A DNA stretch of 64,000 nt from positions 20,047,930-20,111,929 of the forward strand of contig CM034549.1 in assembly GCA_020055645.1 (NCBI GenBank), read 5' to 3'. The translations under genes were made by a program, and so were the position numbers. The DNA is from Tomocerus qinae (Eukaryota > Arthropoda > Collembola > Entomobryomorpha > Tomoceridae). Shown here one piece after another: positions 1 to 64,000 of the stretch. Each line of letters begins with the position of its first letter. Within the stretch, counting starts at the first letter, position 1. The notes beneath the pieces are model-generated. The model saw only the letters and a list, made by a program, of their open reading frames with translations. It ran no database searches and was not told where the DNA came from.

Positions 1-252
1 CATTATTGGGACACTTGTGGACCACATGCCATTTTGAAATCTTTAGGAGGTGGAGTAGCAAACTTCAACAAACTAATGTCTGATGGAAAAAACAAAGAAA
101 AGAAAACACCTCTTTCTGTTTATCCCGACATTACATATTGTGCATCCAATGAAATTGCAAGAGATTCTCACTTTGCTAATTTAGGTGGAATTGTCGCTTA
201 CAGAGAAAATCAAGTTGTTTTTGAAGTTATCAGTTCAATTAATTCGGATTGA
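1..252 (+). CDS. INPP1: Inositol polyphosphate 1-phosphatase, 3' end (partial)
   Basis: The reading frame is open from base 1 to a TGA at 250-252 and gives the last 83 residues of a protein whose start lies outside the window. It begins HYWDTCGPHAILKSLGGG, which matches the WD-x-C-x-PHAIL block near the C-terminus of inositol polyphosphate 1-phosphatase. In this metal-dependent, lithium-sensitive phosphatase family the Asp of that block binds catalytic metal. A second matching segment, FANLGGIVAYR, lies close to the end, as in the human enzyme. The family removes the 1-phosphate from inositol 1,4-bisphosphate and 1,3,4-trisphosphate in the cytosol. No intron falls within the visible part. A related member of the inositol monophosphatase superfamily is the alternative, but the C-terminal layout fits INPP1 best. 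The assignment is by recognition, not by a search. Confidence 0.82.
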   Translation, partial: HYWDTCGPHAILKSLGGGVANFNKLMSDGKNKEKKTPLSVYPDITYCASNEIARDSHFANLGGIVAYRENQVVFEVISSINSD

Positions 253-3135
253 TCTCTCAAATCATATACGTTTATGTCCTTTTGCATTTGTCACATTTTC
301 GCAATTCTGTGTACTATACTTTCACTTAACTATACATACTAAATTCTACTATCTATTACCTAATCAGGTAGTAAAAAAATTTTCCTGAAATTAAATTCAG
401 ACTGAAAGAAATTTAGACATTGACATTTGGACATGAAAGTACATTTTGGGGATTGGGAGGATTAATTAGAATTAGGATACGCGTGGTTGCTGCAAGATAT
501 TTTAATTGTGCTGAATCTGTGTGAATTCTGGTCTCATTGCAATTGAGTTACTTAAGACGCTATCAGCATTAAAAGTTGCTTTGGACCAACTATTGTACCT
601 GCTTTAATATGTTGAAAGTTTATCTGAACTTTTAAACCTTGCAATAAACGTTCGTGATTACAATTTAGTACGACTACTATAAACTATATTTTTCGGGGAA
701 ACCCAGCCATATTACATGACGTGAACACTGAATAGAAAAATGTACGGAAACTATAAATTCTTACATTGATGTCTTTATCCTTTCATGTTTTTGGAACTTA
801 CAACCTAGTTTTGGTGCTTCAGCGAAGACAAAGACAAAAGGAATGAAATTGTATTTGGACATCATATGCAATTTCAAGTTGGTTGTTCTACATTCTGCTG
901 GGATTCATCTGAGTATACAGCACTTTCTTTACATTGCTCCCTTTCTAAAGAAATTGACATTGTAAGGTCAAAATTTGTAAGTAATGAATTACCTAGATTA
1001 AGTAGAAGCAACTCACACTCAATTACTAACACTTCCCTTCCCTATGAAACTAGATACACAAGTAAATTATAACTAAATACAGTCCTTAATTTACAGCAAA
1101 TTAAATATTCATATGTGCACATCAACTTACTTTAACTACAACATATCTGTAATATAAAGCTATTTAAATCAACATAACTTGTTTTAGTTCGCGATGAGCC
1201 ACATTAAGGTGACATTTGTTCGGCCATTATGTAACCGACTTGGGTTTTATACTCTCTATACTAAGACTGCAGTTGATACACTGATGATATAATAACAGCG
1301 GTTAGTAAACTCCCTCTAAGTCTGTTACTGCATGGATAATGGCTTAATAAAACATTAATTAATGTATTACGGTCAGGGAGTCAGTGTGACTAACAGTACA
1401 AACCAGGGCTTGCGAACTTGGTTGTTATGAATTATGATACGAATAATTTGCTATACTGTATACAATCTCAATACAATTGTTACTATATAGGAATTGTTAC
1501 GTTTAATCACTGTAATATGTTCATAGTCGCTCTGCGGTCGTGATCTGAAATAGACTTGCAAATTTAAATCATTTGGCGAAATAAATCCTTCAGATATTTA
1601 TAGCATGAACTTGAACATGCATAGGAACCTCGAAAAGTCGATGTTAAAAGATTTTTTAAAATTTTTTCTAACCGTGAGCAGGCCAAATATTTCCTATATT
1701 AAGTATCAGTAGGAAACGAAAGCAGTTCTTAATTCACGGTTTATTCGCAAGGTTACAATTTCTGATTATCCGAACACTCTCAGAGAATTTTAACTTTCAT
1801 AGGATTTTACATCAAAACACTTTTAAATAGATAACGTTGATGGACGAACCCATTTCAAATGATTAAGAAATTCTGATACACAAACCATTACTTCCATAAT
1901 TTGACCTACAAATTACATTTACTTTTTTCCTTAAATAAACAACAAGATGAAACGGTGTGAAAAGTTTTTTCTTAGGAAATACTATGTGATGGGTCATGGT
2001 CCATGGCATGGATTATGCATCCAATTAACACCTGTGCCACGGCCACAAATCGTTAGGCCTAAATCTATATTGATGCTAAGAAACCTCAAATCAGCATGCA
2101 TTCAACAAACCCGAAATTCATACCAATGTGGTTGTAGACTGTGGACTGCAACGGACTAACGATTGTATGAAGGCAATAATTCCAGCCCCAACTGCAGCAT
2201 TTAAAGAAAATTAAATGCCATACATTTGGTAATCGTTTTGTTGGTCATGTAGATTATAGTAAGATGTCCTTGAAGGTTCATTCTAAAGTTTAGTGCAAAA
2301 TTATTTACATGCTAAGCGTGGTTATGGATTCGTGATGAATATTTAATATTCTTATTTATACTATACTCTTTCTTAGTGGAACAGTGAATGAGACGCTTTC
2401 TAGTTTAGTTTATCTCAGGTACCCGAAGTTTTCTGAGGATTAAACATGTATTCAGGACTTAACCATAGTTGTAAGCATCAATAAATAGGAAGAGGAGTAA
2501 TATTCGGCTTGCGTGGTATAAAACGGTTTATGTGGACTAAAGAGCATTAATCCAAGTTGATTAAAACACGCATGGCAAGTGGTGCACCAAAATATCGCCC
2601 AAAGTGAGCCCAAAGGTCTTTTCGTCCTGTTCATGTTCCATTCATGTCCTATCCATGACAAATTCAAGCAATTCACGCAGTTGCACTGCACATGCAAGTA
2701 GAATGGCAAGAGGATAGAGAAAAACAAAACAGAGCACGTACTAATTCTGGCAGAAAGTGAGTTTGGTTCGAGTTGGATAGAATGCCTGTGTTGTGGTGCT
2801 ACACTCGGGTTAAATAGATAAACTGCAGTCTGCTGATCATTTTCCAAGGTTTCAGTTCAGCAGCAATAGGAATGGGACAGAGTTCCAGATAGGAGTTGTA
2901 ATTTTATTTTGCTATATTATTATGCATATAGACAGGCTTCACCCCACTCATACATACATTACAGAAAGTTCTATCTAAGGATAACGAGAGGAAATCAACG
3001 AACGAACGTCTCTAGTTGAGTGACGATCCTGCTGACTAAACCGAGTTGATGGTACAACATCCTACGTTCTGTCGTCCTATCCCCGATCTTTACACACACT
3101 ACGAACCTACCCTCTAAATACAGATATTATATTGT
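253..3135. other. Non-coding: INPP1 3' UTR, intergenic DNA and enolase upstream region
   Basis: No convincing coding exon is visible. The first few hundred bases are probably INPP1 3' UTR. The stretch from about 2600 to 3130 is somewhat less AT-rich and directly precedes the proposed first enolase exon, so it is the likely enolase promoter region. I see no clear TATA box or initiator. The longest open frame here (2452-2847, minus strand) opens on TTG, not ATG, and shows no family resemblance. Confidence 0.5.
643..648 (+). promoter_or_regulatory. Candidate polyadenylation signal of INPP1
   Basis: A canonical AATAAA lies about 390 bases after the INPP1 stop codon, in AT-rich non-coding sequence. 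It is the first good match downstream of the stop. Such hexamers are frequent by chance at this base composition, so the call is tentative. Confidence 0.35.
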
Positions 3136-6218
<3,083 letters not shown>

Positions 6219-6366
6219 ACACATTTAGATTACAGATTAAAATCATTAGAAATCTATAAAGAGAAAGATTATATTATATTCAGGTTCAGAAGGAGCTTAC
6301 AGACTCATTGTCAATAGAAATAATGTATGAGTATAGGCTCCTAGCACCAATAGTGTTGTGTTGTGA

Positions 6367-6372
6367 AATAAA
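6367..6372 (+). promoter_or_regulatory. Candidate polyadenylation signal of enolase
   Basis: AATAAA lies about 150 bases after the enolase stop codon, a normal 3' UTR distance for a compact gene. No competing hexamer lies between the stop and this site. Confidence 0.5.
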
Positions 6373-7937
6373 AGGATTGAGTTATGAGTATATCTACACA
6401 TATACATAGTCATGTCTATTACACAGAACTGAATTCTATAACATTTTATGATGACCATCATGTGTGTGTGTGTATCTAAATAAGTCAATTTCAATTGCTC
6501 ATGCATAAACTATTTGCATAGAAAATATATAATCCATGTTAAAAGCAGGTTAAAAGCATATATTATAAATATAGAAGACCAAGGTCACATTGTGGCTAAT
6601 AGAATGTAATGAATATAAAAATGATTTGGTTAGATTGATATGGCTTCTGTGACTGGAACTCAGTCAGACAAGACAAAATAACTTTGTGCATTTCTGCATT
6701 TGATAAGTACAAAATTATTACTTGTTTTTCCGTCTTTCCAAATGGTTACTGCTAGTCTAAACTTAAACGGAGTGTCTATTTATTTTTTGCTAAGGATTTG
6801 CTTTGTATTGTTTTCTGCGTTAGGTATTACAGTTTATGTATTATCAGATAAACTGCAATTTTTATTTGCAGTATACATATATATGCAAATTAAATAGGAC
6901 AATATGACGTAAATACATCTATTGTGCACACTATCTACAGTATTAATTTTTTATGGCAAAACATGTTGTGCAATGTAAATAGTAAAGCCTGCCTTCATAT
7001 AAACTAAATGCACTTATCTTATGATGAATAATACCATTGGCGATTTTAGACATCGGTTGTTGACGATATCAGCAAAACGGATTACACAACCCAAGTACAA
7101 ACTTCCTGTCCCCGGTAGACAACAAAAATTCTTTCTGCTTTATGGTACTGGTATTTGTTTGATGCTAAAAATACAAAGGAGAGAATTCGCTGTGGTTTGT
7201 ACTCTCAAAAGCCAGTATTTACTAGGTTGCGACGTTTAGTAATCGATCACGAAACTATTTCATTGATAAACGGTAAACTATTTCTGCTGCTCTTTTTAAA
7301 AATAATTATTAAATCTTATTAGATTCGTAAGAAACCCCGTAGAAATTTATTTTCATAGTTCCTTCTATAGAATTAAGTATCTTTCTACATGATACAATTG
7401 TGTCGATTGCTCTCTACTCTCTTCAGCTATGCAAATGTTTCAGGTAAATATACAGGAATAGAAAAGAATGAGACTTTTTTCTCCCACACATGTCATGTCA
7501 TATACATCTCACACTCACATAACATAATATGACCATGGGCCAGACCATGGGCTATTTCTTTTAACTTACGGCCATAAATCCATTATCATGGGTATTTTGG
7601 GTATCGAAATTGTTTATGTGAGAGTGGGGATGAGAATTGGGCTCAATGAGACAAAAAACTACACAAACTGCGTAGACTTCCTTGCACGGTAAACAAGAAT
7701 AGTGGGACTTGGAATGGGAAAGGAAATAATATACGTTCCGGTCGGATTCGGGATACTACTAATCCAGCTGTGGTTGATTGATTGAGTTGAGATTAAGTGC
7801 AACAGCAACAAAATCTTCTCTTGTCCCTTGCTTGGCTATCATTGTGATAAGTCATGTCATGTCAATTGGATTACTAATTGAATAGAGTAGATTGTGATAT
7901 TTGGTGTATATAAGTTGTTTGAAATGTCTACTTATAA

Positions 7938-8070
7938 TATTTTTAGTATTCGATGTTAGACAGTTTTGTTATGTTCATAGTTGATTGACAGATGTAGGTG
8001 GTAGACTGGTAAATATACTATTTTTAGTATTAGACAGTTTTAATTGTTATGTTCATAGTTGATTGACAAT
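7938..8070. repeat. Imperfect tandem duplication, period about 81 bases
   Basis: The segment beginning TATTTTTAGTATT at 7938 recurs at 8019. Both copies then share TTAGACAGTTTT and a longer run around GTTCATAGTTGATTGACA. The copies differ by a few small insertions. It lies in the presumed promoter or 5' UTR intron of ZNFX1. Confidence 0.75.
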
Positions 8071-8319
8071 GCAAATAGGTGACTCATATAAGTACAAAAG
8101 TACATTTCAACATAGCATCTACCAATTTATACAATTTTTGTTTGATCACGGTTTAATATTTTTCCTTTGCGCTTGTTTTTGCGACAGGGTGAAAGCAGCA
8201 TCAAAGAACGGCCTCTTCTACCTCTTTTAGCCTATGTACCTGTGTACCTGTTAGCGTTATGGAAAAAAGTCAAGATTAACAATCATATTTGTGTCTTGGT
8301 ACGTATAAACTAAAATAAT

Positions 8320-11300
8320 ATGGATGGAAATGGTGGAAGAGTGCATGGTCGTGGTCGGGGAAATTACAGGGGACGTGGCCTTGGTCGAGGTCGAAATACA
8401 GTCCCACCACAACGTAACCACGACCAAAATGCAAATTCAGCAGTTGAAAGCGAAAATTCAAGTAGCGGTCGAAATGACAATCGCCAGAATAAGTAATTTA
8501 TTGAAATAAATGGTCATTTGCAGTTGTACCTATGTATTTTATAATAATCTGTAATTATTGCTAATGTTCTTTTTTCTGACCAGAGTTTTTGGCTTTAAAC
8601 GGCTTCACGGGTTTTTGGAAACTAATCCTGATGACGTAATTATGGCAGTAGACAGAAATATCAAAGATTGGGAAGAACTTTTAGGATCCGACGAACTGTG
8701 TAGACCAAATTCTGATGATTTTTTAGTATTAGTGATTCATATCGTTGGAGAGAAGATTTGTGCTAACGACTGCAATGTTCCAAGACAGCAAACCAATGTC
8801 CTCTCTAAATCACTGAATGAAAGCTATATTACCAAATTGAAGGATAAATTAAATCGAATCTGTATGGGGACCGATAGAGAACCACAGCGGAAGCGTCGCA
8901 ACAACTCAGCGTAAGTCGTTTAGGTGGAGAGGATGATGTACAAATTAATTGTAATAATTTATAAATCGCTTTAATCCATTATAATGCTTTATTGCTTTGT
9001 TTACTAGAAATCCCTTACAGGTGGATAATTCTGATCTCAAAGTTCTTAATAATATCCACGCGTTTTACAATTTTGTTGCCCAAAAAATGCCAAAAAGTGC
9101 CTTGGATTTTCTTAAAACATCAATTCCAATTGCAATGGGAGCTGCTTCTGCTTTGGATGATGTAGATCCGGTGGACCAAGTTAAACTATGTGAAAACTTC
9201 CAAAACCTTTTAAAGCTATTTAAAACCTTGAACGAAAAAAAAGAAAAGGAAGAACAAGTACTAGAGAGGAGAAAGAGATATGGCTTGACTAAAGAGGAGG
9301 AAGATGAAATGCATGAAATGTCTGCTCCTGATGATTATAAAGATATTCCGATTACCCCAACTATTGACGAGATTTTGTCAACTCAAGAACCATTTCTTCG
9401 TACTAATAAAGAAAGTGGAGCATATCAAGACGCCAACCATTATTTGGATGTGCAATACAGATTATTAAGGGAAGATTTCGTCCAACCTCTGAAAAAAGGA
9501 GTTCAGGACTTTATAAAAAATAGGTTAGTCTTCTTGACATTTTTTAAGCTTCATTTACAAAGCTAATAGAGGTACGGTGTAATTGATATCATCTTTCAAG
9601 GCATGACTATTTGATCGGGAGAAAACGAATGCCATTGGGCACTGTAAGAATTTACAAAAATGTGGTGATCATTCGTGCTGAACTTATAAAAGAGACGTTT
9701 ATTTACAACATACAACTAAGTGAAGAAGACTACAAGAAAATCAGATGGAATAAATCCAAACGATTACTTACTGGCTCCCTTCTGGTCCTCACATGTGATA
9801 TGTTTAAGACTGCTTATTTTGCCACAGTAGCTAATCGAGACGATAAAAAAATCCAGAAAGGTATAATCGGCATAAAATGGGAAGGCTGCCAGCCAATTTG
9901 GAACCGAAGACAAGAATTTCTAATGGTAGAATGTGAAGTATATTTTGAGGCATATCGGTGAGTATGTTCACTCTGGTCCTAATATGAAATATGAATACAA
10001 CAATAACAGTAGATTTTTGTTTTTGAAAAAAGTATTTGAATTCTGAAGGTTGTAACATTGAATAGAACTTAGTGAATTTATATTGACTTAAATCTTTGAA
10101 ACTAAGAATTTCTATTCGGAATAACAGTAGATTTTTGTTTCTGAAAAGTGAAAAGTATATGAATTCTGAAGGCTGTAATATTGAGTAGGACTTTATGTGA
10201 TTATAATGTCTTAATCTTTGAAACTAAGAATATTTATTCGGCTAATGAATGTCCTTTTCTTGCAGACACACCCTCCAAATACTAAAGTCTTTAGAATTGG
10301 ATAGATTTCCCATGTATAAATTCATTGTGGAATCTTCATCGGAAGTTCAAGCACCATCTTATCTTAGGAATGCAACTTCTTTACTTAAGCTGAAATCTCG
10401 GTATGGAGAAGATGCCTATTTAGACCCTTTAGTCGCAAATCAGTGGCTAGAAGCAACAGAACTTGGCTTAGATGAGAAACAATATGAAGCCTTCAAAGCT
10501 GCCTTGACGAAGGAATTTGCTATAATACAGGGCCCGCCAGGAACAGGGAAGACATTTTTAGGTAATTGTAGCTTAATATTGTGTCACATCGGTTAAAATT
10601 CTCACAGTTTGACTTTTTTAAATGTTTTACATCTACAATTGCATCACCGGTGTAATATTTAGGATTAAAAGTTACTGAGGTACTTCTAAATAATATGGAG
10701 CTTTGGAAAACTGCCGTCACCGGACCAATATTGGTCGTTTGCTACACCAATCATGCATTGGATCAGTTTATGGAAGGAATCCTTAAGGTCTTTCAGTCGA
10801 ACAACCTGACTCCTTCAATGATTAGAGTTGGTGGACGTTGCCAGTCTGAAGTATTGGAAACATTCAGTTTAGCCCGTCAAAGACGCTTGCCGCGTCATAA
10901 TACCCTTGGCAAAAATTATTACGCAAGTAAAAGTAATGCTATAAGAGAAGTTCGTGTGCTGCAAAATGATCGTGCTGAGTTAATGACGGAATTCATGGGT
11001 CTTAACGATTTGAAAGGTAAAACGGGTGAAACTTAATGAAAATATTTTACTCAAAATTATAGATACTAGGTAGTGAGTGGGTAAACCCTTCCTGAGAATT
11101 TTGTATTTTCCATCAACCATGCCATTTTCTTATTATGGTGACGACTTACGAGGGATGATGTACTACGTACCTGTCCGTTGCCAAAATCAAATTAATGTAT
11201 TTCTGATATCACTTTCCTTTCTTTCGCCTTTATGTAAATTAAGAAATGAAGTTTTATTATGCTTTTTGGTTTTTGGTGTTAAAAGGAAAAAATGTTTTAT

Positions 11301-14300
11301 TCCTAATTAATCCTAATATGTTAAAGTGAGAGCTTAAAGCTTCTTATTCATATGACATTTATACGTAAAGAGGAAAATGTCATTAAACGATGAAAGTAAC
11401 TTTTCAGTTAGATGATAGCAATATAATTATAATTTTTTGTGCCGTGTAAATTGTTTTTATAGTTTAATGCAGTTTGTGCTTTCCAGGAATTATTGATTTT
11501 GAACAACTGAAGGTGTGGAGCACAATGGAAAACGAGCTTCCAAGCACCATTTGGAATTGTTTTCGAAATCTAAACTGGTTCGGCGTGACTGATGTTCTTT
11601 TCTCCATTGATTTTTCATCAGAAAGAATGATGAATGAGTGGTTCAAAAGAAAGCCTGTTTCTGCACGCGTGGAAAACCATAATCAAGCATTTAATCCTAA
11701 TTTAGGCCAACGAGCAAACGGTCTAAATGCAGAAGAAGAATCCGACGATGAAGACTACGATTTGGATGAACTTATGGCAAATCGTATGATAGAAGACGTA
11801 TACGCTGAAGCTGAGACAACAGCTCCAAAGAATGTTGGACATCATTTAGCATATCTTCCAGAATTCTCAATTCTCAATATTCAGAAATTGATTGGTGAAG
11901 TCAGTGCTAGTCGATTCGATACAGAAAAGTCCGAAAAGCAAACCAATATCAGAAGAACTAAATTGCAACAGTGTGACCAAAAGTTAAAAATTCTCAAAAA
12001 CAAACAAGATTTCATTGATAAGTTGTTTAGTTCTTACTGTCAAGGTGTGTTAGAACTAAACGATGTGGAAGCAATTATTTTGGAAGCAAAAACGGGTATC
12101 AATTTTAATCCTTTTACCTTATCCCGACTTGCCAAGTGGTCCCTGTTTTTTAATGTCGTCGAACGTGCGAAAACATTAACAGTCGAGCGAATTAATGAAG
12201 TGGAGCAGGAGTTAATTGACGCAGAAAAAACATTGCAGGAGCTTTTAAAGTTGGGGGATGGTCATCTACTTATGCAAACAAAAGTTGTGGGAATGACTAC
12301 CACAGGCGCTGCAAAATATAACGATTTGTTGAAAATAATGAGATCTCGAATTGGTAAGATGTAAGATTTGTGTATCAGTATCAGTAGTACCATTAATCGC
12401 TTAATTGGAGTATTTGTATCTGTATCTATGCTTAAACATTTGAGTTCGTTTATTTTTCAGTGATTGTCGAAGAAGCAGCAGAAGTTTTGGAAGCCCACAT
12501 TGTGACTTGTATTACACAGTATTGTGAACACCTAATTCTTATTGGTAAGAGGAAAAATTTGTACTTGTAAAGCCATAAAGTTTTCAAAATTAATTTCTAT
12601 GTGTTCCATCAGGCGACCATCGTCAGTTGCGTCCAAGCACAACTGTCTATGATTTGGCTACACATTACCATTTAGATTTATCACTATTTGAAAGAATGAT
12701 TAACAACAATCTGAACTGGTACCAATTGAGGGTGAGTCTCCAAATATGTACTATCATACTTCCATCAGTTTAACAAAAGAGGAAGTTTGTGTAAATATGT
12801 TTGTTATTTTATAATACGCAGATGCAACATAGAATGCGGCCGGAAATAGCCAATTTGGTCGTTGGTACCATTTATGAGCACCTCGAAAACCATGAATCTG
12901 TAACAATGTACCCTTCTGTTTCTGGTGTTCGGAAGAATTTGTTTTTTATTACTCATCAAGAACAGGAAAAGTCGGTTAGAGTTTTATATTATGTAGACTG
13001 TGCATACTTTTTATTTGTAAACGTAAACTTGCAGACAATAGTTAGTTTATATATGCATTTTAATATACTGTTTGCAGGAAAGTGATTCTACGAGTAAGTC
13101 TAACGTACACGAAGCTAAATTTCTTGCCTTATTATGCCGCTATCTAGTTCTTCAGGGATATCAAACGGATCGTATAACTGTGCTTACAACGTACGTTGGT
13201 CAAATGTTTTTGTTGAAGAAAGAAATTGGTGTGTTTCCCACTTGCAAAGGAGTTCGAGTGACATGTGTCGATAATTTTCAAGGGGAAGAAAACGACATCA
13301 TATTACTCTCTTTGGTTCGTAGTAATGAACAACAAAAAATCGGGTTTCTCAATATTGACAATCGTGTGTGCGTTGCAATTTCTAGAGCGAAGTAAGTAAA
13401 ATTACTATTAAATCTTGGTACGTAAATAATGAATCCGTTTCAACAATGATCCAATCTTAATGCTAGTCTTATTTGTACTTTACAAGTTAATTCTATTTTA
13501 TTTAGACATGGTCTGTACATATGTGGAAATATGACAATTCTGTCGTCTAAAAGTAAAACGTGGCTTAAAATCAAAAAGAAATTGGAAGTAAGGGGGGAAA
13601 TTGGAGAGCAAATAGACTTTGAATGTCAGAATCATGGTACGATTACTAGCGTCAGCTCTATATCTGATTTCAACAAGGTCACTGAAGGAGGTTGTCTTAT
13701 CCCTTGCGACACTACTTTGACATGTGGTCACAAATGTAGACTGGTATGTGTAAATTGCAATTCGTGAGTCGATTATAACCACAAATAATAGCAACACTAC
13801 AATGCAAAAATGGGGATATTAATATAAATGGTCATCAAATTATCAAGTGAAATGGCGATGGTTTTTGTTTTTAATTTTTAAATTTTTACTGGTTTTCAAC
13901 TAATTGTTACAGGTCTGTCATATAATGGACCGAGACCACACTGAATATAAGTGCTTGCTAAAATGCGAAAAGAGATGCGCAAATAATCACCAATGCAAGG
14001 GTCTATGCCACCAAAAATGTAAACCTTGTACAGTCCCCATGGACAAAATTCTTCAGTGCGGCCACAGCAAAATTTTAGCTTGTCATGTTTCAGAAGCATC
14101 AGTAAATTGTATGGAGGCTGTAGAAAAGACTCTAACCTGTGGACATAAGGAAATGATGGCATGTTTCAAAAGCCCAACGGAAATTGAGTGCCGTGTGATT
14201 GTCACTAAAACTCTTAAATGTCTTCACCAGAAAGATGTGGAGTGCCACAAAGATGTTGATATGATAACATGCAGGGTAAATGTAATGAAACAGCTACCGT

Positions 14301-17300
14301 GTGGTCATGAGCAAGAAGCCCATTGCTTTTTGAGTTCTGATGTCATAAGATGTGAAACAATTATCGAAAAAGTTTTTGATTGTGAACATAAGGTACACGA
14401 AGTAAACAATCTCATGAAAAAAATTATAAATTGGATTTTAGGTGTTTCCTATGCCTATAATAATAAAAATATTGTCCTTTTTTGACCAAACAGGTGGAGT
14501 TAAAATGCTGTGACCGGGCTAAACCCCGTGACTGCAAAAGTAAATGCACCACAAGACTTAATTGCGGTCATGCTTGTACCAAATTTTGTCATGTAAAAGA
14601 AGATCCTAATCATCTCACTTATGTCTGCAAAAAGAGATGTAACCGCAAATGTCCTGCTGGTATGAAAATTATATTATGTGTTAATCACAAAATAAATATG
14701 ATAAATATTAGGGCGGAAGTTAATATTGTACATCGCTGTTTAATTTAAGGTCTGCATGACTGTAAAGTTAACCATCCGTGCAACACACCGTGTAAACCAT
14801 GCTTAGTTAAGGTGGACAAGCAACTTGCTTGCGGTCAAGGCAATCACCGTATGGAACTGGAATGCAGCTTTGACATTGAAGAACAAATATGCTTACATCC
14901 CTGTGAAAAAACTTTGGAACCTTGCAAACACAAGTGTCAGAATCTCTGCTCTCAACCTTGTTATCCTTGCATGGTAATGGAGTTTATGGTGTATTTTAAT
15001 TTATATGTACAGATGAATTACAAAATCAGAATTATTTCGAACAAGAATAGAGTCTAAAATATTTATTTAGATGAAGTGCCTTTATTTATGAAAATGTAGT
15101 TAAGAATGAGTAGTTAAGATAGTCATTTATTAGTTATGAATATGAATTTTGTTATTGTGTAACTCAATGTGTAATTAGGTGGAAGTTAAACAGAGGTCTG
15201 TTGATTGTGGGCATTATCAAAACATTCCATGCAGTGAATATGCATCGAAAAGACGATGTGAAGAACGTGTTAGACCGAAATTACCGTCCGCCTGTATTCA
15301 TGATACTTTAGTACCTTGTCGGCTTTCTGAAATCGGTAAAATAACCAGCTGCTTAATTTTGAAATTAGTAAATAGAATTACGTTTTACACACAGAATTTT
15401 ATTATACCTACTAGTATATAGACTAGAAGCACGAAGCGAGCCAGGCGAGTGGATAATTACCACTTGCCTGGCCCCAGCGCCCCTTGTGTGACGTTGGGAG
15501 TGCGAACTAACCAGTAGAACACAGCAGAACACTACAACTTGCACTTCGCTCATCATCATGATTGGTGTGTTTGTATTTTCTTGGCTCGCGGCTGACGATT
15601 GCACTCAAATGTCGCCACACAAGCCGCCAGCTAAACTGTACAGTATGTTGGACAAGGCCTAAAGCAGAAGGCAGAGGCTTTGGTTTTACATAACATTTTT
15701 ATTACAGTACAACCAAAAGATGCTGTTCAATTTTGTGAGTTTCCATGTGGAGAATTGTTTGATGAAAAAACTGGTGGTTGTGGCCATCGCTGCAAGGGTA
15801 CATGTTCTGAATGTGAGCAAGGAGGAATTCATTTAAAATGTCAACAAGATTGCAAAAGGCCTCTAGTATGCGGTCATATGTAAGTGTTTCGTAGTTGAGG
15901 TTTCTACATTTGTTATTAAAATTTAGAAAAACTTGCCATTCTCCCTTTTTTTCTCACTAGTTTGTAATTTGTGTAATAATGTATTTTTTGATATATTTAT
16001 TGCAGTTGTGCATTTCCATGTGGAAACTGCCCTCCGTGTGAACAACCTTGTAGTATGAAATGCGAACACAGTGAATGTAAAAGAATCTGTGGAGAACCAT
16101 GCATTGGTTGTAATGTAAGTAGTTCTGAAACATTCTAGTGATTCATTGATGTTGTTAACTTATTTTAAAGCCAATATTTAAACTAGTTGAAAATTTCAGA
16201 CTGCATTTATACTAAATTATGTACATAATAATACATACACTATTGTTATTGTGCATCAATTTTATTAGAATACTATTTAGAAGCGTACTTTTTTGCTTTA
16301 CTATATTTCGTTAACCGATAAGCGTGTGTGAAGAAAGATGTGATTTTCAATTAGATCTTTTTATGTCACAGGAGAAATGTACATATGGTTGTGCACATCG
16401 ACGTTGCTCAAAATTGTGCCGACAGCTATGTGATATTGGACCCTGTGAGGAACCTTGCCCCAAAAAGATTACTAAATGTGGTCATCCATGCGTTGGTAAG
16501 TTTGTTGTTCAGTTTGCTAATATTCTGTTATAAATCTTGGTTACAATTTTTATTGTTTGCAATTATTATAACAATCTTGTATTGATGACTTTTGTGGATC
16601 CGATTCCCATTGAGATACTACATTACTATTTCAACCATAAATAGGTTTTTGCGGAGACTCTTGCCCTCCCTTGTGTCGCATTTGCGATTATGATGAGCTT
16701 ACTGAAATGCTCTTTGGCTTTGAAGAGGACGAAGATGTGAGGTTAGATAACTTTGTCACTCCCAAAATACTTTTATTTCACTTCATGATCTAAGATTTAC
16801 TCATAATAATTTTTATACCATAATATTATATCCACTTTTTAACATTGGTATTAATTGGTTAAATCAATTTTAAGGTTTGTGTATCTCGAGGACTGTAAAC
16901 ATACTATTGAAAGTCAAGGAATGGACACTTGGATGAAGAACAATGAAGAGCATGGGGAAATTGCTGCAAAGCAGTGTCCTAAATGTAAAACATTGATTCG
17001 CTCGACAAAAAGATATGGAAATATTATAAAAAAGGACTTAGAAAATGTTATGCAAGTCAAAATCAAAATCTTTGGAAATCAAAAAACTGTTGAAGATAAA
17101 CTAACCGTCTGGGTTACAAAGTTGCATTGGGACGAACCCAATAGGCAATGGGAAAGGTCACTTCCTGTTTTGAGAGATTATCTTTTAAAAAAGTTGGCAG
17201 ACATTGTTCCACAAGGAGCAGGCGTAAATGAACGGAAAGAACGGATCGTTCCTAAAATGGTAATTTTTAAGTCACTCATTAAATATGTGAAAGTCGTTTG

Positions 17301-18287
17301 GCTCTTAATATTACATAGTGTTTGAATTAATTAGATCGGGGAAAGTAGTATGGAAAGTGTTGACTTAATAGCAAAATATGGTGAAGACGCTATCAAAATT
17401 TTTCAAAAATCAGTTGATTCAATGCGTGGCGACCTGTACCAAGACCTACGTAGACGGTATAAAGATTTATTTGATAAACTGATGAAACGTCAAATACCTC
17501 TGAGCAATATGGAAGTTCGAGATTTTGATATGGAATTTGAACGGCTTCACGACCTTCAACAGCTTTACCTCAGACGATCTTCTCCCAGATTTACCGATGG
17601 TCACGCAGCAGCAAAGATTTATGATAAAGCTTTTAGAAAACTATTATCAATGGGAAGATACTCAAGAAAAATCAAAGAAGACATTTACAAAGCTTTCAAT
17701 GTAATCTTTTATAATGACTTTACTTTAGCATAATGCTCCAAGCATTATTACAAACGCCAAAATAATTTGAACCCATTGTTTATGCGAATCAATACCAGTT
17801 AAATATTTTTTTTATTTAGGAATTGGAGGACCTATTAAGAACTGGTTTAGGCATTACTGAAAGAGAAAAAAGGGAAATATTGGATGCCATCAATATGAGT
17901 GCTGGTCGATGGTTCAAATGTCCCAATGGGCACATTTACATCATTACGGAATGTGGGGGTACGATTTTCAGTTTTCATAGGCCATAATATTATCTTTAGT
18001 GATGGAATTGCTATTCCCAACTAGTGAAACGAGAAACTAAGTAAGATGTATGACTATGGACACCAATTATGCATAACGACGAAACAGAAGCATCAGCGTC
18101 CCATCCATGAAATGTGTAGTATTAAGTAATGTTATAATTATTTTTGACAGGTGCGATGGAACAGGGCAGATGCAATGAATGTGGGGCTACAATTGGAGGA
18201 GGAAGTCATCGACTTCGGAGTGACAACGCCATTGCAACTGAAATGGATGGGGCAATTGCACCATTGTATCCTAACATGATAGGATAA
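8320..18287 (+). CDS. ZNFX1: NFX1-type zinc finger-containing protein 1 (SF1 helicase, RZ-type zinc finger)
   Basis: Twenty-four exons, 2117 residues: 8320-8492, 8584-8910, 9008-9523, 9601-9957, 10266-10561, 10663-11016, 11487-12353, 12461-12544, 12613-12731, 12822-12974, 13078-13391, 13506-13743, 13913-14392, 14494-14659, 14750-14973, 15179-15335, 15708-15879, 16006-16114, 16372-16495, 16645-16741, 16875-17259, 17335-17700, 17820-17958 and 18151-18287. All are GT-AG with matching phases. An RG-rich N-terminus precedes a UPF1-like SF1 helicase: GPPGTGKT near residue 547, [11 protein letters not shown] near 964, [18 protein letters not shown] near 1033, [10 protein letters not shown] near 1146 and [16 protein letters not shown] long Cys/His array of NFX1-type fingers follows (about 1230-1780). 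The protein ends in an RZ-type finger (RWFKCPNGH ... [10 protein letters not shown]) before the stop. Human ZNFX1 is about 1920 residues and acts as a double-stranded RNA sensor. Nematode ZNFX-1 works in small-RNA inheritance granules. The start is the first ATG with the RG-rich leader. Confidence 0.95.
10002..10242. repeat. Tandem duplication inside ZNFX1 intron 4, period about 118 bases
   Basis: A block starting AATAACAGTAGATTTTTGTTT at 10002 is repeated from 10120. Shared landmarks are GAATTCTGAAGG, TCTTTGAAACTAAGAAT and TATTCGG at the end of both copies. Two copies, moderately diverged, fill most of the intron. No coding sequence is involved. Confidence 0.8.
15421..15660. repeat. GC-rich foldback insert in ZNFX1 intron 16 (MITE-like)
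   Basis: About 240 bases that are clearly GC-richer than the surrounding intron contain two nested inverted structures. At 15440-15472 the arms GCCAGGCGAGTGG and CCACTTGCCTGGC enclose a 7-base loop, pairing throughout apart from one G-T wobble. Further in, the left arm from about 15484 (CTTGTGTGACG ... GAGTGCGAA) matches the reverse complement of about 15594-15627 (CTTGTGTGGCG ... GAGTGCAAT). GCGAGCC at 15436 is mirrored by GGCTCGC near 15583. The surrounding exons splice across it normally, so it is spliced out. I infer a non-autonomous foldback or MITE-type repeat. A structured intronic RNA is the alternative. No clear target-site duplication was found. Confidence 0.5.
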
Positions 18288-18364
18288 AATGGAATTGACA
18301 ACACTGTCATTGTATTTTTGATGTGTTGGGTTGGGATATTAGTTTTGACAATTTAGGGTGAATC

Positions 18365-18370
18365 AATAAA
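18365..18370 (+). promoter_or_regulatory. Candidate polyadenylation signal of ZNFX1
   Basis: AATAAA lies 78 bases after the ZNFX1 stop codon, the expected spacing for a short 3' UTR. Confidence 0.5.
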
Positions 18371-19474
18371 ATAATATTATGTCCTATTGCATGTGAGGAT
18401 ATGAACGATTAAATATAACTGCAAATAGAAATGCATGATAATCAAGTCAAGACAAGAAAGATATCCTGTAATTATATTGTAATCTGTAATTAGTTTGCGG
18501 AATTTGTGTAATTTTCAGTGATGTTGAAAAGCCGTTACTAATAAATTACTTACCGTTTTGCCTGTCATATTTGTAATTCATTATTTATAATTCACACCTG
18601 TGTACTTAGTGTACCATTATGAAAATAAAAAAATAACTATTATAAAACAGTTAAATATTTTGATAAATAAAACCTTAGCACTGCGGCCCTACTATTATAT
18701 TACTCTTCTTCATAATTTCAATCTGCCATTCAACCTAAATTGCAATTTGCAACATTGGCAAGTGGCAAGCGAGCGAAAGTGAAAGTATGGTGAAAAGGAA
18801 TAGATTAATCAAGGCCTTTAGTTCTTTCCTAGTTCTTAGTCTCAAAGTGCCCCTGAATTCTATTTCGCGGCTATTATTTAAATAAGCACTTTCTTTACTC
18901 CGACACAGTTATTTCTTGCCGTATTTCATTTGTCACATTTCGAAAAGTAAGTAAATAAAAGTTCATTTTTGATAACTATTTTAACATTCAATGTTTAATT
19001 AATTAGGATTACCTGCATGTCGTATTAATTCATTTTTTTGGATTAGAGTTGGTCTAGTCGATTCGATTCCATCTCGTTAGATTGTAGATGGTCGATCGTT
19101 GCATCATATTTATTATGTATTATGATTGGATTTATTGGCTGACATTGTCAACTCGATAAACTGTTGGCATCAAATGTCAAGTGTTGATAAACTTAAAAAT
19201 ATATTGACTGTAAATAACTGCTCTTTTGATTTACATAATATTTTGTATAAACTCATAGATTACAGTGCAACTGCAACCAACGCCTGATTGGGGGCCACTG
19301 ATAAAGACATCGATTTACCTGCTTAAATGTAAGTCATAAGTTAATCGTCTAACCACAAACGTAAATAATCATGTGTAATGAAAACAATGAAAAATGAAAC
19401 TGATAAAAGTAAAACTATATGGAGACTTTTAAATGTGTGATTTTGTTTAGGTTCGGAGTCGGAGTGAGTGTACA
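18371..19474 (+). promoter_or_regulatory. brahma promoter and spliced 5' UTR region
   Basis: This stretch separates ZNFX1 from the brahma ATG. Splice-like signals suggest non-coding leader exons: a donor after CGAAAA at 18946 (GTAAGT), an acceptor ending GATTACAG at 19265, a donor after GCTTAAAT at 19328 (GTAAGT) and an acceptor TTTTGTTTAG ending 19450. On this reading the leader is spliced from an exon ending 18946, through 19266-19328, to an exon starting 19451 that carries the ATG at 19475. This comes from consensus sites only. No TATA box is evident. Confidence 0.4.
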
Positions 19475-26719
<7,245 letters not shown>

Positions 26720-28051
26720 AGATCGCACAATTATCTGGCTACAGCCATTTTACCAGTGGTTGTTCTGTGTTGACGTGTTTTATAAAGCTGCAGAAAAATT
26801 CTTTCTCACATTCCTAGTAATGAAAAGACTCACATCTTTAAAATGCTTACTACGTGTACTCAGTACAGAGTACAGAAATTAAATACCCAGAAGTATACTT
26901 AATTTGGAAAACTAGTCCGTACTATCTCTCATGTCGTACTACATTGTTTTCGTTATAATATTCTTAAGCTTCAACCAAGCAAAAGGTATAAATTATTCGT
27001 AATCTGTGACTCAGTGAGCAATAATATAGATTTACAATTACGTTATATTTTGTGTGTATTTTATAAAAAGTTGCGCTTTCTTAAAGAAATTTATGGTGTA
27101 AGTGGGTTGAGATTGTTTTTGTTGTCATCTGTGTGTATTTATCTTATCTTACAGAGTTACAGGTTACAGTAGTGTTTATTAGGCGTAATTATTTAGAAGT
27201 AACGTGATAGAAAAATGTATTGCAACTTGCAACTAAATCTTTTCGTAATCGAATTAAACATGTAAAAGAATATAATTTGAGATTTTTGTAATTTCTTTGG
27301 TAGCGTATAGTGTTTTCGTATTGTTTCAATTGTGTGAATTCAATTGTGCAGACATAATAAACATGCTAAGCGTTTAGAATATTATGTTTCATGGAAATGA
27401 TATTGGGTGTAAATAAGTATACCATGTAGTACAGAAGTATTCGTGATGCCAAATAAAGGTCTGTGGAAAACAGTTCTAGTAAATGCTACTAAACGCAACT
27501 ACAATAAGTTATTATTATTAATATTTTGATCCATATATCGCAGTTCACAATAGAGCATATTGTGTTAGTATGCGTCAAATCATAATACATAGCACTTAAA
27601 ATATATAACTTTCTGCAAGCGAATATTATTTACGTCAAAATCCACCTTATGCAGTGAAAGCAATGCAAATTGTTAAGTTTAAAATGGACTGTAGGACTAC
27701 ATTATTGAGCGTAACGAGTAAAATGGCTTAAAAGCATAGTGTTTATCATGAAATAGGCGTTTAGATAACTATCTTATTTATTTGTTTTGGTGAAAGTTTG
27801 TGAAAGTCAAAATAAATTAAAAGTAAGTCGTAATTTAACCTACATTCGTCATTCACTTTCTCTATATTCCCTGTGATTTTTGTTCCATCGCAGAAGAATC
27901 GTAAATTCTGGGATAGCTTGTATGAAATGGCCCGGGCAAACTTGAATTGGTAGTTTTATTATTATTAGGTCTTCAATGTTCAGTCACTTTCATACATCAT
28001 AAAAATTCAATCGTTGTATTTTACCAAGATATCTTGTAAAATTTGCTTAAA
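26720..28051. other. Non-coding: brahma 3' UTR and NDUFS1 promoter region
   Basis: No coding exon is supported. The first part is probably brahma 3' UTR up to a polyadenylation signal near 27452. The rest is the intergenic and promoter interval of NDUFS1, and includes two close GTGAAAGT octamers at 27790 and 27800. The open frame at 26652-26882 merely overlaps the brahma C-terminus in another frame. Confidence 0.45.
27452..27457 (+). promoter_or_regulatory. Candidate polyadenylation signal of brahma
   Basis: AATAAAGG lies about 730 bases after the brahma stop codon. An earlier AATAAA near 27355 is also possible. The two cannot be ranked without transcript ends. Confidence 0.35.
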
Positions 28052-31000
28052 ATGATGCGAATACCGGTCAGTCGGGCCATCCAGAAGGCCTCTCGTATGG
28101 GCACAAACTTACGTGTCAATGGAATGGCCACTGCTCCGGAAAAGGTTGAAGTATTTATTGACGACAAGAGGGTTCTCGTCGATCCAGGAACTACAGTATT
28201 GCAGGTAGCCATTTCTGTTAATTATAATAATTAAATATTTGTTTGAAAACCATGTAAGACTTTCATAATTAAAAGTATTCAATTCATTAGCTCAACCTCA
28301 AAGTTATTACTAAAATGCATACTCTGTAAATCTGAACTAAATATGTATGTATATATGTAGATAGGAAAATGTAAAAATGTACAACATTTTATGTACGAAG
28401 CAAGTAATCAGCTCTTTTAATTATTATAGGCCGCTGCTGTTGCTGGAGTGGAAATCCCAAGATTTTGTTATCATGAACGGCTTTCTATTGCTGGAAATTG
28501 TCGTATGTGTCTTGTCGAGGTGGAAAAATCGTTAAAGGTATTATATTGGTCGTAGAAATTAATTTAACATTCTGAATCGCAAGAAGGAGTTTATTTTTAT
28601 TGTTATCTAATAAAAATAAATAATAACTAATCTAAAATGTCATTTTATTAGCCCGTAGCATCTTGCGCAATGCCGGTGATGAAAGGAATGAGAGTCAAGA
28701 CAAATTCAGAATTTACAAGGAAAGCAAGGGAAGGAGTTATGGAATTTTTGTTAGTAAATCACCCGTTGGACTGCCCTATCTGCGACCAGGGTGGCGAATG
28801 TGATCTTCAAGATCAGTCAATGACATTCGGTTCAGATAAATCGCGGTTTACAGATATTCATTTTTCTGGAAAGAGGTAAGTGGTAATATATCTATCGGTA
28901 CTGCACAATTCAGAGAATTTTATTGGATTGTATTGCAATCGGAAATAATTTTTATAGGGCTGTAGAGGATAAAAATGTTGGCCCTTTGGTTAAAACTATT
29001 ATGACACGGTGTATCCATTGTACACGTTGCATTCGCTTTGCATCTGAAGTAGCTGGTGTTGACGATTTTGGTACAACGGGCCGTGGTTCAGATATGCAAG
29101 TTGGCACTTATGTCGAAAAGATGCTGATGTCTGAGTTGTCTGGAAATGTAATCGATTTATGCCCTGTAGGCGCATTAACATCGAAGCCGTATGCATTCAC
29201 AGCTCGTCCTTGGGAAACTCGAAGAACTGAATCTATTGACGTATTGGATGCTCTCGGCTCTAATATTGTTGTTTCAACTCGAACCGGGGAAGTTTTAAGG
29301 GTTATTCCTCGTCAGAATGAAGTATGTTTAATTAACAACAATTGATTATCCAAATTATATTTTAAATGATATTGAATTCACAAATATTTTGAAACTCTTA
29401 GGATATTAATGAAGAATGGATTTCAGACAAAAGTAGATTTGCTTGTGATGGATTAAAAAGGCAACGATTGACTTCACCAATGATGAAAAATTCTTCCGGA
29501 GAACTTGTACCTGTGGAGTGGGAGGATGCGTTGGTCGGTGTTGCACAGAAATTAAAATCTGTCAAGGGAAATCAAGTCGGTGCTATTGCCGGAGGCTTGG
29601 TCGATGCAGAAGTAAAATTAACTTATGAGTTTATGGATTTACCCCTGAATTGTCAACACTATAACCTATTCTAACCTAACCTAACCTAACCATGTATAAT
29701 TCTGTGACAAAAATGTGTTGACAATTTGGTGTGGTCCTGAATTTATGCTATAGATTGTCAATATATCACTCACGCTGTACTCTTTAATTTTTAGGCTTTA
29801 ACAGCATTGAAAGATTTGGTTAACAGACTTGACTCGGAAATACTGTGCACTGAAGAAATATTTCCTGTGGATGGGTCAGCAACAGATTTGAGATCGAACT
29901 ACCTTCTTAATTCTACGATTGCTGGCATCGAAGAATCTGATTTGGTTATCCTAATTGGAACAAACCCTCGTTTCGAAGCTCCTATTTTGAACACTCGTAT
30001 TCGCAAAAGTTGGATTAATAACGAATTGACAATTGGTCTACTTGGTCCGAAAGTTGACCTCACGTATGAATACGAGGTATAATTATTGATGATAATGCAA
30101 TGCTCAAAACTATGAAAGTATTATTTAATCGCTAAAAAATTTCGCAATTTTTTCTAAAGCATTTGGGTGCAAGTGGTGACAATGTTGATTCCTTACTCAG
30201 CGGTAAACATCCCTTCAGTGCCGAATTGTCAAAAGCAAAAAAGCCAATCATCATATTGGGCTCCACTGCACTCCAGAGACCTGATGGCGCAGTTATCTTA
30301 GCAAAAGTTCAAAAGTTGTGTGCGGGTCTTCGAGCAAAGGGACAAATAGCTCCTGATTGGCGAGTTTTGAATATTCTCCATCGTGTGGCGTCTCAAGTAG
30401 CAGCATTAGATTTAGGTTATTCTGCAGGTGCTCAGAAAATCCGTGAGGCTAAGCCGAAAGTACTTTTCATGCTAGGAGCGGATGAAGGTGTTATTAAGCG
30501 CTCCGACTTAGCAAAAGATTGCTTCGTAATTTATCAAGGTATTTATTTTTGATGAGTTGCAATGAAGCTAATTGGGAATCTGCGTGTTATCCTTCCTAAT
30601 TGTATTTGAAAACACAGGGCATCACGGTGACCAAGGGGCGGAAATGGCTGATGCAATTTTTCCAGGAGCAGCTTATACGGAGAAGCAAGCCACATACGTA
30701 AATACTGAAGGACGTGCTCAGCAAACTACATTAGCAGTAACGGCACCCGGGATGGCTAGGGAGGACTGGAAAATCATTAGAGCTTTGTCTGAGGTTCGTT
30801 TCATTATCTCATTTACATCCTCATTTTCTCGTTAGTCACAAACATTTAATGTCAAGGATGAAAGTACTATGGGCTGAATTAAATCTCATCACTTTATCTA
30901 TGAACTCTGAACATGCGATCCGAATGTTTCTAGATAATGGGATTGAAATTGCCGTACGACAACCTGAATGAAATCAGAAAACGGATGGGAGACATTTCAC

Positions 31001-31218
31001 CAACTTTAACTCGTTACGGAGAAGTGGAAGAGGCTAACTATTTTGCACAGGCCGCTGAATTGTCCGATTCGGCAAATAAGTCATTGGGTAATGATCCCCT
31101 GGATGTTCCTCTTAAGCAACTTGAGGACTTTTATATGACAGACGCAATTTCTCGTGCATCTCCCACAATGGCTAAATGTGTCCAAGCAGTAAAAAAGCAG
31201 AGAGAATCCAAATATTAG
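28052..31218 (+). CDS. NDUFS1: NADH-ubiquinone oxidoreductase 75 kDa subunit, mitochondrial (complex I)
   Basis: Nine exons, 726 residues: 28052-28204, 28430-28537, 28652-28875, 28958-29321, 29402-29611, 29795-30076, 30160-30538, 30618-30793 and 30934-31218, ending TAG. The human protein has 727. This is the largest subunit of the N-module of complex I on the matrix side of the inner membrane, and it passes electrons from the flavin through iron-sulphur clusters. Visible ligands are C64, C75, C78 and C92 for the 2Fe-2S cluster; H124, C128, C131 and C137 for one 4Fe-4S cluster ([14 protein letters not shown]); and C180, C183 and C186, with a further Cys in IDLCPVGAL, for the other. The N-terminus ([17 protein letters not shown]) is basic and free of acidic residues, as in a mitochondrial presequence. 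Two ATGs lie in tandem; I took the first (28052). Confidence 0.97.
29648..29726. repeat. Telomere-type (CCTAA)4 run framed by a 12-bp inverted repeat, NDUFS1 intron 5
   Basis: AATTGTCAACAC at 29648-29659 is the exact reverse complement of GTGTTGACAATT at 29715-29726. Between them, at about 29671-29690, lie four copies of CTAAC. This equals the arthropod telomere repeat TTAGG read on the other strand. The whole lies in the intron between exons 5 and 6 and does not disturb splicing. It could be a tiny MITE, a repair scar that captured telomeric repeat, or chance. Confidence 0.7.
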
Positions 31219-31311
31219 CTAAAATTATCCATAAAAGTCGTTATAAGCTAAAGTCGAAATTAATTAAATGATATGCATTTGTAGTCGACTGCCTCTTTAC
31301 TGTTGACTGTG

Positions 31312-31317
31312 AATAAA
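31312..31317 (+). promoter_or_regulatory. Candidate polyadenylation signal of NDUFS1
   Basis: AATAAA lies about 95 bases downstream of the NDUFS1 stop codon, in normal position for a short 3' UTR. Confidence 0.5.
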
Positions 31318-34300
31318 GCTATTACATATTGTTTTACTGTGCATTAAACGTGTATATAATATACAACTACGAAGGTTTGTAGCTTCTCTCAAAAATGTAG
31401 ATCACTTGTAACTAATTTATCAGCTAATAAACATTTCCGTAGCTTCGTTAATTTCCAGTTTCCCTTTCTATGGCATATAATATAGGTATGAATACTTTGA
31501 ATTAAATTAGATTTCATTTAAACCCATTTGGCATTTATTTGGAATTTTGTCACTTCATGTGTACATTTTGTATTGCAAAAATTTTCGCAAGGTTTTGCTT
31601 AACAGAATTTTAATAGGGAGTTTCCATTTCGAATTTTTCATATGATATCTCGGTGTTTACACAAACATACACATACACATATCTTCATATAACAACTATT
31701 TGATTTCATTTATGGCTACGACAACATTAGCCTCTACGTGCATTGTACTACGTGTATCATTTTTAGGTAGTGCACATAAAAACACCAAATCTTTTCGGAG
31801 ACCTATGATACGCATTTTTGTCGCCGATTTCACGATATTAAACATACACATATTAGTCACAGTTAACATCAGGACATTTACATCAAAATCAGAATTAAGC
31901 ACGAAGTAACTTGGCCTAAGAAGTTGTAAAGGTGTTGTAGCTTACACAGGTACATTTCATGTGCCTTTTCAATTCAGACGTGCAAAATATACAACTTAAC
32001 AATATATTATGTAGCTTAACAAACAATAAAACTCTAAGTAGAGCAATTTGATAATTCACATTCTAGAATTTCAGGAGCAAATTCTGCAACATAAATGCCA
32101 TATCTGGTAATGACGATTATATAATGAGAAAATTAATTTTTACAGTTACTAAAATTTGACAGTAGTGTTTACTGGTAAATCTGGAAACTCACAATCATTT
32201 TCTTAACGATACATTGGTTATATTTTATAGATAAACTCCTATATTCAGTACAACATGAACAACTTCTATTTCACATCTACTAGCATTTACTAGTACACCT
32301 ATGTTCAATAATTAACAATTTTTCTCAGTTGCATTAAACCGTTCACACATGTAATACTATGAAATCAAATACTATACACATTTACATGTACTGTGGCTTA
32401 TAACTATTGTTCTAGTTAGCTTTACTATATCTTCCTAGAAATTGATTACTCTCCCAATACAAAACTACATTTTATCAGTTTATTTCATTTCAGTATATAT
32501 TAAGAGATCTCTCTATGGTAAATGCAACACATATAACAAGTACAATCACGTTTCTCTATATCAATCAGCTTCTTGCTAGGAATCTAGATATGACCACAGC
32601 ACCCAATTATTGTTCACTAATTATCACTGTCTACGAGTCTTCTTGCCACACTTTAGTCTAACATTAGAGAACACAACATTCTTACTTTAGTCAATATATT
32701 TAAATGGTAACTGTTCATCATGCAATATTACTTCATCGATGTATACAGAATTATGTGCTAAGGAATTGTAAAGGACCGGAAAAGAATTTTAAGTAAATTT
32801 ATGTCCGCGTTGCAGTATTTCTTCAGTTAACACATAATGTATTGCATTCAGGGTAATCAAAGACACTAAATGAGTGCAACTGTTTATTACTCTGTGAATT
32901 TGACCAGGTGGGTATTACGTATTCTTTGGAGCAATTCATCTAATTTTAACTATTAGATTAGACATATACACAATTACATGTATAATTTAGTATGATTACC
33001 TAAACGTACTTTCGTAGAATCTATGTTATCTATTTACAGTACAATACCTAGTTAATACTTTCTAGTTTATGTTCATTAACTTATCAACTTCGCCTTATCA
33101 TATAGAATTCGACTTGCATTTACTCATATTTAAATTCGAATTGGCACTCTATTGCTGATATCTCATTCGTATATTTCCCGTTTCAGAGTTTATTGAAGTT
33201 ATTTTGAATTCGTAATACAATTTAGCAAGATAAACGAGATATTAGGTTAACTTACAAACTACATTCAGTTACGTTATTTCATTTTCAATGTTTGATCTAA
33301 ACTCGAACATAATGGGTCTGTAAAAGGTGCAAAAGAATGCGAAATAATGATTTCCGAGCAGTGTGAATTGCAACTGTATTTAATAAGTATGGCAATTGCA
33401 ACTATTTACTAAGCTGAAGTGCGCAGTTTAAAACTGCAGGTTAACATTCCCCATACATACAGAACAATGCAGTAAGAATACGTTATATTAGAATAGTAGG
33501 TAATGAAAACGAATTCTTTCAAAGTAAAAGAAGATGGCACGAAGCAATAAAAAGTGAAGTTGTATTATTGCGAAAAGTATAGGTAGAAGAAGGAACATAT
33601 TCCTGGCGTGTGTATAAAATCTATTATATTTTATTTCATCTATTGATCGAGAAGAGTTGGAATTGGCTGCAGTGGAATTGCATCGGTTTGCCATGACATG
33701 ACATTTTGCCAATGTGCCTAACGGAGGAGAACTGGAATGTGCAGGTCTCGAGCTAAACTATATAAGTTGAAGCATAGTAGATGCGGGAACGGTGTGTAAT
33801 GTAGCAGGAGAGGTAGTTTAGCAAGAGCATTAAGTAGGTCGGATCGCGTCTAAAACTAGGAATATATTATATTATATTAGCCATTTGAAGTGCCTATCAG
33901 GTTCCTAAAGGTGCTATTATCGTGTAGGTACATGGTTTCGTGATACGATTACCTAGCATTGCTTCCCTATATCATATTCCATTTCAGACACAATAATACA
34001 TATACAGAGATGCATTATGACAGGATAAAGAAATCTTTTCCCGATCTAAAAGCCAGCCTAGCTAACAGAGTAATAATATCTAAATACGAATTCCACGTAG
34101 GTAGGTACTTACGTTCTAAATTACTTAAAGGAGAGTAGTCTGAGAGAATATCACATCTAAGGTATGCCTCCATATTTTCATAGCTCTCTCTCTCTCTCTC
34201 TCTTTGTGTGTACAGACAGTTCCTGTTTTGCATTCTCTAGTTATGTACTTAGACAATCTCAATCCACTTTATGTCACCGTCATCTCATCGTCATAACCTG

Positions 34301-37081
34301 ACTCGACTCCTTGTCCTTTCCAGTTCCCTTTCCTACTCTCTTCCTCACTAGACCTTTTCATTTTCAATTTTTTTGGATATTAGAGGACTTTATTTGGGAA
34401 TGTCACGTAGTGCACTGCAGATTACTACCGAAATACGACATCCGACCTAATATAGAATTTATAAAAACTCCTATCATAATTTATACTATGGTAATATGAC
34501 AGCATGTCCTTTCCGTTCTGTCAGTTTCAGATTAGTAATGTGGATGCTCAGCCACCCTTAAACAGGGGCATTTGCTATTCTACATGAACAACTTCATATC
34601 TTACATCATCATCCTATATAATATCACTAATGCTTATATACTTAGAATAATATAGACTTACTTAAAGGTTTAGACATTCTAAAGGGATCAATCCGGGATT
34701 ATTAGATTATTACATAATATTATATCGTTAATAGGAAATGCCTTATCCATGGCGAATGATGAGTAATGCTTTATATTTAATATTGATCAATTTATGATAT
34801 CTATTCTAAGCATTCCATCCATATCCTGTAAAATGTGGCGAAATGCAGCATTCGTCGAGTGTATTAAATTAGGAAGCAGCAGTACAAGTATCCTTGTGGA
34901 GCAATTCAATAAACGAACAATTATAATATAGCTATGATTATAAACTATCTACAGCATGTGCTACACTATCCATTCAATCCTTGTCTAATTCCAAATGCAT
35001 TCTGAAGTAGGCAACTTGAAGACAGTTTTCCTAAATTGATGTTTCTGCAAATGGACTCTACTTGCAATCAGTTCACTACTATTTCACAAATCCGTGAAAG
35101 ATAATGCATGTTATCCATCAATTACTTGAGTAGAAAATATAAGTAATTGATAATGGACCTACTAAAGAATGGGGAAACATGCATTGTAAACACTTGGGTA
35201 AAAGGCAACAAGGCTATTTGTACAAATCAGCACAGCGTATAAAGTATTACTTACAATCAGACAATGAAGGCATTTGAGACATACCAATATTCATATTTCA
35301 AAATAATGTTAGCTACATATCCTTTATAATATATCCCTTATTCAAATGCAGTAGTACTTAATGGCACACACAGAATCTTTTGTAACATTACCACTAATAT
35401 TATTAGATACTTAATCTACTTCTATTAATGTAATGATTAATATTCATCTTGAGCTACATTTTATAAAGGTGTGTAGGTATAATAATTACCGTGTAATAAA
35501 TGCTGGAGCTGTAAATAAGATTTCCGGCCAAAAAAGGCTTCCGGATCCCACTGTGGGTAAAGGAAAGTAGTTACCTACACATACTCCTTGCTCTTTAAAC
35601 AAAAAGGACCTAGCCGACATAAAATGTGTTATAGATGGTTATAGTATGTATGTATATTAAGGTTGCTATTCTCCAGAGTGTTTGTGCAGTGATTCAGTTC
35701 GTTATCTGCAACCAAGAGAAGTAACTCTGCATTATGTAAGTTCCTATAATGTCATGTATATGGTCGCTACTATCCTTCCTGTAAAAAGGAGCGACGCTGA
35801 GGAGAGCAGAGTCACATCGCATAAGGTAAACTGAAAACATGGACACAGAAACAACACTCATAATAGTAACACTAACCGTTACGTTACATTTTAGGAATTT
35901 AGACTATATACATCTAGCTTCAATATCCGATCTCATACATACATTACATCTTGTACTATGTATATCTACTGCACATCAGAACTTATTGCATTGCTTTCCT
36001 TTCCTATCTAATATTATTGAGGATTTTTTACCTGGGAAGAACGAATATCTGAGATTTTTGCTGCAATACGCTACGAATAATACAAGTCAATTCCTGAGTA
36101 AGACATATTATGAAGAATCTACTACTTATCTACAACTATCTGTACAAAGCAGTAATTCATCATGAACACTAAATATGTACATGTTATTATTACATGGTAT
36201 GTATTAGTATGTATCACTACACAATAAAGTACAGCATAAACATAAATTCTCCTTGTTTTGTTTCTTTGTCGTCATTTTTGTCACTTCATATTGTGCTGTT
36301 CATTGGAATCTATAGTATACTTAATATTGTACATAAAAATGTGGAACTCTATATAGATATAGTATGTATTGCAATAACTTACAGGGTACATACTCTACGA
36401 TTGGCTAGGATATTGTAATATATTGTAAATTGTAACTTTGACCGAATTTCTTCTGTAAACTTTTCGCATAATATTTCTTCTCTACTCACTGACTTTGTTA
36501 TATACTAAATACAATGGAAAATGTACGAATCATCTAAGAATACAGACTGATTTGATTTATTATTATTGCTTTCCTTCGAAAAACTTTTTTTCTCTACATT
36601 ATGGTAATTCTACTAATTTCAGATTTATATTTCTTAGCTCACAGAGCCAAATTATGTGTTATCAGATGACAGCTACAGAATTATTATTTTCTCTATTTTG
36701 GATAAAATATCCATAAATTAAAGTCATGTATACGTATCTCTTCTTTTTGAACAATGACCGTCACTTGACAATAATCGGGATTTTTTAAATGTACTCCTAT
36801 TCCTGTTGTAATTGTGATTAGATTATCAGTTACGATGGATTCGTCTACTAAAGTAACTTGTTACGTATTGCTATTAGTTGTATTGGAATGTATGGATTCA
36901 TAATATGTCTAAGATTTTCTCTTCAATTTTATCATGTTTTAATATTTGAGAATTTTGGTGGATGATTAATCTATTGGGTAAGGTATGTTTATGCTTAACC
37001 ATACAAGACTACTATTGCACCTAGTAGATCTAGGAATGTTTTCTAAAAAAGAATTTTCTAGGTACGTAAAGTATAATTAAA
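31318..37081. other. Non-coding interval between convergent genes; possible long 3' UTR of the RING gene
   Basis: NDUFS1 ends on the + strand at 31218 and the RING-finger gene ends on the minus strand at 37082, so the two genes converge here. About 5.8 kb of AT-rich DNA shows no conserved reading frame. The longest (35839-36165, plus, 108 codons) resembles nothing I recognise and has no exon-like boundaries. Several TTTATT hexamers could serve as minus-strand polyadenylation signals, but none stands out. A (CT)10 run lies at 34184-34203. Part of the interval is likely a long minus-strand 3' UTR. Confidence 0.4.
34184..34203. repeat. (CT)10 microsatellite
   Basis: Ten uninterrupted CT dinucleotides, followed by TTTGTGTGTAC. 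On the minus strand this reads (GA)10, a GAGA-type tract, and lies in the possible 3' UTR of the RING gene. Confidence 0.9.
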
Positions 37082-40000
37082 TTAATTTCTCTTTGATGTA
37101 GTTGGAATAGATATATCTGACAATGTCGAGGAATGCATATTTTTGGCTGCTAAATTGGCATTAGGGTTGGATATAGACATAGACCTTTCTTTCCTGCTAG
37201 TGTGACATTTTTCACTTTCATCTCCAGATGCATAAGAGCTGGAGCCGGGGGATTTATCTTTGCTACCTGGACAGGTCGTTGGAGTAGAAAATGTTACCGT
37301 TCCTCGTCGACTCAAACGTAGAGAGGGACAAGACTGTGACGATGGAGGTGGTGTCCCGCGACAATTTTTATTTCTTCCAGGAGTGGTTCCTGTGGCTCCT
37401 TTTAAAATACCTCCACCACTCGGAACAATTCCAATTCCGAGATACTCATTGGGTAAATCACTACTGGGACTTGGTTGATTGCTGCTACTGCATGAGGACT
37501 GCGCTTGATTCACTAGTAGTCGAGCACATCTGAAATCAAAAACATATGCCGCATTTAGATAAACTTTCTTCAAAGGTAAACAAACAATCACATCTAAATT
37601 ATTCATGAAAGAAATCCCTCCTACTGGGTTTCCATTAAACAAACAACGTTCTATTAGTCATGCGGAGAGATTCTGATAAATATTATCTGATATTTATAAC
37701 TGTGTCACCTTGAGAGAAATTCAAGGGGAGAGAAGAGTCGACGAGAACTAACCGAATTGCTCCGATCTCAAGATTTTATTTCATCCAATAACCAACACGG
37801 ACACTTTCATCTATCATCGATCCCTACCAGTAGTCTTTTCTACACAACACCTGAGCTCTCACTACAAAGATTTTCAAACCATGTAAAAGCCCATAAATTT
37901 TCCCATCGTTTGACCTGCTTTTACATTTAATACACTACTCTCTTGTACTCCTATTACTTATTTTCTACTCCTGTCTTTCTATAGTCTTCTTTTTCCATAA
38001 TACATATTTACCTTTGACATTTTCCCTTTCATCTATTTAATAGATTGACTTTCATTTCAGCATGTACCGTAAAATTGCAATAAATGTTCGGATGTATTTC
38101 ATTGTATTTGCATTTCGCATCAGAGAGTTAACATACCCAGACTCATTTCTTTCTGCTTTTGTACATATACATCGTTTTGAGCATAACCATTGAGTCGGAA
38201 TTCTTAAAATAGTCAACGGTAGAGCATTTACATTCAAAATAATGTTGTCAATCATGATTCATCACCATCACCTACTCTAGTTGCCTTTTCTAAAAGTATT
38301 CTGTCCTATTGCATGTATAAATGTTACTTTTTAAGTTATAATGCTAAATTCGATATCATTTTGCCTCCAGATCATGCACAGTTGAAGGTTGTTAGATGGA
38401 GATTTTAAATTAAGAAAACAAGCTTAGAAAAAGGCTTTCCATTACAGAGAAAGAGTTTTGTAGTTGCATTAGAAGGAAAGTGGAATGGTTCAACAGGCGG
38501 AGGAAAGAGATAAAAATAACAAGCCTAAGCTGTGCCTGGGGAATGTAACATTATACTCATCCTATAATATAGTTACTATATATACCTATAGTAGTCAGTC
38601 GCATTCGAGACGCTTAAAAGTACTCAGGAAATAAAATATGTGTAGTACGTTCTCAAGTACAAACAAATACATAATCACCAGAAAAACTGAATTTTTTGTA
38701 ACTAAAAGTTTCATTTTCTGACTACGAAAGTTAAGACCTCGTGCCCACTCTCCTGGATGATACGCAATTAAGAGGTAAAACTCCTCCGTTTCCATGAAAC
38801 AAGACAGACCTGACTTTACCTTTCTGAAACTTCGTAGCGCCCTAGTTTTAGATACTTAGCACAAATTACATTATTCATTCACTCTTGAAAGCCATTATCG
38901 ACTTGGAAAACGGGAGAGAGGAAAGTCAACTACTTAGGAGCTAAAGGAACGCAACTAGGCAAGCATGCAAAATGGAAAGCATTTCTGACAATTCTACTTC
39001 GTTACGAAGAAATTGACAAAAACTCTAGCACAAACACTAAGCTGTCCTATGCATGTATTCCTAAAAACATTTTATGTAACATAATAATATGCTTTATTGC
39101 ATGCTGAGACTATCTCCAAGAATATTGGGACACTGTCTGTAACAGCAGTAAAGTAATTTAGTTGATCAACTATTCTTCTCTAGCAATTTGTTCTGAAATC
39201 CTTTTAGAACTAAAAAGTGTACAAATATCAATACAAAATTAGAGTAACATTCTAAAAGTTCAAAATCTCAACAAAAAGATAGTACTTTTACCCTAAATGT
39301 CTTACCTGTCTAAGATACCCTAAGGATAGTACATAGAAGTAGTAAAACTACAGACAATATAAATAGCAATAGCATTTTGTATGCAAAACGAGAAAAGTCT
39401 CTAGATATTTGTGAAAAGTTCATATGGCAGTCTTTGGTGAAAGTTTTCTGTACAACTTTCGACTTTCACCAAGTTGTAACAAGTAGAAGAAATGGACGTC
39501 TACTAGGTAGTGATAAAGTGACTTGATGAAAAACACAAGTTTAGGGATGTAAATCACACGAAATTAAAACTTTCATGTGTAGTGACACATAACAGAATAA
39601 ATAGCAGAGTATTCTAGTGGTACTTAGCTCTACACAATAGGACTTTCCACTAATTCATTTTTCGTCATTACTTTGGAAAGGTTGAATTCTAGCAATAAAG
39701 TTAGGAATGCTCGCGTAAACTACGGTCGTCATTATAGTATATTGTAATGTGACTGTATATGAGTATTGCCCGAGGAGTGCTTACTACAACTATTACATGC
39801 AAGTTGTTAGCGAGACGAGATTTATGAATATGAGAATGACTAGAGCTGGTAGATTGGGGCGCAATGGGAATGGGATGCTACAAGGAAATTACAACCAGTT
39901 TGGTTTGCAGGTTATTTTTGCACATAAAGATTGACTAAAACTCTTCCTACTATGATATGTCTATCTGCCGACACCTACCTATATGCTGTTTTTACGAGCA

Positions 40001-43000
40001 ATTGCCTTCTACGAGTACGTACGTATTTAATATTGCCTTGGGTCTGACTACTAAAACCCTTCTGTTAACTTGTACTTAACCACACTTACGTAATCTATAT
40101 ATAGAAAAATATATAGCTTTCTTATATTAATATAAGAGGTACACTTGTTCTCATAACACTCATTTCGTTTTGAAGGTTATTACTACAATATCTACACGAT
40201 GCGCAATAACACAGGAAACTACGAAAATTAAGTATTAAAACATACAGAGCATATGTACGTAGGTATGCAATACGTCATGCTTACATTGAATGTGGAAGAA
40301 CATGAATGTACGATGAAAAATGTTAGTCGCACTCTTATTCTTAAAAATCCTATTAGCCTAACAGCTACATCATAGAAACTACGTGATCAGCTCGGAAGAT
40401 ATAGAAAAAAGCTTCGCCCGGGTCAAAAATCTCATTTTACTACATTAAATTCACCTTTTGTAGTTTCTGCGTAGGCACACATTTCTCTTTCGCAGTTAAT
40501 GTTCTCTAAAATATGTAGACAGTTAAACGAATGAGTGTATTATCTACGTAGGAAAAGTTTTCCAAATTCTGGCAGCTCGATGCTGGAGATGCATAAACAT
40601 TATTTCCAGGAAATTTACACATACTGTGACGGAAAATGTAATAGAAATAAAAGTTTTTCATTTCCTTTGCTCAATAGATTTATACATTACAATGCAGATA
40701 CTACTACGTAGCTTTTATTAGTATTCTAACAATAACCCTTTCTTTCGCAATCCATCCATCTTACATTACCTGACTGGACAAATAAAATATGAATGTGAAT
40801 ATCATACCAATGTGCATACAGATAGAATATCTCCTTTCCGTTCTGTTTACTCGACAGTAAATATGATAAGAACAACTACGAATGTGATGTGTGTAATACG
40901 CTAAGCTTAGTCAGTTTGCAACGGAGAATGGGAAATAAGATTTACTAACTAACAATAAGCTAACCAAAATAATATCTTTTCACATTTCCCACAAAGGCAA
41001 AATGTTCCACCCAATAAACAGAATTTCCCAACTTGGAATTCATAAAAGCGAGGTGCTCAAAAGAAACCCACCAAGTTGAAAGAAATAATAGACGCAGACG
41101 AACAGCATCAAGGACACTAGTGCTTCTTTTTAGGCTATAGAATTAAATAGAATCCCACCAAAAGAATAGTAAAGCCTAATTTTCTCTTTTATATAAGTAA
41201 CATGAGAAGGCTGCTGGAGCCATTACTTTAACATGTATTTTTAGTTTCTCTAATGATATTATACCGTTGTATTTAACGAGCTTTGATATATATACTAACA
41301 AGCTTAGTAAATCAAACATGATAATGATGCAACTCATTATTCTAGGTTATACGTAGTAGTTATAATAATTTCTACTGGTAGAAGGAGAAAGAACTTTAGT
41401 ACTCTTAATGTCATTCGTACCCAAATTTCCATTATTTACGGTACGACATTGTAAACAGCCAAATCAGAAATTCAATTTCTACTTCCTTACAGATGTCAGT
41501 GGTAAATAGCACTGTATGTGGTAAGATACTTCCCAATCTCTCCTGTAAGTAACCTTGCAGAGGATACTAGCTGTTGTAATTGCAAAAGTTATGGTTCCGT
41601 TGCATACATCCTCGTTTATTATTTAGAAAAATTCAGCATAGGAAATAACAATGCGTCGGATTAGAATTGGAAAGGAGAAGTATTGTAATACTATTCATGT
41701 TTTCCCTTGCGAGAAGCAAGGATTAAACGGGGATTCCGATGGAATCCCAATCCATATCGGACCATAAAGAAGAATTGGCTTTACTATATGAATCTGCGTA
41801 TATGAATCAGTATTTACATACAGACAGCCTTACATTATGCATATATCTGTATGCCTTGGGCCTTATATGCAAATATGACTACAGAAATACATTGCGCACC
41901 AATTATGTAGACAGATAGGTGCACATAGAGTAGGTATTTTCTACTACGTACATCCGAATTGGATTGGAAACACAATGTCTGATAAATTCTTATTTAATCC
42001 GTATTGAGGATTCCATAAGGAAAGGGAATTTACTTAGCAAAGTCTTGCATACTACAAATATATGTTATAGATAGACTTTAATTTGGAAGCAATAGTGAAT
42101 GCCTTGAGAAACCTTACAAAGTTTTCTAGCATGTGTGCACGTGCACTAGTACAAAGACGTCATTGTAGACTCGTAATATATGATACGTAAGATTAGTATC
42201 AAAATTACTCAAGACAAAATTCAATTTGAGAGACCGCTGCTGTGTGTCCGTTGGAATTATTCGATTTATAATAATGCGAATGGATGTATGTGGCTGTGGG
42301 TATGGAAGATAAGATTTCTATGTTCAGGCTATGGAAATTTTCCAAATGGACTAATCTATTTAAGTTAAGTGAAATATATGCTTATAACAATAAAATTCAA
42401 TCACAAAGTAGATAACTGCGTACATAACATACAAATGCAGTGGATAATGGTTTAGTTGTGCTATTAGTCACTGTGCTCTAAACTCTAGTTTACTTATGTT
42501 GTATTGTTAGCTTAGTAAAGTAGTCATGTAGACGAAGGAGTATCAATCCTATTTAGATGTGGCATTAGTAGTCTCCAGATAACGTGATGTCTATTCCGCC
42601 TTCGTGCTTTTCTCGTGAACTGTCCTTATTGAGAGAAGGAGAAACGTTGCGTTGCTTTAAAGTATTCTCTCTTTGACAGCTCTGGCTCTGTATCAATAAA
42701 TCTTACTCTAGGCCCTACACCCATAAATGTCATTCCATTTGAAATGTTCAACGTGGCTTGTCTTCTCTCAGTTTGGATTTCCAACAGATTTCTAATACTT
42801 TTTGACACTTGTTTCAGATTCCACCCTAGTTGTTAATGAATCTGTAGAGCCACATGCTACATACACTAGGCACAACGGGCGCCACATGGACTAAAACGAC
42901 TAAAACCTTTCTAAACTCGAAACACTGCAATACACTTAATACTTTATATGACATGACAGTGTCACGTATACTGGTCTTTGTATACTGGTATTTTGGGCAA

Positions 43001-46000
43001 AACTAGTAAACTGTATCTTCCTGTGAAAGTAACCTGGTATTTCCTAAGACGTAAACTGGTCTTATGCAAAGAATTAGCAATGGATATGAGTTTATAATAG
43101 TTACATAGTTGTATCACGATCATGCGAATGTTCAATTGCGATTTCAACAAGATTTCTATTAAAATCCCAACATTGAGACTAAAAATAAAAATTAAGACCT
43201 ATCTGCCCACAGCTTGGACCTAAGTAGAAAAATGGGTTAAATTGAGTCATATCATTGAATTAAATTGAGATAAATTGGGACAATTGGAGACAATTTGGGA
43301 CAATTGGAGACAATTTGAGACAATTAGGGACAATTGGAGACAATTTAGGACAATTTGAGTTAAATTGAGTTAACTGGAGTTACTTTAGGTCAAATTGAGC
43401 CAAATAGAAGATATATTGCATAGTGCTACCCACATGTAATTACACGAGATTCTTCCTACCACAACCTCATTATTTGTCCTTCCGTTAATTGTTTTATTTT
43501 TCTCATCTCTATGTACTTCTTCCGTTTTTTATGTTGGCTGTAATGTATATGTGTAGCCTTCTTTCAATAACTTAACTCTACCTCTTTGTGATTTGACTAA
43601 ATGTCATGTATATTAAGTACTACACAGAATTCTGCAGAAGGCTGAAACTCATATTGTACAATATAACTTGAGTTTAGGAGTAAGATAAGGTTTTAAATAA
43701 ATTAGTTCTACATTGTCATAGTATATGGCAAATGACTGTACAACATAAATGTTTTCCAATACTCGATCTTTTTGTTAAAATACTAGTTTACTTTAACTGT
43801 AAGACCAATTTACTTTGCTCAACAAAAGACCAGTTTACTAAGACGAATTTACGTACTCGAACCCTATATGACTATGACATTACAAATAGTAATCATATAA
43901 TCCTCTACTACGTTCTAAAAGATTAGTAGTAAAGCTTTATATCTGTATATATATAATAATTTTATAATTGTTACAGGAACATAAATGTAATGCTAGAAGG
44001 TTACTATTGTATGGAATTACAGACCATGACAATTCTATCCTCAACTGACAGCATAAAAACCCTTAAAACATTTCGTGGAGAAAACTGACACTTAAAACCA
44101 AAAAGTCATAAGAACTTCAGTTGGACTTCCTTTTCCGTCTCAACTGAGAACTGTATATTTATACTTTCCCAACGGATATACAATGAGAGATGAAAACGAA
44201 AACAAGTTTGATTTGCGTATGCGAGAAAATCAAATTGTAACTCTTTTACAAAGTTATGTAGCTGTTGTTGGTAGAGGAATTTTAAGGACAAGACATTTGA
44301 ATGGAATTCTACTAAAGTAATAAATGGTAGGATGTGTGTGTGTGTTAGGGGGAGAGCACAGCATCTACTATAGTAGTAGAGCTATGCTACCGCTCAAGCC
44401 TGGGGTGGCTTACTTGCAGTGACTCCCGGACAACTTTACTGAGTGTACAGACTTACACGAAGAGACTTTGGTGAGGGGTACTGAACCATTATGTGGTACA
44501 GCCCTACACAGTCCCGTACTCTACCTATGTGTGCTTAGGTGGCAAGGTTAGGTGAGCTGACCACATTAGGTGTGACAGTCATCGCAACCTCCCGCATCCC
44601 TTCGCATGTGCTCCTCAGTCCAGTATATCACTAGGTAAACTCGTAGTGTACACCTAACCAAGAGAGCAATCTGCACACTGCAGACAGGGTAAGGAAAGAT
44701 AGTCATATTGTCACCAAGATAGGCAAATCAATGCTAATAACGAATATACGGCAAAGATAGCTTCTCCCAATTCCAGACTATCTAACGCACAACCTGAGGC
44801 GCTCTTAGGATTCGAACCCAAGATTGCAGACAGCCAGCCAGGTTTTTACACCATTAGACCGTCCTGTACGCCCGCAAATGGTAGGATACAAAACGGAGAA
44901 ACAGTTAAACTATGGCCGATGAAAAGCTCGGGGATGTTGAGTCTAGCTTGGGTCATAGTCTAAGTGCCTCTGTAGGTATTTTTAGAGAGCCAGCATGTAA
45001 AAAGATTTGAAAAGATTGAGTTTACTAATCAAAAATGCATGTAAGACTAGTCTGAATGGAATACAGAATTCTCTGTGGGATTGTTCAGCCTGCAAACTAT
45101 GATTCTAGTACTTACTATAGACATGAGTTAGTATATAGATCCCAGCGAGAGTTCCTTCTCCCATTGTCTGTGATCCTATTTCTTTAGTTGAGCATAATAA
45201 TATTCCAACTGTGACCGTGTGGCTACTAGCCAAAAAGAAGGATGGAATGCTTTCACCATGCCACTAGCACGGCTTTCTTTTACTAGCATTATTATAACAA
45301 TCTTCAAAATATGTAGATGAATATGGGTTTTTCGGTTTGCATTGAAATGAACGTAATAGCATATAGTCCCACTCATACTGTACAACGGATTCGTGTTTCG
45401 ACATTTTTTCCAAATAATAATTTACAGTTGAATGCAGAATCCTTTATTACATTCTGGTAATGTGCACTAAGCATGTAAACTACAGTGCCCAAAGCAATAA
45501 CAAATTCTTTCAGATAGTAAAAGGGAAAGAGAAAGGTAGCAGAGAAAGTTCAAAGAGAAAGAAAGGACTCCTATGAAGATGGAAAGGTTTCCATGTCCTG
45601 CCTGACTTGACTTCCCTTTCTGTAGTTAGCAGCATTTTCTCTCGCTAGAACAGCCCAGTGAACAGGTAAAGAATACAAAGTGGGGCTAATGCAAATTACA
45701 TGTGAACAGTCATGTATAATTCATTCTCAGCACATTCTATACCTATCTAAATGCACACCCAAATAGTATACCCTTAGCTAGACATGACCTTACTAATGCC
45801 ACATAAATACAAGTAATATTTCATACCTACTACAGCTGGGTGTGTTCCCCTAACACTGACACTTTCCTCAACAATTTCATTATTTTATGTCTTCTTGAAG
45901 TTCAGGTTCACTTTCAGTCATGTTTATTACATCTTGCGTAGAATGCATTATATTCTGAACACCATTACCGCGAGGTTAAAGGAATCACATGCGCTAAAAT

Positions 46001-49000
46001 TCGGATTAACCACATTATAAATTCAGTACAGCGACTGATTGCGAATATTAATGGACAACCAGCCAGAAGCAAAAAAAATTTTCGTTCGGATGTTAAAATA
46101 GGGCATCTTGAGAGAATTTCTAGCTACGGTTAAAAAGAAGTCGTTGAAAAAGAAGTTACTTCAACATACTCCGGTTAAAGGTGAATGCCATTTCAATCCA
46201 TGACCATAACTTTCACTCTACTACGCAATGGAATAAGTATGTTAAAAAGTAAATAGAGCAATTGATGCGAAAATGATGTGCTTACAATAGAGACGCAATG
46301 TTCTTAATGGAGGTAAAGCATCAAAGTTAGACATGTTGTGTATAGCTAGTTAAACATGTAGTAGTACTCGACAATTGAATGCTAATAATAAACTTTGTTT
46401 TTTGTGGTTAGTAGGAGCTAGGAGGAGCTAGGAGGAGTAAAGAGCACTCAAAGCTACGTGAAGCTAAACAAGCAGAGATTAAAAAGCAATCAATCTAGTA
46501 GCCAAAGGATTTGATGGCTTTCACTTACACACGACAAAATGAAACACACATGTCATAGGCAGTACTAATGGTGTGCTTCCGATCTATATTTGATTCATCC
46601 ATCCATTCTCCATATGCCCACTATATTCTCATTTCCATCACGAGTATGTATGCCTAAGCAATTTCCTACTGTTCAAAAAGCTACAACTAATCACAAGTCC
46701 TCGCAACAATAATCTATTTTTAACCAAACTAACATCCATGAGGTTGAAATGGCAGCCACTACAGATTCTGTTCTTGAACATAGGTCACAATAGACAGATT
46801 ATTAAATAAAACCAAACGCGTTAACTTACGATCATGACGCATTTATTGACATCATTCTTCATTCCTATTATGCTTCAGTGAATAATAATTGTCCTACTGT
46901 GGATAATGAACCTTATTTCTATACTATTACTACGTCAATGTGATTTCCAAAGTATAACATCATGACCATTGATCAGTTTTTATTTCCAGGAATCATAATA
47001 TTTTGTGTAATACAATAGTAGCAAGTTTGTTTTGATTGTGAAACAATTAGAAATGGGAACAAAACGGGAAAGCAGAGAGCTCATAGCTGGAAATGTATTC
47101 TTTCCTGCCAAATAAATACAAAATCGATTCGAGTCTTCTCGATGTGAGTCATTGCTTGCATACAGATACTCCTATTAGCCTGCCCTACTCTTGTCTATTG
47201 AATATTTCACACATTATACACCGCACTAGCGCAGCACACATTAATTTATTTTGAATGATATCTCTGTAGTCGCCTCACTGACTACTTTATGACAGTTCTA
47301 GTTCTAGTCCTTTGCCTCCACTCCATTCTCGTATATTTACACCCATTACATATGCGCTGCAAGACAAAAGCCAAAGATATTCTCATGACGAGGAAAGTCA
47401 AAACTTTTGTGAGTTGAAGTTGAAACAAAGGATTCACTCACACAATATACCTACTGTACTTAGAAAACTTATAGATCTTACTACATATTGAAATGTGATA
47501 AAAGACTTCTAAAATGAAGTTACAGAAAATTTCTAGGAACTTTCCCTAGGGCTACAACTTTCACTTTACCTTGTTTTTCCTCTTTATTCTAACTCCTTTT
47601 GATAATGCTTCTTTTTAACCTTTACATAACCTTACTGCTCTTTTATGAACAAAAACATCATTTTCGAATTTTTAGGAAACATTTTAGTACGCAACCCTTA
47701 GGGATTCCCATGAAAATGTAATTTTTGGTTTGGTTTCTCATTTATTCCCGATATGTGCCATCCATTCCCAGCTTGTCATATCAATTTCCGTTCTCGGAAC
47801 ACTCAAAGCATAGTTTTACAAACAAAAATAATTGTTTTTTCCTTCTATTGAAAAACTTTTAGCAATTGGAGATACATCTCACTTTTCTCACAGCTTTCTC
47901 CTACTTTCTTTATCAATGCTTAGAGCAAATGGCAATTTCACCATGTCATAACATGTCATAACATGGTTATAATGACAAATGATCAATATGTAAACTCTTG
48001 ACATGCTTAGCTGTTAGTTTCTTTATTGTAATTTACTAAGTAAACAGGGAAAGAACAATTGGGAGAAAATTAACCACAATTATGACGTGTGTTGACTTTT
48101 ACATTGGCAGGAAGTGCTATGTTAAAGATCAATTGTAGTTTAGCTAACTAAAGTGTGTACAATAGCATGAAAATCAAGGTCTTATGGATAGTTTTATTTA
48201 TCAGCTATAAAGGATTGCGTGTCCTAAGAAAACAATCGAAAACTGTTAAATGTCTCAATTGGCCTTTTTAGGAAACTGCTCTGGGAAGTAAGATTGGTTA
48301 GCACAGAGTTAGAGTTAGTTAAGTGTAGGAGAAAGAAAACTTGGACATAGTTTCTATATAAATAAGGAAAGAAGGTGTTGGGCATATCGACCTCTCCTAA
48401 CTTCGTTTCCTTTTCTTGGGTTCGCTTTCCATTATAGGGCTTAAGAAGGATAAGTCCCTACTCGTCGAACAACCGAAAGGTGAACCAAGCAGCCAAGTGA
48501 AGAAAGTGTGAACAGTTGTGATAGCTCGTAGAAAAATTATAGTTCATCCCATCCAACCTTGTTGAGCTGGTTAAGTCTTTGTTGAACATTGAGTGGACTA
48601 CCCTTTTTAGTGTTTTCCACTTTAGCACGAAGACATGGCCCACATTGCCAAAAGTTGAATTCGATGTTCTCATTTTCGACCTTCCGGCTCTATGCGGTAA
48701 ACAACAGAGAAAGTGTTCAAAAGAAGAAAAGTTTTCCCAACGTATGTATATGCATATTGCATATTAATATGATATTATAACAACAAAGAATCCTAGAGGA
48801 ATATGCACCATGCCTTTTTAGATGAGATACATTTGATTAATAAATAATAGATATCCCAAAATGTAATTTAACTATAGGTATTGATGAAATTACTTTTTCA
48901 ATGGGCTGTTTCATGAAGTTCTACATTCTACAAAGGGTTGAGCAAACGAAAAGGAAGGAAAAACATCAAAGGGAAATAATAGTGTTTGTGAAAATAAAAA

Positions 49001-52000
49001 TGTTGCTACTTTCTCACCGTTCCCCTTTCCTACAAGTTTTATTTTTGTAAAAAGATATCGAATATATTCTTGTGGCCAAGATGTATCTTTTTACTGTGTT
49101 CCTTAGACAGAAACGCAATTTTCCTTAAAAACGTGGTTCTTTCACCAACTGCTTTGTCAATAAATTCACAACGTGTGTCTGCTGTATTTCTTTGCTATGG
49201 TTGATTGCAGCTGACGTGATGAATTTTTTACGACATCTTAACTAAAATACGTGCATGGCTAAAGCTCAACCGGAATATCCACCCAGTGTAACAGTGTTAA
49301 GATATTAGTTCTCACAAATTGACATATATAGCAAGTTTATATAGTAAATAGGGATTTAGCAACTATTTTTTTCCTTCTTAGGGAAAGTTAAGACAGTAAA
49401 AATGACCTTGACGCACGAAGGAAGAACCCACTATTTATGCAAAGGTAGCTACAGCTACTACATATGCTGTATTTTTTTGGTCTAGGGTAATACTTTTTGC
49501 TCCATAAATAACCCAAGACTAATGACTTGCTTTGAAAGAGTAATATAAGAGTCTTTTTATGCAGTATATAGTACGAGTATAGTACAGTGAAGAAGCAATC
49601 CTCGTTGATTCCCAGAGACTGAGAAAGTTGCGAAGTTTCTCATTACTCATTTCCTTTCGCACATGTAGTAAAATATCTGCATAGGTAATCCGCTATAGCC
49701 TTAGCACAACAAATACGAGTATGTAGGACAACATACGGATAGCGTCAATATAAATATACGAGCGTATTACTACAAAGTCGTAGGAGTTGGGTTGAGTGAG
49801 TGCTTCAGAGCAGACGTGCTTGGCGATCTGTCCTGATAATTTTATTTACTACACTTGTACTTTATTTCGTAATATCTTTATCTCATCAATATTATTGTAA
49901 ATCCTTATTTTATTGGATAAACAACGCTACTACATTATATTAGTAGATTTTTAATGTATTTTTTTGCTTCTAATGTAATGTAATACGTTCCCTCAAATTT
50001 TATAAATTCTTCTATTGAAAATAACAATCTGCGAATCTGGTCAATAAATCAGGTAACAAGCAATATATTTGTAAGTTAGAAATTAAAATGTGTCAGAAAA
50101 ACGATTTATCTACTTTAAAATATTGGGAATTTAAAGGAAATGTTTCAACTAGTTTTGGATTATTTTAATAATTTTATAAATTAAAAAGAAATATGTCAAT
50201 GAGTTTTGCATTATTTTTAAGCAAGGTTTTGAGATACGCTGGTTTTATTACCTAAATGAAAAGTCTCATGGAAAAACGATTTACCTACTTTAAGATTTTG
50301 TAAATTTAAAAGAAATGTGTCAATGAGTTTTGTATTATTTAAAACAAGGTTTTGAGCTACAAAAGTGTCATGGAAAAACGATTTACCTACTTTAAGGTTT
50401 TTTGGATTTAAAGGAAATGTGTCAATGAGTTTTGCATAAAAGTCTCATGGAAAAACGATTTACCTACTTTAAGATTTTGTAAATTTAAAAGAAATGTGTC
50501 AATGAGTTTTGCATTATTTTTAAGCAAGGTTTTGAGATACGCTGGTTTTATTACCTTAATGAAAAGTCTCATAGAAAAACGATTTACCTACTTTAAGATT
50601 TTGTAAATTTAAAAGAAATGTGTCAATGAGTTTTGCATTATTTTTAAGCAAGGTTTTGAGATACGCTGGTTTTATTACCTTAATGAAAAGTCTCATAGAA
50701 AAACGATTTACCTACTTTAAGATTTTGTAAATTTAAAAGAAATGTGTCAATGAGTTTTGCATTATTTTTAAGCAAGGTTTTGAGATACGCTGGTTTTATT
50801 ACCTTAATGAAAAGTCTCATAGAAAAACGATTTACCTACTTTAAGATTTTGTAAATTTAAAAGAAATGTGTCAATGAGTTTTGCATTATTTTTAAGCAAG
50901 GTTTTGAGATACGCTGGTTTTATTACCTTAATGAAAAGTCTCATAGAAAAACGATTTACCTACTTTAAGATTTTGTAAATTTAAAAGAAATGTGTCAATG
51001 AGTTTTGCATTATTTTTAAGCAAGGTTTTGAGATACGCTGGTTTTATTACCTTAATGAAAAGTCTCATAGAAAAACGACTTACCTACTTTAAGATTTTGT
51101 AAATTTAAAAGAAATGTGTCAATGAGTTTTGCATTATTTTTAAGCAAGGTTTTGAGATACGCTGGTTTTATTACCTTAATGAAAATTCTCATAGAAAAAC
51201 GATTTACCTACTTTAAGATTTTGTAAATTTAAAAGAAATGTGTCAATGAGTTTTGCATTATTTTTAAGCAAGGTTTTGAGATATGCTGGTTTTATTACCT
51301 TAATGAAAAATCTCACGGAAAAACGATTTACCTACTTTAAGATTTTGTAAATTTAAAAGAAATATTGTCAATGAGTTTCCCTATCATAAAATTTAGAAAA
51401 ATATTTCAACAATATGGAATATAGTAAGCATTTTAAAACTTTATATATTAATAGAATGAGCTATTAAAATTATACACATATACTTAATGTCATGAAGCTA
51501 TTCGCTATCGTTTTAAGCAAAAGTTTTGTACCCTTGTCACCTTCAATTCTTTAGAAAAAATTAATATGTTGACTAAGTATACTGTGGAAATGTAATGTTC
51601 TCTCATGGAAATCCTGCAGAATACGCTAAGTAATAGAAAAATAAGCAGAATACATCTTCCCACGATTTTCAAACAATTTTAATGGATCTTCACTGATATC
51701 AACTTACAAGGACGAGCTATTCTTCACTCTATCACCGCTGTAATAATATCCCAACGAATACAATTATTCAATGTAATCTGTAACTATAATATTGTCGTCT
51801 GATTGTGTGTAATATATTTATCAATGTGAGATAAGTAACCACAACTCGAGTCATATTAACTGTGCTACATTTTACAGCCTTAAATGTCTATGTTTACAAT
51901 TTCTTCACACTCTTTAATCTGGTTATCGCCTTGTCAGCACTCACTCAGCCCAACTCCAAAGCATTAATTAAGATATAATATTAACAGTTGTGTTAATTTT

Positions 52001-55000
52001 ACGATGTAAGGACCACTGGTCACATCATCAAGAAATGAATAAATAATAATAATAAAATAATAATACTACAAAGTCGTAACCAAAGAAGATCATGTAACAT
52101 TCCTACGTCAGCATTGCTATTTTTTCCCTGTCTGTTCTAAAAATAGAGAAAAATATCTTCTTTCAGACAGTTTACGGTTTGAAAAGCAAGTAGTCTACCT
52201 CAGCCCACCGGAGTTCAGTCATTATTTACCTAATGACAAAGGAGAGAAAACCAAACATGGAGTAGGTGTAAGTACATTTTGTTTGTTTAGGTAGTGAAAA
52301 ACACATTTGAGCACTAAATAACTAAATACACTGCTAATGCTCCTGGCCTTTTTGCAAAATCATTCATAGCATAATCGCTAATGTAGCAGAGAAATACAAC
52401 TTTCTACAAAATACTCTCATAAGTACAAATAGCGGGGAATAAAAAGAGATCGTTAACAGCTATAGTGGTAGATTATAAGAGCATGATGATTTTATAAGGG
52501 AAGAAAAGGAAATAATAGAATAGGAAACAGCAGAGGGTGCACTAGCAAACCAAAGAGAAAGCATATCGTTCCAGAAGAGACTGTACGGTAGAGAAAATCA
52601 ATTTTCCCCAAAGAGTATGTGCGCCGCAAAGATTGCAGTTTCTGTCCGTCGGACAAAATATCACACGTTCAGTTCAACCAGAGAAGATTTCATCCAACGA
52701 ACATTGAGCAGCTTCAGCAGCTTCACCCAGACCAAGCCAAACGAAACGAAACCTGGAGAAGTCAAGCCAAGCGAATCGTTTCTCTTGCTCTGTTTGCCTT
52801 GGCTTGGTTTCCTATTCACATGCTTTCGCTTCCCTCCCTCAACTTTCAACTAAAATTCGACTACTCAACTGCTGAAACTTTCTCTCCAGCCAAGTCAAGA
52901 CACAGAGAGGAAGTAAATGTTAGATTTCTAATGTAGTCGAATGTAGAAGGGTACAGAGGCCTGGCGACTCGTACCTACTGCAAATATACTCAACTACTGA
53001 CTGATTGTCTGACTATTTCCTTGGACTCAAGTGTTACACTGCGAATTCTAATGTAGAATTTGGTGGAATAGAGATACAAAGTTCTTATAATATATCCGGC
53101 GTACCACTAGCCTAGTTCCACTGCATTACCTACTGCTTTATATATCACACATACACACCAACAAAATCAATAGCCAAAAATGTCAAAGACAGACACTCTC
53201 AATTCTCTATACTTTCTATCTCCGACATCACATAAACTACTCTGCTTTCTACGAATGAGCAATCTAATGTTACATAGCTAGTCTTTTCTCTCCCCTTTCT
53301 TTTATTCATAGATGTTAATTCGGCAGAAGTGAATTGAAACAAAAGTTACACCCGCCTATACAAATACTTAAATATAGTTCAAACTATTCACATATAAATA
53401 AGTATATTGGCAAGAGTCAATTGTCTAGCAACATTGGGAAGTGAAGAATAAAGCTGAATCGACTCATGCTACACTTGCTAAGTTGAGCTATCCCACGAAC
53501 CAGCATTCAAACAACTCCTCAAGGAAACTACAAAGAAAACTGCATTAACTTTTTTGCAGACTTGACAAATCTATTCTATGCAGTCAGATATTTTGGCTCT
53601 CTTCGTTTCTTCAATTCTTCCCTGACATGACATTTGAACTTTCCTTCCATTTATATATACACCCATAAAATTAAACGAGCACACACGAATCAAAATCAGC
53701 TGGCCTAATGGCTTTAGAGCTTTGCCCTACTAAAAATCATTTATCATTTCACTCTTCCTCTCTAACTTAATATGTCACAGATAGCAATTTTCTCTTAAGT
53801 GAAAGCTTGGAGAATGAAGAGAAGAAAATATGAGAAATTGATAGACCTAAATGAGTCTTAATAAAAAGCAACTTTTAATCTCATGAAGAATGCAGATGAA
53901 CCATTATCATTAACTCAGTTGCAAGAGCTGTATACTGCAATTCCGAATGAATAATCTACACAAGATCGTGACTTGAAAGACCAAAATCTACTTGTGAGCG
54001 GAGAAGAATTGAAATATGAAATTTTAAACAATCAACACGACTCCCTACCCTGTTAAGACATAGTAGCATGTATTTGGAGAACGCATTATAGAAAGCTTGG
54101 GCTGGAGAAGATTGCATGGGGCGAGGGAATCTTATTCATTCTTAAGGATACAATAATTAAATGCTTTCCGAGTATTTATTTCATGCTTAGTACATTATAT
54201 AACGTTTTACGAGAGTCCTGGAAATGGAGTCCTTGTGTTTATCACTACTCAGAGTATAAGGACAGAGCCTGGGTAGTTCAGTTTCAGATAGTGACTAACT
54301 TTATTGCTTAAGGGAAGACATGTACCACACTATACAACAGACAACGGAATTATTAAACGTGGGTGAAAGATTGTCTGAAACGTGGGTGAAAGATAGACTT
54401 TTGTTTGCTTTCTCCAGGAATGTGAAAGCGATTACTTGAACACAAGTGCCCAGACTTTACTTTACTACTGTTTGCTTTGTCTCGCCTACATGATTTAAAA
54501 TATAGACTGTATATAATGAAAATACAACTTAATTTGATAATATATCTTCCAGAATATTTTACATGTGCATTTAGGTACATTTTCAAGAAAATGTAAAATG
54601 CACATTTAGGTCAAAAGGCTTTCTAAATGTTAGTTCTGGTGAATAATTTAATTGCTGAACTTTTTCTATCGAGGATGATGTATGAAAGAGCATAATGCGA
54701 AAAAATGACATTTACTGCAATGCACAATTTTTGCAGGATTTATAAAGGACAAAACTATTTTTTCCTGTAAGAGTTAGGTAAGGACAGTTGAGGTTATCAA
54801 TGAATTTTTCTACTTACTGGAGAAAACACGACAAAATGATACTTTGGGGATTAATATATTCATGTAAATTGCTTTAGTTTCAAAATGAAAGGATGCCCAT
54901 GACAGGGACAACGACAGCGACTAAACAATGCAAGACTGACGAGGAAACTTGATTCGGATGGGCTATTTCTGCCATTTTCCATCCGACTGTTTAATGCTCA

Positions 55001-57163
55001 AGGTTTACTGGCTTCAAGAGGACAAGGACAAAAAATGGAAAATGGGAAACAGATAGATATATACTCTGTAGATGTAGCCGTGCAGATAGAACATTTCTGA
55101 GTTAAAAAAGCCCGCAAAAACAACCGGGCCACATTATATTTTATTACATGCACCGACAAAACAACTTTTGAAAAGGAGAATAAAGCTAATCTGTAAGAGA
55201 GCTGAAGGAAGAATTTCCGCTTTCGTTTTCTAGACAGGACTTTCGGAAGAGAGACAACGAAACTCAGTTCAGCCAAGCTAACTAAACTGTGCTCATTGTC
55301 CGTATAGCAATGAAAAGCTTCTTTGGGGTTACTAGTACGTGAGTACGTTTGATTCGAGGGAAAAGTCGAGGAGGAAAGTAAAGGGCAAACTTGGTTTCTA
55401 AGTAAGCGCTATTAGAAACTAGTCCATACATATATCTACTTTGGTATTTTCATGCTTGTGTTTTGTATGTGTGCGAGGACGAAGCTTGGAAATGAAATGG
55501 AACTCGAGGGAATGACAGAGTTAAAAACAAAGCGCTATAACGCTGAAATATTTATGATCCTTTCACGGCTCTATTTCTGTCGGAGACCAAAAACGGTTCT
55601 CTTGCTAACTACTACTACGTTTACGTATTCCTAGGGCTACCAACCAGTCTAAGTCCAGCGTCATTCGATATTGCACTCCCGCTAGGCGTTCCGAGTTTAC
55701 TGATTCACTTTTGGTGTACAATTATATACAGACAAAGATATAAGAGTCGAGCTCCTAGGGCAGCTTCACTTTGACTTGCATGAGATACGATACCAAAGTA
55801 GACAGATAATAGGAGCAAACTACTTTAGAATACAGTATTTTGTAGAAGCCTTTTATCTTTTCCCAGTTTCCCCATACTCACGGCTCCGATGCTAAATTTT
55901 CAGCTTTAATGATTTGCTTTTCAGCTAAAGTACAACAGCCCATCACGTACTACTTATCGTTAAGATATTTCAGACAACAACCCCACTACAGCTATGAGTA
56001 CCACTCATCATTTAATCTTTAATGATTAAATATTACAGTTTACTTTGAGATTTTAAAAGCCATATTGGCCTTCCTGGTACACGGTTATATTTTCTCCTGT
56101 AATGAATCATAATATAAAATAAGCTTACTTGATACGAGTGCTCCCTCCTTCCGTTTTGTATTTATGGGCTCCAGTTGCTACAGGTTTAGAATCTTTCCCG
56201 TTTCGAAATTCCCTTTGAAATTCTTGAATAAGAGTCAATTTTCCTTTAGGTGGAATAGCTGGAGCTTCAGCAGGGGCTACTCTGTTGTCCTTCTTGGCTA
56301 TTGCCATTGCCAGGGCTGAACGAGGCTGAGGACTTCTGGAAGGTGATGGGGATGACGTTCTTAAAGGCTTGTAGCCCATTTTACTATAATTTGTATATGA
56401 TTTTTTCTTGAGCGAGGCTGCCGAGAAACTGGAAGCACATGTTTTATATGATGATGCTGAACTGCAAGAACTGGCTGACGAAACACCTGAATAACATTTT
56501 ACAAGTTCAAACAATATAATTACTCTTACTTATACGGTAGGTTTATTTAGGACAAATTCAGGATTTATTGGATTGGATTTAAAAAAGACATTTAGTTACT
56601 TTTCAGAGTATTACCAGAGGCAGCGGAAGTATTTGACGTGACAGAGTACAAAGAGGCAGACTGTGGAACATGATACCATTGATGACCGATTGTATACTGA
56701 GAAGCGGAAGAAGACATTGGGGGAACCGATCCGTTTGAGTGTTTCAGTCGTAAAATTTTGGCTCGGCATATGACACAGCGTAAGGGTAATAACCGCTGAG
56801 CCACCGCCATTTGAATTGTTTTGACAAAACACTTCCGACATACTACACGATGGCCGCAGGGATAAGTCTGCATTGTCGCTTTTGCGTTGACACACACCAC
56901 ACACTAAAAACCACAACCATATTAGTACCTATCTGTACTAAACACATACTAAACAACACATTTACAATGTTCATACTATGCTATATAACTAAAGAGATCT
57001 GTAAAATCCTTTACAATCCTTACAAAAACTGTAAGATACATAATTGACAGGAATAGGACTTTCATGACTATAATATACTATGGCTATTATTGTTAGTTAC
57101 CTCTTCATCTTGATTGGCAGCAATTTCCGGCTCGTGCTCATCCAGTTTTGTTAGCAACTTATC
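37082..57163 (-). CDS. RING-finger (C3HC4) protein, C-terminal 390 residues, putative E3 ubiquitin ligase
   Basis: Four minus-strand exons were rebuilt: 57101-57163, 56600-56903, 56129-56486 and 37082-37529 (stop TAA at 37082-37084). Phases close at each junction. The third intron is 18.6 kb. Earlier exons were not found between 57164 and 64000 and probably lie outside. The visible protein starts with an acidic stretch (KLDEHEPEIAANQDEE), then a C3HC4 RING: C22, C25, C37, H39, C43, C46, C64 and C67, counted from the first visible residue (CVVC, CGHRVVCRKC, CVIC). A low-complexity Ser/Pro/Lys-rich tail follows, with a conserved-looking island LIQEFQREFRNGKDSKP and a basic end. RING domains of this type recruit E2 enzymes. 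I recognise the RING as an arthropod family with one such domain but cannot give it a secure name. There is no sign of decay. Confidence 0.85.
39434..39472. repeat. Perfect 11-bp hairpin
   Basis: TTGGTGAAAGT at 39434-39444 pairs exactly with ACTTTCACCAA at 39462-39472 across a 17-base loop. It contains the GTGAAAGT octamer that recurs elsewhere in the window. Confidence 0.7.
42945..43879. mobile_element. Candidate non-autonomous DNA element with inverted subterminal repeats
   Basis: The ends carry near-identical direct repeats, TATATGACATGACA at 42945-42958 and TATATGACTATGACA at 43865-43879, which could be a target duplication differing by one base. Just inside the left end, several copies of a motif like GTATACTGG or GTAAACTGGTCTT occur between 42965 and 43075. 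The same motif occurs in the opposite orientation between about 43780 and 43855 (AGACCAGTTTAC). The reverse complement of the right end aligns over roughly 50 bases with the left end. The interior holds a 10-bp tandem array and no reading frame of note. This looks like a MITE-type element of about 0.9 kb with subterminal motif clusters that a transposase could bind. The family is unknown. Confidence 0.5.
43234..43400. repeat. Short tandem array, period 10 (and 20) bases
   Basis: Units of the type GACAATTGGA and GACAATTTGG alternate in register from about 43280 to 43365, flanked by looser relatives such as TTAAATTGAG on both sides. The alternation gives a 20-base higher-order period. It sits inside the candidate element at 42945-43879. 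Confidence 0.85.
44322..44887 (-). mobile_element. tRNA-derived SINE, minus orientation, with 12-bp target-site duplication
   Basis: AAATGGTAGGAT occurs at 44322-44333 and again at 44876-44887, directly flanking a GC-richer block of 542 bases. On the minus strand the block begins with a tRNA-like head (about 44873-44799). GGCG and CGCC close a stem, an A-box-like GGTCTAATGG lies at 44851-44860, and a perfect B box GGTTCGAATCC lies at 44808-44818. These are internal RNA polymerase III promoter parts. The body follows, and the 3' end is a short CA-repeat tail (TG on the plus strand at 44333-44341). A perfect duplication, pol III head and simple-repeat tail are the marks of a SINE copied by a LINE machinery. 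It is long for a SINE. The unbroken duplication suggests a fairly recent insertion. Confidence 0.82.
49768..52078. mobile_element. 2.3-kb insertion with perfect 15-bp target duplication and internal satellite array
   Basis: TACTACAAAGTCGTA is present at 49768-49782 and at 52064-52078. Directly after the left copy, 21 bases at 49783-49803 form an inverted repeat with 51937-51957, with one mismatch (GGAGTTGGGTTGAGTGAG against the reverse complement of CTCACTCAGCCCAACTCC). About 106 bases then follow to the right copy, ending in an AAT-rich tail (AATAATAATAATAAAATAATAA at about 52041-52063). The middle is filled by a 124-bp tandem array. No reading frame of a reverse transcriptase or transposase is visible, so it is non-autonomous. 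The long duplication and AAT tail suggest mobilisation by a LINE-type machinery. The inverted repeat is unusual for that class. Confidence 0.75.
50096..51378. repeat. 124-bp tandem (satellite-like) array, about seven full homogeneous units plus degenerate edges
   Basis: The marker AAAAACGATTTACC starts at 50451, 50575, 50699, 50823, 50947, 51071 (one base changed), 51195 and 51319, exactly 124 bases apart each time. Seven complete units and a part of an eighth are nearly identical. To the left, the marker recurs at 50098, 50274 and 50374 with uneven spacing, and these units are diverged or shortened. The right edge also decays (ATATTGTCAATGAG). A unit contains TGTCAATGAGTTTTGCATT and GAGATACGCTGGTTTTATTA. 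It is AT-rich and non-coding. Confidence 0.95.
52560..52950. other. GC-richer, CpG-containing island within the giant intron
   Basis: This stretch is less AT-rich than its surroundings, holds several CpGs (GCGCCGC, GTCCGTCGGAC) and has open frames on both strands, including an ATG-initiated one of 78 codons from 52617. None resembles a known protein. CAAGCCAAACGAAACGAAAC and CAAGCCAAGCGAA recur within it. Because it lies upstream of the last exon of the minus-strand RING gene, it could be an internal promoter or leader exon. This is inference from base composition alone. Confidence 0.25.
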
Positions 57164-60100
57164 CTGAAATAAGTCAAAATAGTTCATATCAGTTACGTAC
57201 TCGATGGTACGTGCAAAACCACATTTCTTCATTTCTGTTATGTATTGAAAATTGGTGGTTACCCACTCCGATAAAATATTTTAGCCACATCAAAGGATGT
57301 GAACTAATTTTCTATGAGAACCTCAAAAATCTTTGGGATAACCAAACACAGTTTCTATATAAACATTATATACTCTCAACAAGCTATATTAGACATTGCG
57401 AGCAGCTCTCACTTTGTGGTTAACCACTCACATTTGGAATGTTTATGGCTTAATTAGAACAGTTGAGCTTTTAGTTTGGAGTAGCAAATGGCCAAAAAGT
57501 ATAAATGCAAAGCAACTGACTAGTAAATACAACTTCAGTTTCAAACTCTTCAAACCGATTTGCTGCATCTGCATTTGAGTGGGTTACGAAATAGAACACC
57601 AAACAAGGTTGAAACTAATTTTGTAGTTTTGAAATCACTTACAGAAACTGAACTCCGCTAAGCCACTGCTATAGTTTTGTTATACACTATTAATATCAGT
57701 CTTTTGGTAACCAGTGAGTTATGTCAATACTGAACCAATTTACAGTTACCATTACCACAGTTTACAACTATAATATTGCTCTATGCTATTCTAGCCTGAT
57801 CTGAACCTTTCAACAATAAACACTGAGATAAATGCAAAAAAGAGAGGTTTATAGCACACATACATGTCCTATTATGTGGAATTAAATTTTCCTTCTAAGA
57901 GAATACACCACAACGAATGTTATATGCACCGGGTTTTCCTTGGAACATGTAAATAAACATATATTTTACGATTTACAAATGAGTTGCAATCGTTTGGCCA
58001 GAACAGCAACAACTGTTAATATTAACCAACCATTTCATGAAATGGCAACATTTCCTTAGTTATGTGTATTCAACATAAAATATCCAAAATTTTAATTACT
58101 TTCTTCGGGTTTCACAAGCATACATGGTTGTATAGGGCATAGCTTTCACAATAAATAGCAATGAATGCAGAAAACGACCACATGCACATGTGGAAGTGTA
58201 AAATACATAAAAATAGTAGTATTTCCATTAAACCATTTAAGTTAGTAATAAAAGTCTGCTCATCGTAGTTATGATTTTATCGCAGCAAATATTACTGAAT
58301 ATAATTAGATAAAAAGTCCCGAATTATCTTCATATCATCAGTAAAAGTACTTTATTTTGGGTAAAAATAATTTCCCAATATCAAATTCAAGGAAATGAGT
58401 AGGTTGGATACTTTCTCCTTCAATATCGTAGATCAGTTTCATCCCATTTGACTTGTATTTTACTACCCCGAACGGAAAAACTAGTAACTGGGTGAAAGTG
58501 AAACATGACTACAATCTACAATGGACGTAAGAACATGTATCCAATACAAGTAGTATTTATGTTATATTCAGACGAGATATTTAAGACTGTACTTAGGGAA
58601 AGCTAAAGCTACTGTCTCCACATAACTTCCCAAATAAATTGCAAGAATTTCTCAGGTACTTAAATGTCCTAGTATAACCAACCGTGCGTTAGGTTGTATT
58701 TTGCTTCTAGCAAGTAGTAGAGTGGTATACTATAGTGACACATGAACATGGTATGCAATTTATTCCTGACATAACTTACCTACCTTCAGGCAAAGTGAAC
58801 ATTATACTTTACGAGTGTTGCAGTGTCACTGCTTTGTGAGTATTACACCTGTTTACGAAGTAATGTAAAAATATTTTTGTTATGTGGCGACAGTTTGATA
58901 AGTTTTCCCCAGTAATAATGCTGGATTTCTAACTAACTACGTAATAAGACATTGGTTTAGGTCACGCAACACTGTTTACTGTTTCGTCTTGATTGTCTGG
59001 AGTTGCTGTAACTTATGCACTCTTTCCAAGCAAAAAATCGTCTTCACACAGAATGCTAAAGTATCGCTGGGTAAGAGGGTCATAAACATTGAGTAGGTAG
59101 CTATACTCAAGTGTGGTATAACAATAATTTTCCTCGCCATTAGTGTCTCACACGGCCATTGTAAAATTGTGTTAGGCTTAGCCATGTCGGGTCACAGAGG
59201 CAAAAAGTAACAAATAAAGTTGCAAAAAAATAGTTCACAAACAGAACAGCCATTGTGGGAATGCTAAAGTGAAGATACAGGTACATCAAGCACTAAAAAA
59301 CTTATTCCATTGTGTCTCCAACATAGATATGTAGTAACATTCAATAATGAGAATCTGTTCAAACTTCAGGAGTGCAATTAAGCAAACCACAGAAAACCCA
59401 TCGAAATAAATGAAGAGCGATAAAAGGAAGAGAGAACTTTCGCCAAATTTCCCGGTCAATACGAAGCACCAAAGTAGAGCATTACTTTGGCTTTTTAAGG
59501 ATAAAGACATTCATTGACACCTGCTGTGCTGATTGATAGCTCTTTTTGTTCCAAATGAGCTAAATGACCTTTCGGCCTTTCGCTTGTCATTCCTTGGCAG
59601 TAGTGCTAAAGTACATCCGTCCAAGAACGACTTTTTATGTCCTCTAGTTAAATTACATTAGAGCATCCACAAGCTCAACATGTCACCGAATCCACAATGG
59701 ATTTTATTCCTTTTCAGACCTTAAGCAAACACATTACTATCTAAGTTCCGTGTCCGTCTCTCTTATTTCTTGGCCTTCGAGTTCTACCTGTTTTTCTTTA
59801 GAAACCATCAGTTACTTTCTTTAAAACCAGCAGTCTCTGCACGCTAGCTTTTACTCTCCTTTCACCATTGTCCACACCTAACTAAAATGTGTCTAGATGT
59901 AATAACACTAGAACATCTCAACAAGTTATAAGCTTATGACTTCCTATTTTGTAGCTCTAAAACCAGGATGGCTTATGTCCCACTGTATACAATATCATAG
60001 CTAATGATATTGTTTCCGCTATTATTACCTACCACTTGGAACTTGGTAGCACTACTATTGGCTTTTGTACTTTGTACGATTTATTTGCGTCGTTCATACA

Positions 60101-63100
60101 ATAGAGAACTAATAAAAATAGTAAATCTCATCGGTTGAACTGAAATATCCGTATAAATATAAAACTGATGAAATACAAAATACATAAAGTGCAGGAGAAA
60201 GTAATGTATTATAGGAACGTATACGTTCTTCAAGTATTTCTCTTTAGGTGTCTAGTATGTGCCCTACAATTTTATACTATAGGTATGATAGTTGTGATAA
60301 TAACACAATTGCTTTTCCAGTCCAAGAGACAAAATGCATTGTGTGAGTTTCTACAACCGATTTATTTCTCAGGATGACACAAAATCGTACAATGGAAAAG
60401 GCAGGTACATAATAATATAGAATATGTTCCTAAATGTCTTGTACTAGTAGAGAGGAAATAGATTGACAAGTTGTCTGGAGAAAGCATGCGATGTGTAATA
60501 CTGTAAATTGAAAAACCTACAAGTTGACACAATTTTGAGACGGTGCTTAACCGTGAAATGGAATTGGAGCAGATAGCTCAGCATATCCGAAAATCTAATC
60601 TTAACCGAGTTTGAGCATTATAAAAAAGACAATATGATGCATGTGCAAAAGAATGGATGTCTACCGGGGGAAAGCAATAAATTCTATAGTACTTTATGAG
60701 TACTAACCTCCCATGGTAAAACATGGTAGTTGTCGTGCTACACAACATATGGTTATAAATGAAAGGAGTGACATCAAGGAAACCGTACTTGACACAAAAT
60801 AGAAGACTGATGATGATGAAAAGAAGGTCTTACGGAAGAGACTGGAGAAAGTCTCAATGGAATTAAATCTATTATTTGTGCCTTAGGTTGACTAAGATCC
60901 TTGCTTGCCTGTAAAAGACGACTGCATGCGAACATCTCTTACGTAATACAAAGTTACTTAAGTTAGTTAATGTCGGTTTTGTACCAGTAGCTATGTAACT
61001 ACAACTGACTGAAACGACTGACACAACTTTGTAAAATAATAATTCGTGTAATTTTAGTAGAAGACAAGTTATAAGGTAATAGTAGTTGAATAAATACACT
61101 CTATTTAATGACTTTAAGCCAACGTATGTACTATATACGAGATACTGAAAGAGTCTTCAACAAAGTTCCAACCATACTAACTAGACTTGGTTATCTCCTT
61201 TATTCGGCTTCACTTTCTTCATCCCCTAATTTACTTTCAGCGAAAACGCAAGAAAGGCTTAACCGAATGAAAATGAGAACACGAACCTAGGAAAAGTCAA
61301 GTGGAAAGTACATGGCTTCACTCTGCCGCGTGATCCCTGCACAATTATACACTTACCTTTCTCAGAAGCCTTTTCTCAACTTTTCCTATAAGTTATTCGA
61401 CTTCTCCTTGAAATCTGATTAGCAGTTGTACACGACTGAAACTTGTATATATATCTTTAGATGATATAGATTACTTACTACCTGTCTTTTTCCACAGTAC
61501 GTGTACTTATTAAAGTAAAACCCGTATCAGTTCATCTCGAAGAGAACCAGGCTTATGTGAAGAGCGGTATTTAATTCACTTACATACATGTCTTGCTTAT
61601 TTAGCTAGAATCTAAGAACATTTCAATGCCACTGGCATTGGAAATGCTTGTTCTTAGAACAAAATACTTTTAACTCGATGAATTGCTAAGCTGCATGAAA
61701 AAGCGACGAAAGACTGCCTCGCAGTCAAGCAAGCAACATAAAACATTACCCTCTTTTCATCGAATATCCTACATATAAATACACTAGTAGTTCTAGCTAA
61801 AGGTAAATTAAACTTAATACAGTGTGTCTCAATCGTTTTCATGATGCTTTCTCTTTTATTAAGGGAACTCCATACGAAACTCTCACCAATCTTTCACCGA
61901 TAGTTTTAATCAACGTTAACGAAATTTTTGTGTGGTGAAAGTTGAGGAAAGTTTTATATGAAGTCATAAGGAAGGAGAAAGCATCGTGAATGTTTGGACA
62001 TCCTGTATGTGCATCTACCTTTTATACATAGATTTATAAGCCATTTTATTTTCTATTTCATTATCCTTTCTTGGTCATGCTACCATAATGTTCTGTTATA
62101 TGTACATTCAATTACTTACATTGCACTCCAACAACATCTTCACTAAACCTACACTCAAACCTCTTACTCAAGATTAGTCAAGAAAGATAAAGAAAATTAA
62201 AGATAGTGAAGTATAACATAAAAAGTTCAAGGAGAGCTGCTTTCTTCCTAATTATTTGCTAGTGCAGGTTAGGGATTTCGATTTAGGAGTACACAATTTA
62301 AGTTGAGCGCTTTTAGCGAACATGCCTCTAATTTTTAATTACAAAAATTCCAATTCTTGTGAGGCAGCACATAAGTAGCTTACTATATAACCCCTTCGGG
62401 ATTTTATTTTCTGACATGATATGAATTCTCCACGGTTCAGGTTAATTTAAAACTGGTATAATAATGATAATAAAGTACATAGTCGCCTTTTTTAAATCTT
62501 ATATTTAGTATAAAATTAAAATAAAAAGAATTTTAAATAGTTTGGAAACTGTAAGGATTTTGAAACTTGGAATTGATGATGTGACGAATAGTAGGATTGT
62601 GTAAGATGCATTTGCAAATGGGATTCGACAAGGAGTGCTTGGTTGTTCCTATTTCCAGCTTTACGTATTTTTAGATATTTTTAGCAGTAATTACTTTACT
62701 TCTTCCTTTAAGCGAAACATAATTGCAGAGCTGGATGTTTTACTTAGGTATTTTAATCAATGCAAGTTCTAACTAGACTAAGTCTTGTTTTGTATTCTGG
62801 AAGGAATTTCAGGCGAGAAAGATTTTTACTTAAGATTTCGGAACATAATGATTAATTACAGAAAACGACACATTCAAGGCTGGCGAGACTGAAAATAATG
62901 ACATTCTGTTTTTGACTACTTATGATTATTTCTTTGGAATTCTAAGTAAGGAGACGCAGGTAGTAAAAGTATAAAATAAGTTGTCTAACTTCAATCAAAA
63001 TGTCAACCCATGACCGCTATTTCCTTCTGTCAGGGCGTACACCCAGCCATTTAACTATGGTACTGAGGTATTATTTTATGCAGAAATGATTGTAGATACC

Positions 63101-64000
63101 GGTTTTGAAAGTGATAGCAAAGAGAGTGCTTTTTCTTGGTAATTTTAGCGATGAAGAAATTCAGAGAAACGACAAAGATCAAGGAAATGGGGAAATTATA
63201 CCAGCCCGAGAAAAATGGGATAATGGATGTCGGTGTTCTTATGCATTTATACACCATCCCACAAGTAATAAGGACGCGAGTTTCACTCTCGATGTTTAAA
63301 CAAGCTGAATAGGAAAAGTAGTATGAATAGGATGCTAATCTCTATGTTTAGATCGGTAATTATGCGCTTGCCATCTGAAGCCCTTTGTAATGGATTCCTG
63401 TGGACACTCCCAATCTATTATTAAGGAAATACACTTATGTAAGAGAAATTCGGATATTTCTCGTGCACCTGAAGCTTACGGAGAGGGTCGGGAGAGAAGG
63501 TAGTTCGACAACTACCGAAGTAAATCTTTATTTAGTAGAAGGGTATAAAATAGGATGGGTATTTTACAGCTTACTTTTATTACTCCTTATTTAAATCGTT
63601 AATTTTTATTTTATCTGCCATAACTTTTAAAATGAATTGGAAAAATGAGCAGCAATACCTTTCTTCTATCTTTCTTACGAAGAGAAAGTGGAGAAAGTCT
63701 ACTTGACAATGTTCATTTAATGAGAGACATAAGAGTAATAAAAGTATGGAGTAGGTAAACTTTGTCAATTTGCAGACAAAGTTGCAAGAAGAGTCTGATG
63801 GCAAGTAAGAGCTCGACTGCTGTTCTTTCTTTGTCATTGTCATTGGGAAATGCCGATTTCCATTACTAGAATCCGAACTGGCTATAACTGAAATCGTCGG
63901 AACTTAGAGTTGGAGCCAAACTGGAAAGTTGTCTCTGACTCGGTTCATTTCTGCCCCATACATCACACTTATAAATTTTGTTACGTGAAACCTGTTCCCA
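57164..64000. other. Non-coding: probable upstream intron or 5' region of the RING gene
   Basis: The first visible RING exon is preceded on the minus strand by an acceptor (ATTTCAG) at 57164-57165, so the gene continues to the right. I found no exon with matching phase and family-like sequence up to 64000. Open frames on both strands are short and unlike known proteins. Apart from the hairpin at 61612-61657 and a few GTGAAAGT octamers, I see nothing to annotate. Confidence 0.4.
61612..61657. repeat. Strong short hairpin
   Basis: CTAAGAACATTTCAATGCC at 61612-61630 pairs with the segment at 61634-61657 (GGCATTGG-AAATG-CTTGTTCTTAG) around a 3-base loop, with a small bulge in the right arm. The structure is about 46 bases, shorter than a normal animal precursor microRNA. 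Confidence 0.65.

What the first reader, a model, noticed from the sequence alone, without database searches (positions are those of the whole stretch)
49768..52078. Insertion with 15-bp target duplication, internal inverted repeat and a 124-bp satellite array
A perfect 15-bp direct repeat brackets 2281 bases. The left element end begins, at the very next base, with 21 bases that recur inverted at 51937-51957, about 106 bases before the right end. The right end is an AAT-rich tail. The middle is a homogeneous tandem array. LINE-like ends (long duplication, simple tail), transposon-like inverted repeats and an internal satellite do not match any element class I know well. It may be a mobile satellite carrier that seeds arrays at new sites.
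Basis: partly seen in the sequence, partly recalled or inferred. Interest (0 to 1): 0.72.

Follow-up and report, generated by a model that had tools for sequence, protein, structure and literature searches.

The report
Non-coding retroposon carrying a satellite array
This is one copy of a small family of non-coding jumping elements that most likely spread through RNA and carry a block of tandem repeats to new places in the genome, with an RNA whose start is predicted to pair with a point near its end.

Summary
A 2281-bp element (49783-52063) lies between perfect 15-bp duplications; its first 22 bases pair with 51936-51957, and its core is a 124-bp array. It belongs to a dispersed family. Of 22 independent two-ended copies, 18 have their own 10-18 bp duplication; 0 of 462 mismatched flank pairs do. 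Varying duplications, an AAT tail, 5'-truncated copies, and two 3' stem-loops with compensatory changes point to LINE-type reverse transcription of a non-coding RNA, not to a TIR transposon. The window copy is chimeric: its first 2025 bp match L021 with two differences, the next 246 aligned bases match L025 exactly, and 20 bp are missing at the join. The arms are better conserved than most of the element and pair in the four full-length RNAs folded, so a panhandle RNA is plausible, though pairing is not shown to be the cause. A second family shares the 3' arm and stem-loop; its one sampled copy has a 25-bp array, but the 5' arm predicted for it was not found. The helper LINE was not identified. 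The closest functional parallel is primate SVA/LAVA.

The parts
49768..49782 (+). left target-site duplication, TACTACAAAGTCGTA
   Evidence: exact repeat
49783..52063 (+). the element (2281 bp), no open frame over 75 codons in this copy
   Evidence: family boundaries; frames
49783..49804 (+). 5' arm (22 nt); can pair with 51936-51957
49812..49818 (+). AGACGTG at element nt 30-36: resembles the downstream promoter element of insect LINEs (CGTG core); function inferred
   Evidence: present in all 24 two-ended rows; comparison with PMC4748587 (passages)
50361..51378 (+). tandem array: 77-bp period 50361-50514, 124-bp period 50438-51378
51379..51935 (+). 3' body, not tandem; query 51370-51770 matched family loci apart from C1:65923517-65923716, which was not fetched
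51807..51808 (+). join of two lineages: up to 51807 L021-like, from 51808 L025-like, with 20 bp missing against both
51936..51957 (+). 3' arm
51980..51997 (+). stem-loop 1 of the 3' end
   Evidence: alignment A1 and pair counts
52003..52029 (+). stem-loop 2 of the 3' end (GATG/CATC and GACC/GGTC), compensatory changes
   Evidence: also in the second family
52040..52063 (+). TAAATAATAATAAT-type 3' tail, varying in length between copies
52064..52078 (+). right target-site duplication

Best explanation
A non-autonomous, non-coding retroposon moved by a LINE's enzymes. Shown by sequence: dispersed copies with common ends, a private 10-18 bp duplication at most two-ended sites, an AAT tail, 5'-truncated copies, a chimeric window copy, and conserved 3' stem-loops. 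Inferred: RNA polymerase II starts at or near the first bases under a downstream promoter element; the RNA closes into a panhandle (nt 1-22 with a block 106 nt from the 3' end), leaving the two stem-loops and the UAA tail free; a helper LINE's reverse transcriptase binds that free 3' end and primes on a nicked target. The array changes on source copies and is then copied along with the rest.
For: Shared ends: left-end search 42 matches, right-end search 41 matches (matches, not copies); 24 rows with both ends. Duplications: 18 of 22 with at least 10 bp against 0 of 462 mismatched pairs. Truncated copies with duplications: L048 (13 bp), L056 (15 bp), L058 (16 bp), 3 of 11 rows looked at. Chimera in the window copy. 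3' stem-loops: 96.5% of cells paired, 4 of 15 pairs changed on both sides, 0-1 of 500 shuffles as high, slid versions far lower. Arms: all 22 pairs in 12 of 24 rows, at least 18 in 23 of 24; in the old copies L045 and L047 the 5' arm (nt 3-22) is 20/20 identical to the window against 126/172 and 123/172 for nt 61-225, the 3' arm 20/22 against 59/111 and 57/100 upstream, both 3' changes keeping a pair; folds of 4 full-length copies pair the arms with mean probability 0.885-0.994. No open frame over 75 codons in the window copy, no tRNA or Rfam match, 60 runs of four or more T.
Against: No helper LINE with this 3' end was found; only 5 of 150 scored RT matches (2332 first-look candidates) had a 3' region read. 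Transcription, start site and panhandle are predicted only. Other old copies keep the 5' arm less well (L046 19/20, L044 17/20), L042 forms only 12 of 22 pairs, and nt 23-40 are as conserved as the arm (16/18 to 17/18), so promoter function alone could explain the 5' side. The predicted 20-nt 5' arm of the second family was not seen beside its copies. Folding energies of the short end pieces are not unusual (z 0.33 and -0.12). Four of 22 copies lack a clear duplication in the strict test (L026, L037, L040, L045); L040 shows 13 bp with 18 extra bases between. Eight of 11 truncated rows show no clear duplication. Some other copies have longer open frames (115 codons in L023/L024, 113 in L038-L041, 131 in L047), not examined for coding.
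Confidence: 0.86

Rival explanations
1. A DNA transposon or MITE whose terminal inverted repeats are the two arms, later extended by a tail.
For: A 22-bp inverted repeat starts exactly at the left end.
Against: The right arm ends 106 bp inside the element in the window and is followed by further element sequence in the two-ended copies; duplications vary from 10 to 18 bp; truncated copies with duplications exist; no transposase-length frame in the window copy.
Confidence: 0.04
2. By origin, the internally deleted remnant of an autonomous LINE: its own 5' UTR with promoter and its own 3' UTR, coding part lost and a tandem array gained.
For: Promoter-like 5' end resembling insect LINEs and a LINE-like stem-loop tail. 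A second family shares the 3' arm and stem-loop.
Against: No coding LINE with either end turned up in the left-end, 5'-68-base, right-end and pattern searches, though not every hit was fetched. This concerns origin, not mechanism, and is compatible with the best explanation.
Confidence: 0.35
3. A SINE-type element transcribed by RNA polymerase III.
For: Non-coding, dispersed, 3' stem-loop tail.
Against: No tRNA, no Rfam match, 2.3 kb long, 60 runs of four or more T, which would end such transcripts (the T-run rule is recalled).
Confidence: 0.03
4. The chimera in the window copy came from gene conversion or crossing over between DNA copies and not from a template switch during reverse transcription.
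For: Homologous DNA copies exist on several contigs.
Against: The change of lineage coincides with a 20-bp loss and runs from the join towards the 3' end, as a switch during cDNA synthesis would give; the flanking duplication is intact. Small deletions near this place also occur in L026 and L023/L024, so the spot may simply be unstable.
Confidence: 0.25

Closest known systems
SVA and LAVA VNTR-composite retroposons of apes
   Same: Non-coding, central tandem array that differs by lineage, moved in trans by LINE-1 (abstract and section 9 of PMC4432496; abstract start of PMC7353768 in a listing). Length of about 2 kb and own target duplications are recalled.
   Different: AAT tail and 3' stem-loops in place of poly(A); paired arms; different host; array unit 124 bp. 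No sequence comparison with SVA or LAVA was run.
Insect LINEs with downstream-element promoters (jockey, Doc, F, G, I)
   Same: CGTG-type element about 28-32 nt from the start (PMC4748587, passages). The I factor's transcript ends in UAA repeats (title of a cited paper seen in the reference lists of PMC2881922 and PMC3747384).
   Different: No coding region; relation by sequence not shown.
Trypanosomatid Pr77 elements (NARTc, RIME, SIDER)
   Same: Non-coding members share a 5' promoter block with a CGTG element (PMC4748587, passages).
   Different: Different hosts; no array or paired arms known to me (recalled).
Satellite-carrying Helentrons of oyster and Tetris of Drosophila virilis
   Same: Mobile elements linked with tandem arrays (titles and starts of abstracts in a listing, PMC7492417, PMC4079207).
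   Different: DNA elements; here duplications of 10-18 bp, tail and truncations point to reverse transcription.

Membership tests
LINE-mobilised (non-LTR) retroposon | variable-length target-site duplications | tested here: met
   18 of 22 copies, 10-18 bp; 0 of 462 controls
LINE-mobilised (non-LTR) retroposon | simple-repeat 3' tail | tested here: met
   AAT-type tail at the 3' junctions printed; the tail is weaker in old copies such as L045
LINE-mobilised (non-LTR) retroposon | 5'-truncated copies with intact 3' end and duplication | tested here: met
   L048, L056, L058; the other 8 of 11 rows show no clear duplication
LINE-mobilised (non-LTR) retroposon | helper LINE sharing the 3' end | tested here: inconclusive
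   not found, but only 5 of 150 scored RT loci had a 3' region read, and for L069 the frame had closed early so the 3' end is uncertain. Not required if only the tail is recognised
SVA/LAVA family | Alu-like, SINE-R or L1-derived domains | not tested
   no comparison with those domains was run; the families are hominoid-specific by the abstract of PMC4432496
SVA/LAVA family | central tandem array that varies by lineage and is inherited on retrotransposition | tested here: met
   L028, L030, L031, L032 and L034 have different duplications and the same unit order except for the last interval (171, 171, 205, 171, 172); L038-L041 share another order, though L038 and L039 have about 400 bp more on the 3' side
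I-clade LINE dependence | helper with I-type RT and RNase H | not tested
   no helper found; only the UAA-type tail and the CGTG position resemble it
SINE | Pol III promoter from tRNA, 5S or 7SL | tested here: not met
   no match; 60 T-runs
TIR DNA transposon or MITE | inverted repeats at both termini and fixed-length duplication | tested here: not met
   right arm 106 bp inside; duplications 10-18 bp
Helitron or Helentron | no target-site duplication | tested here: not met
   duplications present; defining feature recalled

The most novel reading that the evidence does not exclude
A group of non-coding retroposons built as an RNA panhandle: the 5' end locks onto a block just upstream of the 3' recognition stem-loops, so that only RNAs with an intact 5' end present the 3' end properly and full-length copies are favoured, while the closed loop is free to hold any tandem array. 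Different families carry unrelated arrays (124 bp here, 25 bp in L074). Reverse transcription sometimes stops at the foot of the stem, giving truncated copies that begin 2-9 nt beyond it (L059, L058, L056).
Probability: 0.28. Interest if true: 0.75.

Novelty: new variant of a known kind. Interest (0 to 1): 0.52.

Why it matters
It shows a route by which satellite-like arrays are carried to new chromosomal sites through RNA in a 334-Mb genome (probably an invertebrate, not tested), parallel to primate SVA/LAVA. If the panhandle matters, it gives a simple handle on why some non-coding RNAs are copied full length by LINE machinery, testable by breaking and restoring one arm. Searches of the open-access library for a paired-arm retroposon (10 of 15 papers listed) and for SVA-like or array-carrying elements outside primates (15 of 98, 10 of 27) showed no title or abstract start that describes such an element; the papers themselves were mostly not opened.

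Tried and rejected
TIR transposon, Helitron and SINE readings were rejected for the reasons in the membership table. Helper LINE: left-end, 5'-68-base, right-end, 116-base tail and three pattern searches gave no coding partner among the places read; 3' regions of five RT loci (chosen by eye for long RT matches) had other tails (for example CTATT and AATC repeats, by eye) and only short matches to the tail (best E 0.009). L067, a possible partner tail, proved to be a lone degraded relative: its search found itself and one family copy. The hope that the second family's 5' end would show the same panhandle failed: (20 nt, up to 3 mismatches) gave 52 places, the reversed control 20; those near the second family were its 3' arms. 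Rfam and tRNA scans were empty. The bacterial promoter scan does not apply to this genome. In one search automatic tail calls for L029, L047 and L060 were wrong; for alignment A1 I left out L029 and L060, gave L047 and L045 by hand-set coordinates, and trimmed L056-L059 and L067, so the 36 rows (27 distinct) are chosen rows. L067's stem is misaligned in A1.

Limits: the whole-genome tool scores only its best candidates, so copy numbers are lower bounds. The two-ended set (24 rows) requires matches near both query ends; L029, L036, L043, L044, L046 and L060 and the truncated rows were left out of it.
Full report
WHAT IS THERE. The window contains a 2281-bp element (49783-52063) between two copies of TACTACAAAGTCGTA, a 15-mer found at no other place on the window's + strand. 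Exons of enolase, an HSA/SNF2-type ATPase and an NADH dehydrogenase subunit mark it as a eukaryote (4 of 7 window frames given had Pfam matches); that it is an animal, probably an arthropod, is my impression and was not tested. The element has a 5' region, an array of 124-bp units (50438-51378, 7.6 copies), a 3' body, and a short 3' end with an AAT tail. This copy has no open frame over 75 codons; some other copies have frames of up to 131.

A MOBILE FAMILY. The left 301 bases gave 42 matches and the right 316 bases 41. I fetched 40 regions. With the window, 24 rows have both ends, or 22 when two duplicated sites are counted once. The ends recur at nearly the same bases, and the neighbouring repeats differ from site to site. 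In a strict test 18 of 22 copies have a repeat of at least 10 bp at the element start, and none of 462 mismatched flank pairs does (longest 9). The exceptions are L026 (5), L037 (8), L045 (7) and L040 (4; a looser look shows 13 bp with 18 extra bases). Of 11 truncated rows looked at, three have clear duplications: L048 13 bp, L056 15 bp, L058 16 bp; the other eight do not, with a doubtful 11-bp repeat at L049.

REVERSE TRANSCRIPTION. Varying duplications, a simple tail and 5' truncation are signs of target-primed reverse transcription. Further support is the make-up of the window copy. Against L021 it differs by one base and one gap over 49783-51807 (2025 bp); then 20 bases of L021 are missing and the two diverge. 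In a comparison of 51806-52053 the window matches L025 in 246 of 246 aligned bases, five other copies (L027, L028, L030, L032, L034) with one difference each, but L021 in only 93%. The simplest reading is that the enzyme began on one RNA and switched to another; DNA-level exchange is not excluded, and deletions near this spot also occur in L026 and L023/L024. At L056 an 18-base stretch at the truncated 5' end is repeated, as if synthesis had stuttered (by eye).

THE 3' END. In an alignment of 36 chosen 3' ends (27 distinct), two stem-loops hold 96.5% of cells paired; 4 of 15 pairs have changes on both sides, against a mean of 1.0 in shuffles (1 of 500 as high), and slid structures pair 23.6-65.6%. 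Related sequences can exceed shuffles without structure, and the structure was drawn from these sequences, as the tool warns, so this is good but not absolute evidence. Single-sequence folding of the window's 3' end is unremarkable (z 0.33). For LINEs of the stringent type a 3' stem-loop is what the enzyme recognises (abstract of PMC5135761).

THE ARMS. The first 22 bases pair with 51936-51957 (one G-U). Of 24 rows, 12 form all 22 pairs, 23 form at least 18, and L042 forms 12. In folds of four full-length copies the arms pair with mean probability 0.885-0.994, and the duplex is worth -43.3 kcal/mol. In the old copies L047 and L045 the 5' arm (nt 3-22) is 20/20 identical to the window and nt 61-225 is 123/172 and 126/172; in L046 and L044 the arm is 19/20 and 17/20, against 119/175 and 125/172. 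In L047 and L045 the 3' arm is 20/22, against 57/100 and 59/111 upstream and 53/86 and 53/81 downstream; both 3' changes keep a pair. But nt 23-40, which do not pair, are also 16/18 to 17/18, and conservation next to the 3' arm runs somewhat past its ends, so promoter or protein binding could be the cause; pairing as the cause is inferred. Of 12 truncated rows, three begin 2-9 bases beyond the foot of the 3' arm (L059, L058, L056) and L067 begins 2 bases inside it; I noticed this after the fact and it is only suggestive.

PROMOTER. AGACGTG begins at nt 30 in 21 of 24 rows and at 29 or 31 in the other three. Insect LINEs jockey, Doc, F, G and I carry such an element about 28-32 nt from their start (passages of PMC4748587). 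If the start is the A at nt 3, AGACGTG begins at +28 and its CGTG core lies at +31 to +34, a near but not exact fit. This is inferred.

THE ARRAY. Unit orders differ between subfamilies but are shared by copies with different duplications: L028, L030 and L032 alike, L031 and L034 except for the last interval, and L038-L041 another group, of which L038 and L039 have about 400 bp more on the 3' side. So the array changes on source copies and is then copied. L026 and L033, the same insertion on two contigs (flanks 486/500 and 398/400 identical), differ by 280 bp, so the array also changes after insertion. In SVA and LAVA such changes were traced to the DNA level (PMC4432496 section 9). Free arrays were not found, but only the listed hits were looked at.

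A SECOND FAMILY. A pattern for stem-loop 2 found 83 places, against 0 for the reversed pattern; 27 exact matches have the loop AAA (counted by eye), unlike this family's copies. One of them, L074, has at least 1026 bp of a 25-bp array, running to the end of the fetched stretch, then the block CTCAACCCAACTCC (as in the 3' arm), a stretch 87% like element positions 149-200 of the window family, stem-loop 2 and an AAT tail. A search for its arm found 52 places with up to 3 mismatches, against 20 for the reversed control; 27 have at most one mismatch, and of these 23 have the stem-loop 125-131 bases on and one 713 bases on. No matching 5' arm was seen near them, which counts against the panhandle as a group feature. 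That the other copies carry the 25-bp array is untested.

HELPER. RT-bearing frames are abundant (2332 first-look candidates, 150 scored). Five 3' regions were read and none fits; in L069 the frame had already closed, so its true end is uncertain. The helper remains unknown.

VERDICT. It works like SVA or LAVA: a non-coding, array-carrying retroposon most likely moved in trans by a LINE. I do not file it in those families. Its paired arms, and the sharing of its 3' end with a family whose one sampled copy holds a different array, make it a new variant of a known kind.

Noticed in passing
L074 (G000:C6:2392470-2393770) and further places: A second family with the same 3' arm block and stem-loop; the one copy read has at least 1026 bp of a 25-bp array.
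   Followed up: partly
L074 and window 49931-49982: The second family's 3' end holds a stretch 87% alike to the window family's 5' interior, in the same orientation: an unexplained rearrangement between families.
   Followed up: no
L057, between the 3' arm and the tail: About 700 bp inserted with TTAA on both sides, as piggyBac-type elements do (recalled).
   Followed up: no
L035 and L040, 5' junctions: Extra bases between duplication and element: GAGTTG (repeat of the element start) in L035, 18 bases in L040.
   Followed up: no
L023 and L024 (C1:50.20 and 50.16 Mb): Same insertion in a segmental duplication about 39 kb apart, flanks 500/500 and 498/500 identical.
   Followed up: partly
L047: A 4.2-kb old copy whose array is split by about 1.7 kb of other sequence.
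   Followed up: no
L068-L072: LINE-like frames followed by short-repeat tails (CTATT, AATC and others, by eye), several with a hairpin-like stretch just before the tail.
   Followed up: no
window 3981-29345: Exons of enolase, an HSA/SNF2-type remodelling ATPase and an NDSU1/NuoG-like NADH dehydrogenase subunit.
   Followed up: partly
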